DNA of 64,000 nucleotides, from contig NZ_FOPC01000005.1 of NCBI RefSeq assembly GCF_900113375.1, forward strand, positions 1 through 64,000. Reading direction: 5' to 3'. The notes beneath the pieces are model-generated. The model ran no database searches. It worked only from the letters and a program-made list of their open reading frames with translations, and was not told where the DNA came from. Both the position numbers and the translations under genes were made by a program. Origin of the DNA: Algoriphagus hitonicola. Its GTDB lineage: Bacteria; Bacteroidota; Bacteroidia; Cytophagales; Cyclobacteriaceae. Numbering within the stretch: the first letter of the stretch is position 1; every line of letters starts with the position of its first letter. Positions 1 to 64,000 of this stretch are shown piece after piece.

Positions 1-45
1 TAAAGGCAGCAATGTCATAGCCGAGCAGTACTAATTGCCCGAAAA
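1..45 (+). rRNA. 23S ribosomal RNA, 3' end only
   Basis: The window opens inside the last bases of a 23S rRNA gene. The stretch GTACTAATTGCCCGA at about 28-42 is the conserved tail seen just before the 3' end of Bacteroidota 23S rRNA. The exact mature end cannot be fixed by eye, and about 130 bases of spacer follow before the 5S gene. The rest of the rRNA operon lies to the left of the window. Confidence 0.75.
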
Positions 46-175
46 CTTACCGTAACGCTGTTGCAGTTTCTACAAGATATGTTAAAAGAACAGACACAAG
101 ATATTGGATTTAAGACGTTGGACAAGACAGACCGGTGGTCATGAAACTTGATACTAACTACTTGAGTCTTCCAAT

Positions 176-285
176 TTAGGCGGCCCAGCGCAGGGGTCCC
201 ACCTCTTCCCATCCCGAACAGAGAAGTTAAGCCCTGCCGCGCCGATGGTACTGGGGTTACACCCGGGAGAGTAGGTCGCCGCCAC
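176..285 (+). rRNA. rrf: 5S ribosomal RNA
   Basis: A complete 5S rRNA of about 110 bases. It has the strongly conserved internal block CCACCTCTTCCCATCCCGAA followed by CAGAGAAGTTAAGCCC, the GCCGATGGTACT segment, and GGGAGAGTAGGTCGCCGCC near the 3' end, which pairs with GGCGGCC at the 5' end. It follows the 23S tail in the normal 16S-23S-5S order and is closed by a terminator at 294-321. Confidence 0.95.
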
Positions 286-293
286 ATTATTCC

Positions 294-321
294 AAGCCCC
301 CTCAGAAATGACGGGGCTTTT
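294..321 (+). terminator. Rho-independent terminator of the rRNA operon
   Basis: The stem AAGCCCC (294-300) pairs with GGGGCTT (313-319), followed by a short T run. It begins nine bases after the 5S gene and is the expected end of the rRNA transcript. Confidence 0.8.
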
Positions 322-340
322 GTGTTTTGAATCCAAGACA

Positions 341-440
341 AGGGGATTACACCCCGGGACCGTGGAGCCTGTCCCAACGTTCGGGGTCGCCGCCACATCA
401 TTCCAAACTTCAGTAAAATTGATGGGGCATTTTTGTTTTG
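341..440 (+). pseudogene. Decayed duplicate of the 5S rRNA 3' end and its terminator
   Basis: The segment repeats, with changes, the last third of the 5S gene plus the downstream terminator: GGGGATTACACCCCGGGA matches GGGGTTACACCCGGGA of the real gene, GGTCGCCGCCACAT(C/T)ATTCCAA is nearly identical, and GATGGGGCATTTTTGTTTTG corresponds to GACGGGGCTTTTGTGTTTTG. About 25 extra bases (roughly 360-384) interrupt the copy, and the terminator stem has lost pairing. It is best read as the remnant of a former tandem 5S gene. Confidence 0.65.
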
Positions 441-538
441 GGCCTATTCCAGGATAAGCATTACCAGACAAACGCTTGCCGCTGGATAGTTCCTAAAGCA
501 TGCCTAACTCAAGGCGTCAATAATTTTTTCCTAAAAAC

Positions 539-552
539 CTGACTTTTATCAG
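539..552 (+). promoter_or_regulatory. Putative FNR/CRP-family operator upstream of the cbb3 locus
   Basis: CTGAC-TTTT-ATCAG fits the FNR core TGAT-N4-ATCA with one mismatch. It lies 68 bases upstream of the start of the first gene of the cbb3 oxidase locus. Similar boxes occur before ccoI (1261-1272) and hemN (11255-11270), all of them microaerobic functions, which makes chance less likely. The regulator itself is not in the window. Confidence 0.5.
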
Positions 553-620
553 TTTTCCTACTGGATTTAGTCACACTCTCAGAAAAAGCTTCGCGGTAGT
601 TTTGAATCAAAATAACTGCC

Positions 621-1247
621 ATGGAGATCAAAACCTCATACGCTTCTAAATTTCATCTACCGGAAGAAATTCTGAAGGAGTATAATTGTCCTCAACTCAG
701 CGCTGACTTTTCTCCCTCGGATTATGAAAGGCAATTTTGTGAACCATCTGAAAGTCCTTCTCTGATAAGTGTTGACTTATATAAGGTGCTGGATTGGTTG
801 CATGGAAGTGATCTGCCTAAACCCTTAGAAAAAGAAGTATGTGAAATCCCGGTTTTACTTTATGTTTCTGATTTTTCTACCAAACACCTTCTTTTTCATT
901 ATGATGGGACACCTGAGTCTGCGCATTTGATCAAAAAATTCATCGAACTTTTCTCAGACCTAATTCAGCAGAGTAAAGCCACCATCATTTCTCCAAGCTT
1001 TATCCCAAAATCCAAAATCCGGGAGGAGCAGGAAATCATCCAACTTGTCTCTCAGACCACTCAGGAAACCAGTTTTATTAAGTTTAATTTCACTAGGATT
1101 GGAGATTTTTGGTCCTACGCCGTGAAGCACAATTGCACCCTTTTGGTGACCACTAAAAACTACCAGGCAGATTTGGCAAAAGTCCTTTTTCATTTTTATA
1201 AGGGAAAGATGTGGAGCTCTAAGCTTTCCTTCTATCTCTCAGTTTAA
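621..1247 (+). CDS. Universal-stress-protein-like protein, first gene of cbb3 oxidase locus
   Basis: A 208-residue protein without signal peptide or membrane segment. I do not firmly recognise the family. The stretch around residues 85-110 (phobic strand, then HYDGTPES, then a helix) resembles the second-domain start of UspA-type proteins, where a D-G-S/T-P-E-S motif follows a beta strand, and the C-terminal part (hydrophobic strand with LLVTTKN) fits a closing alpha/beta fold. Usp-like genes often sit beside cbb3 clusters in Cytophagales (recalled, not checked). It lies 71 bases ahead of ccoI and has an FNR-like box 68 bases upstream, so it is probably induced at low oxygen. The function is unproven. 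Confidence 0.55.
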   Translation: MEIKTSYASKFHLPEEILKEYNCPQLSADFSPSDYERQFCEPSESPSLISVDLYKVLDWLHGSDLPKPLEKEVCEIPVLLYVSDFSTKHLLFHYDGTPESAHLIKKFIELFSDLIQQSKATIISPSFIPKSKIREEQEIIQLVSQTTQETSFIKFNFTRIGDFWSYAVKHNCTLLVTTKNYQADLAKVLFHFYKGKMWSSKLSFYLSV

Positions 1248-1260
1248 TTTTCCCTCAATA

Positions 1261-1272
1261 TGATTTTCATCA
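1261..1272 (+). promoter_or_regulatory. Putative FNR/CRP-family operator before ccoI
   Basis: TGAT-TTTC-ATCA is a perfect match to the FNR core TGAT-N4-ATCA, centred about 52 bases upstream of the ccoI start codon. This suggests a second oxygen-responsive promoter inside the locus that would let ccoI and the oxidase genes be expressed independently of the upstream Usp-like gene. Confidence 0.5.
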
Positions 1273-1318
1273 TGTTTTTCACGCGTTTTATACACTAATT
1301 TTAAAAAAAGGAAACCTT

Positions 1319-3745
1319 ATGCCTTCTACAATTCAAAAATCCGAACTCAAATGTTACCACTGCGGTGAGCAGTGCGAGCATGGCAGTTTGGCTATAGAGG
1401 ATAAAGTTTTTTGCTGTCAAGGGTGTAAGCTGGTTTATGAGGTATTGGCTGAAAATGATCTTTGTACCTATTATGATCTGGAATCTTTTCCTGGCGAAAG
1501 CCAAAAAACCAAACCGTCTAGGAGTAATCGCTTTGATTATTTAGAAGACCAAAGTACCGCAGATCAACTCTTGGATTTCAAAAATGAAACCGAAAGCCAT
1601 GTCACTTTTTATATTCCCTTGATTCACTGTGCTTCGTGCATCTGGCTCCTTGAAAATCTCTATCAAGTGCATCAAGGGATTAGTTTTAGTAGGGTTGATT
1701 TTATCAAAAAGAAAGTGCAGATCAAGTTTTTAAATGATAAAATAAGTCTCAAAGAACTTGTGAGCTTGCTTTCGATGATAGGGTATGAACCTAAAATCAG
1801 CCTAGCAGCTATTGACCAAAAAAATAAATCAGCCGTAGACCGCCGAACTGTGAAGCGGCTGGCTGTCGCAGGCTTCTGCTTTGGAAATATGATGCTGTTT
1901 AGCATTCCTGAATATTTCTCCGAAGCTGAGTTGATCGCTGAAAACTTCCGAGGACTATTCAATTATTTGAATGTGATTTTGGCTCTGCCAGTGGTTCTTT
2001 ATTCGGCTAGTGATTATTATTTATCAGCTTGGAATGCGATCAAGCAGCGGCGAATTAATATGGATGTGCCCATTGTATTGGGGATCATCGCCTTATTTTT
2101 TTATTCCCTATGGGAAATATTTGCACTAGGAAATGCCGGATATATGGATAGTCTCGGCGGGCTTTTGTTTTTTCTCCTTCTCGGAAAAGTATATCAGCAA
2201 AAAACATTTGCCACGCTGGAATTTGATCGAGACTACAAATCCTATTTTCCGATAGCCGTGACCAGACTGGTCAAAGACAAAGAAGAAGTCATACCGGTGA
2301 CCAAGCTGGAAGTGGGAGATTTGATTTTAGTACGTGATGAAGAATTGATTCCTGCTGATTCTCTCCTGATCAGTTCATCTGCCAATATCGATTACAGTTT
2401 TGTAACGGGTGAAGAAATACCCATTCCCAAAAAGAAAGGTGAACTGATTTACGCCGGGGGCAGACAAAAAGGAGATGCTGTGATACTAACAATCCAAAAA
2501 TCACCATCTCAGGGCTATTTGACAGATCTCTGGAATAATGAGGCATTTGAAAAAGGGAAAGAAAAACTCCTTGAACCTTTATCTAACCGGATTTCGGGTA
2601 TTTTCACTTGGACTGTTTTGATCATAGCATTTGGGGCCTTTGGGTTTTGGGCGGGGTATGATCTTCCTCTGGCTGTAAAGGCATTTACTTCGGTATTGAT
2701 CGTAGCCTGTCCCTGTGCCTTGGCCATGTCGACTCCTTTTACCTTGGGAAATACGCTACGCATTTTCGGAAAAGGGAAATTTTACTTAAAAAACGCCAGT
2801 GTGGTGGAGCGGATGGCGCTGATTGATACGGTCGTTTTTGACAAAACAGGAACACTAACAGATCCCAAAAGAGCAAAAGTCAATTACAATGGCGAATCAT
2901 TATCAGATGAAACTAAATCGATACTAAAATCAATGGTATCCCGATCCAGTCATCCCTTAAGTCATCGCATTAACTACTGGTTAGGTGAAATTCCATCGTT
3001 AAGTTTGGATGGAATCGAGGAACTAAAGGGAAAGGGAATTCAGGCGTATTACAAAGGTCAATTAATCAGATTGGGATCGGCAGACTTTACGGGATTCGTT
3101 TCCAATCAAGTCCTGGAAACTGGCAACTATGTTTATTTGGCAATCGAAGAATCTGAAATTGGATATTTCCATATTCAATCCGGATTGAGGGCGGAGGCTG
3201 ATCAGGTGGTAAAATCGCTCAACCCAGCTTACGAATTGCATTTGCTTTCAGGAGATCATCCTCATGAGCAAGCTTCATTAAAAGAGAAGCTTGGACACTC
3301 AATCCATTTTAATTTTCTCCAAAGTCCAAGTGACAAGCTTGAATATTTGGGAAAATTGAATCAATCTGGCCTTCAGACAATGATGGTGGGTGATGGCTTA
3401 AATGATGCTGGAGCCCTTCAGAAGAGTGCAGTCGGAATTGCTGTAACCGACACAGTAACTCATTTTTCTCCTGCCAGCGATGCGATATTGGATGCTACAG
3501 CTTTTCATCAGATTCCAAATTTCCTTGCATTTGCCAAGGAAAACAGAAAAATCATTAAAGCAAGTTTTGGTCTGAGCTTTTTATACAATGTAGTCGGTGT
3601 TTCCCTAGCGGTGCAAGGGATATTAAGTCCTGTGATTTGTGCAGTTTTGATGCCTTTGAGTAGTATTTCAGTGGTGGTATTTACCACCTTAGCTACCAAT
3701 GCGGTTGCTTGGAAACGTGGATTATTAAACCCAAAAAGTATTTGA
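1319..3745 (+). CDS. ccoI: Copper-translocating P1B-type ATPase for cbb3 oxidase assembly (CcoI/FixI)
   Basis: An 808-residue P-type ATPase. The N-terminus carries a cysteine-rich metal-binding region (CYHCG, CCQGC) and then a heavy-metal-associated domain with HCASC. The membrane part holds the CPC copper motif at about residues 464-466, the phosphorylation site DKTGTLT has its aspartate at about 508, and GDGLND of the hinge follows. The N-terminal cysteine arrangement and the immediate link to ccoS (one base gap) identify it as CcoI, which supplies copper for the haem-copper centre of cbb3 oxidase, rather than a general copper exporter. The start is the ATG after an AAAAAAAGGAAA purine stretch. 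Confidence 0.95.
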   Translation: MPSTIQKSELKCYHCGEQCEHGSLAIEDKVFCCQGCKLVYEVLAENDLCTYYDLESFPGESQKTKPSRSNRFDYLEDQSTADQLLDFKNETESHVTFYIPLIHCASCIWLLENLYQVHQGISFSRVDFIKKKVQIKFLNDKISLKELVSLLSMIGYEPKISLAAIDQKNKSAVDRRTVKRLAVAGFCFGNMMLFSIPEYFSEAELIAENFRGLFNYLNVILALPVVLYSASDYYLSAWNAIKQRRINMDVPIVLGIIALFFYSLWEIFALGNAGYMDSLGGLLFFLLLGKVYQQKTFATLEFDRDYKSYFPIAVTRLVKDKEEVIPVTKLEVGDLILVRDEELIPADSLLISSSANIDYSFVTGEEIPIPKKKGELIYAGGRQKGDAVILTIQKSPSQGYLTDLWNNEAFEKGKEKLLEPLSNRISGIFTWTVLIIAFGAFGFWAGYDLPLAVKAFTSVLIVACPCALAMSTPFTLGNTLRIFGKGKFYLKNASVVERMALIDTVVFDKTGTLTDPKRAKVNYNGESLSDETKSILKSMVSRSSHPLSHRINYWLGEIPSLSLDGIEELKGKGIQAYYKGQLIRLGSADFTGFVSNQVLETGNYVYLAIEESEIGYFHIQSGLRAEADQVVKSLNPAYELHLLSGDHPHEQASLKEKLGHSIHFNFLQSPSDKLEYLGKLNQSGLQTMMVGDGLNDAGALQKSAVGIAVTDTVTHFSPASDAILDATAFHQIPNFLAFAKENRKIIKASFGLSFLYNVVGVSLAVQGILSPVICAVLMPLSSISVVVFTTLATNAVAWKRGLLNPKSI

Positions 3746-3746
3746 T

Positions 3747-3935
3747 ATGGAAGTTATCTTTCTATTGATAGCCGTCAGTTTAGTATTAGCCATTACTTTT
3801 CTAGTCCTTTTTTTCAGGGCTATGAAGGATGGACAATTCGACGACGACTACACCCCATCCGTTAGGATTTTATTCGATAATCATAAAAAAACAACAAAAA
3901 AAGATCAACCATCAAAACCTAAGTCCTATGAATGA
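3747..3935 (+). CDS. ccoS: cbb3-type cytochrome oxidase assembly protein CcoS
   Basis: A 62-residue protein with one N-terminal transmembrane helix (about residues 3-24) followed by the FRAMKDGQFDD signature typical of CcoS/FixS. It is needed for insertion of cofactors into the CcoN subunit. It begins one base after ccoI ends and overlaps the start of ccoNO by eight bases, so the three genes are translationally coupled. Confidence 0.92.
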   Translation: MEVIFLLIAVSLVLAITFLVLFFRAMKDGQFDDDYTPSVRILFDNHKKTTKKDQPSKPKSYE

Positions 3936-6054
3936 TACGATACTGGAGAGGTTCCATTATGACAATAAGATAGTCAAGTATTTTGGAGCAGCGACGATTA
4001 TCTGGGGCCTAATTGGGATGCTGGTAGGGGTTTTGGCCGCTACACAGCTATTTCTTCCGGAGGCCAATTTGGGCAATCCCTACACTACTTTTGGTAGGAT
4101 CAGGCCCTTGCATACCAACGCCGTCATTTTCGCTTTCGTTGGGAATGCGATTTTTGCGGGGGTATATTATTCCATGCCGAGATTGCTTAAAACTCCCATG
4201 TGGAATGAAACCCTGAGCTGGTTTCATTTCTGGGGCTGGCAACTAATTATAGTAGCAGCTGCCATTACGTTGCCTCTCGGACTGACTACCTCAAAGGAAT
4301 ATGCTGAACTGGAATGGCCAATTGACATCGCGATTGCGATAGTTTGGGTGGCCTTTGGGGCCAATATGATTGGTACCCTCATCAAGCGGAGAGAGCGTCA
4401 TATGTATGTGGCTATTTGGTTTTACCTCGCCTCATTTGTGACGGTTGCCGTTTTGCATATTTTCAACTCTTTTGAGCTTCCGGTTAATTTTTGGAAAAGT
4501 TATTCAGCGTATGCCGGGGTACAGGATGCCCTTGTACAGTGGTGGTACGGACACAATGCTGTGGCATTCTTTCTGACTACTCCATTCTTGGGATTGATGT
4601 ATTATTTCCTTCCAAAGGCTGCGAATAGACCCGTTTATTCATACAAGCTATCCATTGTCCACTTCTGGTCCTTGATCTTCATTTATATGTGGGCAGGACC
4701 GCATCACCTGCTTTATACAGCACTACCCGAGTGGGCTCAGGTGTTGGGTACGGCATTTTCGGTAATGCTGATTGCTCCCTCTTGGGGAGGTATGGTTAAT
4801 GGATTATTGACTTTGAGAGGGGCCTGGGATCGAGTGAGAGAAGAACCCGTTTTGAAATTCATGGTAGTGGCTATTACGGCATACGGGATGGCGACATTTG
4901 AAGGACCAATGCTATCCCTGAAAAATGTCAATGCCATAGCGCATTACACGGACTGGATCGTGGCCCACGTGCATATAGGTGGATTGGGATGGAATGGCTT
5001 CCTGACTTTTGGAATGCTGTATTGGATGTGGCCAAGATTATTCAATACTTCTATTTATTCTAAAAAACTTGCAAATACGCACTTCTGGATCGGTACGCTA
5101 GGCATTCTTTTCTACGCATTACCTATGTATGTGGCTGCATTTACTCAGTTTTTGATGCTGAGAGAATTTGATGAAATGGGTAGGTTAGCCTACGGCAATT
5201 TCCTTCAGACAGTGGTTGAATTGGTTCCCATGTACATGTTACGGGCCTTTGGAGGATTGCTATATCTCAGTGGAGCAGTGATGATGATGTACAATATGTA
5301 CAAGACTGCCCAAAAAGGAGTATTCCAAAAATATGAGGAAGACCAAGCACCAGCCTTGACCAAAAGCTACAATGCGACTGGTGAATTTTGGCATAGAGCC
5401 TGGGAGCGAAAGCCAATATTCTTCACTGTGCTCTCTACAATTGCCATAGCCATCGGTGGAGCGATTGAGATTATTCCTACCATTTTGATCAAGTCAAATG
5501 TGCCGACTATTTCTTCGGTGAAGCCCTATACTCCACTAGAATTGGAAGGAAGGGATCTTTACATTGCCAATGGATGTGTGGGATGTCACTCTCAAATGAT
5601 CCGTCCATTCCGATTCGAAACCGAGCGATATGGAGAATATTCTAAGGCAGGTGAATTTGTCTACGATAGACCATTCTTGTGGGGCTCCAAGCGAACTGGT
5701 CCAGATTTGCATCGGATCGGAGGCAAATATCCCGATTCCTGGCATTATTTCCACATGGAAGATCCAAGAAGTATGTCACCGGGATCTTTGATGCCGCCTT
5801 ACCCGTGGATGACAACCAATCTGATGGATTATTCTGACCTGCCTGCAAAAATCCGAACGCTTCAAAAGCTAGGGGTACCCTATCCTGAAGGATATGATCA
5901 GCAGGCTATGCAAGAACTGGATGAGCAGGCTAATCAAATTGCTGAAAATCTTAAGGAATCGGGTGTAGAGGTCTTGCCTCATACTGAGATAGTGGCTCTG
6001 ATTGCTTATTTACAGCGATTGGGGACCGATATTAAAACTTCAGCATCTAATTAA
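3928..6054 (+). CDS. ccoNO: cbb3-type cytochrome c oxidase, fused catalytic subunit I and monohaem subunit II (CcoNO)
   Basis: A 708-residue fusion. Residues up to about 480 form the multi-helix haem-copper oxidase subunit CcoN (WWYGHNAV, GPHHLLYT and AHVHIGGLGWNG carry metal-binding histidines). After a further helix near 500-520, the rest is CcoO, a membrane-anchored cytochrome c with the haem site CVGCH at about 550-554 and SLMPPYPW with the axial methionine. The fusion is a known Bacteroidota arrangement. The ATG at 3928 is chosen because the protein then starts directly ahead of CcoN homology; an open frame continues upstream only because it overlaps ccoS out of frame. It is the terminal oxidase for growth at low oxygen. 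Confidence 0.95.
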   Translation: MNDTILERFHYDNKIVKYFGAATIIWGLIGMLVGVLAATQLFLPEANLGNPYTTFGRIRPLHTNAVIFAFVGNAIFAGVYYSMPRLLKTPMWNETLSWFHFWGWQLIIVAAAITLPLGLTTSKEYAELEWPIDIAIAIVWVAFGANMIGTLIKRRERHMYVAIWFYLASFVTVAVLHIFNSFELPVNFWKSYSAYAGVQDALVQWWYGHNAVAFFLTTPFLGLMYYFLPKAANRPVYSYKLSIVHFWSLIFIYMWAGPHHLLYTALPEWAQVLGTAFSVMLIAPSWGGMVNGLLTLRGAWDRVREEPVLKFMVVAITAYGMATFEGPMLSLKNVNAIAHYTDWIVAHVHIGGLGWNGFLTFGMLYWMWPRLFNTSIYSKKLANTHFWIGTLGILFYALPMYVAAFTQFLMLREFDEMGRLAYGNFLQTVVELVPMYMLRAFGGLLYLSGAVMMMYNMYKTAQKGVFQKYEEDQAPALTKSYNATGEFWHRAWERKPIFFTVLSTIAIAIGGAIEIIPTILIKSNVPTISSVKPYTPLELEGRDLYIANGCVGCHSQMIRPFRFETERYGEYSKAGEFVYDRPFLWGSKRTGPDLHRIGGKYPDSWHYFHMEDPRSMSPGSLMPPYPWMTTNLMDYSDLPAKIRTLQKLGVPYPEGYDQQAMQELDEQANQIAENLKESGVEVLPHTEIVALIAYLQRLGTDIKTSASN

Positions 6055-6066
6055 ACATCAGAAATC

Positions 6067-6252
6067 ATGTATAAAGAAGTCTTAAGATCAATCGAAAATA
6101 TAGAAATCTACCCGATTATTTCACTTCTCATCTTTGTGCTGTTTTTCCTCGGCGTATTTATTTGGGTGAAAACAATGCCTAAAGATCTGGTAGATCATTT
6201 GAAGTCTTTGCCAATGGAAAAAGACGAGGACCAAAACAAAGAACAGCCATGA
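6067..6252 (+). CDS. ccoQ: CcoQ/FixQ-like small subunit of cbb3 oxidase
   Basis: A 61-residue protein with a single transmembrane helix (about residues 15-35) and a charged, glutamate- and lysine-rich tail. Size, topology and position between ccoNO and ccoP are as expected for CcoQ, a non-catalytic stabilising subunit. Sequence conservation in this family is low, so the call rests mainly on context. It overlaps ccoP by four bases. Confidence 0.85.
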   Translation: MYKEVLRSIENIEIYPIISLLIFVLFFLGVFIWVKTMPKDLVDHLKSLPMEKDEDQNKEQP

Positions 6253-7181
6253 AAAAGCTATTGACCCTCATGTTGATATTGAGTTCCATTTCGGCCAATG
6301 CCGCCTGGGCTCAAAGCGAGTCATCTACTTGGTATACTGATCTCCAAGCGATGGATTCCGGACAGTTGACCCTTCTGATCATTTTGGCAATTGTATTGGG
6401 AGTGATCCTTTTACTGTTGATTTTGATGGTTTATCTCATGTCTTTTATGAAGGCTATTATTCGTAAAGAAAGCCCCGAAAAGGTTCAGCAAGCGAGCTGG
6501 TGGGATAAATTCAAAGAGCGGTTTGTAACTGGAAAAATGGATGAGGCAGGGGGATTGGCTGAGCGCAAAAAAATGATGGCCGATCACTCCTACGACGGAA
6601 TTACCGAATTGGATAATTTTATGCCGCCCTGGCTTCAGTGGGTGTTTACTTTATCGACTGTCTTCGCAATCATCTATTTTGTCCACTATTCTGTACTGGG
6701 TACAGGAAAAACAGGAATAGAGGAATATGAGGAAGAGTTACGTGTAGAAGCGATTGCTGCTGAGCAGAGACAAGAAAATATGGCCTCGTCCATAGATGAA
6801 GATAATGTAGCCTTTGACAGTTCGGAAGAAGCTTTCAGTGTAGGGAAATCCATCTTTGAGGTGAATTGCGCTGCCTGTCATGCCAATGATGGAGGGGGAG
6901 GAGTCGGCCCTAATTTGACCGATGAATACTGGATCCATGGTGGCTCGATCAGTGATATTTTCTCTGTGATCAAATACGGTGTAGTCAGCAAAGGGATGGT
7001 TCCATGGGAGGATCAACTAACCCCGCTGGAGATCCAGCAGGTATCCAGCTATATTATGACTTTGGAGGGTACTACTCCTGCTAATCCTAAAGAACCTCAG
7101 GGTGAGATTTATTCTCCAGAGGAAAATTCCTCCGAAGCTGAGGAAGTGACAGAAGGCACAAGCGGGGCTGTCAGTTTATAA
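6249..7181 (+). CDS. ccoP: cbb3 oxidase subunit III (CcoP) with a single haem c
   Basis: A 310-residue protein with a signal-peptide-like start (residues 1-21, ending near AWAQ), a transmembrane helix at about 40-65, a second helix near 125-147 and a C-terminal cytochrome c domain with CAACH at 207-211. It passes electrons from soluble cytochrome c to CcoO and CcoN. Proteobacterial CcoP has two CxxCH sites; only one can be found here. The C-terminus is a glutamate-rich tail. A perfect 10-bp inverted repeat follows the stop codon. Confidence 0.92.
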   Translation: MKKLLTLMLILSSISANAAWAQSESSTWYTDLQAMDSGQLTLLIILAIVLGVILLLLILMVYLMSFMKAIIRKESPEKVQQASWWDKFKERFVTGKMDEAGGLAERKKMMADHSYDGITELDNFMPPWLQWVFTLSTVFAIIYFVHYSVLGTGKTGIEEYEEELRVEAIAAEQRQENMASSIDEDNVAFDSSEEAFSVGKSIFEVNCAACHANDGGGGVGPNLTDEYWIHGGSISDIFSVIKYGVVSKGMVPWEDQLTPLEIQQVSSYIMTLEGTTPANPKEPQGEIYSPEENSSEAEEVTEGTSGAVSL

Positions 7182-7190
7182 TAAATTTAT

Positions 7191-7216
7191 GACGTCGGGA
7201 GACCAATCCCGACGTC
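7191..7216 (+). other. Perfect 10-bp inverted repeat between ccoP and ccoG
   Basis: GACGTCGGGA (7191-7200), six-base loop, TCCCGACGTC (7207-7216). The hairpin is strong and GC-rich but has no T run, so it is not a standard terminator. It may act as an RNA processing or stability element that separates the oxidase structural genes from the accessory genes, or as a short genomic repeat. Confidence 0.6.
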
Positions 7217-7232
7217 CTAACCCTAGTCAGAA

Positions 7233-8654
7233 ATGGCCAAGAACAATCCACATTTAAACCCGGATGCTTTCAGGGATGCATTAGCGACTGTCAAAGAGGA
7301 CGGAAAGCGGAATTGGGTATATCCCAAAAAAGTTAAAGGGTTCTTTTATCGATATAGAACCTATCTTTCTTGGATATTATTGGCCATTTTATTTGCTGGA
7401 CCCTTTATTCAAGTGGACGGCAGACCATGGCTTTTATTCAATATTTTTGAACGAAAGTTTATCATATTTGGAGCTGTTTTCTGGCCACAAGACACCCATT
7501 TGTTGATATTCCTACTGCTCATCTTTTTTGTTTTTATAATTCTGTTTACGGTGGTTTTTGGTAGGATTTGGTGCGGGTGGGCCTGTCCACAGACTCTTTT
7601 TATGGAAATGGTTTTCCGTAAAATAGAATACCTGATCGAGGGAGATGCCAATCAACAGCGAAAACTTAATGAGGCTCCTTGGGATGGGAATAAAATCCTC
7701 AAAAAAGGGATAAAACTGAGCGTTTTTGCCATGATTTCTCTAGCAATAGGTCATTTGGTAATGGCATACCTCATCGGAATAGATCAAGTAGCAGAAATTG
7801 TATCGAAACCGCCTGCTGAGAACCTTGCCGGTTTTATCGGATTAGTTGCCTTCTCGGGAATTTTCATGTTTGTCTTCACGTGGTTTAGAGAGCAGGCTTG
7901 TATTGTAGTCTGTCCTTATGGTCGATTGCAGGGTGTATTGTTGGATAACAACTCCATCAATGTCATGTACGATTATGTCAGAGGAGAACCCCGTGGACCT
8001 ATTCGGAAAAATGAAAAAGAAGTTTCTTTAAAAGGGGATTGTGTTGACTGTTCGCTATGTGTTCAGGTTTGTCCTACAGGAATCGATATCCGAAATGGGA
8101 TTCAAATGGAATGTGTGAACTGTACCGCCTGTATTGATGCCTGTGATGAAGTTATGGTTAAGGTAGACCGTCCTAAAGGACTAATCCGATATGCTTCTGA
8201 GAATAGTATTAAAGAAGGGGTTCAGAAATTGATTACCAATCGGGTGAAAGCCTATTCTGTGGTTTTGGTTTTATTAATTGCTGCTTTTATTACGTTGATC
8301 GCAACTCGCGATGTGTTTGAAGCTACCATCACACGCTCTCCGGGAATGACCTATCAGCTGCGGGATGATCAGACGGTGTCTAATTTGTATCAAATCACCC
8401 TGATCAATAAAACCTTTGAACATCAGGAGGTAAATTTAGAGTCGATTGTATCCGGATATCGAGTGGAGAAAGTTGGTGATCAGAATTGGGTTTTGGAGCC
8501 GCAGTCAAAAATGGAAGGTAGATTCTTTTTAGTGAAAGATCAGATCTCGGTAGAATTACCGCAGGAAGAAGTATCTCTGTCGCTTACCCATGAAGGAGTA
8601 GAAGTCGAAAAAATCAACACGAGCTTTATGGCTCCTGTATACAAAGAAAATTAA
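7233..8654 (+). CDS. ccoG: Cytochrome c oxidase accessory protein CcoG (FixG/RdxA-like)
   Basis: A 473-residue membrane iron-sulfur protein. It has several transmembrane helices (about residues 45-62, 85-110, 160-180, 195-215 and 340-360), the NapH-like motif CGWACPQTLF, and a paired ferredoxin region CVDCSLCVQVCP plus CVNCTACIDACD at about 270-305. The C-terminal domain is an immunoglobulin-like fold typical of FixG. CcoG is a copper reductase that helps deliver copper to cbb3 oxidase. It lies six bases before ccoH, so the two are co-transcribed. Confidence 0.93.
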   Translation: MAKNNPHLNPDAFRDALATVKEDGKRNWVYPKKVKGFFYRYRTYLSWILLAILFAGPFIQVDGRPWLLFNIFERKFIIFGAVFWPQDTHLLIFLLLIFFVFIILFTVVFGRIWCGWACPQTLFMEMVFRKIEYLIEGDANQQRKLNEAPWDGNKILKKGIKLSVFAMISLAIGHLVMAYLIGIDQVAEIVSKPPAENLAGFIGLVAFSGIFMFVFTWFREQACIVVCPYGRLQGVLLDNNSINVMYDYVRGEPRGPIRKNEKEVSLKGDCVDCSLCVQVCPTGIDIRNGIQMECVNCTACIDACDEVMVKVDRPKGLIRYASENSIKEGVQKLITNRVKAYSVVLVLLIAAFITLIATRDVFEATITRSPGMTYQLRDDQTVSNLYQITLINKTFEHQEVNLESIVSGYRVEKVGDQNWVLEPQSKMEGRFFLVKDQISVELPQEEVSLSLTHEGVEVEKINTSFMAPVYKEN

Positions 8655-8659
8655 ACGTT

Positions 8660-9085
8660 ATGGATTGGGGAAAAGGAATAATATTAACCATAATTGGATT
8701 CGTTATCGTCGTCATGACAATGGTCGTGATTTCGGTTCGGATGGATGGAATCGAATTGGTCACTGATAACTACTACGAGCAGGAAATCAAATACCAAGAC
8801 CGGATTGATGAAGAAAAACTGACTTTGGCTTTGGGGAGAGATGTACTGGTTTATGAATCGGATACCAAGTCGGTTATTTTGGATTTGCCGGTAGGTTCCA
8901 AGGGAAAACTTAATCTTTTTCGTCCTTCCGAAAGAGCATTGGATCAGGAACTGGCTGTGGAAATTAAGGATGTTGGAAAAAAGGAGGTTTCCATCAAGCA
9001 TTTGAAACCCGGCTATTGGAGAGTTCAACTTTCTTGGACTGAAAATGGCGAAAATTACTACCAGGAAAAGAAAATATCGCTTTAA
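8660..9085 (+). CDS. ccoH: FixH/CcoH family cbb3 oxidase assembly protein
   Basis: A 141-residue protein with one N-terminal transmembrane helix (about residues 7-27) followed by a periplasmic domain. The motif DNYYEQEIKYQDRID after the helix is the characteristic start of the FixH family. It assists assembly or stability of the oxidase. Its stop codon overlaps the next start as TAATG, implying translational coupling. Confidence 0.9.
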   Translation: MDWGKGIILTIIGFVIVVMTMVVISVRMDGIELVTDNYYEQEIKYQDRIDEEKLTLALGRDVLVYESDTKSVILDLPVGSKGKLNLFRPSERALDQELAVEIKDVGKKEVSIKHLKPGYWRVQLSWTENGENYYQEKKISL

Positions 9086-9792
9086 TGTTACTTTGGACTG
9101 CATTTCTGCTCGGATTTCTCGGCTCTTTCCATTGCATTGGAATGTGTGGTCCTATTGCCCTTGCCGTCGGAAACGCCAAAGGGAATACCTATTTGATAAA
9201 CAAAGTTTTTTATAATCTTGGAAGAAGCGTCACGTATGCGATTTTAGGGTTGGTTATCGGAAGCTTGGGCTTTACCCTATCCCTAGCAGGTTTTCAGCAA
9301 GGATTCTCCATTTTGATGGGAATTGTCATTTTAGGACTAGCTATTAGTTATAAAAAATCGGATCAATTCCTTTCACTTCCAATCTTCTCAGGAATAGTCA
9401 AATGGATTAAAAGCAGGCTTTCTTTCTTTTTGAAAAAAGGCGGGACTTGGGCTTTTTTTGCTACCGGTTTGGCCAATGGACTTTTGCCTTGTGGAATGGT
9501 GTACATGGCCTTAATAGCCGCATTAGGTTTACAGAGCCCACTTCTTGGCGCTACTTATATGTTTTTCTTCGGCTTGGGGACTATTCCTTTGCTATTGGTT
9601 TTGATGTATTCGGGAAGTATTATTCCCTTAAAATTGAGATTGAATTTTCAAAAGGCGATTCCTTACGTAGGAGTACTCATCGGATTGATTTTCATCTTTA
9701 GAGGTTTGGGATTGGGTATTCCTGGATTAAGTCCCAGCTTGGAAGTGTTTAATTACGGCACCGCCCAATTCGAAATTACCATGTGCCATTGA
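9085..9792 (+). CDS. TauE/SafE or DsbD-like membrane protein of the cbb3 locus
   Basis: A 235-residue protein with about six transmembrane helices. The start (FLGSFHCIGMCGPIALAVG) and the later LANGLLPCGMVYMAL carry the paired cysteines of the cytochrome-biogenesis transmembrane family that is usually annotated as sulfite exporter TauE/SafE or DsbD_2. Members next to ccoGHI are thought to take part in copper or redox handling during cbb3 assembly, not sulfite export. It is the last gene of the locus and overlaps ccoH by one base. It converges with hemN, leaving only 38 bases between them. Confidence 0.85.
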   Translation: MLLWTAFLLGFLGSFHCIGMCGPIALAVGNAKGNTYLINKVFYNLGRSVTYAILGLVIGSLGFTLSLAGFQQGFSILMGIVILGLAISYKKSDQFLSLPIFSGIVKWIKSRLSFFLKKGGTWAFFATGLANGLLPCGMVYMALIAALGLQSPLLGATYMFFFGLGTIPLLLVLMYSGSIIPLKLRLNFQKAIPYVGVLIGLIFIFRGLGLGIPGLSPSLEVFNYGTAQFEITMCH

Positions 9793-9830
9793 TTTTACCG
9801 AAAGTAAAAAGCGCTGGAGTCAATTATGCC

Positions 9831-11189
9831 TTAAATGACCTTGCTAAACGTAAGCTGCCCTTGGGATTTGTGAATCAGTCTCAGGTCAAACTGCATACAA
9901 ATCGTTCGGATCAATGCCATGCCCATTTCGGAAACCTGTATGGATTTCCCATTGATTTCTAGGAGATCCTCCGATTGCATCTCCTGCAAGTTTTTCAGAT
10001 TTTCAATCGGCAGTTGGTCTAGGATCTCAGTAGGAATTTCTGCTTTTCCAGTACAAATCAATCCTAAGATAAGCGCTTTGATTTCGAGATCTTCTTCGCT
10101 GAGGATATGTCCTTTTTGTAGGGGCCAATTCCTGTCCAATAGATTGTTTTCGTAAGCGGATATGGATTTTTCATTTTGGCAATAGGCCAGGTAAATATCA
10201 CTGATACTACTCGCTCCCAGTCCAATCAAAATCCTGGAAGGGGAAGTCGTATAGCCCATAAAATTCCGGTGAAGTGTGCCTTTTGCCTTGGCGACAGATA
10301 GAGGATCTTCAGGTTTAGCAAAGTGATCCATACCGATTTCCTCGTAACCCATCTGGATCAGTTTTTCTTTCCCATATTCATAAAGGGCTCGTTTCTGCTG
10401 TTCCGAAGGAAGGAAGCTTTCATAACTCCGCTGCGCAGGGAAAGAGCTAGGTACATGGGCGTAGCTATAAAAAGCAATCCGATCCGGTGCAAGTCTCGCC
10501 ACTTGCTCAAAAGTAGCCTCAAGAGTCTTCAAGGTCTGATGGGGAAGCCCGTAGATCAAATCAAAATTGACTGAATTGTATCCTGTTTTGCGTGCATTAA
10601 GCGTGGCTTCTTCTACCTTCTCAACGGGCTGAATTCGATGGATGGCTTTTTGGACAGTCTGATCAAAATCCTGTATTCCATAGCTCACGCGATCAAAGCC
10701 CAAATTGGCCAACACTTCTAAATGCTCCAAAGTGGTATTATTGGGATGTCCTTCGAAGCTGAATTCTTTGCTTTGCAGGATTTCGACATCTTTTAAAATA
10801 TTGCTTAAAAGATAATGCAGTGACTCCGGGCTAAAAAAGGTGGGAGTTCCACCACCTAGGTGGATTCCCGCTAATTTTGGTTTTTCGTCAAATAAAGCAA
10901 GATACTTTTTCCATTCTGTCAGCAAAGCCTCGAGATAGGGTGACTCGACTTGATGATTTTTTGTGATTCGTTTATTGCAGCCGCAATAGGTGCAAAGGCT
11001 TTCACAAAAAGGGAGATGAAGATAAAGTGTAATTCCCTCTGACTTTCCGTATTGGTGAAATGATTTTTTTACCAATTCTCCCCAATTTTCCGCATTCAGA
11101 TTATTTTCCCAAAGCGGAACAGTCGGGTAGCTGGTATATCTTGGGGTGGGTTTATTGTATTTTTGAATGAGCGAAGCGGGGAGATTCAT
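9831..11189 (-). CDS. hemN: Oxygen-independent coproporphyrinogen III oxidase (HemN)
   Basis: A 452-residue radical SAM enzyme that converts coproporphyrinogen III to protoporphyrinogen IX without oxygen. The N-terminal PRYTSYPT block and the cluster motif CESLCTYCGC (cysteines at 62, 66, 69 and 71) are specific to true HemN rather than HemW. GGGTPTF and the SAM-binding EGHPNN follow. The length fits the family. It supplies haem for the convergent cbb3 oxidase under low oxygen, and an FNR-like palindrome lies 66-81 bases upstream of its start. Confidence 0.95.
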   Translation of the reverse strand: MNLPASLIQKYNKPTPRYTSYPTVPLWENNLNAENWGELVKKSFHQYGKSEGITLYLHLPFCESLCTYCGCNKRITKNHQVESPYLEALLTEWKKYLALFDEKPKLAGIHLGGGTPTFFSPESLHYLLSNILKDVEILQSKEFSFEGHPNNTTLEHLEVLANLGFDRVSYGIQDFDQTVQKAIHRIQPVEKVEEATLNARKTGYNSVNFDLIYGLPHQTLKTLEATFEQVARLAPDRIAFYSYAHVPSSFPAQRSYESFLPSEQQKRALYEYGKEKLIQMGYEEIGMDHFAKPEDPLSVAKAKGTLHRNFMGYTTSPSRILIGLGASSISDIYLAYCQNEKSISAYENNLLDRNWPLQKGHILSEEDLEIKALILGLICTGKAEIPTEILDQLPIENLKNLQEMQSEDLLEINGKSIQVSEMGMALIRTICMQFDLRLIHKSQGQLTFSKVI

Positions 11190-11254
11190 AAGAAAGCTTT
11201 TGGCAAAAATGGGCTGATAAGAGGTAAAAAATGCTGATCAAGATGAGCTTAAAA

Positions 11255-11270
11255 CCTGATAAAAATCAGG
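11255..11270 (-). promoter_or_regulatory. FNR/CRP-family operator upstream of hemN
   Basis: CCTGAT-AAAA-ATCAGG is a perfect 16-base palindrome that contains the FNR core TGAT-N4-ATCA, 66-81 bases upstream of the hemN start. The remainder of the gap (11190-11480) is AT-rich, and I see no other gene in it. Confidence 0.6.
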
Positions 11271-11480
11271 ATTGAATCAAAATATCTATTTTATTGATAT
11301 GCGGAGTTTTGACGGATATACCTCGACTTTCGGCCTTCCTCCTTTTAAATCAAACTGATTCTGAGACATAGAAAAGCCGAGGCCAATCAGTTAATTGATC
11401 TATGCAAAGAAGCGGTTATCCATAGTTTGTTTTTCAACAATAAAAAAAGCGTTATTTTCAAGATGATTGAATTCAGATCT

Positions 11481-12572
11481 ATGAACAGTAGTTTTAAGAA
11501 AATAGGGTTTTTCAGTGCGCTGATTCTGCCCGTATTGCTGATAGCAGGTTATTATATCGGTGGTTTGGGCATATTTTCTATTCATCTGTTTGTGTTTTTA
11601 CTTGTCCCGATCATGGATTTTTTGATAGATCGAGATCGAACTAATATTGCTAAAGAAGCGGTGTCTGACGTGGCAAAAGAGCGTTTTTACAGATGGGTGA
11701 CCTATGGTTGGGTTTATGTCCAAATGGTGGTTTTGTTTTGGGGATTTCATGTGGTCTCATCAGATCTATTGACACCAGTCCAATGGATCGGAATAATCAG
11801 TGGCATGGGACTAATCACGGGAGGAATCGGAATTACAGTGGCACATGAGCTCGGGCATAAGAATACGAGATTACAGCAGTTTTATGCCAAAATTCTCCTG
11901 ATGACAGTTTGCTACATGCATTTTTTTATTGAGCATAATCGGGGACACCATGTTCGAGTGGCGACAATAGAGGATCCGGCGACGAGTCGAGAAGGTGAAC
12001 ATTTCTATGCCTTTTGGCTACGATCTATTCGCGACGGCTATCGAAGCGCCTGGCATTTGGAAGGAAAAAGACTGGAAAAAAAGAGCGAAAGGTTCTGGTC
12101 TATTAGAAACCAAATGTTCCCCTTCACCATCCTGCCATTGGTTTTTGTGGGATTGGTTTTTGGTTTTTTTAGTTTATGGCAGGATCGGATAGTTTGGGAA
12201 GTTTTACTTCTGTTTTTTGGGCAAAGTCTTGTAGCTATCAGTCTTTTGGAGGCGGTCAATTACCTGGAGCATTATGGTATGGAGCGAAAAAAGCTCCCCA
12301 ATGGATTTTACGAAAAAGTCACTCCACTTCATTCCTGGAATGCCAGTCAGCGAGTTAGTAATTTTCTCCTTTTTCAGCTTCAGCGTCACTCAGATCATCA
12401 CGCATTTGCCCACAAACCTTACCAAGTATTGAACCATTACGAGGAAAGCCCACAATTACCCGCGGGTTACTCGGCTATGATTTTGGTAGCTTTTATACCA
12501 CCTATTTGGTTTGCGATGATGGATCCGAGATTAGAGGCGTGGAAAACCAAATCCCGACTATCAGTCCAATAG
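11481..12572 (+). CDS. AlkB-type membrane fatty acid desaturase/alkane monooxygenase family protein
   Basis: About 363 residues with several hydrophobic helices and the three histidine boxes of integral-membrane di-iron hydroxylases: HELGH at about 122-126, HNRGHH at about 152-157 and HSDHH at about 303-307, plus the AlkB-type NYLEHYG. The family inserts oxygen into terminal C-H bonds of alkanes, yet the rubredoxin and rubredoxin reductase partners are not nearby, so the substrate is uncertain. Start is uncertain: in-frame starts exist at 11427, 11463 and 11481, and the last places the first hydrophobic helix closest to the N-terminus. The 3' end overlaps the convergent VWA gene by 12 bases. 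Confidence 0.88.
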   Translation: MNSSFKKIGFFSALILPVLLIAGYYIGGLGIFSIHLFVFLLVPIMDFLIDRDRTNIAKEAVSDVAKERFYRWVTYGWVYVQMVVLFWGFHVVSSDLLTPVQWIGIISGMGLITGGIGITVAHELGHKNTRLQQFYAKILLMTVCYMHFFIEHNRGHHVRVATIEDPATSREGEHFYAFWLRSIRDGYRSAWHLEGKRLEKKSERFWSIRNQMFPFTILPLVFVGLVFGFFSLWQDRIVWEVLLLFFGQSLVAISLLEAVNYLEHYGMERKKLPNGFYEKVTPLHSWNASQRVSNFLLFQLQRHSDHHAFAHKPYQVLNHYEESPQLPAGYSAMILVAFIPPIWFAMMDPRLEAWKTKSRLSVQ

Positions 12573-13604
12573 GAAGTTGTTGAGAAAACTGCTTTTGAGC
12601 ATCAACCAAATCAAGAAAAACAAAATCCCCCAAAAAAGGTAAACTCGGTAATAATCCGTGGTTTCCTTATATCGGTTTTCGATGATTTCTGTTTTTTCCA
12701 AAGTATCGATTTGATCAAAAATATTCTGTAGGGCATTTCCGTCCGAAGCCCGGAAAAATTCCCCGTTGGATAAATTCGCGATTTCCCTCAGCGTGGTTTC
12801 GTCGAGGTAGCTTTCGACCATTTGTGGTCGTCCAAAAAAGTCTGTGCCATAGGGAACCATTCCGTCTTTTCCGACGGCGATTGTGTAGATTTTTATTTCC
12901 AGAGCAGAAGCTAATTCAGCTGCAAATAGTGGATCTACATTTCCTGCATTGCTTTCTCCATCACTCAAAAGTATCATCACTTTGGAAGCTGATTCTGCTT
13001 CTTTCATCCGATTGGTTCCCGAAGCAATCGCGGAACCGATAGCCGTGCCCTTGGCCTCCATCATGTCAAAGGCTATCTCTCTGATCAATTCTGTCAGGAG
13101 CTTGTAATCATTGGTCAGCGGGGCCAAAGAATAGGCTTCACCAGCAAAAACCACCATCCCGATTCGATCTCCCACACGGCCATTTATAAAATCGATGGCT
13201 GTATTTTTTGCGGCTTCGAGTCGATTAGGTTTGAAATCCTGCAAATCCATGGATTCTGAGATATCCATGACCAACATGATGTCTATTCCCTCAGTGTATT
13301 GTTCGACGCGCTCATTGCTTCGCTGTGGTCTGGCGAGTGCCAAAATTATTAGAGTTAGTGCTAACAGGAATACTCCGGTAGGAATCAGCCTTAGGTAAGT
13401 CCAGGGATTATTTCTGGCTATTCGTTTGGGAAGCGAAAGCTCCAATACCGGGTTTTTCAAGAATTTGATAAATTTCCGGATGATCATCAAAAGGGGGACC
13501 ACCCAGATCAAATTGAGAAGCAGCGGCTTCTCCCATTCGTAAGTGCTGAAGGTCTCCGGTAAAAACCACGACCAGCTAAAAAACTCGGTTAGTTGCTCGA
13601 TCAT
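12561..13604 (-). CDS. BatA-like von Willebrand factor A membrane protein
   Basis: A 347-residue protein with two N-terminal hydrophobic helices (about 28-42 and 75-92), a VWA domain with the metal-ion-dependent adhesion motif DISES near residues 113-117, and a C-terminal membrane helix at about 322-340. This is the architecture of BatA in the Bacteroidota aerotolerance (Bat) operon, whose biochemical role is poorly defined. It is the third gene of a minus-strand operon after a DUF58 protein and a BatD/DUF4381-like protein. Neighbouring genes overlap by 4-8 bases. Confidence 0.9.
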   Translation of the reverse strand: MIEQLTEFFSWSWFLPETFSTYEWEKPLLLNLIWVVPLLMIIRKFIKFLKNPVLELSLPKRIARNNPWTYLRLIPTGVFLLALTLIILALARPQRSNERVEQYTEGIDIMLVMDISESMDLQDFKPNRLEAAKNTAIDFINGRVGDRIGMVVFAGEAYSLAPLTNDYKLLTELIREIAFDMMEAKGTAIGSAIASGTNRMKEAESASKVMILLSDGESNAGNVDPLFAAELASALEIKIYTIAVGKDGMVPYGTDFFGRPQMVESYLDETTLREIANLSNGEFFRASDGNALQNIFDQIDTLEKTEIIENRYKETTDYYRVYLFWGILFFLIWLMLKSSFLNNFLLD

Positions 13605-14485
13605 GCTTTAATTTGGCTTAATTTTTCCTGATATTTTTTTCGGGCTACCTCCAGAAGGTATGCATTGGCCTCTTGATATTCTCCTGTTTTTCCGGCATAA
13701 ATAAGGATTTCTACGACACGCAGGGAGCTGAAGACTTTCGGGTCATTTAGGTTTTTACCGATTTCACTTGCGGTCCATTCCTTGATCGGTAAGGAAGTAA
13801 TGTGCTCTAGGTAGCCTTTCCATAGCCCGAGCAATTCATCGCCTGCCTGAGTGGTTTTTTGATCTTCAAGTTTTTGGGTGGACAGGTTCCATTGTTTTTC
13901 AAATCGTGCCCATTGTCGCTTCGTGTTTCGCTCGGCCCAAAGTAACCTAATCCGATCGGCAAACAACCAATAGAGCAATCCAAGAATGAAAACGAATATT
14001 AATGCCCCGATACCCAAAAGAATCCAATTCCATCCTTTTTCGATGGATTGATAGACATTATTTTCTTTAAAAACCAATTGCTCCGGAATACTATCCAGCG
14101 TCAATTTCAGCTTAAGCTCGGCTTCTAATGGAAAATGAGCAATACTGTCATATCGATTCAGTTCATAGACTGGCAATGTCAGATAACTGCTTGGTTCCAA
14201 GGAAAAATTGGAAAGAAAATAAACCGTGCTGTCCTGCGTGATACTATCCGTGGTAGAAGAGATGTAGGTCTTTTTTTCCAACAAGACAAAGGGCTCAAAA
14301 TCAAATGTAGAATCGGGAAATATGAGTTGCTTATCTTGTGGATAGGTGGCCTTCAGCACATATCCTACCCGCTCGCCAAGCTTAGCCGAATCCTGCATAA
14401 AATACCCATCAATGCTCACATCTTGCTGGGCAAAAAGCGATGATACTGGAAGTAGCGCAAAAATGAAAAGCCAGAATTTACCCAC
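13601..14485 (-). CDS. BatD/DUF4381-like membrane protein of a Bat cluster
   Basis: A 294-residue protein with a signal peptide (cleavage near SLFAQ, residue 19), an extracytoplasmic beta-rich region to about 145, one transmembrane helix at about 153-175 and a cytoplasmic helical tail. This layout is seen in the middle gene of MoxR-type clusters, between the DUF58 and VWA genes. It overlaps both neighbours by a few bases, so the three proteins are made together and probably form a membrane complex. The individual function is unknown. Confidence 0.75.
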   Translation of the reverse strand: MGKFWLFIFALLPVSSLFAQQDVSIDGYFMQDSAKLGERVGYVLKATYPQDKQLIFPDSTFDFEPFVLLEKKTYISSTTDSITQDSTVYFLSNFSLEPSSYLTLPVYELNRYDSIAHFPLEAELKLKLTLDSIPEQLVFKENNVYQSIEKGWNWILLGIGALIFVFILGLLYWLFADRIRLLWAERNTKRQWARFEKQWNLSTQKLEDQKTTQAGDELLGLWKGYLEHITSLPIKEWTASEIGKNLNDPKVFSSLRVVEILIYAGKTGEYQEANAYLLEVARKKYQEKLSQIKA

Positions 14486-15356
14486 GTTTCATGCTTTTGT
14501 TTCGGTACTTGAATAATTCGATCAGCGGTAGCACGATATCCTGAGTGGTATCGATGGCTAGGTAGTTAATTTGATTCTTTTTGCAAAGTTCTTTCAACCG
14601 ATCCCGCTCTGTGGTAAAGGTATCGGCTATTTTTTTAGAAAAGCTTCCAAATGCCGTATTGACCCAGGTAGTTTTGCCTTTTTCTTTATCGTAAACAGGA
14701 ATGATTCCCAAAGCCGGGAGGGCTGATTCACGAGGATCAGTCAGTTGAATAGCCACCAAATCATGTCGCTCTGCCAAAGCCCGGAAGGGTCGCTCGTATC
14801 CTTCGTCTATAAAATCAGAAATCACAATGATAATACTTCGTTTTTTAATCAGATTCAATGCAAAAGTAAACATGGCATTCAAATCCGTCTTCAGGGAATT
14901 ATTTTGATGGTCAAATATCCCACGGATCATTTTGATGCCCTGCTTGCCACCCTTTGCCGGAAGAATAATTTTCTCTTTTTGGTCTGAAAAAATAACTAAC
15001 CCTACTTGACTTCCCTCAAATATTGCGGCAAGAGTCAGTACCCCGCTGATTATTTTTCCCTGATCTATTTTTTTATTTCCTGCCTGACCGATGTCCTGAC
15101 TCCCGGAGATATCCAGTAAAAAATAAACTGACTGATCTTTATCCTCTCTGAAGGTTTTGACAAATGTGCCGTGGCCTTTGGCAGAAACTTTCCATTCGAT
15201 GGTCCGTACATCATCACCGTATTGATAGGGTCTGAGATCGTCAAATTCAAGCCCGGACCCTTTGAAAATTGATTGGTACTCTCCCTGCAAGTGGTTATTG
15301 GCCACTTTCCGGATCATTATTTCATATTTGCGGAGCTTACTAAAGAGCTGATTCAT
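14478..15356 (-). CDS. DUF58 domain protein (VWA-like) of a Bat cluster
   Basis: A 292-residue soluble protein. The motif FDDLRPYQYGDDVRTIEWK (about 37-55) is the DUF58 signature, and DISGS near residue 93 is a VWA-type metal site. DUF58 proteins are usually encoded right after a MoxR AAA+ ATPase. Here it is the first gene of the operon, with no MoxR upstream: the divergent DUF4296 gene begins about 100 bases away. Confidence 0.9.
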   Translation of the reverse strand: MNQLFSKLRKYEIMIRKVANNHLQGEYQSIFKGSGLEFDDLRPYQYGDDVRTIEWKVSAKGHGTFVKTFREDKDQSVYFLLDISGSQDIGQAGNKKIDQGKIISGVLTLAAIFEGSQVGLVIFSDQKEKIILPAKGGKQGIKMIRGIFDHQNNSLKTDLNAMFTFALNLIKKRSIIIVISDFIDEGYERPFRALAERHDLVAIQLTDPRESALPALGIIPVYDKEKGKTTWVNTAFGSFSKKIADTFTTERDRLKELCKKNQINYLAIDTTQDIVLPLIELFKYRNKSMKRG

Positions 15357-15463
15357 CCTTGGGTGATTTGAACAGCCTAAGTTATGGTACTGCGAGCAAT
15401 TATAAAATTTCCCTTACAGGAAGGGTAAGAAGATTATCCGTTAAAAAAACCTAATTTTGTACT

Positions 15464-15814
15464 GTGAAAAACTATTTAGCTCTAGTCGTCTCGATCTTTT
15501 GCCTGATTTCATGTAGTGAAAAAGAGTCTGTGGAGGATGTGCTTCCCGAAGACCAAATGGTAAGTGTCTTGGTGGATATTCACCTGACCGAAGGCATAGC
15601 CAGCGCCATGCCCATCCCCTATGATTCTTCGCAGACCCTCTATAAATTAATGGAAAGGGATGTTTTTTTGAAACATGATGTATCAGATTCGGTTTTCAAC
15701 GAAAGTATGAGATACTACCTCCAATATCCCGACCAGATGGACAGGATTTATGCACGTGTAATTGATTCCTTGGTCGTTCGTGAGACCAAGCCAGAAAGCG
15801 AAGAAAAACGCTAA
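15464..15814 (+). CDS. DUF4296 domain lipoprotein
   Basis: A 116-residue putative lipoprotein: the signal peptide ends at a lipobox-like LISC (cysteine 17). The body has the DUF4296 pattern, with MVSVLVDIHLTEG after the leader and YYLQYPDQMDRIYARVIDSL further on. The family is Bacteroidota-specific and of unknown function. The start is GTG. A TAATTTTG box (15452-15459) ends only four bases before the start codon, so a transcript from it would be essentially leaderless. The gene runs into mutS2 through a TAATG overlap. Confidence 0.82.
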   Translation: MKNYLALVVSIFCLISCSEKESVEDVLPEDQMVSVLVDIHLTEGIASAMPIPYDSSQTLYKLMERDVFLKHDVSDSVFNESMRYYLQYPDQMDRIYARVIDSLVVRETKPESEEKR

Positions 15815-18201
15815 TGTTATATCCAAAAAATCTCGAGCAAAAAATAAATTTTCAGAAGATCAAAGACCTGCTCAAAGAAGAATGTACTTCTGCTTTGGGA
15901 ATGGACTATGTCGATAAAATTGCTTTTTCTTCTGACCCTCGACTCGTTCAGAAACTCCTGGACCAGACGGATGAATTTCTTCAGATAATCATTTCAGGAG
16001 AATTTTTTCCCAGTTCCAACTTTACCAATTTGAATCCATTTCTGGAAAAGGCCAAACTGGAAGGCGCTTTTTTGGACCAAGACGAATTCCATGAAATCAA
16101 ACTTTCCCTCCAAACTCTTCAGGCTTGCCTGAAATTTTTTGCCAAAAATGGAGAAAACTATCCAGCTCTGAGTCAGCTTTTGGGATTGGTGATGGAGTTG
16201 GACATGGGCTTACTCAAGGCTATCGAATTGATTATCGATGAAAAAGGGAAAATCCGGAGTAATGCCAGCAAGGAACTTCAGCTGATCCGCAATCAGATTC
16301 TGTACGAAGAAGGAAGACTCCGAAAGGTGATGGATCGGGTTTTCAAGGAGGCCAGGGCAAAAGGATTGACTCCGGAGGATGCAGCGATCACGATTCGGTC
16401 GGGGCGTTTGGTCATCCCGGTGGCAGCTGAAAACAAACGAAAATTACGGGGATTTATCCATGATGAATCTGCGACAGGCCAAACGGTGTACATGGAGCCT
16501 GAAGAAGCGCTGGATATCAATAATGAGATTCGGGATTTGGAATATATGGAGCGTCGGGAAATCATCAAGATTCTCACGCAGCTCACGGATAGGCTTCGGC
16601 CATCCATTCCTTTGCTTCGAAAAGCCACCAATTTTCTGGGGTTGATTGACTTCATTCGGGCCAAAGCCAAATTTGCGCAAAAAACAGAAAGCACCAAGCC
16701 TGTATTGGTGCGAGAGCGCACGATTTCTTGGATGAATGCTAGGCATCCACTATTGGAGTTGGCACTGAAATCTCAGGGGAAAAAAGTCGTTCCCTTGTCA
16801 ATAGAACTAGGAGGGCAGGATCGTCTTTTGGTAATTTCCGGTCCTAATGCAGGCGGAAAATCCGTCACGCTGAAAACCGTAGCTCTCCTTCAATACATGC
16901 TGCAATGCGGAATTTTGATTCCGGTTCATCCAGACTCTAAAAGTTCGCTTTTTGACCATTTCTTTATCGATATTGGAGATGAGCAAAACCTGGAAAATGA
17001 TTTGAGTACTTACTCATCCCACTTGATGAGCATGAAGTATTTCACCCAATTCGCCAATAAAAAGACCTTACTTTTTATCGATGAATTTGGGACAGGGACG
17101 GAACCTCAGTTTGGAGGAGCGATTGCCGAGTCGATTTTGCTTTCCTTAAACAAAGCCGGTGCTTTTGGCGTGGTGACCACACACTATGGTAATCTCAAGC
17201 AGGTAGCCAGTAAAAATCAAGGCTTGGTCAACGGCGCGATGCGCTATGACGTAGAAAAGCTGGAGCCACTTTATCAATTAGAAATCGGCAAGCCCGGATC
17301 GTCTTTTGCTTTGGAGATTGCATCAAAAATTGGGGTTTCGAAAGAAATTTTGGATTATGCAAAAGCCCAAATTGGAGAAGATCGGGTGCGATACGATCGC
17401 TTGCTGACCAAGCTCGAAAATGAGAAAAATCAATATGCTGAGCTACTCCAAGAAGTCAAGCAGAAAGAAAAACTGCTCAAGACTCGGTTGACAGAATACA
17501 ATGAATTGAAAGAGACTCTGGATCAGACCAAAAAGCGCTATATCCAAGAAGCTAAATTGGAGGCAAAGCGGATTTTGGATGAGACTAATAAGAAAATCGA
17601 AAAAACGATCCGGGAAATCAGAGAAGGAAAAGCTGAAAAAGAGAAAACTATTCAACTCAGAAAGGAACTTGAAGTCTTTAAAGAGGAGGTAAAGCCTGAG
17701 AAAAATGTGATAAAAGATCCGGAAGTTAAGGTTTTGGGTGGGAAAATCGAAGTTGGTGACTGGGTCAGATTGAAGGATAATGGAGCGATTGCTCAGGTTT
17801 TGCAACTCAAAGCCAAAGAAGCGGATATTTCCATCGGAGAATTAAAGTCGACCGTGAAACTTACCCGGCTGGAAAAAATATCCAATACTCAGTTGAAAAA
17901 AGAGCAAAAATCAGTAGCTCTTCGGTCAGGATTTAGCACCACTCAAAAAATGATGGATTTTTCTCCTAATCTAGATTTGAGGGGAAAAAGGGGGGAGGAG
18001 ATATTGCCTTTAGTCCAAAATTTTATTGATGAAGGGAATATGCTCGGTGTCAAGGATCTTCGGATTGTTCACGGTAAAGGAGATGGGATTTTGAGGGAAA
18101 TCACCCGAAATTTGCTGCGGACCATGCCTCCCGTTCGAAAGATGGAAGATGAACATGCGGACCGGGGTGGCGCGGGAGTTACCTTGGTGACCTTAAAATA
18201 A
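15814..18201 (+). CDS. mutS2: Endonuclease MutS2
   Basis: A 795-residue MutS2 protein. It has a MutS core with Walker A GPNAGGKS at about 344-351, DEFGTGTEP of Walker B, and THYGNLK. A long charged coiled coil spans about residues 520-640, and a C-terminal Smr nuclease domain (LDLRGKRGEE, then VHGKGDG) ends the protein. MutS2 acts in suppression of recombination and in rescue of collided ribosomes in some bacteria, rather than in mismatch repair. The length is normal. Confidence 0.95.
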   Translation: MLYPKNLEQKINFQKIKDLLKEECTSALGMDYVDKIAFSSDPRLVQKLLDQTDEFLQIIISGEFFPSSNFTNLNPFLEKAKLEGAFLDQDEFHEIKLSLQTLQACLKFFAKNGENYPALSQLLGLVMELDMGLLKAIELIIDEKGKIRSNASKELQLIRNQILYEEGRLRKVMDRVFKEARAKGLTPEDAAITIRSGRLVIPVAAENKRKLRGFIHDESATGQTVYMEPEEALDINNEIRDLEYMERREIIKILTQLTDRLRPSIPLLRKATNFLGLIDFIRAKAKFAQKTESTKPVLVRERTISWMNARHPLLELALKSQGKKVVPLSIELGGQDRLLVISGPNAGGKSVTLKTVALLQYMLQCGILIPVHPDSKSSLFDHFFIDIGDEQNLENDLSTYSSHLMSMKYFTQFANKKTLLFIDEFGTGTEPQFGGAIAESILLSLNKAGAFGVVTTHYGNLKQVASKNQGLVNGAMRYDVEKLEPLYQLEIGKPGSSFALEIASKIGVSKEILDYAKAQIGEDRVRYDRLLTKLENEKNQYAELLQEVKQKEKLLKTRLTEYNELKETLDQTKKRYIQEAKLEAKRILDETNKKIEKTIREIREGKAEKEKTIQLRKELEVFKEEVKPEKNVIKDPEVKVLGGKIEVGDWVRLKDNGAIAQVLQLKAKEADISIGELKSTVKLTRLEKISNTQLKKEQKSVALRSGFSTTQKMMDFSPNLDLRGKRGEEILPLVQNFIDEGNMLGVKDLRIVHGKGDGILREITRNLLRTMPPVRKMEDEHADRGGAGVTLVTLK

Positions 18202-18202
18202 A

Positions 18203-18236
18203 AATGGGAAGCTTTAAACTTCCCATTCAATTTTTT
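18203..18236 (+). terminator. Terminator after mutS2
   Basis: AATGGGAAG (18203-18211) pairs with CTTCCCATT (18219-18227) around a seven-base loop. CAA and a run of six T follow. It begins right at the mutS2 stop and separates it from the convergent lipoprotein gene. Confidence 0.75.
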
Positions 18237-18251
18237 ATATCTCAAGTCGGA

Positions 18252-18737
18252 TTATTTTTTACCGAGATTAAAAACATAATCTCCGGCGACTGCGAAACTT
18301 TCTCCCATTCTGGCTTCAGGTGCCGGAATGCTAAACTCCAACCTTAAATCATCTCCATTGACGGTAAACGAAATCTCTCTTCCTGCAGCAGGTCGAGTAC
18401 CTGTCAGACTGAATTTATCAAAATTGGTCCCTGCAAAACTCCAATTCCCCGAATTATCAAAAAGATCATTGTTGTTACGAGTCGTGTAAGTTTGAGAAGA
18501 ACCGGAGTTGAGGATAATCTCAAAACCTTCATAAAGATCGGTAACATCCGTCCCACCTCTAGTTACTGAGCCTCCATTAGAAATCTCCCAAGTTTGGGAG
18601 CCCGAACCGGTTAGCGCTTCTATGGCGATTTCTTCCTCGGTCTGCTGAGGTGGAGGTGGAGTGGGATCTCCTCCACAGGCAAAAGAACCAACTAAGATGA
18701 AGGCCAATAGGCTTAATTTAAACAATGAAACTTTCAT
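18252..18737 (-). CDS. Lipocalin-like putative lipoprotein
   Basis: A 161-residue protein with a signal peptide ending near SFACGGD (cysteine 21) and a proline-rich linker (PPPP) typical of surface lipoproteins. The rest is rich in short beta strands with G-N-W and W-E-I motifs (about residues 50-110), similar to lipocalin-like or DUF5004-type domains of Bacteroidota. The family is assigned weakly. It stands alone, between the mutS2 terminator and the ABC ATPase. Confidence 0.65.
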   Translation of the reverse strand: MKVSLFKLSLLAFILVGSFACGGDPTPPPPQQTEEEIAIEALTGSGSQTWEISNGGSVTRGGTDVTDLYEGFEIILNSGSSQTYTTRNNNDLFDNSGNWSFAGTNFDKFSLTGTRPAAGREISFTVNGDDLRLEFSIPAPEARMGESFAVAGDYVFNLGKK

Positions 18738-18795
18738 ATTTTTACTTTTATAGGCTATAAAATTAACGATAAGGACGGAAGATCAAAGTCTTGTT

Positions 18796-19416
18796 TCATT
18801 TATAATCTTCCAAAGTGATCTTTTGTTGACAAAATTCAAATTCTCTCGGCTCGTTGGAGCAAATGATTAATATTTGATCTTTGGTAAACCGCTGAATCAT
18901 TTCTTGATACCAAGCGATCCCGGTTTTATCCAGATTGGAGGTAGGCTCATCCAAAAAGACCACTTCTGATTCAGAAAATAGCGCCAATCCCAACTTTAAT
19001 CGCTGTTTCATCCCGGAGGAAAAGAGAGCGATTTGCTTTTCAATATGCCGATCCAAATATAGGAGTTCGGGGATATCGCTAAGCTGAATACTTGATTTTT
19101 GGTTTTTGAATTTGAAATGAAACTGAATCAGCTCTCTTAAACTCAGCTCTTCCGGCAATTCCATATACGGTGCCGCAAGCGTCAGTCTGGAAAACCAATC
19201 CGAGTCCGGAATTTGACCATTGGAATCCACGTATCGGATTTGTCCCGATGTCAAGGGAATGGCTCCTGCGATACATTTGAGCAAGGTGGATTTTCCGGAT
19301 CCATTGCTGCCTGTAATCGCCAAAGAATGCCCTGATACTAATTCAAGGTTGAGATTTCTAAAAATCCATTCGTATTGAAATCGCTTGGAAGCTTCTTCTA
19401 GATGGATTTTCAACAT
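18796..19416 (-). CDS. ABC transporter ATP-binding protein at the end of the lpx operon
   Basis: A 206-residue ATPase with Walker A GSNGSGKST (36-44), the signature region FSSGMKQRLKLG and Walker B VVFLDEPTSNLD. The short size and simple domain resemble CcmA/NatA-type export ATPases. No permease gene is nearby. It starts two bases after lpxA ends, so it is expressed with lipid A synthesis genes; a role in envelope lipid or haem export is only inference. Confidence 0.9.
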   Translation of the reverse strand: MLKIHLEEASKRFQYEWIFRNLNLELVSGHSLAITGSNGSGKSTLLKCIAGAIPLTSGQIRYVDSNGQIPDSDWFSRLTLAAPYMELPEELSLRELIQFHFKFKNQKSSIQLSDIPELLYLDRHIEKQIALFSSGMKQRLKLGLALFSESEVVFLDEPTSNLDKTGIAWYQEMIQRFTKDQILIICSNEPREFEFCQQKITLEDYK

Positions 19417-19418
19417 GC

Positions 19419-20198
19419 TTAATTGATATAGCCTTTCATGACACCCCGCTCGGATGAACGGATAAAGTTCAGGATTTCATCCCTTTCTTTGGTGGCGGGG
19501 AGGTTGACTTCGATTTCTTCAAGGGCTTTGCTGTTGTTAAGGCTATTGAGAAAAAGGTAGCGATACACCTCTTGGATATGAGCAATGGTTTCGCTGGAAA
19601 AACCTCTTCTTCTCAACCCAAGCGAATTGACTCCGGCGTAAGAAAGCGGTTCTCGGGCGGCTTTGGTAAACGGTGGGACGTCTTTTCGAACCAAAGAACC
19701 TCCGGAAATCATGGAGTGCATTCCTACTTTCACAAACTGGTGAATAGCACTTGACCCGCCGACAATCGCCCAGTCATCTATGGAAACGTGACCTGCGATT
19801 TGTACCGAATTAGCGATAATCACATTGCTACCAATCACACAATCATGGGCTACATGGACGTAGGCCATCAAAAGGCAGTTGCTTCCGATCACGGTCGTCT
19901 GCTTATCGACTGTGCCTCGGCTAATGGTGACGCATTCTCGAATCGTCGTATTGTCACCGATTACCACGGTGGATTCTTCTCCCTGAAATTTCAGATCTTG
20001 TGGAATTCCTGCGATTACTGCACCTGGAAATATTCGGCAGTTTTTGCCTATTCTGGCTCCTGGAAAAATAGTGACATTTGGACCGATCCATGTATTTTCA
20101 CCGATGATCACATTGTCATGGATCATGGTAAATGGATCAACGGATACGTTTTTGCCAAGCTGTGCGCCCGGATCAATATGTGCTAAAGAGCTAATCAT
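19419..20198 (-). CDS. lpxA: UDP-N-acetylglucosamine acyltransferase (LpxA)
   Basis: A 259-residue left-handed beta-helix protein with many hexapeptide repeats. The catalytic histidine lies in MAYVHVAHDC at about residue 118, and GGSSAIHQFVKVG and the C-terminal helical domain (AHIQEVYRYLF) are LpxA-specific. It performs the first acylation in lipid A synthesis. It overlaps the lpxC-fabZ gene by four bases. Confidence 0.96.
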   Translation of the reverse strand: MISSLAHIDPGAQLGKNVSVDPFTMIHDNVIIGENTWIGPNVTIFPGARIGKNCRIFPGAVIAGIPQDLKFQGEESTVVIGDNTTIRECVTISRGTVDKQTTVIGSNCLLMAYVHVAHDCVIGSNVIIANSVQIAGHVSIDDWAIVGGSSAIHQFVKVGMHSMISGGSLVRKDVPPFTKAAREPLSYAGVNSLGLRRRGFSSETIAHIQEVYRYLFLNSLNNSKALEEIEVNLPATKERDEILNFIRSSERGVMKGYIN

Positions 20199-21589
20199 GA
20201 CTCTTTTCGTGTTATGCTTGCGGTCATCACTGCCTCACAGACTAGGGTATTTCCGACGTAGGCTTCTCCTCGCATTTTTGCGATACCTCTTCGGATTGGA
20301 GCCAAAAGCTCGCATTTAAAAATCAAGGTATCTCCGGGAAGAACCATCTTGCGGAATTTACAGCTTTCGATTCCTAAGAAATAGGTCCAATAATTTTCAG
20401 GATCATCTACTGTACTCAATACCAAAATACCGCCGGTTTGAGCCATCGCTTCAACTTGCAATACGCCAGGCATAACAGGATTTCCAGGAAAGTGGCCCAT
20501 AAAAAACGGCTCATTCATCGTCACGTTTTTTACACCAGCCACGACCGTATCGTCCAAATAGATGATCTTATCTATCAACTGAAAAGGGTATCGATGAGGA
20601 AGAATATTACTGATTTGATTGATGTCCATGACAGGAGGAAGCTTCGGATCATAATGTGGTATGTGCGAAGCACCTGCTTTTTCCATCGCTCGTTTTAATT
20701 TCTTTGCAAAAGCTACATTGGCTGCATGGCCTGGTCTAGCTGCTAAAATCTGAGCTTTCAGTGGTCTTCCGACCAAAGCCAAATCTCCCACTACGTCCAG
20801 TAACTTATGTCTTGCGGGTTCATTGCGATAGCGAAGATCCACATTGTTTAGGATACCTTCTTTTTTTACCTCTACGCGTTGCTTGTTAAACATTTTAGCG
20901 AGGTTAGCCAATTCTTTTTCCTCTACAACTCGATCGACCACCACAATGGCATTATTTAAATCTCCTCCTTTGATGAGGTTGGAGTTATAGAGCATTTCTA
21001 GCTCATGCAAAAAACAAAATGTGCGGCAGGATGCGATTTCGGATTTAAATTGGTCTATATCAGTAATGGAGGCATGCTGACTGCCCAATACCGGGGAATT
21101 GTAATCCACCATTACGGTAACCCGATAGTTATCCGTGGGGAGAGCAACCATCTCCACTTCCCGGGAAGGATCTTTATATTGAATGCTTTCTTGTACTTCA
21201 AAAAAACGTCTCAGTGCGTTTTGCTCCTCAAGTCCAGCATCCTCCAATACGTCAATGAATTGGATGGAAGACCCATCCATGATGGGAGGTTCTGGTCCGT
21301 CGAGCTGAATCAGGACATTGTCAATCTCCATTCCTACGAGTGCAGCAAGGACATGCTCTACGGTATAAACTCTAGCGCCGTTTTGCTCCAAAGTAGTTCC
21401 TCTGGAAACATCCACAACCAAATCGCAATCGGCATCTACAGTGGGATTACCTTCCAAATCGATCCGTTGGAATTTGATCCCGTGATTGGGTGGGGCAGGT
21501 AAAAAAGTCATATTAGAAATCACTCCGGTGTGGAGACCTACTCCCGATAGTTCGACTTGTTTCTTTATGGTGTGTTGTTTTACTTTCAT
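20195..21589 (-). CDS. lpxC/fabZ: Bifunctional UDP-3-O-acyl-GlcNAc deacetylase / 3-hydroxyacyl-ACP dehydratase (LpxC-FabZ fusion)
   Basis: A fusion of about 464 residues. The N-terminal 300 residues are LpxC, the zinc deacetylase of lipid A synthesis (SGVGLHTG, the VEHVLAAL zinc motif and DGSS). The C-terminal 150 residues are the hot-dog-fold dehydratase FabZ, with the catalytic-site block [20 protein letters not shown]. The fusion is typical of Bacteroidota and links lipid A to fatty acid synthesis. I choose the ATG at 21589 because homology begins there; an in-frame ATG at 21625 would add 12 non-homologous residues and nearly touch lpxD. Confidence 0.95.
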
Positions 21590-21627
21590 TTCTTCTTCAG
21601 CCTTTTCAAATGCATTGGGGCGCAAAA

Positions 21628-22650
21628 TTAAGGCTTTTTTTCCAGTTCTTTGATTCGATTTTCAAGTCCCTCCAAGTTTTTGAAAATGGTGTAGGACTTT
21701 AGGAAGTTTTTCATATCCATGGCCATGTAGCCAAAAAGCGTCTGTCCGGACTTTTTGATGGTTTTACTGATGCCTGTATTGGCTCCTATGGTAGTGTTAT
21801 CTGCGATTTTGATATGTCCGACGATACCTGCCTTTCCCGCAATGATGCAGTTTTTACCGATTTCGGTCGAACCCGAAATTCCGGTTTGGGCGGCGATTAC
21901 GGTATTTTCACCGATGATGACATTATGGGCGATTTGAACTTGATTATCGATTTTAGCCCCTCTTTTAATAATCGTAGATCCCATAGTGGCGCAGTCTATC
22001 GTGGTATTGGCACCGATACTGACCCAATCTTCCAAGATCACATTTCCGATTTGGGGGATGGTTTTGTAGCTGCCATCTTCCTGAGGAGCAAAGCCAAATC
22101 CATCTGAACCAATAACCGCTCCGGGAGAAACTTCACAATTGGATCCGATGACAGTGTCTGCACAGATTTTTGCACCAGCATGAATCACCGTATTGTCTCC
22201 GATTTGGACTCGATCACCGACGTGAGCCTGAGGGTGGATTTTTACATTTTCTCCAAGAACACAGTTTTTTCCAATATAGGAAAATGCCCCGCGATATCCA
22301 TTTTGCCCCATTTTACTACTTTCATCCAGGTATGCAGGCTCTACGACACCGACCAAGGCTGATTTGGTAAACTGTGCATAAGCCTCCAGCAAATGGGTGA
22401 ATCCCAAATAGGCGTCTTTGACACGTATTAAGTTGGTTTTAAATGATTTGGTAGGTTTGAATCCTTCGGAAATAATCACCGCCGTAGCTTCGGTGGTGTA
22501 GAGGTAAGGCTCGTATTTTTCATTGGAAAGGAATGAAATACCGCCTGGCTTTCCCTCTTGGATTTTGTCCAATCGGCTGATTTTAAGTGAAGGATCACCT
22601 TCCACGGTTCCGTTTATAAGCGAGGCAATCTGTCCTGTGGTAAATTCCAT
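21628..22650 (-). CDS. lpxD: UDP-3-O-acylglucosamine N-acyltransferase (LpxD)
   Basis: A 340-residue protein with an N-terminal UDP-binding domain and a hexapeptide-repeat beta helix from about residue 110 to 310, containing [10 protein letters not shown] and the catalytic histidine in VQIAHNV. It performs the second acylation in lipid A synthesis. It lies 16 bases after the HD-domain gene and 38 bases before lpxC-fabZ, so the whole minus-strand block is one operon. Confidence 0.96.
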
Positions 22651-22666
22651 GGTTTCTCTGATGGAT

Positions 22667-23899
22667 TTAGGAGTTTAAATTTAGGCTTTTGGCCTTACAT
22701 ACATAGTGTTTCTCGACGATTTTACTCATCACTTTAATATTCGGAAGGTCAGCCGCTTGAGCGACGTCGATGACTTTCCCCTTTTTGGTCAAAATATTAA
22801 TCCGGTCCCGAGTCAGATAGCCGTAGTTACTTACTGTGCCGCTGGAAAAAAAATAGGGTAAATCCGACTCTGGGATTTCCAGTTTTTTCATCGTTTTGGC
22901 TCGGATTTCGTCAATTTCTTCAGCGCTTGGTTTTTCATTACTCAGGGTGATCTTAAAAAGATTTCGAGTCAAAAACATCTGTGAAATATTCCTTAAAACA
23001 TAATCAGGATGCCTTTTCCAGAGTTTGATGGCTCCCCAAATGTCGAAATCGTCTAGCTCCAAAAAGATCTTCAACAATTCGGGATTGCTTTTAAAATCAG
23101 CCAAGGAAAGGTCGTGGGACAATAAGTAGTCAAACTCATCCGAAATCATAAAGTTTGTTCCGGATTGTCTGAGGTATTTGGCCCGATGGATTAGATTAAT
23201 CAGCATTTTCTCGGCGCTGACGGTAGTTTTGTGCAGATAGACTTGCCAATACATCAAGCGACGGGCGCTTAGGAAGTTTTCGATGGAATAAATTCCCTTT
23301 TCCTCAATAACCACCTGATCATTTTTAACATCCATCATTTTGATGATGCGGTCCGCACCGATTGTTCCCTCGGATACACCGGTGAAAAAGCAATCCCGCT
23401 GCAAATAATCCAAGCGATCGATATCCAACTGACTGGAAACGAGCTGGAAAAAAAACTTCCTATCGTATTGATTCTTAAAGATTCTTAAAGCTAAGCCCAA
23501 CTTGCCACTAAATTCTTGATTGAGGAGTTCTATGGTAAGAAGTGAAAGTGACTCATGGGGTACGGACTGAAGTAAGCTGTACTCCAGCGCATGCGAAAAC
23601 GGCCCATGACCTACATCATGAAGTAGAATCGCGATTAGCGAAGCTTCATATTCCTCATCAGTAATGTCGGTACCTTTATTGCGTAGATTATCGAGTGTGA
23701 TACTCATCAGGTGCATGGCACCGATGGCATGATGAAATCTTGTATGGTGCGCACCCGGATAGACAAAATCAGTCAAACCCAATTGCTTGATTCGGCGTAA
23801 TCTCTGAAAGTAGGGATGATCGATAATGGCAAAAATCAATTCACTGGGAATAGTGATGAAACCATATACGGGGTCGTTCAGTATTTTCTGGCTTTTCAA
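22667..23899 (-). CDS. HD-domain phosphohydrolase (dGTPase-like)
   Basis: A 410-residue HD superfamily protein. The metal ligands appear as FHHAIGAMH (about 53-61), [13 protein letters not shown] (about 95-107) and a later aspartate in [14 protein letters not shown]. The family (YdhJ/SAMHD1-related) hydrolyses phosphate esters, probably dNTPs or a signalling nucleotide; the substrate is not known for this member. It leads the lpx operon and diverges from porX with about 60 bases between. Confidence 0.88.
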
Positions 23900-23959
23900 T
23901 GAAGGCCTGTTTTTGTTTACCCAAAAGTAATTATAATTTTAAAAGAAACGGAAACCGAA

Positions 23960-25516
23960 ATGTCCCAAAAATCCAAGATACTCTGGGCAGACGATGAAAT
24001 CGACCTGCTCAAGCCCCATATTCTTTTTCTAGAACAAAAAGGCTATGAAATTACTACCGTAAACTCAGGTGTAGATGCCATCGAAGAAGTAGAATCCCAT
24101 CATTTTGATGTGATATTTCTCGACGAAATGATGCCGGGGATGACCGGGTTGGAAACTCTCCAGCAGATCAAGCAAATCAAGCCACAAATCCCTGTAGTGA
24201 TGATCACCAAAAGTGAAGAAGAACACATCATGAATGATGCGATCGGAGGTAAAATCGCGGATTATCTGATCAAACCTCTTAATCCTAGCCAAATCTGGCT
24301 TTCGGTCAAAAAGATCCTACAAAACCGACAATTGATCGAAGAAAAAACCACACTTAATTATCAGCAGGAGTTTATGCAGATCAGTATGGCTTTAGGTGAT
24401 GCGGTGGATCATGAGGACTGGGCTAGTGTTTATAAAAAACTAGTCTATTGGGAATTGCAGATCGATGATACGGAAAACAAGAGCATGCAGGAAGTGCTCG
24501 AAACTCAAAAAGTAGAAGCAAATGCCTCTTTTGCACGATTTATCAAGGAAAACTACCTCGACTGGATGGAAGAGCGGAATCAGGAAAAGCCGCTCCTTTC
24601 CCATCAGGTCATGAAGAAAAAAGTTTTTCCCCGGCTCAAAGAGCGGTCTTCGCTGTTTTTTATCGTGATTGATAATCTTCGCTACGATCAATGGGAAGAA
24701 ATCGAACCCTTGATCGGGACCTATTTTAATATTCAGGAAAAAGAATCCTACTACAGTATCTTGCCGACTACCACTGCCTTTGCCCGAAACGCTCTGTTCA
24801 GCGGAATGATGCCTTCGGACATGGCGCGATTTTACCCCAATTTCTGGGAAGATGAGGATTCTGACGAAGGAAAAAATAATTTTGAGCCGGATTGGCTGAA
24901 AATCAACTTGGAGAAAAACCGAATCCCTTACAAATTTTCCTACTCCAAAATTATTCAAACCCAGCAAGGCAAGACGGTCTTGGATCAGTTTCATGCCATG
25001 ATGGGGAATGAGCTCAATGTCCTCGTTTACAATTTTGTGGATATGGTGTCCCATGCCCGGACTGATATGAAAATGATTCGTGAATTGGCACCAGATGAAT
25101 CGGCTTACCGTTCTTTGACCAAGAGCTGGTTTGAGCACTCCAGTCTATTCGAACTTTTGAAAAAAATCCATCAGGCTGGTGCAGAAGTCATCATCACTAC
25201 AGACCATGGAACCAAGCGAGTCAACAAGCCTTATCGGATCATCGGGGATAAAAATGTCACGACGAATCTTCGCTACAAGCAGGGGAAAAATTTAAATTTC
25301 GAATCGGGAAAGGTATTTGAAATCCGAAAGCCTGAGGATGCCAAGCTTCCAAGACTCAATGTTTCTTCCACTTATGTTTTTGCAGTGGAGGATTATTTCT
25401 TTGCCTACCCCAATAATTATAATTATTATGTCAATTACTACAAGGATACTTTTCAGCATGGCGGCGTATCTTTGGAGGAAATGATTGTACCGATCGTGTA
25501 CCTTACGCCTAAATAG
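23960..25516 (+). CDS. porX: PorX-type response regulator with PglZ domain (type IX secretion regulator)
   Basis: A 518-residue protein with an N-terminal receiver domain (DDE at 11-13, phospho-acceptor aspartate at 55 in FLDEMMPGMTG, lysine in IKPLNP) and a C-terminal PglZ/alkaline-phosphatase-like domain (FIVIDNLRYDQW, FVDMVSHARTDM, TTDHGTKRVNKP). This architecture is PorX, which controls type IX secretion in Bacteroidota and has phosphodiesterase activity on oligonucleotides in studied members. The partner kinase PorY is not in the window. TsaE follows after eight bases. Confidence 0.95.
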   Translation: MSQKSKILWADDEIDLLKPHILFLEQKGYEITTVNSGVDAIEEVESHHFDVIFLDEMMPGMTGLETLQQIKQIKPQIPVVMITKSEEEHIMNDAIGGKIADYLIKPLNPSQIWLSVKKILQNRQLIEEKTTLNYQQEFMQISMALGDAVDHEDWASVYKKLVYWELQIDDTENKSMQEVLETQKVEANASFARFIKENYLDWMEERNQEKPLLSHQVMKKKVFPRLKERSSLFFIVIDNLRYDQWEEIEPLIGTYFNIQEKESYYSILPTTTAFARNALFSGMMPSDMARFYPNFWEDEDSDEGKNNFEPDWLKINLEKNRIPYKFSYSKIIQTQQGKTVLDQFHAMMGNELNVLVYNFVDMVSHARTDMKMIRELAPDESAYRSLTKSWFEHSSLFELLKKIHQAGAEVIITTDHGTKRVNKPYRIIGDKNVTTNLRYKQGKNLNFESGKVFEIRKPEDAKLPRLNVSSTYVFAVEDYFFAYPNNYNYYVNYYKDTFQHGGVSLEEMIVPIVYLTPK

Positions 25517-25524
25517 AATTCGAA

Positions 25525-25965
25525 TTGGTCGAAAAAACGTATCAACTTCAAGAACTGGATGCTGTAGCAGAGGAATTGGTGGCAGCAGCCCAAGAAGAGC
25601 GCATTTGGGTTTTTCAGGGGCAAATGGGCGCAGGAAAAACCACCCTGATCAAAGCACTTTGTCGTCAATTTCAGGTCAAGGATGCTGTCAGTAGCCCTAC
25701 TTTTGGGATAGTGAATCAGTATGAGACTGAAGACCATCAGCTTATTTACCATTTTGATTTTTATCGGATTGTAGATCCGCTAGAAGTATTAGAAATCGGG
25801 GTAGAGGAGTATTTTTACAGCGGAAATTATTGCTGGATAGAATGGGCCGAGAATCTCGGCGGATTTATTCCACAGCAATTTTTTCTGATTAAATTGGAAG
25901 TTATATCCGCAGACAAAAGAAAGATCACCTACCAACACATCGATTATGCCCACGGAAATAAATGA
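25525..25965 (+). CDS. tsaE: tRNA threonylcarbamoyladenosine biosynthesis ATPase TsaE
   Basis: A 146-residue P-loop ATPase with GQMGAGKTT at 32-40, the SSPTFGIVNQY switch region and IEWAENL near the C-terminus. It works with TsaB and TsaD to make t6A37 in ANN-decoding tRNAs. The start is TTG: no ATG fits between the porX stop and the Walker A motif without cutting the first strand. The 3' end overlaps the alanine dehydrogenase start by about 20 bases. Confidence 0.93.
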   Translation: MVEKTYQLQELDAVAEELVAAAQEERIWVFQGQMGAGKTTLIKALCRQFQVKDAVSSPTFGIVNQYETEDHQLIYHFDFYRIVDPLEVLEIGVEEYFYSGNYCWIEWAENLGGFIPQQFFLIKLEVISADKRKITYQHIDYAHGNK

Positions 25966-27157
25966 ATTCACCGCAGTAGGTTTGATCCCTAAAGAATCTC
26001 CTGCCAAAATCAAAAAAGGAGATAAAACGTTGTTGATTGGTTTGCCCAAAGAGCAATCTTCAGAAGAAAAGCGAATTGTCCTTACCCCGGAGGCGGTGGG
26101 TTTGTTGACGAATAATGGACTGAGAGTCATGGTGGAAACCGGAGCGGGCTTACAGACTAAATTCACAGATCAGGATTATTCCGATGCGGGGGCCAAAGTC
26201 GTGTACAGTGCCAAAGAAGCCTTAGAAGCAGAAATTGTTCTCAAAGTAGATGCACCAAGCCTCGAGGAGATTGAAATGATGAAGCCGGGTGCTTGCTTGA
26301 TTTCAGCTTTACAAGTAGGAAGGCAATCCAAGGAGTTTATCGAAGCACTCAATGCAAAAAAAATCACGGCTTTGGCCTATGAATATTTGGAGGACAAAGT
26401 AGGTGGGATGCCAGTCGTCCGAGCGATGTCAGAAATTGCGGGAAGTACGGTAATGCTCATTGCTGCCGAATATCTCTCCAGTGTCAATCAAGGAAAGGGG
26501 CTGATTTTGGGCGGGGTTACGGGTGTACCTCCTACGCAAGTGGTGATCGTAGGTGCGGGAACAGTTGCCGAATATGCCGCACGTACTGCTTTAGGATTAG
26601 GAGCAAATATCAAAGTGTTTGATAATCATATTTATAAACTCAGAAGATTGAAGCAATTGCTCGGGCAGCAGATTTATACATCCACGATTGATAATCTGAC
26701 CTTGACCCAAGCACTCTCTGAAGCTGATGTGGTGATTGGTGCATTGCGGGCCGAAAAAGGGAGAAATAAAATTGTCATCTCTGAAGAGATGGTAGCCAAC
26801 ATGATGCATGGAAGTATCATCATTGATGTCTCAATCGATCAAGGAGGCTGTATAGAGACTGCTAGGATGACCTCGCATAGCGAGCCTGTCTATCAAGAAC
26901 ATGATATTATCCACTATTGCGTGCCCAACATTGCATCCCGCGTAGCACGGACAGCTTCTTGTTCGTTGAGTAATATTTTTACTCCGATAATTTTACAGAT
27001 GGCTGATTTGGGAGGAGCTGAGGAAATGATTTTTAATTACCGCTGGTTCTTACGAGCCGTTTATACTTATCGGGGAAGTCTGACCAATGCCTATTTGGCA
27101 AAAAGATTCAATTTAAACCACAAAGAATTGCAACTTCTCTTGGCTGCTAGATATTAA
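25946..27157 (+). CDS. ald: Alanine dehydrogenase
   Basis: A 403-residue member of the alanine dehydrogenase/PNT family. It has GLPKEQSSEEKRI with substrate-binding residues, a Rossmann NAD motif VVIVGAGTVAEYAA near residue 200, and IIDVSIDQGGCIET. The protein is about 30 residues longer at the N-terminus than the classical enzyme, as in other Bacteroidota. It interconverts alanine and pyruvate with NAD. It follows tsaE and converges on a small response regulator one base away. Confidence 0.9.
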   Translation: MPTEINEFTAVGLIPKESPAKIKKGDKTLLIGLPKEQSSEEKRIVLTPEAVGLLTNNGLRVMVETGAGLQTKFTDQDYSDAGAKVVYSAKEALEAEIVLKVDAPSLEEIEMMKPGACLISALQVGRQSKEFIEALNAKKITALAYEYLEDKVGGMPVVRAMSEIAGSTVMLIAAEYLSSVNQGKGLILGGVTGVPPTQVVIVGAGTVAEYAARTALGLGANIKVFDNHIYKLRRLKQLLGQQIYTSTIDNLTLTQALSEADVVIGALRAEKGRNKIVISEEMVANMMHGSIIIDVSIDQGGCIETARMTSHSEPVYQEHDIIHYCVPNIASRVARTASCSLSNIFTPIILQMADLGGAEEMIFNYRWFLRAVYTYRGSLTNAYLAKRFNLNHKELQLLLAARY

Positions 27158-27158
27158 T

Positions 27159-27632
27159 TTAAGAAAGTAAATTTTGACGTAGAAGAAACTCGAGCTGATC
27201 ATTTGCTTTGATCAAGGCTTGAGTTAGACGTTCATTTTCGCGTCTAAGGGTGTAGATTTCGTAGGCATTTTTGATGACAGTACGAAGATAGTCTTCCTCC
27301 CAGGGTTTGGTGAGGTAGTGATACACCTGTCCCTTATTGATCGCATCTATCACAGCTTGTATATCCGTGTAGCCAGTCAGAAGTATGCGGATAGGATTGG
27401 GATGGATCGGGATTATAGACTCCAAAAACTCCACGCCAGTTTTTTCAGGCATTCGCTGATCGGTAATGATAATATCAATATCTTCCTTGGCAAGAATATC
27501 TACCCCCTCTTGAGCTGAAATGGCTAAAAATATCTTGTAGTCTCTTCTGAAAGTAGCCTTGAACGCCTGAAGGTTATTTTCTTCATCATCAACGTACAGA
27601 ATCTTTATTTTTTCTTCTGATGTGGTTTCCAT
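27159..27632 (-). CDS. Stand-alone response regulator (receiver with coiled-coil tail)
   Basis: A 157-residue protein: a receiver domain (DDEENN at 15-20, phospho-acceptor aspartate at 58 in ITDQRMPEKTG, TKPW around the conserved lysine) followed by a coiled coil (about 125-155) and no output domain. The receiver is of the HupR/RpfG type (LLTGYTDIQAVIDAINKG) and closely resembles the receiver of the hybrid protein at 33192-34277. It is divergent from the ThiF-nitroreductase gene, sharing a 198-base AT-rich intergenic region. Confidence 0.9.
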   Translation of the reverse strand: METTSEEKIKILYVDDEENNLQAFKATFRRDYKIFLAISAQEGVDILAKEDIDIIITDQRMPEKTGVEFLESIIPIHPNPIRILLTGYTDIQAVIDAINKGQVYHYLTKPWEEDYLRTVIKNAYEIYTLRRENERLTQALIKANDQLEFLLRQNLLS

Positions 27633-27743
27633 TAATTTTCAGCAAATAATCTTTTAAAAACTTACACTAAATAATTGTTTTTTTTACTTAAAAACAAACT
27701 ATTTCTTTTAACAATTATTATTGGCCGTAATGAAAATTTGAAC

Positions 27744-27761
27744 GATTATTGATAAATAATC
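27744..27761. promoter_or_regulatory. Palindrome in the divergent 27633-27830 intergenic region
   Basis: GATTATT (27744-27750), GATA, AATAATC (27755-27761): a perfect 7-bp inverted repeat about 70 bases upstream of the ThiF-nitroreductase gene and 110 bases upstream of the response-regulator gene. It could be an operator. The surrounding DNA is so AT-rich that chance is possible. Confidence 0.3.
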
Positions 27762-27830
27762 ACTAAAAATATTTGAGTTTATAAATCAAAAACTAACTTT
27801 ACAAGGCTAATCAGCAAGAGGCGCCCCACC

Positions 27831-30104
27831 ATGATGCTTACATTTCCACAGCTTGATCGTCGAGATCAGGTAAAACCAGTTTTTTTTAACCCAGCTGATG
27901 CTGAGGAATATCAAGTTCTTAAAGAGTTGAAAAAGAATCCCTCTGTATTGGTTGTGGACGAAATAGAGAGTCAGGTAGGGGACTTGATCAAGGCAAATAA
28001 TCCATCTAAAAATTTTGAAAGAAAAGAACTTCAGAAGGAGATAAGTACATTTTTTGAAACTGAAAACAAAGAACGCTTCGGAAATTGGGTCTATTTTCCA
28101 TGGAAATCTACATTGGTTCATCTTCTGAACCGGGAGGATTTTATCAAGGTGCGTACTTCACGAAACAATTATAAAATCACTCCAGAAGAACAGACTCTTT
28201 TGGCTGCCAAAAGAATCGGAATTGTCGGTTTATCTGTCGGTCAAAGTATCGCTTATGCGATTGCTCTTGAGCGGGGCTGTGGGGTGCTGAGATTGGCGGA
28301 TTTTGATACCTTGGAACTCAGTAACTTGAACCGAATAAATGCCGGAGTGACCAATTTGGGACTGGAAAAGATCGTGATCGCTGCCCGGGAGATCAGCGAG
28401 ATTGATCCTTATTTGAAGTTAGAACTTTATCGTGATGGGGTGACCGAGGAAAATATAGCAGATTTTTTGACGCAGGATGGCCAGTTGGATCTTTTGGTTG
28501 ATGAATGTGATAGCTTGGATATTAAAGTTCTGCTTAGGCACAAAGCACAAGCGCTAGGAATCCCTGTGATGATGGAGACGTCAGACCGAGGCATGCTTGA
28601 TATTGAGCGATTTGACTTGGATCCAAACCGCCCGATATTTCACGGACTTCTGGGAAATATCAATCTTGAATCCCTAAAGGGCTTGTCCAACACTCAAAAA
28701 GTAGGAATGGGATTAAAAATCACAGGAACTGATACCCTTTCCCCCCGGATGAAAGCCTCGCTTTTGGAAGTAGGGCAATCGATCAGTAGTTGGCCTCAGT
28801 TGGCTTCGGCCGTATATCTCGGAGGGGCGACCGTGGCTCATGTAGGCCGAAAATTGCTTTTGGGAGAGGTCGTCCAATCGGGAAGGTACTATGTGGATCT
28901 AGACGAAATTGTAAAAATAGAAACTCTCGCAGAGCCTATTTCTGTCCCAGCACCTCCAGTAGTTGGGAATGATGTGAAAGATAAGATTCCAAAAAATATA
29001 TTGCCATCAGGATACTTGCTTACTGATGCTGAATTATCGGATTTAGTGACATTTGCCAATTTGGCACCATCCGGTGGTAATATTCAGCCTTGGATTTGGG
29101 TCTTTGATCAGAAAGGAGTTTTACACTTGATTCATGATCAAGTGAGAAGCCATTCATTGTTGGATTTTAAAGGGACAGGATCCTTGATTGCATTTGGTGC
29201 AGCCCTTGAAAATATCCGCCTTTATGCGGGGAAAAAGGGATTTGAACTTGAGGTAATTACCCATATTGAGGAGTTTGAGCAAGAGTGTATTGCTAGTATT
29301 CGTTTTGTTTCCAAACATGTCTCCTCCATAGAAATCCCTTATTCTGACTTAGTAGACGGGGTTAATCTCCGCTGCACGAATAGAAAAAATACGAAAAGGA
29401 GCCCATTGGAACCCAGTTTGGTAAGCGATCTTTTGGAAATGGCAACTCAGGAAAACATGATCCTAGAGTCAATCGAATCCAAGGAGGAGCTGGAGAAATT
29501 ATCCGGTATCATAGGGGGAATGGATCGAATGAGGCTTTTTCATGAGCAGGGACTTAAGGATTTTATCCAAGAGGTAAGGTGGAGTGAAAAAGAGGCCAAA
29601 GAAACCGGGGATGGGATTGACATCGCTACGCTGGAGCTATCCGGCACGGAGAGAGCGGCAATGAGTCTCTTGAAAGATCCGAGGACAGTTCGCTTTTTTC
29701 GAAAATTTCTGATGGGATATGGACTGACCAAAATCTCGCATGAAACCTTAATGAGTTCGTCAGCTATTTTTCTCTTACAAGCGCGCGATTTCAGTCCCGA
29801 AGCCTATTTACAGGCTGGTAGAGTTTTACAACGGGTTTGGATCAAAGCAAACATGCGGGGGATAAGCTTTCAGCCGGTAACGGCTGCGATGTTTATTTTT
29901 CATAAATTGGCGATGGACAAAAGGCATGGATTTGGTGAAGAGGAAGAAAGATTGATTCAGCAATACAAAAAAGAATTCAATACCTTGTTCAATAAGAACC
30001 TAGATTACAAAGAAATCTTTATGTTTAGGTTAAATATTGCCGGAGAACCCACCGTACGATCATATCGGAGGGATTTGAGTGAAACCCTTATCAAATTAAG
30101 TTAA
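27831..30104 (+). CDS. ThiF/E1-like adenylyltransferase fused to nitroreductase-like domain (Rv1355c/MoeY-like)
   Basis: A 757-residue two-domain protein. Residues about 120-360 are a ThiF/E1-type domain: RIGIVGLSVGQS in place of the usual GxGxxG, then DFDTLELSNLNRIN with the ATP-binding aspartate and arginine. I see no CxxC zinc pairs or obvious catalytic cysteine. Residues about 390-740 resemble the FMN-dependent nitroreductase fold (FANLAPSGGNIQPW and a C-terminal GISFQPVTAAMF). This pairing matches the Rv1355c/MoeY family; MoeY's assigned role in molybdopterin synthesis is unproven. E1-like and nitroreductase enzymes are also found together in azoline peptide modification. Start is one of two adjacent ATGs. 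A TAATG overlap couples it to the next gene. Confidence 0.82.
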   Translation: MMLTFPQLDRRDQVKPVFFNPADAEEYQVLKELKKNPSVLVVDEIESQVGDLIKANNPSKNFERKELQKEISTFFETENKERFGNWVYFPWKSTLVHLLNREDFIKVRTSRNNYKITPEEQTLLAAKRIGIVGLSVGQSIAYAIALERGCGVLRLADFDTLELSNLNRINAGVTNLGLEKIVIAAREISEIDPYLKLELYRDGVTEENIADFLTQDGQLDLLVDECDSLDIKVLLRHKAQALGIPVMMETSDRGMLDIERFDLDPNRPIFHGLLGNINLESLKGLSNTQKVGMGLKITGTDTLSPRMKASLLEVGQSISSWPQLASAVYLGGATVAHVGRKLLLGEVVQSGRYYVDLDEIVKIETLAEPISVPAPPVVGNDVKDKIPKNILPSGYLLTDAELSDLVTFANLAPSGGNIQPWIWVFDQKGVLHLIHDQVRSHSLLDFKGTGSLIAFGAALENIRLYAGKKGFELEVITHIEEFEQECIASIRFVSKHVSSIEIPYSDLVDGVNLRCTNRKNTKRSPLEPSLVSDLLEMATQENMILESIESKEELEKLSGIIGGMDRMRLFHEQGLKDFIQEVRWSEKEAKETGDGIDIATLELSGTERAAMSLLKDPRTVRFFRKFLMGYGLTKISHETLMSSSAIFLLQARDFSPEAYLQAGRVLQRVWIKANMRGISFQPVTAAMFIFHKLAMDKRHGFGEEEERLIQQYKKEFNTLFNKNLDYKEIFMFRLNIAGEPTVRSYRRDLSETLIKLS

Positions 30105-30817
30105 TGTTTACTTTCAAAGCATTTAGAGCTGTCGATGAACCAGAAATTTGCGATATGTTTATTGAGGGTCATGCTAACGTGTTGAAAGATTATGGTGTAA
30201 CCAAAGTAACCTCTTCAAATAATGACTGGAAGTTTAACCCGTATGTGTTTGTGGTTACAGTTCATGAAGATTCTACTGGGAAAGTTGTAAGTGGACTGCG
30301 AATTCACATCGCTCACGAAGATTTTCCGCTACCGATGGAAGGTGCCATCGCGCCGGTCGATTCAAAAATTTTTGAATTGGTAAAAGGATATCGAATCAAT
30401 GGAGGTACTGGCGAAATAGGTGGGTTGTGGAATAGTCGGCTAATTTCAGGATACGGAATTGGGGCAATATTTTTATCAAGAACTTCTTTGGTGATAGCCG
30501 AGCAGTTAAATGTCCCATCGCTTTTTGCACTCTGTGCCGAATACACCTTAAAACCAACCTTGCAGAAGGGATTTGAAATAGAAGAAAATATTGGGAATAA
30601 AGGCACCTTCTTTTATCCAAAATTGGATTTAGTTGCGACTCTGGCGGTTTTGAAAGATGTCAAGAATCTTCCAGTGGCGCTTCCTGTCGAACGGGATTTT
30701 ATCCTGGAATTGCGAGAAAATCTTGATTGTTCCCGAATGGAAAATACGCTGAAAGGACCGGTAGAAATCACCTATCAGCTTAAGATTAAAAATCCTGACT
30801 GGAGAAAAAATGCCTAA
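30104..30817 (+). CDS. GNAT-like acyltransferase coupled to the ThiF-nitroreductase gene
   Basis: A 237-residue soluble protein. The pattern is of an N-acyltransferase/autoinducer-synthase-like GNAT fold: FKAFRAVDEPEICDMFIEGH at the start, FVVTVHEDSTGKVVSGLRIH (beta-hairpin) near residue 45-65, and GGTGEIGGLWNSRLISGYGIGAIFL, with the likely acyl-CoA-binding loop, at about 103-127. Family assignment is by pattern only. The TAATG junction shows it is made together with the ThiF-nitroreductase protein, so it may acylate the same product. Confidence 0.6.
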   Translation: MFTFKAFRAVDEPEICDMFIEGHANVLKDYGVTKVTSSNNDWKFNPYVFVVTVHEDSTGKVVSGLRIHIAHEDFPLPMEGAIAPVDSKIFELVKGYRINGGTGEIGGLWNSRLISGYGIGAIFLSRTSLVIAEQLNVPSLFALCAEYTLKPTLQKGFEIEENIGNKGTFFYPKLDLVATLAVLKDVKNLPVALPVERDFILELRENLDCSRMENTLKGPVEITYQLKIKNPDWRKNA

Positions 30818-30883
30818 AATGTAGCCGATAAAAAGAGTTTAAATAGGAGATTTAATAGCTTGGACAGTCAGCCAAAATGAGGT

Positions 30884-30901
30884 TCTCAAAAATGTTTGAG
30901 A
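30884..30901. promoter_or_regulatory. Inverted repeat upstream of the histidine kinase gene
   Basis: TCTCAAA (30884-30890), AATG, TTTGAGA (30895-30901), a perfect 7-bp repeat in the 270-base gap between the GNAT-like gene and the 7TM kinase. No T run follows at once, so a regulatory site is as likely as a weak terminator. I see nothing else definite in the gap 30818-31087. Confidence 0.3.
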
Positions 30902-31087
30902 CAGACGAATTGACCTTTAAAAATTTAACTTATTAACATTTACAGATGAAATCTAGCATGACTAAAACGTTGACCAAAAGGCTATTTACTTAAATGCGAA
31001 ATTTTCACTTAATGGATAGATTTGGGACAGGTTACTCAGGTCTTTGGAGCTGGCTGGTTTTGACTATTGAAAATAAATCATGAACTG

Positions 31088-33199
31088 ATGAAATTAGTAA
31101 TTCTTTACTTATTAGTTTTTTTAAAGGGCTTTTCGCCCATCCAATTAACGGAGGAGCCTCAAGACCTGAATAGTTATAGTTATCTCATATTGGATAAGGA
31201 CGAGACCTTGTCTATTGAGGGAGTTTTGGTGAGTAATGATTTTATTGATCTTGAAAATGAGGTAAAGAATTTCGGGATCAACAATGATGTGGTTTGGTTG
31301 AAGTATAGTGTTTTAAATAATAGCTCCAGTGAGACCAAGTTTTTTTACATCAACAATCCCTCCTTGGATAGTTTGCAGTTGTATGTGGCGAGTGAAGGGG
31401 AAGTTTTAAAGCAATATTCGGGAGGGCGACTGGAGGATTATAATTCTAAACCCATCCCCTCCAAATCTATAATTTTTAAGATCGACTTGCCTCAGGGACA
31501 AGTTTCTGATTTATACCTAAGAGTAAAAAGCGTCAATAAAAAAATTATTACCTCAACCATAAGCAACCGAGATTTTGTAGAAGGACTGATCAATAATGAA
31601 AATATCTTTTTCGGGATTTTTACAGGAGTGATTTTAGGGCTGTTCTTCTATAATCTATTCTTGTATTTCTCTGTTAAAGATAAACTTTATCTTATTTATG
31701 TCATTCACACTGTTCTTGTCTGGTTTGCGCAATCCTCTATTTTAGGATTCACGCAAGAGTTAATTTGGCAAGATTCGGTTTGGTTAAACCTCAGGTCAGG
31801 GGTGATTTTCTCTTCTTTGGTAAGTATGGTGGGGATCTGGTTTTTACGGGTATTTCTATCGACTAAATCCTTCATCCCAAAAATCGACAGTGGCTTTTAT
31901 TACATCTATGGAGTCTATTTCTTTATTCTGATTAATGCTTTTTTCTTTTCTATCACGGTAAGCTATCAGACTTTATTGGTCACCCAATCCATTGTAGTTC
32001 TTTATGTCTTGTTTGCCGCTTTTTCTGTACTTAAGCTAGGATATAGACCGGCCCGCTATTATTTGGTGGCCTGGTCAATCTTTATGTTGGGGATTTTCCT
32101 ATTTGTATTGAGCGAAATGGGCTTGATTCCCACTAATAATCTGACGGCCTACATCATGCCTCTGGGTTCAGCTTTGGAGGTAGTGTTGCTCTCCTTTGCC
32201 CTAGCTGATAAAATCAATATCCTCAAAAAGGAAAAAGAATCTGAACAGCTTGAGCGACTACGGGTATTGAAAGAAAATGAATCACTTATCAGGGAGCAAA
32301 ATACCTTGCTGGAAGATAAGGTAAGGCTGAGAACTGATGAATTGGAGCAGGCATTACGAAATCTCCAAAATACCCAAAGTCAGCTGGTCAGTCAGGAAAA
32401 AATGGCCTCACTCGGTCAGTTGACTGCCGGTATTGCGCATGAAATCAATAATCCGATCAACTTTGTGAGCTCTAATATCATGCCGCTCAAACGCGACGTG
32501 GCGGATATCATGGAAGTGATTGAGTTTTATAGAAATACTGCTAATAATGAATTTACTCCAGAATCAATTAAGAAAGCCAAACGACTCGAAGAAGATTTAG
32601 AATTGGATTATGTCCTCGAGGAGGTGGATCAGCTTCTTAAAGGAATGGAAGAGGGAGCAAAGCGAACCGTAGAAATCGTCAAGGGACTTCGGTTGTTCTC
32701 CCGAGTAGACGAGCAGGATATCAAAAAAGTGGATCTGCATGATGGGATCAACAGTACCTTGATTCTTTTGAACAGTTCGATTCCAGGCAAAATCCGAATC
32801 GTTCGTGAATTTGGCGAACTTCCCATGGTCGAATGTCTGGCCGGTAAAATCAATCAGGTATTCATGAATATCATCAATAATGCAGTCCATGCATTGAGTG
32901 ATCACATTGATGAAATTAACGATCCGAAAATCGAGATACGGACCAAATCTCTGGGGGAGGCTGTTGTCGTAGAAATTAATGACAATGGACCGGGTATGCC
33001 GGAGCACGTGAGGCAGCGGATTTTCGAACCTTTTTTTACTACTAAGTCCGTAGGAAAGGGGACAGGTTTGGGGCTTTCGATAGTTTATTCTATTATTGAG
33101 AATCACAAAGGAACACTGGAGGTGGAAACTGAGGTGGGCAAAGGGACTACTTTTATTATAACGCTACCTATTTATCAAAGCACATCAAAGTATGAATAG
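31088..33199 (+). CDS. 7TM-DISM sensor histidine kinase
   Basis: About 703 residues. A signal peptide (MKLVILYLLVF...) is followed by an extracytoplasmic 7TMR-DISMED2-type domain (about 25-165), seven transmembrane helices (about 175-380), a coiled coil (about 385-440), and a histidine kinase with the phospho-accepting H in AGIAHEINNPINF near residue 451. The ATPase boxes are INNAVHALSDH, DNGPGMP and GTGLGLSI. DISMED2 domains are thought to bind carbohydrate-like or small extracellular ligands. I choose the ATG at 31088; a TTG at 31067 is in frame but would precede the signal peptide. It overlaps the next gene by eight bases. Confidence 0.92.
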   Translation: MKLVILYLLVFLKGFSPIQLTEEPQDLNSYSYLILDKDETLSIEGVLVSNDFIDLENEVKNFGINNDVVWLKYSVLNNSSSETKFFYINNPSLDSLQLYVASEGEVLKQYSGGRLEDYNSKPIPSKSIIFKIDLPQGQVSDLYLRVKSVNKKIITSTISNRDFVEGLINNENIFFGIFTGVILGLFFYNLFLYFSVKDKLYLIYVIHTVLVWFAQSSILGFTQELIWQDSVWLNLRSGVIFSSLVSMVGIWFLRVFLSTKSFIPKIDSGFYYIYGVYFFILINAFFFSITVSYQTLLVTQSIVVLYVLFAAFSVLKLGYRPARYYLVAWSIFMLGIFLFVLSEMGLIPTNNLTAYIMPLGSALEVVLLSFALADKINILKKEKESEQLERLRVLKENESLIREQNTLLEDKVRLRTDELEQALRNLQNTQSQLVSQEKMASLGQLTAGIAHEINNPINFVSSNIMPLKRDVADIMEVIEFYRNTANNEFTPESIKKAKRLEEDLELDYVLEEVDQLLKGMEEGAKRTVEIVKGLRLFSRVDEQDIKKVDLHDGINSTLILLNSSIPGKIRIVREFGELPMVECLAGKINQVFMNIINNAVHALSDHIDEINDPKIEIRTKSLGEAVVVEINDNGPGMPEHVRQRIFEPFFTTKSVGKGTGLGLSIVYSIIENHKGTLEVETEVGKGTTFIITLPIYQSTSKYE

Positions 33200-34277
33200 C
33201 AACATTCATGTGCTCTACATTGACGATGAGGACAACAACCTCAAGTCATTTCGGGCCACGCTGAGAAAAGATTTTAAGATTTTTACTGCTATAGACGCAG
33301 AGGAGGGGTTGAAAATAGCTCAAGAAGAGGAAATCCATGTGGTCATTGCAGATCAGCGCATGCCGGGGATGACTGGGACTGAGTTCTTTGAAAAACTTAT
33401 CGAAATCAATCCCGATCCCATTCGAATTCTATTAACCGGCTATTCGGACATTGCGAGTGTCATCGATGCAATCAACAAAGGCGAAGTGTATCGATTTATT
33501 GATAAGCCCTGGAATATCGAGCAAATCAAAAATTCGATAAAAAATGCAGCCGATATCTTTTTTATGCGTCAGGAGCTGAAAGAAAAAAATATTCGACTTC
33601 AGAAGCTGCACAGTGAGATGAATCAATTTGTTTACAGCCTTTCTCACGAGTTAAGAGGGCCGTTGATGAGTATATCGGGAGTTTCCAAATTGGCAAAAAT
33701 GGAGGTGGCAGATCCTCAGATTTTGGAATATTTTGACATGATCGATACGGCTACGACTAAGCTGGATGATTTTATTTATAAAATGCTGGACTTTTATCGA
33801 TCGACCAAAATCGACCATAAAATCTCCGAAATCAATTTTTCAGATGTGATCAACCAACAGATGGAGGCCTATCAAGCCAAGTTTGATTTGAGTCATTTCC
33901 ATATCGAGACCCAAGTCAATCAAGAGGTTCCATTTTACTGTGATGATGCCAAAATCCGGGTGATTTTAAATAATTTGTTCAGTAATTCGGTCCAGTTTCA
34001 AAAGCATGAACCCGGGGAAAAGCGAATCGCCTTGACAGTGGATGTCAGCGAGAATGAAGCCACAATCCTGCTTGAGGATAATGGAATAGGGATAGAAGAT
34101 CGACACCATCCCGAAGTGTTTAATTTGTTTATGCGAGCCACCCAAAAAAATGTGGGAACTGGCCTGGGCTTATACATGGTCAAGGAAGCCGTGGAGCAAC
34201 TTGGTGGCACGATCACCCTAGAATCCATGCTTCACGTCGGCACTACTTTCAGAGTGATCCTTCCCAGTCTTAAATAA
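33192..34277 (+). CDS. Hybrid receiver-histidine kinase protein
   Basis: A 361-residue soluble protein: a receiver domain (phospho-acceptor aspartate at 54 in IADQRMPGMTG), a coiled-coil linker (about 120-145), a HisKA domain with VYSLSHELRGPL, and a HATPase domain (NNLFSNSVQFQ, DNGIGIED, GTGLGLYMV). It overlaps the preceding 7TM kinase by eight bases and very probably receives phosphate from it. Its receiver is paralogous to the stand-alone regulator at 27159-27632. No DNA-binding output is present, so the final target is elsewhere. Confidence 0.92.
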   Translation: MNSNIHVLYIDDEDNNLKSFRATLRKDFKIFTAIDAEEGLKIAQEEEIHVVIADQRMPGMTGTEFFEKLIEINPDPIRILLTGYSDIASVIDAINKGEVYRFIDKPWNIEQIKNSIKNAADIFFMRQELKEKNIRLQKLHSEMNQFVYSLSHELRGPLMSISGVSKLAKMEVADPQILEYFDMIDTATTKLDDFIYKMLDFYRSTKIDHKISEINFSDVINQQMEAYQAKFDLSHFHIETQVNQEVPFYCDDAKIRVILNNLFSNSVQFQKHEPGEKRIALTVDVSENEATILLEDNGIGIEDRHHPEVFNLFMRATQKNVGTGLGLYMVKEAVEQLGGTITLESMLHVGTTFRVILPSLK

Positions 34278-34308
34278 GTTTTTAACTGGGGATTTTTACA
34301 GGAAAGCG

Positions 34309-34316
34309 TATCTTTG
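34309..34316 (+). promoter_or_regulatory. -7 box of the ppa promoter
   Basis: TATCTTTG fits the Bacteroidota -7 consensus TAnnTTTG and lies 34 bases upstream of the ppa start codon. A clear -33 TTTG is not seen at the ideal distance. Confidence 0.45.
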
Positions 34317-34350
34317 CAGCCTAACTTTTTATTAACAAAAGCGAAAAATT

Positions 34351-34890
34351 ATGATTAATCCTTGGCATGATGTCCAAATCGGTAAAGATGCCCCAGAAGT
34401 CGTCATGGGCGTGGTGGAAATTCCTAAAGGCAGTAAAGGAAAGTACGAGTTGCATAAAAAGACTGGGATGCTTATGCTGGACCGGGTTTTATTCTCCGCA
34501 GTGCATTATCCGGCAAATTATGGTTTCATACCACAAACCTTCTGCGAAGACCATGATCCTTTGGATATTTTGATTATTTCACAAATCGATATTCCTTCCA
34601 TGTGCTTGGTGGAGGCTAAAGTGATCGGCGTGATGCGAATGGTGGACGGTGGTGAAGCTGATGATAAAATCATTGCCGTGGCAGCTGGTGACCAATCGGT
34701 CAATTACATCAATGACATCGACGAACTCCCCCCTCACTTGATGAAGGAAGTTCACCGGTTCTTTGAAGACTACAAAAAGCTGGAAAACAAAGAAGTCAAA
34801 GTAGAGGACTTTCTTGGAAAAGAAGAGGCGATCCGAATCATCAATGAAAGTATCGCGCTATACGATAAAAACTTCAGAAATCAACGATAA
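34351..34890 (+). CDS. ppa: Inorganic pyrophosphatase (family I)
   Basis: A 179-residue soluble pyrophosphatase. The active-site signature [10 protein letters not shown] with metal-binding aspartates, the upstream YPANYGFIP, and the C-terminal [11 protein letters not shown] match the family, and the length is typical. It hydrolyses pyrophosphate to drive biosynthesis. It is monocistronic, between its own promoter and a strong bidirectional terminator. Confidence 0.95.
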
Positions 34891-34893
34891 TCC

Positions 34894-34920
34894 AAAAAGC
34901 CTGAGTAATCAGGCTTTTTT
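34894..34920. terminator. Bidirectional terminator after ppa
   Basis: AAAAAGCCTGA (34894-34904) pairs with TCAGGCTTTTT (34909-34919) around a four-base loop. It serves ppa and the convergent membrane-protein gene, whose TGA stop codon (34909-34911 on the minus strand) is itself part of the stem. Confidence 0.85.
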
Positions 34921-35367
34921 ACTTTTCACCTCTTTTTTGGCTGCCTTTTTCCGAAGATACTTCACCAATTCATAATAGGCTTCATGCTCATGATTGGAGA
35001 CACGGATGGATTGCTGATCCGAAAAGGCCACAGTCAGCTGTCTAAATTCTTTTTTATTCGCCAAAACCACTTCCTCTTCCCAAGCCAAAATATCAGCGAT
35101 TGGATAGGCTTTTTGGTATCCCCGCAGCGGGAGTTTGACTATAATCTGATCCCGGCCTGCGGTAACAAACCGAAATCCGGCCAGCATTTTCACCAAAAGC
35201 ATCAACAGCACCAAGGTGATCAACGAAGCGGCAATAAGGTAAAACCAAAGTCCAAAACTCCCGGTGTAGGCAAAATCTCTCAGAATAAAAATCAGTCCTG
35301 CCAATAAAGCGACTACAATCAGTCCTAATGAGAAATAAGTGGACCCTTTGGGTTTAATGACGACCAT
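34909..35367 (-). CDS. Small membrane protein, two helices, unknown function
   Basis: About 152 residues from the ATG at 35367. Two hydrophobic helices (about 10-30 and 40-60) are followed by a soluble domain with short beta strands (FRFVTAGRDQIIVKLPL, ILAWEEEVV) reminiscent of a bacterial PH-like domain, and a lysine-rich tail. The first 12 codons of the longer open frame overlap the upstream gene and are left out. The stop codon lies in the terminator stem shared with ppa. The family was not recognised with certainty. Confidence 0.7.
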   Translation of the reverse strand: MVVIKPKGSTYFSLGLIVVALLAGLIFILRDFAYTGSFGLWFYLIAASLITLVLLMLLVKMLAGFRFVTAGRDQIIVKLPLRGYQKAYPIADILAWEEEVVLANKKEFRQLTVAFSDQQSIRVSNHEHEAYYELVKYLRKKAAKKEVKSKKA

Positions 35368-35959
35368 GTGCGTTTTTGATTTCTTGAAGTTTTGCGAATG
35401 CAAAAGTCTCCAAATCCTTGAAAAAAGCGAAGAAAATCACTTGAAATTGAGGTTCGTATTCCAATAAGGCCAAATGAGCCTCCTCCATTTTGGACACAAA
35501 GGTGGTCCGTCGGGACATTCCGGTCAGCGATCGTTGGATGCCCTCAATTTCCCCGTAGTGTAGCAGCCAATTGTCTTTTTTCATAAATGAGTACATTTTG
35601 GCAAACCGTTCCGGAAATACATCGGAATATCCATCCAGTGCCGTGTAGGTGTCTTCTATGAATTTTGGAAGTGGGGTACTGGAAAAATCCTTCCAATTCT
35701 TAATCAGAAAATAATCAAAAAAAACATCTGTGATTACGGTCGAATAATGCCCGAACTTTTTGCGCAGGTACGATTGTCCAGCCTTGACCAAGGGATGGGA
35801 ATCGGTGAAATAATCAATCTCCCGATGAAGCAGAATCCCCTGCACGATCTCATCTTCGAAATCGTTGATCTGCTTTCCTTTGACAAAATCGGCAATAAAA
35901 TTCCCCACGAGGATTTTTTCCTGTCCAAAAGATAAAAATGCATGCGCAAGAAAATTCAT
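35354..35959 (-). CDS. Acyl carrier protein phosphodiesterase-like protein (AcpH/DUF479)
   Basis: About 201 residues from the ATG at 35959. The N-terminus MNFLAHAFLSF and the later ILLHREIDYFTDSHP with GNFIADFVKG form the AcpH/DUF479 signature. In Escherichia coli AcpH removes the 4'-phosphopantetheine arm from acyl carrier protein. The open frame extends 20 codons further upstream, but homology starts at this methionine and the extension would run into the divergent helicase gene. It overlaps the membrane-protein gene start by about 14 bases. Confidence 0.88.
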   Translation of the reverse strand: MNFLAHAFLSFGQEKILVGNFIADFVKGKQINDFEDEIVQGILLHREIDYFTDSHPLVKAGQSYLRKKFGHYSTVITDVFFDYFLIKNWKDFSSTPLPKFIEDTYTALDGYSDVFPERFAKMYSFMKKDNWLLHYGEIEGIQRSLTGMSRRTTFVSKMEEAHLALLEYEPQFQVIFFAFFKDLETFAFAKLQEIKNAHGRH

Positions 35960-36021
35960 GATCAGTTTTGCTACAAAAACACAAGGGCTTTTGATTAGTT
36001 TCGTTGACAAATTACACATTG

Positions 36022-37950
36022 ATGGATAAAGTCACCGAGGAATTAAAAAAAGGACTGAAACTTTTGAAGCAGGAATGGCAGGAAGACCTGGCCCAATACA
36101 AAAAGAAATTTTTAAATACTTCACTGGCAGATAAGAAAAAAGAAGGGATTACCTGGTATCCCATTCAGATCAAAAAAGCAAAAATCGGAATGGGAGAACG
36201 GCTTTTGGTCGAAATCGAAAAATTGGACCAAAGTCAGAATTCAGCTTTTCAGTCTGGGAAATCCGTCGCGTTCTTTTCGACTCAAGATGGGTATTCCTCG
36301 CAAGATAGCCGGATAAATGGTGTCATCAATCAGGTCAAAAAAGACACGATGATCGTCACGCTGAAGGCTGACGAACTTCCCGATTGGATGGATAGCAGTC
36401 GACTTGGTGTGGATTTGCTTTTTGACGAAGCGAGCTACCGTGAGATGGAGTTTGCGCTGAAAAAAGTGATCTCTTCCGAAGATCTTCGACTGAAAGAGCT
36501 GAAGGAAATATTGCTTGGAGATCAAAAGCCAACTTTTTCCGAAAAAAGAAGAGAAAAAAGCCCATTGCTCAATGATTCCCAAAATCAAGCCTGCGAAAAA
36601 ATCGCCAATGCAAAGGATGTAGCAATCATCCATGGACCTCCGGGAACAGGAAAAACTACCACCCTGATTCAGGCCATCACGGAAGCAGTGGAGTACGGAT
36701 TGTCCATTCTTGTATCCGCCCCGAGCAATGCTGCAGTGGATTTGTTGGTAGAGAAGTTGACCGATGCGGGGATTTCCACACTCAGGCTGGGGCATCCCGC
36801 CCGAGTGGAGGAGAAGATTCTCAATCAGACAATGGATGCAAAAACAGCCCATCATGAGTCTTACCGGGATCTAACAAAACTCCGAAAAGAAATCGACCAC
36901 TACCTGAAACTTGCCAAGCAATACAAGCGGAATTTTGGCCCTGAGGAACGTAGGCAGCGGAAACTTTTATTTGAAGAAGTAGGCAGAATTCGGGAAGCTG
37001 CTAAGCATCTCGAAGAATACATTTCCTTTGATATTTTCCAAAAGACCCAGGTCTTTGCCAGTACTTTGGTCGGAGCTTCTTCGCATCATTTAAGAGGAAT
37101 GACCTTTGATGTCATTTTCATTGATGAAGCGGCACAAGGGTTGGAAGCAGCGACTTGGATCCCGATTTTGAAGGCAAAAAAAGTCGTATTTGCAGGAGAT
37201 CATTTGCAGCTCCCACCAACGATCAAGTCCTATGAAGCAGCAAAAGAAGGGCTTGCGGTTACCTTGATGGAAAAGGTAATACAGCGAAAGTCCCAAGTGG
37301 CAGAATTACTACAGGTGCAATATCGAATGAAAGCCGAAATTATGGGCTTTTCCAATGAATATTTTTATGGGGGAAAATTACAGGCAGCTGAAAATACCGA
37401 GCAGCATTTCTTTGAAAATGAGTCGGTTTTGGAGTGGATCGACACCGCTGGCGCAGGATATACAGATCGGCAGGAAGAGGAAGGTCTGAGCACATTTAAT
37501 CCTGAGGAAGCTTTATTCGCTTGCAAGTATCTGAATGAACTGATCAAGCGAATCGGAATTTCAAAATTCAAAGAAAATGGCTGGACCATCGGTTTGATTG
37601 CGCCCTATTCAGCACAGGTTAGGTACTTACGCTCCTTGATTTTCGAAAGCTATGATTTTCCTAATTTGAAAGCCTTTTCGGATTTGATCACGATTGATAC
37701 CGTGGATGGATTTCAGGGGCAGGAGCGGGATTTGATGTTGATTTCCCTGACTCGGTCCAATGAGCGAGGAGAGATCGGTTTTTTAGCCGATGAGCGCCGG
37801 ATGAATGTGGCCCTGACCCGTGCCAAGCGCAAGCTGGTCCTGATCGGAGATAGCAGCACCTTGGCTAGCAACTCCTTCTTTGATTCTTTACTGGGTTATT
37901 TTGAGGAAAAGGGAGGGTATAGGAGTGTTTGGGAGTTTATTGTGGATTGA
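36022..37950 (+). CDS. UPF1/IGHMBP2-like superfamily 1 helicase
   Basis: About 642 residues. The order is an N-terminal beta-barrel-like domain, Walker A GPPGTGKTTT near residue 205, ADP contact motif SAPSNAAVDLLVEKL, Walker B FIDEAAQGLEA, QYRM, and the C-terminal RecA domain with TVDGFQGQERD and NVALTRAKRKL. This is the SF1B helicase family of IGHMBP2/UPF1 type, which unwinds RNA or DNA 5' to 3'. The start at 36022 is chosen because it leads directly into conserved sequence. It is divergent from the AcpH-like gene. Confidence 0.92.
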   Translation: MDKVTEELKKGLKLLKQEWQEDLAQYKKKFLNTSLADKKKEGITWYPIQIKKAKIGMGERLLVEIEKLDQSQNSAFQSGKSVAFFSTQDGYSSQDSRINGVINQVKKDTMIVTLKADELPDWMDSSRLGVDLLFDEASYREMEFALKKVISSEDLRLKELKEILLGDQKPTFSEKRREKSPLLNDSQNQACEKIANAKDVAIIHGPPGTGKTTTLIQAITEAVEYGLSILVSAPSNAAVDLLVEKLTDAGISTLRLGHPARVEEKILNQTMDAKTAHHESYRDLTKLRKEIDHYLKLAKQYKRNFGPEERRQRKLLFEEVGRIREAAKHLEEYISFDIFQKTQVFASTLVGASSHHLRGMTFDVIFIDEAAQGLEAATWIPILKAKKVVFAGDHLQLPPTIKSYEAAKEGLAVTLMEKVIQRKSQVAELLQVQYRMKAEIMGFSNEYFYGGKLQAAENTEQHFFENESVLEWIDTAGAGYTDRQEEEGLSTFNPEEALFACKYLNELIKRIGISKFKENGWTIGLIAPYSAQVRYLRSLIFESYDFPNLKAFSDLITIDTVDGFQGQERDLMLISLTRSNERGEIGFLADERRMNVALTRAKRKLVLIGDSSTLASNSFFDSLLGYFEEKGGYRSVWEFIVD

Positions 37951-37972
37951 AGATTTTAAGATTGAAAATCTT
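37950..37972. terminator. Possible terminator between helicase and DUF4924 genes
   Basis: AAGATTTT and AAAATCTT form an AT-rich hairpin just after the helicase stop, followed by a second AT-rich repeat (CCGATTTTAAAA). It is weak by GC content but sits between two convergent genes, where a bidirectional terminator is expected. Confidence 0.4.
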
Positions 37973-37985
37973 CCGATTTTAAAAC

Positions 37986-38522
37986 TTAATTCCTAGATAT
38001 CTTTTCCTGCTGATAGACTAAATTGAGTAGGCTAAGTACTTCTCCAAAAGCCTCCGCGGATTTCATTTGCTCATCCGAAACAGTCTTTCCCAATAGTCGA
38101 CAAAGCAAGAGTCCATAGACTCCATTCAGGCAGATTTGAATTTCATTCCCGAGGTCTTTTCCTTCAGCTTCCATCACAGCTTGGAGGATGTAGGGTTTAG
38201 CTTTTTGATAGCTTTCAAAATAGGTTTTGTCCGTTTTTAAGAGCTGCCAGTGGATTTGGGAGAGTTCGTTGACTAGTTTTTGAGTTTCCTCCAGATGCCC
38301 TTTTTTCAGTATCCCTTCCTTTTCCATTTGATTTCTAAAGTCTCGGTACCAATGAAAAATTACTTCTTTTTCTTGATCCGAAACCGGAAAGTGTGCGACC
38401 ACATATTGCTTAATTTCTTCCAGATTTCCTTGAAAAGATCGGATGAGATCCTCCTGCTGATAGAGATAAATAATGTATTCGGCGATATTTTGGGATTTTT
38501 TGCTTTCGGCAACTGACTTCAT
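37986..38522 (-). CDS. DUF4924 family protein
   Basis: About 178 residues, all helical, without membrane segment. The start SKKSQNIAEYIIYLYQQEDLIRSF and the internal E-I-Q-I-C-L-N-G-V-Y-G-L-L-L-C-R segment match the DUF4924 pattern found in Bacteroidota; function unknown. The start at 38522 is preferred over an ATG 23 codons upstream because conservation begins here. It is divergent from lepA with about 190 bases between. Confidence 0.75.
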   Translation of the reverse strand: MKSVAESKKSQNIAEYIIYLYQQEDLIRSFQGNLEEIKQYVVAHFPVSDQEKEVIFHWYRDFRNQMEKEGILKKGHLEETQKLVNELSQIHWQLLKTDKTYFESYQKAKPYILQAVMEAEGKDLGNEIQICLNGVYGLLLCRLLGKTVSDEQMKSAEAFGEVLSLLNLVYQQEKISRN

Positions 38523-38694
38523 GATTACCTGAGATTTTGAAACAAAGTTAAGAAATGCAGAAAGATAGTTTTGCTGGGGGGTAAAAGACAAGGCTTCTTC
38601 AAGATAGTTTGCAAAGCAAATCAGATCATCTTACCACCATTTTGCTGTTCTGCTATTTCCCCTAGTTTCAAGGAATATTCTCCTTCTTTTTCCC

Positions 38695-38702
38695 TATTTT
38701 TG
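38695..38702 (+). promoter_or_regulatory. -7 box of the lepA promoter
   Basis: TATTTTTG matches TAnnTTTG exactly. It ends only eight bases before the first possible lepA ATG (38711), so transcription would start almost at that codon. This favours either a leaderless message or use of the second ATG at 38717. Confidence 0.5.
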
Positions 38703-38716
38703 CGCCACAAATGCTT

Positions 38717-40504
38717 ATGAAAAACATTAGAAATTTCTGTATCATCGCCCATATTGATCATGGGAAGAGTACATTGGCGGATAGATTGTTGCAGGAGACC
38801 CATACGGTCGCAGATCGGGATATGCAGGATCAATTGTTGGATAATATGGACTTGGAGCGTGAGCGAGGCATCACTATCAAGTCTCATGCGATCCAGATGA
38901 AATACATGCATGAAGGGGAAGAATACACGCTCAACCTGATTGATACTCCCGGACACGTGGATTTTTCCTATGAAGTGTCCAGATCCATTGCCGCTTGTGA
39001 AGGCGCACTTTTGATTGTCGATGCTTCACAGGGTATTGAAGCTCAGACGATTTCCAATCTTTATCTGGCTTTGGGACATGATTTGGAGATCATTCCCGTT
39101 TTGAATAAAATTGACCTGCCCGGAGCAGATCCGGAGTCGGTAGCCGATGAAGTGATTGATTTGATCGGTTGCGACCGAGAAGATATCATTTTGGCTTCCG
39201 GGAAAACAGGAATCGGAATTGACGATATTTTAAAAGCAGTCGTGACTCGTATCCCTGCTCCGACAGGAGATCCTGATGCTCCGCTTCAGGCGATGATTTT
39301 TGACTCGGTTTACAACCCGTTCAGAGGTGTGGAGGTGATTTTTCGGATTTTCAACGGAACCTTCAGCAAAGGAGATAAAATTAAATTCGTCAATACTGGG
39401 CGGGAATACGAAGCTGATGAGATTGGGATTTTAGGTTTGAACCAGATTCCCCAGCAAACTATGGCTGCAGGTAATGTAGGCTACCTGATTTCCGGGGTGA
39501 AAGTCGCCAAAGAAATCAAAGTTGGGGATACCATCACACATATCAAGCGTCCCTGCGAAAAAGCCATTCAGGGATTTGAAAACGTGAAACCGATGGTTTT
39601 TGCGGGGATTTATCCGGTGGATACCACGGATTATGAAGAGTTGAGAGCTTCCATGGAAAAGCTTCAGCTCAATGATGCTTCCTTGGTTTGGGAACCCGAA
39701 ACTTCCGCGGCCTTAGGCTTCGGTTTTCGTTGCGGATTTTTGGGAATGCTTCACATGGAGATTATTCAGGAGCGACTGGAGCGGGAGTTTGACATGACGG
39801 TGATCACGACGGTGCCTTCGGTGCAGTTTAGAGCTCTCATGACCAATGATACTTACCAAGTAATCAACGCTCCTTCAGACATGCCCGATCCTACAAAATT
39901 TAAGCATATCGAAGAACCTTATGTCAAAGCTTCCATCATTACCGCTTCAGAATATGTCGGTCCCGTCATTCAGCTTTGCATGGATAAGCGAGGTCAGATC
40001 AAAAATCAGGTTTACCTGACCGCTGAGCGGGTTGAATTGCAATTTGATATGCCTTTGGCAGAGATCGTATTTGATTTCTTCGATAAGCTGAAGACCATTT
40101 CCCGGGGATATGCTTCATTGGATTACGAGTTGAAAGGCTATCAGCCTTCGCACATGGTTCGGCTCGATGTCATGCTCAACGGAGAGGCTGTGGATGCGCT
40201 ATCAGCGATTGTTCACCGGGACAAAGCCTACGAATGGGGCAAGAGGCTTTGTGAAAAGCTAAAAGAACTCGTGCCTCGTCAGATGTTCGAGATCGCGATT
40301 CAGGCGGCCATTGGTACTAAAATCATTGCCCGGGAAACGGTGAAAGCGCTTCGTAAAAACGTCTTGGCAAAGTGCTATGGAGGTGATATTTCCCGTAAAC
40401 GTAAGCTTCTTGAAAAGCAGAAAAAAGGTAAAAAACGCATGAGACAAGTCGGAAACGTCGAGGTTCCTCAGGAGGCGTTTATGGCGGTTTTGAAATTGGA
40501 CTAA
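38717..40504 (+). CDS. lepA: Elongation factor 4 (LepA), back-translocating GTPase
   Basis: A 595-residue translational GTPase. It contains G1 [17 protein letters not shown] and NKIDLPGAD. The LepA-specific C-terminal domain ends with [20 protein letters not shown] and AFMAVLKLD. It acts on stalled ribosomes. The start is taken at the ATG leading into [16 protein letters not shown]; an in-frame ATG six bases upstream (38711) is the alternative. Confidence 0.96.
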
Positions 40505-40515
40505 TGGATTTACGA

Positions 40516-41061
40516 ATTATGATTTTCGATTTACGACCTTAAATCGGATATCATGCGTGTAATTCAGAAACTAACCTTTAGTATTTGGTAATTCGATTTT
40601 GCTTCAAATTTCGTGTTAAGATCTAAATTATTTTAGGAGTGAATTAAAATAATGGATGCATGAATAAATACCAGATGCAACATAGGACAAAGCCGTTTGC
40701 AATCGATGTTTGGTACTTATGTCAAAAGCTCCCTTATTCGCGAGAGTTTAACAGCATTGCAGGACAATTAATTCGTGCTTCTACCTCGGTAGCTGCCAAT
40801 TATAGGGCTGCTTGTAGAGCTAAATCAACTCCTGATTTTATCAATAAATTGAAAATTGTAGAGGAAGAAGCAGATGAAAGTCAGTTTTTTCTAGAATTTA
40901 CACTTTAAGTCCAGCTTGACGGTAAGTTAAGCTCAGAACTGACTAGACTCATCAAGGAGGCTGATGAAATCCTTTCAATAGTGGTTTCCAGCATTAAAAC
41001 TCCCAGAGGGCTTTAACTACCAAGTGATAATGTGCGTAAATCGTAAATCAAAAATCGTAAT
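40516..41061. repeat. Inverted repeats bracketing the four-helix-bundle gene (intervening-sequence-like element)
   Basis: The left arm at 40516-40536 (ATTATGATTTTCGATTTACGA) and the right arm at 41041-41061 are inverted copies matching at 19 of 21 positions, and one mismatch would be a G-U pair in RNA. Between them lies only the broken S23-like gene and AT-rich flanks. The layout of terminal hairpin plus S23 gene is that of intervening sequences found in 23S rRNA genes, but here it sits between lepA and folD. Confidence 0.6.
40660..41016 (+). pseudogene. Four-helix-bundle protein (S23/23S rRNA intervening-sequence family), interrupted by an in-frame stop
   Basis: The first 82 codons encode the family start and body: FAIDVWYLCQKLP, then the conserved QLIRASTSVAANYRAACRAKS, then KLKIVEEEADESQFFLEF. 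A TAA at 40906-40908 ends this frame. The same frame continues without shift for another 35 codons (residues reading LTRLIKEADEILSIV) to a second TAA at 41014-41016, restoring the usual length of about 118 residues with the expected fourth helix. One nonsense mutation therefore explains the break. S23-like proteins are encoded by intervening sequences and as free-standing genes; their function is unclear. Confidence 0.8.
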
Positions 41062-41087
41062 TTTAAAAGTAAGCTCAAAAAATAGAA

Positions 41088-41969
41088 ATGATATTAGTTG
41101 ACGGTAAAAAAACATCCCAAGACATAAAAAATGAAATCGCGGCACGAGTGGCTGAGATCAAAACAGAAGGAGGAAAAACTCCTCATTTGGCGGCAATCTT
41201 GGTTGGAAATGACGGAGCAAGTCAAACTTACGTGGGAGCCAAAGTCAAAGCCTGTCATGAAATTGGTTTTGAATCTACTTTGGTGAGATTGGAGGAGACT
41301 GTATCGGAGGAAGAACTGCTCAAAGTAGTGGATGATATCAATCAAAATCCGGACATTGACGGGTTAATCGTACAGTTGCCCTTGCCAAGGCATATTTCTG
41401 TCGAAAAGGTGACCAATAAAATTAAGCCTGAAAAAGATGTGGATGGTTTTACTCCAGCTAACGTGGGAAGAATGACCTTAAATTGGCCGGCTTATGTGGC
41501 TGCCACGCCGTATGGGATCGTGGAGTTGCTGAAACGCTATGAAATCGAAACTTCCGGCAAGCACTGTGTAGTGATCGGAAGAAGCCATATTGTAGGTAGC
41601 CCGATGAGTATTTTGATGGCCCGAAATGGGAATCCCGGCAATGCCACAGTTACGCTTACCCATAGCCGAACCCAAAATCTAAAGGAGATTACCAAAACCG
41701 CCGATATTTTGATCGTAGCGATCGGAAAGCCTGAATTTGTCACCGCCGATATGGTCAAAGAAGGAGCGGTAGTGATCGATGTGGGAATTCACCGAGTTGA
41801 GGATTCCAGTAAGAAATCGGGATTTCGATTGATCGGAGATGTAAAATTTGATGAGGTTTCCCAAAAAGCTTCAGCGATTACCCCTGTTCCAGGTGGAGTG
41901 GGGCCGATGACTATCGCCTCTTTGCTATACAATACCCTACAGGCTGCAGAGAAGAAAATTTATCAATAA
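41088..41969 (+). CDS. folD: Bifunctional methylenetetrahydrofolate dehydrogenase/cyclohydrolase (FolD)
   Basis: A 293-residue enzyme. The catalytic lysine lies in [15 protein letters not shown], followed by the QLPLPRH signature, the NADP-binding [12 protein letters not shown], and the C-terminal [13 protein letters not shown]. It interconverts one-carbon units carried by tetrahydrofolate for purine and formyl-methionine synthesis. Length and motifs are complete. Confidence 0.96.
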
Positions 41970-42002
41970 GCGATAAAATTTATCAAAAAAGCCAGATTCG
42001 GG

Positions 42003-42034
42003 TTTGTTTCGAACGTTCTGACTTTCTACTTTTG
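42003..42034 (+). promoter_or_regulatory. Promoter of tRNA-Leu
   Basis: TTTG at 42003-42006 and TACTTTTG at 42027-42034, 20 bases apart, match both halves of the Bacteroidota sigma-A promoter (TTTG-N19-21-TAnnTTTG). The tRNA begins 13 bases after the -7 box. Confidence 0.7.
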
Positions 42035-42047
42035 CAGACCCTTATCC

Positions 42048-42131
42048 GCGCACGTGGTGAAACTGGTAGACACGCCAGCTTGAGGGGCTGGTGCTTTAAG
42101 TAGTGTGGAGGTTCGAATCCTCTCGTGCGCA
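42048..42131 (+). tRNA. tRNA-Leu (anticodon GAG)
   Basis: An 84-base class II tRNA. The acceptor stem GCGCACG (42048-42054) pairs with CGTGCGC (42124-42130), with discriminator A. The D-arm holds GGTAGACACG, the anticodon loop is TTGAGGG with anticodon GAG, there is a long variable arm, and the T loop is GGTTCGAATCC. CCA is not encoded. It reads CTC and CTT codons. Confidence 0.95.
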
Positions 42132-42132
42132 C

Positions 42133-42165
42133 AAAGCCTTTCCAATTTTTTGGAGAGGCTTTTTT
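42133..42165 (+). terminator. Terminator after tRNA-Leu
   Basis: AAAGCCT-T-TCC pairs with GGA-G-AGGCTTT with one internal mismatch and is followed by a T run. It starts two bases after the tRNA. Confidence 0.8.
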
Positions 42166-42225
42166 GATTAATGGTGTTTAAGGATTTGGATTTTTGTTTA
42201 CTTTTCGACTCTTAACATCTCTTCT

Positions 42226-42765
42226 ATGAAAAAGAATTTATTGCTCTTCACTCTTTCGATTTTATTCGCCACTACTTCGCTTATCGCCCAAGAAGCACAA
42301 TTTCCAATTGTCAAAGGACATGGCGGTATTTATGAAGTTACCGACGCAACCGAACGGCCTGATCCCAGTTTGGAATATAAAATTTTGGTGGATTTGATCT
42401 CCGGTGCTGATAATCCGGCACAAATCAATCGATACGTAGATAATGTCGCCCGTCTGATGAACCTACATGGCCTGGCAGGTGTGCCCAAAGACCGACTTCA
42501 CGTCAAAGTAGTAGTTCATGGAGGAGCAGTTTTCAGTATTTTAAACAATGAAAAATATCAAGAACGCTTTAAGACGGACAATCCTAACCTTGAAGTGCTC
42601 GATGCTTTAAGGGAAGGTGGAGCAGAGATCATGGTTTGTGGGCAGTCTTTGGTGGCAAGAGGATTTACAAAAGAGGATCTTTGGCCTGATATTATTGTGG
42701 CACACTCGATGTTGACCACCGCTACCACCTATGTGCCTCAGGGCTATGTTATGCTTCGCTTTTAA
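42226..42765 (+). CDS. Exported DsrE-family protein
   Basis: A 179-residue protein with a signal peptide (cleavage near LIAQE, residue 21). The mature part has the DsrE/DsrF-like fold pattern: KILVDLISGADNPAQINRYVDNVARLMNLH, VVVHGGAVFSILN, and LREGGAEIMVCGQSLVARG with a cysteine at about the family's active position. Cytoplasmic DsrE proteins move sulfur; the role of exported members is unknown. It is a single gene between the tRNA and purF. Confidence 0.85.
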   Translation: MKKNLLLFTLSILFATTSLIAQEAQFPIVKGHGGIYEVTDATERPDPSLEYKILVDLISGADNPAQINRYVDNVARLMNLHGLAGVPKDRLHVKVVVHGGAVFSILNNEKYQERFKTDNPNLEVLDALREGGAEIMVCGQSLVARGFTKEDLWPDIIVAHSMLTTATTYVPQGYVMLRF

Positions 42766-42901
42766 GCAGTTGGACCTCAAAGATTAAAGACTAAAATTCT
42801 GGTTTAAGTTTGATGGAATTTTATTGGAACTTTTTGCAGGGATTATCTTTTTATTAAGCTTAAATTTGAACTCTCAAATATAAACCCAGAAAGGTTCTCC
42901 A

Positions 42902-44785
42902 ATGAGTGACGCCATCAAACACGAATGCGGCATAGCCATGGTTCGGCTCCGAAAATCACCCCAATATTATATCGATAAATATGGGACGCCGGCCTACGCT
43001 TCCAATCGCATGTACATCTTGATGCAAAAGCAAATCAATCGCGGGCAGGATGGGGCAGGTGTGGCCAATATTAAAATTAATACAAAGCCCGGTACCCGAT
43101 ACATCAGTAGGTATCGATCTATTGAGCCCTCTGCTGTCAATTTTATTTTTGACAAAATCAACAAGAAGTACAAAAAGGCAAAAAAAATGGGCGGAGAAGA
43201 GGCCCTTAATGATGCCGACTGGCTCAAAGAAAATATTGCGTTCTCAGGAGAGGTTTGGCTGGGACATCTTCGCTATGGCACCCACGGAGAAAACAGCATT
43301 GAGACATGCCATCCTTTTTTGAAGCAAAATAACTGGCGAAGCCGAAATTTGGTAATGGCTGGAAACTTCAACATGACCAATGTCGAGGATCTGTTCAGTA
43401 AGCTGGTTGAGCTAGGTCAGCATCCCAAAGAGAAAACAGATACGGTCACTGTAATGGAAAAAATCGGCCACTTTTTGGATGAAGAAAATCAACGAATTTT
43501 TGATAAGTACAAGCATCAATACTCCAATGAAGAAATCACCCATTTCATCGAAGATGAGCTGGATGTAGCTAGAATCTTAAGGCGGTCCTGTCGGGATTTT
43601 GATGGGGGATATGCGATGGCTGGATTGATCGGAAATGGCTCCTCTTTTGTGGTTCGAGATCCTTCGGGGATTCGGCCTGCCTATTATTATGCTGATGATG
43701 AGGTCATTGTAGTCGCTTCCGAAAAGCCTGCAATCAAATCGGCATTTGATATCGATTTTAAGGCGATCAAAGAAATCAAGCCTGGACATGCCTTGGTGAT
43801 CAATAAAGACGGTTCCTACGCCGAATCCGAGGTGATGCCATCTCGTGAAAAGAAATCCTGCAGTTTTGAGCGGATTTATTTTTCCAGAGGAACGGATCCG
43901 GATATTTATCAGGAGCGGAAAAATTTAGGGAAAGCTTTGATCCCTCAGATCCTCAAAGCCATTGATTTTGATCTAAAAAACACCGTCTTTTCTTACATAC
44001 CCAATACTGCCGAAACTGCCTTTTTGGGTTTGATCGAAGGATTGGATGAATACTTGGTAGCGAAACGAAAAGAAGTTTTGCTGGATGGGAAACCCCATGT
44101 TGGTGATTTAGATGAATTGCTCAGTTTCCGGCCAAGAGTGGAGAAACTGGTCAGCAAGGATGTCAAACTGAGAACCTTTATCACCAATGATGACGATCGA
44201 GACATGATGGTTTCGAGTGTTTACGATACCACTTTTGAAGTGGTCCGTCAGGGAGTCGATACTTTAGTAGTGATAGATGATAGTATTGTGAGAGGTACGA
44301 CCTTGGAAAAAAGTATCTTGACCACTTTGGATAAGTTAAATCCCAAGCGAATCGTCATCGTTTCCTCCGCGCCGCAGATTCGTTTCCCGGATTGTTATGG
44401 TATTGACATGTCCCGGATGAAAGAATTCATCGCTTTCCGTGCTGCTTTAGCTTTGCTCAAAGAGCGAAAAATGGAAAATATTCTGGATGAAGTTTACGAT
44501 ATGGCAATCTCTAACCCGATGTCAGAAGAAAACTTTATCAAGCGGGTATATGCACCATTCACTGACGATGAAATATCCGATAAAATCGCGGAAATTGTCA
44601 CGGCTCCCGAGCTGAATGCTGAGGTTTGTGTCATCTATCAAACTGTAGAAAATCTGCATAAATGCATCCCAAATCATTTGGGAGACTGGTACTTTACAGG
44701 AGACTACCCTACAAGTGGCGGGACTCAGGTGGTTAACCGGGCTTTTGTCAACTTTATGCAAGGAAAGACTGTCAGAGCATATTAA
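42902..44785 (+). CDS. Amidophosphoribosyltransferase, long Bacteroidota form (PurF-like)
   Basis: A 627-residue protein. An eight-residue propeptide precedes the presumed N-terminal nucleophile Cys9 (ECGIAMV). The glutaminase domain shows RGQDGAGV, GHLRYGTHG and a GNFNMTN motif, and the C-terminal phosphoribosyltransferase domain has the PRPP-binding VVIDDSIVRGTT. It would make phosphoribosylamine, the first step of purine synthesis. It is over 100 residues longer than classical PurF, with insertions in both domains. Many Bacteroidota carry both forms (recalled), so this may be a paralogue with a different role. Confidence 0.88.
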   Translation: MSDAIKHECGIAMVRLRKSPQYYIDKYGTPAYASNRMYILMQKQINRGQDGAGVANIKINTKPGTRYISRYRSIEPSAVNFIFDKINKKYKKAKKMGGEEALNDADWLKENIAFSGEVWLGHLRYGTHGENSIETCHPFLKQNNWRSRNLVMAGNFNMTNVEDLFSKLVELGQHPKEKTDTVTVMEKIGHFLDEENQRIFDKYKHQYSNEEITHFIEDELDVARILRRSCRDFDGGYAMAGLIGNGSSFVVRDPSGIRPAYYYADDEVIVVASEKPAIKSAFDIDFKAIKEIKPGHALVINKDGSYAESEVMPSREKKSCSFERIYFSRGTDPDIYQERKNLGKALIPQILKAIDFDLKNTVFSYIPNTAETAFLGLIEGLDEYLVAKRKEVLLDGKPHVGDLDELLSFRPRVEKLVSKDVKLRTFITNDDDRDMMVSSVYDTTFEVVRQGVDTLVVIDDSIVRGTTLEKSILTTLDKLNPKRIVIVSSAPQIRFPDCYGIDMSRMKEFIAFRAALALLKERKMENILDEVYDMAISNPMSEENFIKRVYAPFTDDEISDKIAEIVTAPELNAEVCVIYQTVENLHKCIPNHLGDWYFTGDYPTSGGTQVVNRAFVNFMQGKTVRAY

Positions 44786-44803
44786 TTTTCAATAGATTTT
44801 ATC

Positions 44804-44834
44804 AAAGGCGCTGGGTGCAAAACCTAGCGCCTTT
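44804..44834 (+). terminator. Terminator after the purF-like gene
   Basis: AAAGGCGCT and AGCGCCTTT form a strong stem (with GGT/ACC extending it) around a short loop, followed by TTTGTG. Confidence 0.75.
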
Positions 44835-44896
44835 TGTGATTTAGAACAGGACGCTTAGGGATAAAAATCGTATTTTGCCCTTCTATTGGTAAAGAA

Positions 44897-45955
44897 ATGA
44901 AAATGGATATAAATGTAAAGTTGCTCACTCAAATCTGCGAAATCGCTGGCGCTCCGGGCTTCGAAAAAAGAGTTCGGGACTTGGTGATCGAATTGGTGAC
45001 TCCCCATGTAGATGAAGTGAAAACAGATAATCTCGGAAATGTCATTGCCCTAAAAAAAGGAACGCGAAATCCCGATGGGAAACGCGTGATGGTAGCAGCC
45101 CACATGGATGAAATTGGTTTTATCATCACACATATTGATGACAACGGATTTCTGAGGTTTCATACCTTAGGAGGCTTTGACCCAAAAACTCTTACTGCTC
45201 AGCGGGTAATCGTACACGGAAAAAAAGATCTCGTCGGCGTGATGGGAAGCAAACCCATTCATGTGATGAGTCAGGAGGAACGAAACAAATTGCCCAAGAC
45301 TACTGATTTTTTTATCGATTTGGGAATGCCAAAAGAGGAGGTGGAAAAGTATATTTCAATCGGAGACCCGGTAACCCGTGATCGGGAATTGATTGAGATG
45401 GGCGATTGTGTCAATTGCAAATCTATTGATAATCGAGTAGCAGTTTTTATCTTAATCGAAGCGCTTAAAAAGCTTAAAAACCCCGCATACGATGTCTATG
45501 CCACTTTTACAGTACAGGAAGAGGTGGGGATCCGGGGAGCAAATGTCGCCGCACACGGGATAAATCCGGACTTTGGAATTGCTTTGGATACCACGATTGC
45601 CTTTGATGTACCGGGGGCTCAAGCTCACGAAAAAGTCACCGAACTCGGAAAAGGTACAGCGATCAAAATCATGGATGCGATGACGATTTGTGATTATCGA
45701 ATGGTGGATTTTATGAAAAAAACTGCAGACAAAGAGAAAATCACTTGGCAGCCTGAGATTCTCACCGCCGGAGGGACGGACACTGCCGGAGTACAGCGCA
45801 TGGGAAAACAGGGCGCTATTGCCGGTGCGATTTCCATTCCTACCAGACACCTGCATCAAGTGATCGAAATGGCCCACAAAAAAGACATTTCCGATTCCAT
45901 AGAGTTGTTGGTGGCTTGTCTCGAGCAGGTCGATACCTACGATTGGAAGCACTAG
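44897..45955 (+). CDS. M42 family metallopeptidase (glutamyl aminopeptidase/endoglucanase-like)
   Basis: A 352-residue M42 aminopeptidase. Two-metal ligands are visible in AAHMDEIGF, SIDNRVA, QEEVGIRGA and the later ALDTTIAFD, with IPTRHLHQ near the C-terminus. The family forms large tetrahedral oligomers that trim peptides. Two methionine codons lie close together (44897 and 44903); the first is used. It stands alone. Confidence 0.93.
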   Translation: MKMDINVKLLTQICEIAGAPGFEKRVRDLVIELVTPHVDEVKTDNLGNVIALKKGTRNPDGKRVMVAAHMDEIGFIITHIDDNGFLRFHTLGGFDPKTLTAQRVIVHGKKDLVGVMGSKPIHVMSQEERNKLPKTTDFFIDLGMPKEEVEKYISIGDPVTRDRELIEMGDCVNCKSIDNRVAVFILIEALKKLKNPAYDVYATFTVQEEVGIRGANVAAHGINPDFGIALDTTIAFDVPGAQAHEKVTELGKGTAIKIMDAMTICDYRMVDFMKKTADKEKITWQPEILTAGGTDTAGVQRMGKQGAIAGAISIPTRHLHQVIEMAHKKDISDSIELLVACLEQVDTYDWKH

Positions 45956-46015
45956 ATGAAGGCCCTGAGAAATCGGGGCTTTTTAATTTAAAAAACAATC
46001 CCCTATCTTATTGAC

Positions 46016-46993
46016 ATGGTTTTTTGGAATAGATTTTTGAAATGGATTGGTAAACTCGAAGTGATCCAGATTGAGCCTTTTCTGGCGATCAGCAATGGAC
46101 AGCAGGTTTTTGTCAAGGGTCGGGTGATTTCTGCCTATAAACAAAGCCGTCCCAAAGCCCGGAATAATCCCATGAAAAATATTTTTGCCTCGATCAGGCG
46201 ATATGCCGTGACGAGCATTCCCGAGATTCCTATCTTGATTTCTTTGGGCGATGGTCAAGAAGAGGTGATCAGTGATCAAGATGGAGTATTTGAATGTTTA
46301 CTTACCTCTACTGATGATACCCAAGTGTACTTTTCGGTCAATGAAAAGGAGGAGGGCTTAAAATACCAAGATGGGGAATTATCAATTTACCATGTTCAAT
46401 ATCCGAATGGAGTTATTTCAGATATTGATGACACGATTTTGATTTCCCATGCTACTCAAATCGGTAAAAAGCTTTGGCTTTCTATCTCTAAAAACGCCTA
46501 TACCCGGCGGCCTTTTCCCGGAGTCTCGGAATTTTATCAGAAGCTGGCCATCGGCGGAAGAAATGAGGTTTTCTATGTCTCAAGTAGTGATTGGTCCTTA
46601 TATGATCTGATTCGGGATTTTTTAGAGTTTAGAAATATTCCCACCGGACCTATTTTACTAAAAGACAAACATATCAATCTCAAGAATATCTGGACCTCTG
46701 GAGGAGGAAGCCATGATCATAAATTTGAGAAAATCCGATTCCTATTTTCATTCTTTCCTGAAATGAATTTCATTCTGGTCGGGGACAGCGGGCAACACGA
46801 TCCGGAGATCTATGCCGAACTCAAGGAAGAATTTCCCGATCGGATTAAATCAATTTTTATCCGGGAAATCAAGGCGAATAATTTTATTGATACAAAAAGA
46901 GATTATCTTCAGTCTAATCTTGGATTTTACTTTGTGAAAAACACAAATGATGCAATCCAAATTGCCGAAAATCTAGCGCTGTTTTCATCATGA
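46016..46993 (+). CDS. App1-like phosphatidate phosphatase (DUF2183)
   Basis: A 325-residue protein. The N-terminal part (about 1-130) is beta-rich, and the C-terminal part is the HAD-type App1 catalytic domain with DIDDTIL at 136-142, VSSSDWSLYD, KHKFEKI-like spacing (HDHKFEKIRFL) and GDSGQHDPEIY. Family members dephosphorylate phosphatidic acid. It overlaps the lipid kinase gene by four bases (ATGA), making a phosphatase-kinase pair on related lipids. Confidence 0.88.
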   Translation: MVFWNRFLKWIGKLEVIQIEPFLAISNGQQVFVKGRVISAYKQSRPKARNNPMKNIFASIRRYAVTSIPEIPILISLGDGQEEVISDQDGVFECLLTSTDDTQVYFSVNEKEEGLKYQDGELSIYHVQYPNGVISDIDDTILISHATQIGKKLWLSISKNAYTRRPFPGVSEFYQKLAIGGRNEVFYVSSSDWSLYDLIRDFLEFRNIPTGPILLKDKHINLKNIWTSGGGSHDHKFEKIRFLFSFFPEMNFILVGDSGQHDPEIYAELKEEFPDRIKSIFIREIKANNFIDTKRDYLQSNLGFYFVKNTNDAIQIAENLALFSS

Positions 46994-47880
46994 AACAAAA
47001 GGCCTTATTTATTTTCAATCCCAAATCAGGAACAGGTGACTTCACTTTTCCTGAACTCAAAGAAAAAGTCCTCGCAAATTTGGATGGTTTTGAGCTAGTC
47101 GATTTCGAAACGACAGGAGAAAACGATCCTCAAAAGATTCGGGACCAAATCAATCAGTTAACCCCGGACCTTATTCTAGTTGGGGGTGGAGATGGTACGG
47201 TAAAACTCGTCGCCGAAAATCTCGAAAAGTCAATTCCGATGGCGATTTTGCCTCTCGGTTCAGCTAATGGTCTTGCCAAATGTCTGGGAATTGATCTACT
47301 GGAAGATGGATTGGATGCCCTTCGCAAAATGATGGCCATATCCATGGATGCCATTGAGATCAATGGGGAGTTATGTTTGCATTTGGCGGATTTTGGATTT
47401 AATGCCAAGTTGATCGAAGGATTCGAGCAGCAGGAGGGAAGGGGAATGCTGGGGTATATCAAAAGTTCGTTTTCCCAATTATTCATAACTGAAAAATACC
47501 CCTTTCAGATCCAAACTAATGACAGAACTTGGGAATTGGAAACCCGGATGCTTTTGATTGCCAACGGAGATCGATTTGGTACGGGGGCGGTGATTAATCC
47601 AAATGGGAAATTGGATGATGGCAAATTTGAAATTGTGACATTGAATATTGAGACCTTTGATGATTTGCTGGATGTTTCCAAAAGTTTGATTTCCGGGGAT
47701 ATGGGAGAGGGCGAAGGGATTCAATCCTGGTCACTTACTTCTTGTAAAATCATAAATAAAGCTGGGGTCAAATTCCAGATTGATGGAGAATTGAAAGGAA
47801 ACCCAGATGAAATAGAGGTAGCGATTCATCCCGGAAGATTTCAGTTTATCACAAGAATGGAGTCAACCCATACTACGTAA
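46990..47880 (+). CDS. Diacylglycerol/lipid kinase family protein (YegS/DgkB-like)
   Basis: A 296-residue kinase. The nucleotide site GGGDGT lies at 65-70, with FNPKSGTG at the N-terminus, LPLGSANGLAK and the C-terminal QIDGE motif. It phosphorylates a lipid such as diacylglycerol. Translational coupling to the App1-like phosphatase suggests that the two act in the same lipid cycle; the exact substrate is inferred. Confidence 0.92.
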   Translation: MKQKALFIFNPKSGTGDFTFPELKEKVLANLDGFELVDFETTGENDPQKIRDQINQLTPDLILVGGGDGTVKLVAENLEKSIPMAILPLGSANGLAKCLGIDLLEDGLDALRKMMAISMDAIEINGELCLHLADFGFNAKLIEGFEQQEGRGMLGYIKSSFSQLFITEKYPFQIQTNDRTWELETRMLLIANGDRFGTGAVINPNGKLDDGKFEIVTLNIETFDDLLDVSKSLISGDMGEGEGIQSWSLTSCKIINKAGVKFQIDGELKGNPDEIEVAIHPGRFQFITRMESTHTT

Positions 47881-47912
47881 TTTCAAGTAAAAGCATTCCT
47901 AAACCTTACCCT

Positions 47913-48719
47913 ATGAAGAATTTATATCTATCAAGTTTTTTCTTTTTCTTACTTTTTTTCACCTTTTCCTGCGAGCAAAAATCCGGTGAAGTAGAAGAAG
48001 TTATTGCCGAAGAGCCAAAATGGATGGATTTATTTAATGGAGAAAATCTAGATGGTTGGATCCCAAAAATCCATCATCATGAAACCGGTGAAAATTACGC
48101 AAATACCTTTCGAGTTTCCGATGGGATTATCGAAGTAAACTATGATGACTACGATACCTTCGAAGAGCGATATGGGCACTTGTTTTACCAAAAGCCCTTT
48201 TCCAACTTTCATTTGAAATGGGAATATCGATTTACGGAACAGTGGCTGGAAGATGCCCCGATTTATACGTATCGCAATTCGGGAATCATGTTTCATTCCC
48301 AGGCACCGGAGACGATTTTAAAGGAGCAGGATTGGCCGATTTCGGTGGAGTATCAGATGCTGGCTGAAGAAAAGGAAGGACAACCACGCCCCACGGGGAA
48401 TATGTGCAGCCCGGGCACGGATGTGGTTTTTGATGGAGAAATCGATGATCGGCATTGCATCAATTCCACTTCTCCGACTTACCAGTGGGATGAGTGGGTA
48501 AGTGCCGAGCTTATCGTCTATGGAGATTCGATAGTTCATCACTTGGTCAATGGCGATACGGTTTTAACTTATAGCAAACCTCAAATCGGTGGCGGCGTTG
48601 CCAATCGATATGATCCTGATATTAAAATCGATGGTACACCCTTGAAATCCGGCTATATCGGGCTGCAAAGCGAGGGACAGGGAGTGTTGTTTCGGGAGAT
48701 TAAGATTCGGGAGCTTTGA
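47913..48719 (+). CDS. DUF1080 lipoprotein (3-keto-disaccharide hydrolase family)
   Basis: A 268-residue lipoprotein with a lipobox-like FTFSC (cysteine 20). The body is a jelly-roll domain of DUF1080: WMDLFNGENLDGWIPK at the start, NFHLKWEYRF, YRNSGIMFHSQ, and a C-terminal SGYIGLQSEGQGVLFREIKIREL. The family includes 3-keto-glycoside hydrolases and often sits in sugar-use loci; no such genes adjoin it here. Confidence 0.9.
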   Translation: MKNLYLSSFFFFLLFFTFSCEQKSGEVEEVIAEEPKWMDLFNGENLDGWIPKIHHHETGENYANTFRVSDGIIEVNYDDYDTFEERYGHLFYQKPFSNFHLKWEYRFTEQWLEDAPIYTYRNSGIMFHSQAPETILKEQDWPISVEYQMLAEEKEGQPRPTGNMCSPGTDVVFDGEIDDRHCINSTSPTYQWDEWVSAELIVYGDSIVHHLVNGDTVLTYSKPQIGGGVANRYDPDIKIDGTPLKSGYIGLQSEGQGVLFREIKIREL

Positions 48720-48822
48720 TCGATTAATTCAAATCTCCAAGGATTTTACATCCCTATTGAATCTGATCGAGGGTTTCAGCCTTGAGACCAAATTTAAACT
48801 CAATTTTCATTTTTGAGTTGAA

Positions 48823-49214
48823 TTATTTTTTTTCTTCTAATTCTTTAAAAAGTTTGAAATAGGTATCAGAAATCTTTTCGGCTATTCCCTCTGCGATTTC
48901 TTGATTATATAAGAGGATTGATTTCTACTTTTGATCATTTCCATCCAGCCTTCTCCATCCTGAATCAATCTCAGCCTAAAACCTTCCCTTGAGGCATCCC
49001 TTGAGCCGGTGATATCCGGGTTTCCTTGAAACGCGAAATAATCTTTTAAAACATTCCAAGCCAGATCATGAGTAAATTCAAATGCTTGAATCATTCCTTG
49101 CTCCTCCAATGGTGACAAACCTCGCTGTTTGGATAGCAAAACAGCATTTTCCAATTACCGAAGAGCTTTTGAATAATTGGTCAGTCGTTAATGCCAGCGA
49201 ATTTTAGAGTTCAT
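48823..49214 (-). pseudogene. HI0074-family nucleotidyltransferase substrate-binding protein, broken in three places
   Basis: On the minus strand an ATG at 49214 starts MNSKIRWH, then TAA at 49188-49190; the same frame continues RLTNYSKALR, then TAA at 49155-49157, then LENAVLLSKQRGLSPLEEQ, GMIQAFEFTHDLAWNVLKDY and WMEMIKSRNQSS. At about 48905-48915 the frame shifts, as if four bases were lost, and continues YNQEIAEGIAEKISDTYF to a stop at 48823-48825. Both stops stand where family members have glutamine, so each is explained by CAA to TAA. HI0074 proteins partner MNT nucleotidyltransferases in toxin-antitoxin-like pairs; no partner gene remains beside it. Confidence 0.82.
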
Positions 49215-49269
49215 AACTCCAATTTATACTTAAACCCGAAATATGCATTAGACTTCTTATTACGAGTCC

Positions 49270-49375
49270 AAACCGCTTCAAAATCAATCGCTTTGCTGCA
49301 TTTAGCTCAATCACCGTCCCGTAGGTACGGGATGCCTCATTCTCCGCCTCAGGCGGATTGATTTTATTGCGGTTT
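49270..49375. repeat. Compound palindromic repeat element
   Basis: An outer imperfect inverted repeat (AAACCGC-N3-AAAATCAATC at 49270-49289 against GATTGATTTT-N3-GCGGTTT at 49356-49375) encloses two perfect hairpins: TCCCGTA-GG-TACGGGA at 49317-49332 and CCGCCT-C-AGGCGG at 49344-49356. No coding potential is visible. It looks like a dispersed REP- or MITE-type element, though copy number cannot be judged from this window. The rest of 49215-49448 shows no other feature. Confidence 0.6.
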
Positions 49376-49448
49376 GATCTCTCACTACAGATTCTAATGC
49401 ATAATCCGGGTTAAAAATCTAAAACTCTAAACACTGCTTGATATCAAG

Positions 49449-49482
49449 AAAAAATCCAGCGCCTCTTGACACTGGATTTTTT
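49449..49482. terminator. Terminator downstream of valS
   Basis: AAAAATCCAG (49450-49459) pairs with CTGGATTTTT (49472-49481) around a 12-base loop. It works in either direction and lies about 80 bases beyond the valS stop. Confidence 0.65.
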
Positions 49483-49560
49483 AATGTCTGATTTGATTTA
49501 ATCAGTTGGAGATTATTTACTTCAAATAAACCATAGAGGTCTTTGAGATCTCAAAGGTTG

Positions 49561-52194
49561 TTACCCCAATTTCGATAAACTTTCCTCCAAAGCCTTAATC
49601 TTGGCTTCGGCATCTGCTTGTTTTTTCTTCTCGTTTTCGACGACTGGAGCAGGGGCGCCAGCAACAAATCGCTCGTTGGAGAGCTTTTTCATCACCGAGG
49701 CTAGAAAGCCTTTGGTATACTCGATTTCCTTCTGAAGATTTGCTTTTTCTTCCTCGATATTAATCGAATCGCCCATCGGGATGAAACATTCGTCGGATTT
49801 GACCACGAAGCTCATCGCATTTTCTACTTTTTCAGAGAAATTCAGTGAGGATAGATTGGCCAACTTGATCAACACGGATTCGAAACGGCGATAGAGTTCC
49901 GGAGTCTTCGTGTTGATCGTCAGTTCAAGCGACTCCTTTGGAGACATGCCTTTGGAAGCCCGGAGATTTCTCACCTGTGACACCACTTCAAAGACCTGTG
50001 CAGCTTCTTCGATGATCTTCTGATCAAAGTCTTTTGCCTCAGGCCAAGTGGCCAAAATCAAGGATTCTCCTACGCTTCTTTCTTTGATTTGATGCCAGAG
50101 TTCCTCGGTAATAAAAGGCATAAAAGGGTGGAGGATTTTGAGAACATCCTCAAAAAGCGCAATGGTTTTATCGAAAGTAACCTGATCAATAGGCTGTTGG
50201 TAAGCAGGCTTGATCATCTCGAGATACCAAGAGCAGAAGTCATCCCAAACCAGCTTGTAAGTTACCATCAAGGCGTCTGAAATACGGAATTTTTCGAAAT
50301 GCTCGTTGATTTCTGCCAAAGCCTGCTGGAATCGATTTTCAAACCATTCGATTGAAGAGGTATTGCTGGCTCCGTCAAGTTTAGGATCGATTTCCCAACC
50401 TTGAACCAATCGGAAAGCATTCCAGATTTTATTGGCAAAGTTTCTACCCTGCTCGACCAATTTGTCATCGTAGGGCAAGTCATTTCCCGCAGGAGAAGAG
50501 AAGAGCATCCCGGTGCGGACTCCATCAGCCCCGTATTGGGCAATGAGTTCCAAAGGGTCGGGGGAGTTGCCGAGCGATTTTGACATTTTTCTCCCTAATT
50601 TATCCCGTACGATCCCGGTGAGATAGACATTTTTGAAGGGTTTTTCGCCCATGTATTCGTATCCGGCAATGATCATCCGAGCTACCCAGAAAAACAAGAT
50701 TTCAGGCGCAGTCACCAAATCATTGGTAGGATAGTAGTATTTCAGTTCTTCGTTGGGTTTGCCAGTGGTGAATACCTCCGTGTCAAAAACGGAAATCGGC
50801 CAAAGCCAAGAGCTGAACCAAGTGTCGAGCACATCTTCGTCTTGCTTGAGATCCGCGAGGACATAGTTGGTTCCAAATTGGTTGTTGGCGATTTGAAGTG
50901 CTTCCTCTTTGGTCTTGGCTACAACAAATTCCCCATTGGGAAGATAAAAAGCCGGAATTTGATGTCCCCACCAGAGTTGGCGGGAAATACACCAGTCGCG
51001 GACATTTTCCATCCATGCCCGATACATATTTTTAAACTTGGGTGGATGAAGTTGGATGACATCTTCCATGACCGAGGAAAAGGCCGGTTTGGTGATTTCA
51101 TCCATTTTAAGAAACCACTGAAGGGAAAGCTTGGGCTCAATTACCGCATCGGTACGCTCCGAGTGACCGACATTGGACTTGTAATCCTCCACTTTATCCA
51201 GTTGCCCGGCTTCATCGAGCAGTTTTGCGATCTTTTTTCTGGCTATAAAACGGTCCTCTCCGATGAGAATCTGGGCTTTTTCGTTGAGGGTTCCGTTGTC
51301 ATTGAGAATATCGATTACCTCCAGTTTATGTTTGATTCCCAATTCGTAGTCATTGATATCATGTGCTGGAGTGACTTTGAGACAGCCCGTACCAAATTCC
51401 ATTTCCACATAGTCATCTTCGATAATTGGAATTGCACGATTGATCAGGGGAATGATGGCTTTTTTACCTTTGAGATGGGTAAACCGTGCATCCTGAGGAT
51501 TAATGCAGATGGCCACATCAGCCATGATGGTTTCAGGGCGTGTCGTCGCAATGGTTAAAAACTGATCTTCAGTTCCTTCGATTTTATACTTGATGTAGTA
51601 AAGTTTTGAAGCGATTTCTTTGGTGATTACCTCATCATCAGACAGGGCGGTTTGTCCTTTGGGATCCCAGTTGACCATGCGGATGCCCCGATAGATTTTG
51701 CCTTTTCGATACAAGTCCACAAAAACAGTCGTCACTGCCTCACTCAGGTCTGCGTCCATGGTGAATTTTGTCCGGTCCCAGTCGCAGGATGCGCCAAGTT
51801 TTTTAAGTTGCTCGAGTATGATTCCTCCGTATTTTTCTTTCCATTCCCAAGCATGATTAAGAAATTGCTCTCGGGAGAGATCCTTTTTTTCGATGCCTTT
51901 TTCCTTGAGGAGTTGGACCACTTTGGTTTCTGTCGCGATCGAGGCGTGATCCGTACCTGGAACCCAGCAGGCATTTTTCCCTTGCATCCGTGCCCGACGG
52001 ATCAGCACGTCTTGAATGGTATTGTTCAGCATATGACCCATATGAAGGACTCCTGTGACGTTTGGCGGAGGAATAACAATCGTGTAGGGTTCTTTGCTTG
52101 GGTTTACTTTGGAGGAAAAAAGCTTGTGCTCCATCCAGTAGCTATACCATTTGGCTTCCGCCAAACTTGGGTCATATTTGCTGGCAATAGACAT
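49561..52194 (-). CDS. valS: Valyl-tRNA synthetase
   Basis: An 877-residue class I synthetase. The HIGH motif appears as VLHMGHML near residue 48, KMSKS as [10 protein letters not shown], the editing domain has [10 protein letters not shown], and the C-terminus is a coiled-coil arm ([21 protein letters not shown]). Length and order are standard. Upstream lies a 190-base gap to the susD terminator with no further gene seen. Confidence 0.97.
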
Positions 52195-52337
52195 AAATGT
52201 GGGATTGGTTTTGAATTTGCAAAAATAGGGGAAAAAGGGGAATTGACCTTAGAGGAATGGGATTGATGGAAAACAAAAAAGGTTGTCAAACTCATAGAAA
52301 GACTTTTTTCGAATGTGAAATTAACATAGGCCATAAA

Positions 52338-52364
52338 AAAAGACCGACATTTTGCCGGTCTTTT
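52338..52364 (-). terminator. Terminator of the susCD operon
   Basis: On the minus strand the stem AAAAGACCG/CGGTCTTTT with loop GCAAAATGT is followed by a T run. It lies just beyond the susD stop and is almost the same sequence as the terminator of the CocE-type gene at 56995-57020. Confidence 0.8.
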
Positions 52365-52384
52365 AAGAAAATTAAATCATCATG

Positions 52385-53764
52385 TTAGTCACCTACATAT
52401 TCATCCCAACTCAATTCTGCCTGAGGGTGGGGGAATTGCTGGAAGATCGTGCCTCCGTCAAAACTTGTAGGAATTTCATCCAGTCTACCATATCGGCGGG
52501 CGTCAATCCAGCGATGTCCCCAAGGCTCAGCCCAGAGCGAATACCTTCTTTGATATAGGATCTCATCAATCAAGGCATCCTGAGAACTTGCTCCTTCATA
52601 ATCCCCAAGTCCGGCGGCATTTCGAATGATATTGATCGCTTCGATGGCTTCATCAGCCTGGTTCAGATTGGCATGAGCTTCGGCTTTCAACAAAATCAGT
52701 TCTTCATTTCTGATGAAAGGAATGGATTCGGTATTGCTAGACCATCGGGCATCTTGATGGGTACCTTCCAAAGCACCCGCATCTGTAGTGACAGTAACTG
52801 GTTCGTCTCGCTCCAAAAACTTGTTTTCCACACGTAAATCACCAGGTGTAGCGTCTTCCAAAACGGACGGATGTACTACAATAATGGTGTTTACAGCTGC
52901 ATTTGGAACATAATAAAGTGGATTGAAAACATCTGGAGAAGCTCCATAGGGATGAGCTGGTCCAGCATTCAGATCTCCTCCCAAATCCATAAAGGATGCA
53001 TCCAAAGCAGAAAGTACTCCCTGCCAATCTTGGCGATAGGCATTCAATCTTGCCGTAATCGCACGGTTAACCTGCCGCAATCCCTCGATGGTGTTAAATC
53101 CATCAAATCCTCTGGTTAAGCTAAAAGGAAACTCTCCTGATCCCGCAGTCTGAAGCGCCGCATCTCCTTCATCCAAGATCGCCTTGATCGCATCAAGTGC
53201 TTCCGCATAAGGCACAAATGGCCCAGGATTCAATGGATCGGCAACGTCTATTCGGATTCCATTTTCATAAACAAAGTTTGCCGGAATCATAAACTGATAA
53301 CCTTGGATGGTTTTGGCAAAACCGGATACTGCACTTCTGGCAGGCGCTTGGATATTTTCGGTGTTCTCCGCAGCGGCTACTAAGACATCGGCTTGTTTGA
53401 TGGCTTGGTAAGGTGCTGCCCAAGAGCCTCCACCTGTATTTCCAAACCCGAAATAGGATCGATCTGGAGTTCGTCCATTTTGTCCTAACCAATCCGTTTG
53501 AAACCGAGGATCGGAGGCATTGAGGTACCAGATCTCACGTCCAAAGGTATTCCAGGCTTGAGATACATTGGTCACATATCCACGATGTCGCGATTCTAAT
53601 CCTGTAATTAAAAACTGGATTTGTTCAGCGGTAGCATTATTTGATACCGATCCGACTGAGGGATTGTTTGGATCCTGGATTTCGTCCAACTGAAGTGGAT
53701 TACAAGCCACTAAAGCGCCTGCAACCACGATTATTTTGCTTATATTTTTTAATGTATTTTTCAT
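52385..53764 (-). CDS. SusD/RagB-family outer-membrane nutrient-binding lipoprotein
   Basis: A 459-residue SusD-like protein. A lipobox-like LVACN ends the signal peptide (cysteine 21). The helical TPR-type scaffold continues through EQIQFLITGLESRHRGY to the C-terminal LIDEILYQRRYSLWAEPWGHRWIDARRYGRL block that marks the family. It forms the lid of the SusC pore and selects the nutrient. It follows susC with a 12-base gap. Confidence 0.92.
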   Translation of the reverse strand: MKNTLKNISKIIVVAGALVACNPLQLDEIQDPNNPSVGSVSNNATAEQIQFLITGLESRHRGYVTNVSQAWNTFGREIWYLNASDPRFQTDWLGQNGRTPDRSYFGFGNTGGGSWAAPYQAIKQADVLVAAAENTENIQAPARSAVSGFAKTIQGYQFMIPANFVYENGIRIDVADPLNPGPFVPYAEALDAIKAILDEGDAALQTAGSGEFPFSLTRGFDGFNTIEGLRQVNRAITARLNAYRQDWQGVLSALDASFMDLGGDLNAGPAHPYGASPDVFNPLYYVPNAAVNTIIVVHPSVLEDATPGDLRVENKFLERDEPVTVTTDAGALEGTHQDARWSSNTESIPFIRNEELILLKAEAHANLNQADEAIEAINIIRNAAGLGDYEGASSQDALIDEILYQRRYSLWAEPWGHRWIDARRYGRLDEIPTSFDGGTIFQQFPHPQAELSWDEYVGD

Positions 53765-53776
53765 GGTTTTGCCGGT

Positions 53777-56755
53777 TTAGAAGTCAATAGTTAAGTGGAA
53801 AAACACCCTTCTCGGCGTTGGATATGGTGCGATGTCGACGTTGTTGGCAACAGCCTGAGCGCCGAATGTTGAGGTCTCTGGGTCATAGCCTTCATAGTCG
53901 GTAAATAGGAATGCGTTGTTGACAGAAGATCCTACCCGGATATTTTGCACTGCAGTTCCAAACCAATCATTGATAGTCGCTTTTGGAATGGTATAGTATA
54001 ATCCAATTTCTCGGACTTTCACAAAGGTGGCATCTTGTACCCATCTTGCTGCATTGTTGTATGGCTCTGGCTCGCGCTGACGACCGTTTGGTATTCCGTC
54101 CCCATTGTCATCATCAAACCAACCGTTAGTAGTACCTCCTCCATCGGTCAGGAATGAGGTCAAGTTGATATTGTCACCACCTTGTCTCCAATCAACTAAA
54201 ACTGAAAGCTCGAGTCCTTTGAAAAGGTTTATGCTATTGAAGAAGGAAAGGTTGAAATCTGGTTGGGAATTACCCCAAATGGTAAATCCTCCCGGAGTGT
54301 CAGGATCAGCTGGTGTACCCACGATGGTAGTCGGAGAGAAGCCCTCTGCATATAGGAAAGTTCCAAGACCAGCTCCAAAGGCTCCGGCAGTATAAGTCGG
54401 AATACCCAATCGGGTCATTTCGATCTCATTTTTCCAGTATAAAATTCTGGAGAACCAGCGGATATTAGATTTTTCGATAATGGTACCAGAAAGCCCCAAT
54501 TCAATCCCTTTGTTTTGAAGCTCAGCCTCATTACTTGGGGTGGTGTTTACACCGGTAGATGGGGAAAGATTTAGATTCTGGAAGTTGTTTTGAGAGTTTT
54601 TGATGTAATAGGTAGCTTCCAAACTCAATCGATTATTGAAGAATCCAGCATCCACACCAAATTCAAGTTCTGTAGCAGTCTCCGGACGGATACTGGTATT
54701 TCCCACTTGGGTAGAAACTACCGAACCTAAAAGACCTCCGATATTTGCACCATTTAATGGAGTAAAGGTCGCGCCGAAAGGCACTGGGCCTGCCGTCTCA
54801 CCGTAAGCTATTCTTGGCTTTAGTTGATTGATGAAGGAAGAATTCCAGAAATCAAAATTGCCCAAATTGATCGCTACGGATGCTCTAGGGAAAGAGTAGA
54901 ACTGATTGGGGTCACCATTCAGACTTGATTTGTCCCATCGAATACCGACGGTTCCGATGATTTTATCTTCGAAATTTGCTTCCTGCTGCAAGAAGACACC
55001 GGCTTCCTGTACTTCAGACATAAATTCCTGATTGATTTGCTGAATGGCAGCTTGAAGTAGGTTTGTTTGACCTGGGACAAGTCCACGACCTCGGTTGAAT
55101 AAGGAGTTTTCATTGAAATCCAATCGCACCAATCCGGCCTGAGAATTCATGTTGACTTTTCCAAGATTCCAATTGTAAACCAAAGCAGCTTGAAAATTGG
55201 TGTTGAAGCTTTCTTGCTTTCCTTTTAATAAGTCGCCCGGATTTGCCTGAGCTCGTTGAAACTGAAGGAATTCAGGAAGGTAAACCATGGTGCGGTTTTG
55301 CAAGAAATCCAATCCACCGGAGAAGGACGCCTTTAGGAAGCTGTTGCTCGTTTGTAGCAGGTCAATATCCAAAGTGAAGGCTTGAATAAAGCGATTCACT
55401 TGGGCATTGTTTATTCCATTATCCGTGACCGCAACTGGATTTTCTGAGAAGTAGGGATTAGTGGGATAGGTTCCGTCTTCGTTTCTCCTCAAATCAAAAT
55501 AATTGGGTACATAGGCAATGCTATATCCAATGGATGCACCACTGTTGTTTTGGTTTCCGGTAAAACCTCGATCCGCATCGGTCTGAATGTAATTTGATGA
55601 AACACCAAATCTGATTTTATCAGAGATTTTATGATCGATATTGGCTCTCACAGAATATCTTTTGAATCCGGTATTTCTTACGGTTCCTTCTTCATCGGAG
55701 ATATTGCCTGATACGAAGAATTTGGTTTTATCATTTCCTCCGGAAACATTGATCCGGGTATTGAGGAGTGTTGCTTGATTGTTGTAAAAATAATCCTCGT
55801 AGTCAATGAAATTCCCGGAAGACTGAGCTGCTCTAAAACGCTCCAGTTCTACAGGTCTTCGTGCTTCGGTAAAGAAGAAATTGATTTTTTCCTCACTCCA
55901 GTCATCTGTTCCCAGTAATCTTAGCGGCTGTGCAAATCCGATATCCTGAGAAAGTGAAACTGTCGTGCGGCCTTCGGCTCCTCTTTTAGTCGTGATGATG
56001 ATTACCCCAGCATTTGCTCGGGTACCGTAAATTGCAGCAGCAGATGGTCCCTTTAGCACTTCGATGGTTTCGATATCGGCAGGATTTAAATCTGCCAATC
56101 GGTTGGCGCCGTCATCCTGATTGCTTCCTCCGGCACCTGATACTGTGGCTCGACCGGTACGCTGAGAGGCATTACTGATGTAAACCCCATCCACAATGAT
56201 CAGTGGCTGTGAGGCTCCGGACAAAGTAGAAATTCCCCGCAATTGGATGGACATTCCACCTCCTGGTGCACCGCCATTGGATCGGATCGTGGCGCCGGCT
56301 ACTTTTCCATAAAGGGCTCCGTCTGTAGTTTGAATTGTTGTCGTTCCGGTCAGATCTTTCGCCGATACCGTTGAGACAGCATTGGCGAGATTACTTCGCT
56401 TGACCGAGGAAGCCAAACCCGTAACCACCACTTCTTCCAAATTGGTGGCATCTTCCCTCAAGGTAATATCAATCCTAGTTAGTGAGGAGGATACCTCCAC
56501 TTCTTTGGAAAGATATCCAATTGAGGATACGACTAAGGTAGCCCCTTCATTAGTTGGGATGTTGAGGGTGAAATTGCCGTCCAAATCCGTCACCGAACCT
56601 GTGGTAGTCCCTTTTACCAGTAAACTGGCTCCAATGAGGGGTTCTCCATTTCTTTCATCCTTTACCGTCCCTGAGACGGTATACTGTGCCCATGCCCATC
56701 CTATGGAACACCATAGGAATAGGAGGGTAAGTGATAGTTTGTAAAATCTGGTCAT
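53777..56755 (-). CDS. SusC/RagA-family TonB-dependent outer-membrane transporter
   Basis: A 992-residue transporter. After the signal peptide (WAWAQ, residue 23) comes a carboxypeptidase-D-regulatory-like domain (YTVSGTVKDERNGEPLIGAS), then the linker EEVVVTG, the plug with IQLRGISTLSGASQPLIIVDGV and GTRANAGVIIITTKRG, and the 22-strand beta barrel that ends in an aromatic residue (LTIDF). With SusD it imports a glycan, peptide or other oligomer. The 56756-56990 gap should contain its promoter; I see no other gene there. Confidence 0.95.
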   Translation of the reverse strand: MTRFYKLSLTLLFLWCSIGWAWAQYTVSGTVKDERNGEPLIGASLLVKGTTTGSVTDLDGNFTLNIPTNEGATLVVSSIGYLSKEVEVSSSLTRIDITLREDATNLEEVVVTGLASSVKRSNLANAVSTVSAKDLTGTTTIQTTDGALYGKVAGATIRSNGGAPGGGMSIQLRGISTLSGASQPLIIVDGVYISNASQRTGRATVSGAGGSNQDDGANRLADLNPADIETIEVLKGPSAAAIYGTRANAGVIIITTKRGAEGRTTVSLSQDIGFAQPLRLLGTDDWSEEKINFFFTEARRPVELERFRAAQSSGNFIDYEDYFYNNQATLLNTRINVSGGNDKTKFFVSGNISDEEGTVRNTGFKRYSVRANIDHKISDKIRFGVSSNYIQTDADRGFTGNQNNSGASIGYSIAYVPNYFDLRRNEDGTYPTNPYFSENPVAVTDNGINNAQVNRFIQAFTLDIDLLQTSNSFLKASFSGGLDFLQNRTMVYLPEFLQFQRAQANPGDLLKGKQESFNTNFQAALVYNWNLGKVNMNSQAGLVRLDFNENSLFNRGRGLVPGQTNLLQAAIQQINQEFMSEVQEAGVFLQQEANFEDKIIGTVGIRWDKSSLNGDPNQFYSFPRASVAINLGNFDFWNSSFINQLKPRIAYGETAGPVPFGATFTPLNGANIGGLLGSVVSTQVGNTSIRPETATELEFGVDAGFFNNRLSLEATYYIKNSQNNFQNLNLSPSTGVNTTPSNEAELQNKGIELGLSGTIIEKSNIRWFSRILYWKNEIEMTRLGIPTYTAGAFGAGLGTFLYAEGFSPTTIVGTPADPDTPGGFTIWGNSQPDFNLSFFNSINLFKGLELSVLVDWRQGGDNINLTSFLTDGGGTTNGWFDDDNGDGIPNGRQREPEPYNNAARWVQDATFVKVREIGLYYTIPKATINDWFGTAVQNIRVGSSVNNAFLFTDYEGYDPETSTFGAQAVANNVDIAPYPTPRRVFFHLTIDF

Positions 56756-56994
56756 ATTGTTTGATTTAATTTATGACCATAATTTCTAAAAAATCTATCA
56801 TATTCCAATTTAAATTTTAAAGATCTAAGTTAAAAATGATATGAATGGACCTAAACAGCCTTTTATTGTCACTTTATCTTTTAAAAACATTACTTTTTGG
56901 GTAATTATTGCGGTAATAAAACTTTTCGAACAATTTCCTTTCGTTCCATCTAATCAATATTTTTAGAATTCAACTTGAAAACCCACCAACAAAA

Positions 56995-57020
56995 AAAGAC
57001 CGACATGGCTGCCGGTCTTT
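56995..57020 (-). terminator. Terminator of the CocE-type hydrolase gene
   Basis: On the minus strand AAAGACCG pairs with CGGTCTTT and a T run follows (A run 56991-56997 on the plus strand). It lies 26 bases beyond the gene's stop codon. Confidence 0.8.
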
Positions 57021-57045
57021 ATCCTATTTTTTTAATACTTACTCA

Positions 57046-58935
57046 TTATTTCTCAATTATAGGCAAGACTATTCGACTGGGATGAATGCCTCCATGATGA
57101 ATGGAATTGGTCGCGATTTTAGCTTCAGTTTCATCGTAATTATTTCCACCGGTATTCAGGTTTCGATCAAAACGTGGGAAATTCGAACTGCTGACTTCGA
57201 TGCGGATGCGATGTCCTTTCTCAAAATAATTGGAAGTACTCATCGGAGTCATTTTGATTTCATAGACTTTGCCATCTTCCATCCAGACTTCTTTGTCGTA
57301 GCCTTCACGATAGCGTACGCGCTGAATGGTTTCGTCCAAATTATAAGCTTTGCCATCAGGATAGACATCAATCAGTTTGATGGTGACATCGGTATCCTTG
57401 ACATCTGATGAAAGGTAAAGGTAGCTCTCTATAAATCCGGAAACCTCAACTCCTTCTTCCAAGGGCTCTGAGGTATAGACCAAAATATCATCCCTGAGTT
57501 CCATTTCGCTTTGATCAAAGGCTCCGCCTTGCACAGCATTTCCTGTACAGCAGACATTTCCTCCGTAGGAATTGACCGGATTCATCGGATCATATTTAAA
57601 GGTGTCCTTCGCTTCCGATTTTGGCTTTTTTTCAATTAGTTTTCCATCCCCATTTCGAGTATTGGCACTGCCCTCAGAATCTAGGTAAAACTCGGTCATT
57701 TTTGCCTCAGCAGGCGGCCACACATCAGAAGATTGCCATTCATTCGTCCCCATGGTGAAATAGGTGACTTTTGGCATTTCGTCAATTGTACTGCTTTCTT
57801 CACCTTTTAGCCATTTGTCAAACCAAGCCGTGATGACCTCGTCATAGTTCCAACGGGCATCACCTACGCTTCGCTCTCCGATGATAGTGTTTTCGGTAGC
57901 ACGGGTGTAGGAGCAGTGAAGCACCGGTGCGATGACCAGGTACTGATTGTCCCGTGCCATTTGGCTGATGGCATTTTCCCGAGCATGATTATAGAGTGCA
58001 ATATTGGGAGATGAGGAGACATCGTACCAAGACACAAACCACATACTCGGCTTGTCAAATGGCATATCGTCATGATAAAGTCCGCCCTGATACCAGCGAG
58101 GATCATTAGGTTTGCGGGTGATCATTTCTTCGTAGATTCCCTTCGGCCCGTTTTGATTTTTGATAATATCCTGTACCGGTAAATGCGCCAAGCCGTCTTT
58201 CCAGTCTACTCTTGGATACCTTGGTGCCATATCATAAAATCGCTGCAATCTGAGTAAATCCTCTTGCCCGATTCCGTCAGGTAATTTAGGCGCCATTGGA
58301 TCATGCTGGGTGCTGTAAAGCCAAGCCGTAAAAAGCATCTGTCCAGCACCTCCTCGGTACCAGTTCCCTTGCTCGACAAATTCGCCGATTTTACCCACTC
58401 CGGCTCCATAGCCCTGAGGCACTAATGCTGCCAAAGCAGGGTGATCGAGGGAAGCAGCAGCCATTTGCCATTCGGCAGTGGAGGAGCAGCCTAATAAACC
58501 GATTTTGCCATTGCTCCAAGCCTGGTTTTGCATCCAGTCAAAAGCATCATAACTATCCGTCACCGGCGTGCCGAGAATATCCCATTCCCCTTCGGAAAAG
58601 AATCTTCCTCGCTCGTTTTGAACGACGTAGGCATAGCCTTTTTTGACCCAGTCCAGTGCACTCTGCATGGTTCTGGTGCGCAATTCTCCATCTCCGTACG
58701 TGTTGAAATTGTAAGGAGTTCTCGAAAAGACGATGGGGACTTTTTCGTCGGTTTTGGGACGGTAGATATCTGTTGCCAGGCGATTTCCATCACGCATCGG
58801 CATCATGACTTTTTGGTCGATGATGGCGATTTCGTCGAGTTGCTCCAAAATCGACTTTTCCTGTGCAAATCCTTCGATTTGGAGGAAAATCAGTAGCGAA
58901 AGAGCAAAGAATTTTAAGGTTTGTGTTTTTATCAT
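57046..58935 (-). CDS. CocE/NonD-family exported hydrolase (X-Pro dipeptidyl-peptidase S15 type)
   Basis: A 629-residue protein with a signal peptide (cleavage near EGFAQ, residue 25). The alpha/beta hydrolase domain shows [23 protein letters not shown], an unusual nucleophile region [12 protein letters not shown] near residue 150, and a catalytic histidine near HCSYTR. The C-terminal jelly-roll domain ([30 protein letters not shown]) is characteristic of CocE and X-Pro peptidases. It probably cleaves an ester, amide or proline peptide outside the cytoplasm. It lies directly upstream of susC on the same strand but has its own terminator. Confidence 0.9.
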
Positions 58936-59143
58936 AGTTCAAGCAATTAATTGTGTTAAGATAAAAATTGCCTTTGAATTTTTAGTCTCAAGAATGATGA
59001 ATGGTTGGGTTTTGCTCAGAAATAATTTGGTTCAAAAAAGTCAAAACTTGCATTCCATTGAAAATGAACCTAGTTAGGGAGTTAAATTTCTCCTTTCTCA
59101 GGAATAGTCCTGTGCTTTGCTTTCGAATTCCTCATTAAAGGCT

Positions 59144-59151
59144 AAATTTGC
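59144..59151 (+). promoter_or_regulatory. -7 box of the fumarylacetoacetase promoter
   Basis: TAAATTTG matches TAnnTTTG and lies 18 bases before the start codon. A TTTG 23 bases further upstream is slightly too far for an ideal -33 element. The rest of the gap 58936-59143 shows no gene. Confidence 0.45.
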
Positions 59152-59169
59152 GATTCAATAATTTTTACC

Positions 59170-60441
59170 ATGAGTGATAGCAAGACAAACACCCTGGAAA
59201 CTTGGGTGGAAGTGCCCAAAAGTTCTGATTTCACAATTTACAATCTTCCTTTTGGGGTTTTCAAAAATAAGCGATTGAGTCCACGGGTAGGAATAGCCAT
59301 TGGCGACAAAATCGTGGATTTAAGTATCTTGGATCAGGAGGGTTTCTTTTCGGATATGTTTTTGCCCGAAGGGATTTTTCTTACCGATTCACTCAATGAG
59401 CTGATCGGACTGGGGAAAATCCAAACCAAAAAAATCCGGGAGCGTGTGCAGGATTTGCTTTTGGCAGACAATGAAAAGCTTCGGGATCATTCTATCCGGG
59501 GCAAGGTCATGGTCAATCGAAAAGAAGCAGAGATGCTTCTTCCTGTCAAAATTGGCGATTACACAGATTTTTATAGCTCTATGGAGCATGCAACTAATGT
59601 GGGCAAGATGTTTCGGGATCCAGAAAATGCGCTGCTTCCCAATTGGAAGCATTTACCCGTTGGCTATCACGGCCGGGCATCTTCGATCATTCCATCTGGA
59701 GTGAATATTCATCGCCCAAAGGGACAATTTAAAGATCCCGATATGGAGACCCCGGGTTTTGGGCCTAGCAGGAAATTGGATTTTGAATTGGAACTGGCCT
59801 TTATTACGGGTAAATCCACAAAGCTGGGAGATTCGATTTCTACCGAAGAAGCCGAGGATTATATTTTCGGATTTGTGCTATTTAATGATTGGTCGGCACG
59901 AGACATTCAGGCTTGGGAGTATGTGCCACTAGGTCCATTTCTTGGAAAAAGTTTTGCTTCCTCCATATCTCCATGGATCGTGACGATGGAAGCTTTGGAG
60001 CATTTTCGCGTAGCGGGACCTAAGCAGGACCCGGAGGTTTTGCCTTATTTGCAATGTGAAAAAGCACATGGTTTTGATCTCCAATTAGAGGCTTATATCC
60101 AACCGGAAGGGGTGAAACAAGCCACCAAAGTCTGTACCTCTAATTTCAAATACATGTATTGGAATATAGCTCAGCAACTCGCGCATCACACGGTCAACGG
60201 ATGCAATATCAATGTAGGCGATATGATGGCCTCAGGAACGATTTCCGGACCGACCGAAGACTCCTTTGGATCCATGCTGGAGTTGAGCTGGAAAGGCACC
60301 AAACCTATCAAACTCGATACCGGGGAAGAGCGGAAATTTATCGAAGATGGAGATACGGTGATTTTAAAAGGTTTTGGTGAAAAAGACGGAATCCGCGTAG
60401 GGTTTGGTGAAGTGAAAGGAAAAGTATTGCCGGCAAAGTAA
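59170..60441 (+). CDS. fahA: Fumarylacetoacetase
   Basis: A 423-residue enzyme of tyrosine breakdown that hydrolyses fumarylacetoacetate. The N-terminal domain (NLPFGVFKN, RVGIAIGDKIVDL) is followed by the catalytic beta-roll domain with DFYSSMEHATNVGKMFR, LPVGYHGRASSI, DFELELAFITG and LFNDWSARDIQAWEYVPLGPFLGKSF. The length matches the eukaryote-like FAH type, not the short FAH-domain isomerases. Other genes of the pathway (hmgA, hppD) are not in the window. Confidence 0.96.
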   Translation: MSDSKTNTLETWVEVPKSSDFTIYNLPFGVFKNKRLSPRVGIAIGDKIVDLSILDQEGFFSDMFLPEGIFLTDSLNELIGLGKIQTKKIRERVQDLLLADNEKLRDHSIRGKVMVNRKEAEMLLPVKIGDYTDFYSSMEHATNVGKMFRDPENALLPNWKHLPVGYHGRASSIIPSGVNIHRPKGQFKDPDMETPGFGPSRKLDFELELAFITGKSTKLGDSISTEEAEDYIFGFVLFNDWSARDIQAWEYVPLGPFLGKSFASSISPWIVTMEALEHFRVAGPKQDPEVLPYLQCEKAHGFDLQLEAYIQPEGVKQATKVCTSNFKYMYWNIAQQLAHHTVNGCNINVGDMMASGTISGPTEDSFGSMLELSWKGTKPIKLDTGEERKFIEDGDTVILKGFGEKDGIRVGFGEVKGKVLPAK

Positions 60442-60461
60442 TCCTTGAGTAAAAAGAGAAT

Positions 60462-60489
60462 AAAAAAACCGGCAATCGCCGGTTTTTTT
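60462..60489. terminator. Bidirectional terminator between fahA and the GDPD gene
   Basis: AAAAAAACCGGC (60462-60473), loop AATC, GCCGGTTTTTTT (60478-60489): a perfect 12-bp stem with T runs on both strands, set between two convergent genes. Confidence 0.9.
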
Positions 60490-60511
60490 GGTTTGGGTCG
60501 GTGGTTAATTT

Positions 60512-61303
60512 TTACTTGTTATTTTTTATTAGTTCAAGGAGCAATTCGGGCTCATCAGTCGTGATGAAATCCACTCCTTGGTCCAAAAGCCACTTCATGT
60601 CTTCGGGATCATTGACAGTCCAGGCGTTGGTAGTCAAGCCTAATTCTTTGGCTTCCTTTATCCAGTTGGATTTTAGTTTTAGCAATCGGATATTATAGTC
60701 AAAACCGAAAAACCCTGCTTCTTTTAGTTCGACTGGAGATTTGTCTCCGGTGAGGTAAGCAACATTGGCGTCAGGGTCGGTTTCTATGGCCTTTAATCCA
60801 CCTTCATAGCTAAAGGTAATGTAGTCCACCCATTTTTGGGCTTGAAGCTGATGAACCATGTTGACGACTGCTTCTCCGATTTTTTTACTCCGCTCCACAC
60901 TGATGTCCGAGGGCTTGAATTCTAAGATAAGCTTTGTCTTATTTTGCTTCATCCCTTCCTGGAGGTATTCTTCAAGTGTCGGCAATTTTTCGCCATTGGG
61001 ATGCTTTTTGGTCAATAGTGTCTTGTATGATACATGCTCGATTTCCAAACCCTCAAAATCTGCATCGTGATTGACTACCAATACCTCGTCTGCGGTCATC
61101 CAAACGTCAAACTCCGTCCCTTCGCAGCCGAGTCGAATAGCTTCCTTTAGCGAAGCAATGGAGTTTTGGGGATGGCTTTGTGCCTTCCAAGCCCCGCGGT
61201 GAGCGATAACTTTGTTTTTGAGAAAGTTGTCCTGGGCTAAAACTATCGAACTGAGAAACAACATGAGAATTGATGCGGTAAGAGATCGCAGCATAGGAAT
61301 CAA
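60512..61303 (-). CDS. Exported glycerophosphodiester phosphodiesterase family protein
   Basis: A 263-residue protein with a signal peptide (cleavage near VLAQD). The GDPD barrel motifs are clear: VIAHRGAWKAQSHPQNSIASLKEAI, then the metal-binding GTEFDVWMTADEVLVVNHD, PTLEEYL and LILEFKP. The C-terminal NAWTVNDPEDMKWLLDQGVDFITTDEPE completes the fold. It splits glycerophosphodiesters to glycerol-3-phosphate and an alcohol in the periplasm. Confidence 0.93.
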   Translation of the reverse strand: MIPMLRSLTASILMLFLSSIVLAQDNFLKNKVIAHRGAWKAQSHPQNSIASLKEAIRLGCEGTEFDVWMTADEVLVVNHDADFEGLEIEHVSYKTLLTKKHPNGEKLPTLEEYLQEGMKQNKTKLILEFKPSDISVERSKKIGEAVVNMVHQLQAQKWVDYITFSYEGGLKAIETDPDANVAYLTGDKSPVELKEAGFFGFDYNIRLLKLKSNWIKEAKELGLTTNAWTVNDPEDMKWLLDQGVDFITTDEPELLLELIKNNK

Positions 61304-61396
61304 AGTTTAAATGTTAGCTAAAAGTATCAATTCTAATCCTTTTCTAATCCAATGATATCAAAATTCACAGAAAAATGATCTTGAGTTGATCTTTAC

Positions 61397-61504
61397 TCAC
61401 TCTTTTTTCTTCCCTTTCATTTTGTAAATTAAGTAGCCGATACCGATCAGAAAATGCAATCCTAGTACAGATACGATCAATATAATTAAAGCCTTATCAC
61501 CCAT
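61397..61504 (-). CDS. Small single-helix membrane protein downstream of the exported flavodoxin
   Basis: A 35-codon frame from ATG at 61504 to TGA at 61399-61397, starting MGDKALIILIVSVLGLHFL. One hydrophobic helix (residues 5-29) is followed by a strongly basic tail (KMKGKKKE), the positive-inside pattern. It begins 14 bases after the flavodoxin stop on the same strand, so the pair is probably co-transcribed. Function unknown; the hydrophobic core and basic end argue against chance. Confidence 0.6.
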   Translation of the reverse strand: MGDKALIILIVSVLGLHFLIGIGYLIYKMKGKKKE

Positions 61505-61518
61505 TTGCTTGTATAAAA

Positions 61519-62070
61519 TTAATGGACTTTTTTGACCCATTGAGCGACGCGAATGCCCAGCCCTTTTGCTTTTTCCAAAAAAAGCGGATCCACTCCTTCA
61601 AACGGACCTTCATCTGTGATGGCCGATGCCCCAAATGCAGCTTCAACTTTATCTCCACCGATAATCAACATCCCGTGAATCAACATGGCGCGGTGAATGC
61701 TATGAAGGACGGATTCTTCTCCGATTGAAATTCCCCCTCCGCTGGAAAAAGCCGCACCGATTTTGTCTTTCAGCGGTCGGTCTTCAAAGGGCCATGAATT
61801 GATAAATTCAAGGATAGCCGGTGCTGGATTTCCATTGTAAACCGGGGAACCCACGATAATGGCATTTGCATTTACTAAATCTTCCAAATTGACTTCATCG
61901 ATGCATTTGAGAAGCACATTTATATTTTGGGATGTGACACCCTCTGCGATTGCCTCAGCTAGCAGACGGGTATTACCTGATAGGCTATAATAGGTGACCA
62001 AAACAGTCCCTTGGCAAAATCCATAAATGGGCAGAATTAACATCAAAAAGAAGATAAACAGTCTTTTCAT
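61519..62070 (-). CDS. Flavodoxin-family protein with signal peptide
   Basis: About 183 residues from the ATG at 62070. A hydrophobic leader (MKRLFIFFLMLILPIYGFCQG) directly precedes the flavodoxin fold: TVLVTYYSLSGNTRLLAEAIAEG is the FMN phosphate loop, and AIIVGSPVYNGNPAPAILEFI and AAFSSGGGISIGEES follow. Flavodoxins are normally cytoplasmic; this one appears to be exported or membrane-anchored. The long upstream extension of the frame lacks homology and is excluded. It diverges from a flavin reductase gene across 113 bases. Confidence 0.88.
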   Translation of the reverse strand: MKRLFIFFLMLILPIYGFCQGTVLVTYYSLSGNTRLLAEAIAEGVTSQNINVLLKCIDEVNLEDLVNANAIIVGSPVYNGNPAPAILEFINSWPFEDRPLKDKIGAAFSSGGGISIGEESVLHSIHRAMLIHGMLIIGGDKVEAAFGASAITDEGPFEGVDPLFLEKAKGLGIRVAQWVKKVH

Positions 62071-62183
62071 TTGAGATTTTTGATTTTGACCAATGATCAT
62101 TTGGCGGGATATTGAGTTTTTGTCTTTGGTTTGAACAAAAGTAATCTGATTCGTATTTTTAAGTAAACCAAACCACAAATTTT

Positions 62184-62849
62184 ATGGCAGATACTGTTAA
62201 GATTTTAGATATTCTTTCCTTAACTCATGACGTGAAGCAGTTCACCGTCGAAAAACCTAAGGGTTATCAATTTATCCCTGGTCAAGCGACTGAGGTGGCA
62301 ATCAATAAGGAGGGATGGACTGAAGAGAAAAGACCATTTACTTTTACGAGCCTTCCCGGCGACGATCATCTGGAATTCGTCATCAAATCCTATCTCGATC
62401 ACGATGGAGTGACCAAGCAAATTGCCAATTTGGTGCCTGGAGATGAGTTTATAATTGATGATTCTTGGGGGGCGATTCAATACCACGGTCGTGGAGTGTT
62501 TATTGCCGGGGGGGCAGGCGTGACCCCTTTTATTTCCATTTTGAGGGATTTGAAAGCAAAAGGAGAATTAGAGGGTAATAAATTAATCTTTGCCAACAAG
62601 ACAAGAAAAGATGTCATTTTGGAAGCGTACTTCCATGAGCTTCTTGGGGATGACTTTATTTCAATTCTGGATCAGGAAAATCTTGAGGGACATGAAAAAG
62701 GCCGGGTGACGATGGAGTTTTTGAAGGAAAAAGTCGAAGATTTTTCTCAGGAATTCTACGTTTGCGGACCCGATCCGATGATTAAGGCCGTTTCTTCAGC
62801 CTTGGAAAACCTTGGTGCCAGCCCGGATGCAATCGTTTTTGAAAAGTGA
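62184..62849 (+). CDS. FAD/NAD(P)-binding ferredoxin/flavodoxin reductase-type protein
   Basis: A 221-residue reductase of the FNR fold without a ferredoxin domain. The FAD-binding block is KRPFTFTSLPGDDHLEF, the pyrophosphate loop is GVFIAGGAGVTPFISILRDL, and the C-terminal NAD(P) site is EFYVCGPDPMIKAV. It is cytoplasmic. It could pass electrons to a flavodoxin or another carrier. The divergent exported flavodoxin is the obvious neighbour, but they would be on opposite sides of the membrane. Confidence 0.9.
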   Translation: MADTVKILDILSLTHDVKQFTVEKPKGYQFIPGQATEVAINKEGWTEEKRPFTFTSLPGDDHLEFVIKSYLDHDGVTKQIANLVPGDEFIIDDSWGAIQYHGRGVFIAGGAGVTPFISILRDLKAKGELEGNKLIFANKTRKDVILEAYFHELLGDDFISILDQENLEGHEKGRVTMEFLKEKVEDFSQEFYVCGPDPMIKAVSSALENLGASPDAIVFEK

Positions 62850-62871
62850 AAATGTGAATGATGGATGTATG

Positions 62872-62909
62872 AAAAAAGCCAACTTCTTTTTCGGGAAGTT
62901 GGCTTTTTT
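62872..62909. terminator. Bidirectional terminator between reductase and isomerase-like genes
   Basis: AAAAAAGCCAACTTC pairs with GAAGTTGGCTTTTTT around a short TTTTTCGG loop, giving a 15-bp stem between two convergent genes. Confidence 0.9.
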
Positions 62910-62926
62910 ATTCTACTCACTGAAAA

Positions 62927-63838
62927 TTATTGAAAACCAATTTTCTTGAGTCCTTCTTGGCTGATTTTGATCGCTTCCATCGGGTCCAAATCAAAGGTAT
63001 TGTCTTGCTCGACGAGAAAGTACTCCATTCCGGATTGATCTTTTTGGGCAAGGATTTTTGCAAAGTCAATGTTTCCTGTTCCGACCGGAGCAAAGTTGCC
63101 TTCATCGTTCATATCCTTGACATGCCAAGCTTTGAATCGGCCAGGATATTTCTCGAAATAAGCCAAGGGATCTGCTCCTGCTTTAGTTACCCAAAAAAGG
63201 TCCATCTGATAATTGACGTGCGCTGGGTCGGTATTTTCCAAGATATAATCAGTCAAAATCGTTCCGTCTTTCATCGGTTTAAATTCGAAGTCATGGTTGT
63301 GGTAAAGGAGTTTTAATCCAGCTGCGCTGCATTTTTCACCGAGAGTAGTTAGAATATTGACCAATTCCTCTTTCGTACCTTTCATACCCATGCCTTCGGG
63401 ACCAGCGGTAAACATGCCCATCGGCGGGACGGGGATTACAAAATATTCAAATCCGGCAGCTTTGGTAGCGGCAATTTGCTCATCAGCATTTTCGAGGGTG
63501 ACTCCGCCCATGTGTGTACTTTTCGGATCCAGTCCGAGCGATTCGAGGTAAGATTTGAACTCTCCAGGTTCCATGCCATAAAACTTACCATCCGCATAGC
63601 CTGCAGCTTCTACATAAGCATAGCCTGCATCCGCCACTTCTTGAAGGGTGGCTTTTGGATCTTCAGACATGGCGTCTCTGACGGTATAGAGAGCCAATCC
63701 TCCGATTCGTTCTTGTTCCTGATTTTCGATCACTTCGGTTTCAATGTTTTCTTCATTGGAGTTTGAGCTACCGCAGGCGGTTACCCCTAGAATTAAGGTG
63801 ATTGCTAGTGCTAAATTCCAAATAGGTGATTTTTTCAT
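62927..63838 (-). CDS. Sugar phosphate isomerase/epimerase-like lipoprotein
   Basis: About 303 residues from the ATG at 63838. The signal peptide ends at a lipobox-like GVTAC (cysteine 21), followed by a serine/asparagine/glutamate-rich linker. The rest is a xylose-isomerase-like TIM barrel: GLALYTVRDAMSEDPKATLQEVADAGYAYVE, LLYHNHDFEF and YQMDLFWVTKAG with metal ligands, and AWHVKDMN. Exported members of this family are common in Bacteroidota beside sugar-use genes. The extra 42 codons upstream of 63838 in the open frame lack homology and are excluded. Confidence 0.9.
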   Translation of the reverse strand: MKKSPIWNLALAITLILGVTACGSSNSNEENIETEVIENQEQERIGGLALYTVRDAMSEDPKATLQEVADAGYAYVEAAGYADGKFYGMEPGEFKSYLESLGLDPKSTHMGGVTLENADEQIAATKAAGFEYFVIPVPPMGMFTAGPEGMGMKGTKEELVNILTTLGEKCSAAGLKLLYHNHDFEFKPMKDGTILTDYILENTDPAHVNYQMDLFWVTKAGADPLAYFEKYPGRFKAWHVKDMNDEGNFAPVGTGNIDFAKILAQKDQSGMEYFLVEQDNTFDLDPMEAIKISQEGLKKIGFQ

Positions 63839-64000
63839 GTGCTTTTTGTTTGAGTTGTAATGGCCACACCCTTGTTGAGACAGCCGGGTGTTTAAATTCC
63901 AATAGGTTTGGGTTTTTGAAATGGAAAGATATTGAAAAGGGATGGGAAAAATTGAGTTTATCAAGAAGAATATTCATTCAATTAAATTCTCGGGAGAAAT

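Follow-up and report, generated by a model that had tools for sequence, protein, structure and literature searches.

A candidate autoinducer cassette of Algoriphagus and other Bacteroidota, in which a predicted acyl amino acid synthase and a 7TM-DISM sensor are exchanged together

The chemistry nearest to the locus described here is acyl-oxazolone biosynthesis. TrzS (Rv1355c), in which a ThiF cyclase and a flavin oxidase are joined in one protein, acts with the acyltransferase TrzA (Rv1356c) to give N-acyl tryptazolones (PMC12856293). In the TrzAS, TyzACB and OxzAB pathways a ThiF cyclase and a flavin oxidase, which form a single fused protein in TrzS and OxzB, accompany an N-acyltransferase, and the structures most similar to that acyltransferase are FeeM and BjaI (PMC10404671). 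The physiological role of acyl-oxazolones has been called "a major unresolved question"; the oxazolones of M. smegmatis and RHA1 remain mostly cell-associated, with acyl-tryptophan in the medium, c-di-GMP genes lie near trzAS, stress links of oxazolones are discussed, and antimicrobial N-acyl tyrosine derivatives are cited (all PMC12856293, in which the term two-component is absent). These two papers report no receptor, whereas the cassette studied here includes a kinase, a hybrid and a receiver, and its tailoring enzyme varies.

In layout, the locus resembles PhcBSRQ of Ralstonia. There, the synthesis gene has as its neighbours a sensor kinase gene and genes for a soluble receiver-kinase protein and a free-standing receiver, which lack DNA-binding domains; synthesis and sensor genes cluster according to signal type, and the downstream regulators according to phylotype (PMC8578825). 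The output of that system is the LysR-type regulator PhcA. The PhcB products are 3-hydroxy fatty acid methyl esters, whereas our locus belongs to another phylum, has a 7TM-DISM sensor and is predicted to use N-acyl amino acid chemistry; the likeness is one of layout. A PhcB-type methyltransferase is absent from the cassette in our window, which carries instead a fusion of ThiF with a flavin-dependent oxidase (FDO) and a putative acyltransferase (AT). Discrete communication groups with varied signal-maker and sensor alleles are described for ComQXPA of Bacillus (available portion of PMC4408185). The LuxI-fold synthases BjaI and FeeM resemble the predicted fold of AT, but there is no sequence-level match and no LuxR-type receptor was seen in the cassette. 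ComQXPA differs in having a peptide signal and unrelated enzymes and receptor. In CqsA-CqsS and LqsA-LqsS, too, the gene for an autoinducer synthase neighbours that for a multi-span sensor kinase, but the synthase family is another and the signals are alpha-hydroxyketones. RetS and other 7TM-DISM receptors share the 7TM-DISM domain. The literature searched, part of it in excerpt, yielded neither an acyl-amino-acid ligand for this receptor class nor a description of the cassette as a signal system.

Gene content and family assignments

We analysed a window of 64,000 nucleotides from Algoriphagus hitonicola (contig NZ_FOPC01000005.1, positions 1 to 64,000). ORF and Pfam evidence bore out the gene set and arrangement that a preliminary description had given for 27159..34277 (Table 1), and the same gene set was found again in varied flanking contexts across Bacteroidota, which is more than chance. 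Gene labels come from blastp to the window proteins and a few relatives' proteins, and ORF starts are mechanical. At the TAATG junction the ATG of AT and the TAA of the fusion share one base, and the kinase and hybrid ORFs overlap by 8 bases. The gap between synthase and kinase measures 270 bases in the window, and inspection by eye revealed no convincing promoter in it. The conserved stretch between the divergent genes resembles a Bacteroidota promoter.

Table 1. Features of the cassette in the A. hitonicola window
Feature	Position	Strand	Details
Divergent stand-alone receiver gene	27159..27632	-	157 aa; Pfam Response_reg; phospho-acceptor Asp58
Divergent intergenic region	27633..27830	.	Promoter-like stretch kept in Algoriphagus (alignment, 35 intergenic regions)
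ThiF-nitroreductase fusion, whole	27831..30104	+	757 aa
ThiF/E1-like cyclase half of fusion	27831..28940	+	Residues 1-370; Pfam ThiF; Asp227 in adenylation motif
FDO (nitroreductase-type) half of fusion	29001..30104	+	Residues 391-757; Pfam Nitroreductase; NF005901 spans both halves
FeeM/LuxI-fold acyltransferase (AT), predicted N-acyl amino acid synthase	30104..30817	+	237 aa; AlphaFold, Foldseek; start of exchanged block (breakpoint)
Kinase ORF, whole	31067..33199	+	710 aa, counted from TTG 31067
Kinase sensor half	31088..32185	+	Ectodomain 31175-31543 (PF07696), 7TM-DISM bundle 31598-32212 (PF07695); end of exchanged block
Histidine kinase half, conserved chassis	32186..33199	+	His458; Pfam HATPase_c; HisKA below cut-off; motifs
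Soluble receiver-histidine kinase hybrid, conserved chassis	33192..34277	+	Asp54, His152; Pfam Response_reg, HisKA, HATPase_c; motifs

The fusion matched Pfam ThiF (6.5e-19) and Nitroreductase (7.4e-6), and NF005901, the "Rv1355c family", over residues 10-753 in both halves with 754 bits (cut-off 476). By comparison, moeB/MoeB models reached 42-51 bits (cut-offs 266-449), and a MoeB/molybdopterin role was rejected. The Acg nitroreductase 2ymv was a weak match to the flavin half. Asp227 of the ThiF adenylation motif is kept in 18 of 18 aligned fusions, and by its position in the motif we take it as the probable counterpart of TrzS Asp217; in the TrzS family, Arg540 and Gln651 (M. smegmatis numbering) lie near the FMN site. 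The E1-like and nitroreductase domains noted in the preliminary description thus stand, but its comparison with azoline peptide modification was set aside because TrzS family chemistry has now been published, and for the same reason its statement that no function is proven for these enzymes as a family is outdated.

AT had been labelled GNAT-like, an assignment that holds by fold and, weakly, in relatives (Acetyltransf_1 was weakly detected in 7 of 46) but not by sequence in the window's own protein, which matched nothing in Pfam or NCBIfam at E 0.1. Its AlphaFold model (pLDDT 92.9) suggests a FeeM/LuxI-fold synthase, with BjaI (5w8a, E 2.5e-7) and FeeM (2g0b, E 3.5e-7, TMt 0.79) as the closest folds in Foldseek; human GCN5 scored about equally (E 3.2e-7), so the fold match is not specific. 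At the level of sequence, phmmer and profile searches gave no PDB match to solved members of this type at E up to 1. We predict that AT is an N-acyl amino acid synthase of the FeeM/TyzA/TrzA type.

The kinase combines a 7TM bundle (PF07695, 8e-45), a DISMED2 ectodomain (PF07696, 2.8e-23) and a kinase part (HATPase_c, 3.4e-26), as 7TM-DISM receptor kinases do. Its likelier start is ATG 31088, which by eye aligns with the ATG of relatives, rather than TTG 31067. The ectodomain model resembles the periplasmic domain of RetS (3jyb, TMt 0.77). A likeness of the 7TM part to Wntless was weak (TM 0.38, rmsd 19) and was not used. The stand-alone receiver is 56% identical to the receiver of the hybrid; Response_reg is its only Pfam match above the curated cut-off, and no DNA-binding domain was found in it by Pfam. 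The window has the PhcBSRQ arrangement of a sensor kinase, a soluble receiver-kinase and a stand-alone receiver lacking a DNA-binding domain.

Neighbourhood conservation and allele exchange

The preliminary description had held that the link to the kinase would be accidental if the genes were rarely adjacent in related genomes. The kinase lay beside the synthase in all 14 synthase-bearing genomes of a 392-genome Bacteroidota sample, and a 7TM-DISM kinase adjoined the synthase in 59 of 60 further neighbourhoods (taken from 166 synthase-bearing genomes of two families, partly chosen by genus and not at random), which rules out a chance neighbourhood. The synthase occurred in 106/201 and 60/195 sampled genomes of the two families and in 14/392 across the phylum. 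Adjacency thus holds in Bacteroidota but not in the 15 loci from other or unplaced phyla: 13 had no kinase match, and the matches in L107 and L115 were hybrid kinases that lack a 7TM-DISM domain. The kinase is missing from L195, where synthase and fusion are present, and likewise from L119 and others.

A synthase(-tailoring)-sensor block is swapped between lineages, while the kinase-hybrid-receiver chassis stays constant. Proteins of A. formosus and A. marincola agree at 95-100% in the flanks, the fusion, the kinase domain and the hybrid. The loci of A. formosus (L066) and A. marincola (L067) are 100% identical in the PglZ-receiver, AlaDH and receiver, and 98 to 99% identical in ThiF (98), FDO (99), kinase (99), hybrid (98) and PPase (99), but only 46% in AT and 32% in the sensor. 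We compared 36 loci, including L078 (Mongoliitalea) and L079 (Aquiflexum), after dropping three incomplete loci (L059, L070, L122) and seven duplicates (L061, L068, L069, L072, L073, L076, L077). Allele groups changed twice on each of the AT and sensor trees, and 8 times on the flank tree (35 rows, without L037), 8 on the kinase, 8 on the hybrid, 9 on the ThiF and 6 on the FDO tree (34 rows). Coarse groups of synthase and sensor matched in every locus except L079, where a synthase in a cluster by itself is paired with a group I sensor. Across 32 loci (without L037 and L058, which miss flanks, and L056 and L057, which have no FDO), the AT-sensor partial correlation was 0.91 (0/2000 permutations), as against -0.20 between the sensor and its own kinase domain and 0.23 between AT and FDO. 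The changepoint in the kinase fell at a median of residue 373 over 321 between-group pairs. The modelled 7TM bundle extends slightly beyond this breakpoint. To judge from the sequences, the exchange yields separate groups of alleles resembling pherotypes.

Methyltransferases are present in some relatives' loci, and the sensor tree of Sphingobacterium divides by tailoring enzyme (ThiF or methyltransferase) with a single change, compared with 5 on the kinase, 4 on the backbone and 3 on the AT tree. Within either tailoring type, the synthase varies together with the tailoring enzyme and the sensor, with an AT-sensor correlation of 0.92 despite an intervening gene; a weak correlation with the kinase persists in methyltransferase-type loci (0.25, 0.30). 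The "255-aa" genes of this genus were scanned with Pfam in 3 of 10 cases. In a set of 134 non-redundant loci, each carrying a synthase together with a kinase longer than 650 aa and a 340-400 aa hybrid, the sensor tree needed 17 changes of tailoring type, the AT tree 20 and the kinase and hybrid trees 25 each; L216, with two tandem synthases and a ThiF-FDO fusion, was counted as "none" in the neighbourhood tally and probably in this one. The ThiF-only label of L097 stems from a split ORF, and L207 begins at a contig end, with its upstream gene off the contig. The test was weak in 38 mixed-genus loci outside Algoriphagus, where the AT-sensor partial correlation (0.34) was barely above that of AT and kinase (0.28), with ThiF-kinase at 0.40.

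Proposed signalling system and alternatives

We consider it quite probable that the locus encodes a signal system based on a small molecule, receptor included. The exchange pattern, the synthase fold and the family chemistry point this way; ligand, binding, export and output are predictions. Speaking against it are the mostly cell-associated oxazolones of M. smegmatis and RHA1, the near-equal match of GCN5-type GNATs to the synthase model, the weak mixed-genus correlations, the kinase correlation that persists in methyltransferase-type Sphingobacterium loci, the loci without a kinase, and the adjacency of synthase and sensor genes, through which joint transfer could be linkage. The main idea of the preliminary description, that the small molecule sensed by the adjacent kinase is a product of the enzymes, is supported by evidence beyond what it had, and the description as a whole is borne out in part. 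As in autoinducer systems, the synthase is encoded beside its presumed receptor and co-varies with it, weakly so in the mixed-genus set. We read the locus as an autoinducer system with pherotypes, PhcBSRQ-like in layout and different in chemistry, with predicted ligand and output.

In the proposed pathway, AT would N-acylate an amino acid from acyl-CoA or acyl-ACP, as its fold and the characterised TyzA and TrzA suggest. The ThiF half would then adenylate the carboxylate and cyclise the molecule to an oxazolone, which the flavin half would desaturate, as for TrzS of the same NCBIfam family. This product, as such or in another form, would reach the outside and be bound by the ectodomain, the 7TM bundle or both, consistent with the exchange pattern. 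The kinase may phosphorylate both related receivers, hybrid and stand-alone, given the intact His and Asp residues and the receiver identity. Output would probably be through protein contact, because no DNA-binding domain was seen.

Alternatively, though in our judgement unlikely, the product is a lipid or a stress metabolite, and the two-component system merely regulates the enzymes on an unrelated outside cue. Adjacent and partly overlapping genes, a ligand that is only predicted and the stress links of oxazolones (PMC12856293) fit this account, but it leaves unexplained why the sensor tracks the synthase and not its own kinase, and why the Sphingobacterium sensor splits by carboxyl-tailoring enzyme. 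Control of the enzymes by the kinase, which the preliminary description had also raised, does not by itself account for only the sensor half being exchanged with the enzymes.

Physical linkage alone is a real rival, ranking next and likewise unlikely: neighbouring divergent genes would share one recombination tract, as crossovers need flanking homology, with no functional match between synthase and sensor. In most Algoriphagus loci the synthase gene directly adjoins or overlaps that of the kinase, the alleles are too divergent for crossovers within the block, and the Sphingobacterium tailoring gene that adjoins the kinase tracks the sensor best. Yet AT, equally near the fusion and the kinase, tracks the sensor and not FDO, coarse groups match in all loci apart from L079, the Sphingobacterium correlation spans an intervening gene, and linkage leaves the long retention of divergent alleles without explanation. 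Least probable of the three is a product that serves mainly as an antimicrobial or competition molecule and is sensed by the kinase so that its production, or tolerance of it, can be adjusted, as with autoinducing antibiotics such as lantibiotics: the N-acyl tyrosine antimicrobials mentioned above and the allele diversity are compatible with it, but no immunity or export gene is evident, because only a second small receiver conspicuously recurs with the cassette (labelled ORFs, neighbourhoods viewed by eye).

For the signal system that we prefer, joint exchange of the maker and the sensor half is what would be expected of a private chemical language. We lean, less firmly, towards a wider reading: a widespread, modular Bacteroidota autoinducer family in which a LuxI-fold synthase makes an N-acyl amino acid scaffold, lineages differ in what they do to its carboxylate (ThiF forms an oxazolone, desaturated or not; methyltransferases of two types act on it; or no tailoring gene lies nearby), and a matched 7TM-DISM sensor on a common phosphorelay reads each form. 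Signal modules would be swapped between lineages to give pherotypes, with acyl-oxazolones as cell-cell signals. A. formosus and A. marincola form a natural allele pair, with loci that differ almost only in synthase and sensor, and make a signalling role of oxazolones directly testable. If the reading is true, Bacteroidota would have a common autoinducer system, the orphan 7TM-DISM receptor family would gain a ligand class, and the alleles would provide ready-made orthogonal signal-receptor pairs.

Cassette genes and predicted enzymes

All five genes that the preliminary description had reported for the cassette were found as it stated, from open reading frames, Pfam and NCBIfam: a divergent receiver, a ThiF-FDO fusion (E1-like cyclase and flavin-dependent oxidase), a synthase (AT), a 7TM-DISM kinase and a receiver-kinase hybrid. 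The kinase gene was present, but its likely start has to be moved (see table). The fusion matched the NCBIfam profile of the Rv1355c (TrzS) family. In PMC12856293, TrzS (Rv1355c), a ThiF cyclase fused to a flavin oxidase, makes N-acyl tryptazolones together with the acyltransferase TrzA. Asp227, kept in 18/18 aligned fusions, probably corresponds to Asp217 of TrzS, judging by its place in the motif. Among 36 same-genus genomes searched (own included), the full fusion was found in 22, a fusion interrupted by contig ends in one and the ThiF half alone in two; 22 genomes from other genera of the order gave weak partial matches at most.

Features located in this analysis
Feature	Position	Remark
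Receiver-PglZ protein	23960-25516	Pfam; few genes upstream of cassette
Conserved stretch before fusion, ATTTGA ... TAACTTTAC	27633-27830	Alignment of 35 intergenic regions
Identity breaks, window vs L035	~30104; ~32150-32250	
Gap between synthase and kinase genes	30818-31087	270 bases
Kinase gene, likely start	31088	ATG
Taibaiella ThiF protein	L133:8001-10082	693 aa

The conserved stretch resembles a Bacteroidota promoter. The receiver-PglZ gene stays beside the cassette in Algoriphagus, and its product is of the kind that type 9 secretion knows as PorX. In many same-genus draft genomes (G000:C12 and relatives) the cassette lies ~26-30 kb from a contig end, and this recurrence suggests a repeated element at that end, such as an rRNA operon. 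Unlike in the window, the synthase and kinase genes abut or overlap in most Algoriphagus relatives; the gap is perhaps a scar of exchange.

The window's 237-aa synthase had no family match of its own in Pfam or NCBIfam, and Acetyltransf_1 weakly matched 7 of 46 relatives. The closest PDB structure to its AlphaFold model (pLDDT 92.9) was the AHL synthase BjaI (E 2.5e-7); human GCN5 (E 3.2e-7) and the N-acyl amino acid synthase FeeM (E 3.5e-7, TMt 0.79) also matched. According to PMC10404671, FeeM and BjaI are among the closest structures to TyzA, and TyzACB is a related pathway acting on tyrosine. The substrate of the synthase is a prediction from fold, which by itself is no proof.

Synthase and kinase neighborhoods

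Profile A1 found the synthase in 14 of 392 evenly drawn Bacteroidota genomes (the own genome, G034 with its locus L048, and 12 further neighborhoods). The adjacency of the enzymes to two-component genes, proposed earlier, held in this phylum, with a 7TM-DISM kinase beside the synthase in 14/14; it failed in loci of other or unplaced phyla, where 2/15 (L107 and L115) had a kinase match, both to hybrid kinases lacking 7TM-DISM by Pfam. The receiver-kinase hybrid was present in 13 of the 14, and L158 has a receiver-PAS-kinase protein instead. The synthase occurred in 106/201 genomes of the family of G059 and in 60/195 of the family of G181, and the kinase was adjacent in 39/40 and 20/20 neighborhoods examined, respectively. 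At the one exception, L195, synthase and fusion lie side by side with neither kinase nor hybrid labelled nearby. Among 65 Bacteroidota fusion loci (part of the best 80 of 137 fusion matches), 62 had the synthase, 59 synthase and kinase, and 54 the hybrid as well; several gene misses sit on short contigs. The window's genome encodes six 7TM-DISM proteins, and no synthase or ThiF was labelled in the flanks of the other five genes.

At L107 and L115, from Pseudomonadota and Myxococcota MAGs, a large hybrid kinase adjoins the fusion, hinting at other receptor types. In five Nannocystis loci (L103, L106, L110, L112 and L113) two ThiF fusion genes flank a remote synthase-like gene (26% identity), and the kinase is absent. 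At L216 a single fusion and a single kinase enclose two synthase genes in tandem, possibly a duplication of the signal-maker.

Joint exchange of synthase and sensor

Across 36 distinct loci from Algoriphagus and its close relatives, the flanks, the receiver, the kinase domain and the hybrid tracked the species; the synthase and the sensor (the N-terminal half of the kinase) did not. Between A. formosus and A. marincola, proteins were 95-100% identical in all compared segments except AT (46%) and sensor (32%). Their DNA was 92-100% identical up to the AT start, 47-57% over AT and sensor, and 87-99% thereafter, omitting two windows that straddle the block edges. The window showed the same kind of break against L035, its sister in the flank tree (support 100/99). 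Allele groups I, II and III (23, 11 and 2 loci) were each set off by a single branch in both the AT and the sensor tree, needing 2 changes, as against 8 on the flank, kinase and hybrid trees, 9 on ThiF, and 6 on FDO with group III left out. Coarse AT and sensor clusters agreed save for L079, whose synthase clusters alone. Over 321 between-group pairs, a changepoint fit placed the block boundary at kinase residue 373 (IQR 367-374, range 176-377), with 25% identity before and 82% after. In four pairs the ectodomain (13-23% identity) and the 7TM bundle (25-38%) both diverged between groups, so neither is singled out as the ligand site.

A serious rival is that physical linkage explains the joint exchange. 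In 38 mixed-genus loci with few close pairs, the AT-sensor partial correlation (0.34) barely exceeded AT-kinase (0.28), and ThiF-kinase reached 0.40. The best counter is that AT adjoins both fusion and kinase but follows the sensor alone: with flank distance controlled (32 loci), AT-sensor correlation was 0.91, AT vs FDO 0.23, and sensor vs its own kinase domain -0.20.

In a second genus, g29, taken as Sphingobacterium (24 loci), a tailoring gene follows the synthase and precedes the kinase. At 14 loci this gene is ThiF; at the other 10 it is a ~255-273-aa gene, a class I methyltransferase by Pfam in the three scanned. The sensor tree separated these types with 1 change (support 100), compared with 4 on the backbone, 5 on the kinase and 3 on the synthase tree; L163 and L174 differ in tailoring gene, and their synthases are 81% identical, their sensors 23%. 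Across all 24 loci the partial correlation was 0.57 for AT-sensor and 0.02 for AT-kinase. Taken separately, both types showed co-variation of synthase, tailoring enzyme and sensor (0.83-0.97); against the kinase half, the ThiF type gave -0.09 and 0.10, and the methyltransferase type, the smaller set, 0.25 and 0.30. Sensor change thus accompanies a change of synthase as well as a change of tailoring enzyme, as predicted of a receptor for the finished product.

Elsewhere the tailoring position holds ThiF-FDO or ThiF alone, an ICMT-family methyltransferase (PF04140; L155, L156) or a FAD_binding_4 protein (L212); six loci (L204, L205, L213, L215, L218, L222) lack a co-directional tailoring gene. 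Over 134 loci, the sensor tree took 17 type changes, the AT tree 20, and the kinase and hybrid trees 25 each; shuffled labels gave ~55. These enzymes would work on the synthase product, at its carboxylate. The C-terminal part of the L133 protein, at the expected oxidase place, had no Pfam match and is perhaps a degenerate or different domain.

Signaling proteins and the putative signal

Signaling residues are intact in all three proteins: His458 in the kinase, together with its ATP-site motifs, Asp54 and His152 in the hybrid, and Asp58 in the receiver. The hybrid and stand-alone receivers are 56% identical, and in many loci outside Algoriphagus the hybrid is followed by a second small receiver. 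As described in PMC8578825 and PMC11960443, the soluble receiver-kinase protein PhcR has no DNA-binding domain, and PhcQ is a receiver that stands alone; signal type groups PhcB and PhcS, and phylotype groups PhcR and PhcQ. The cassette likewise has a kinase, a soluble receiver-kinase and a stand-alone receiver. It lacks a PhcB-type methyltransferase, so we say that it appears to work like phcBSRQ, not that it belongs there.

In PMC12856293, oxazolones are likened to acyl homoserine lactones, c-di-GMP genes lie near trzAS, and in M. smegmatis and RHA1 tryptazolones are commoner inside cells and acyl-tryptophans outside; because of this distribution, it may be the acyl amino acid that diffuses. 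Our search covered open-access literature and found no description of the cassette among the matches listed. We consider the conserved synthase-receptor cassette with co-exchanged specificity to be real, and it is best read as a putative autoinducer system whose chemistry would be that of N-acyl amino acids and oxazolones.
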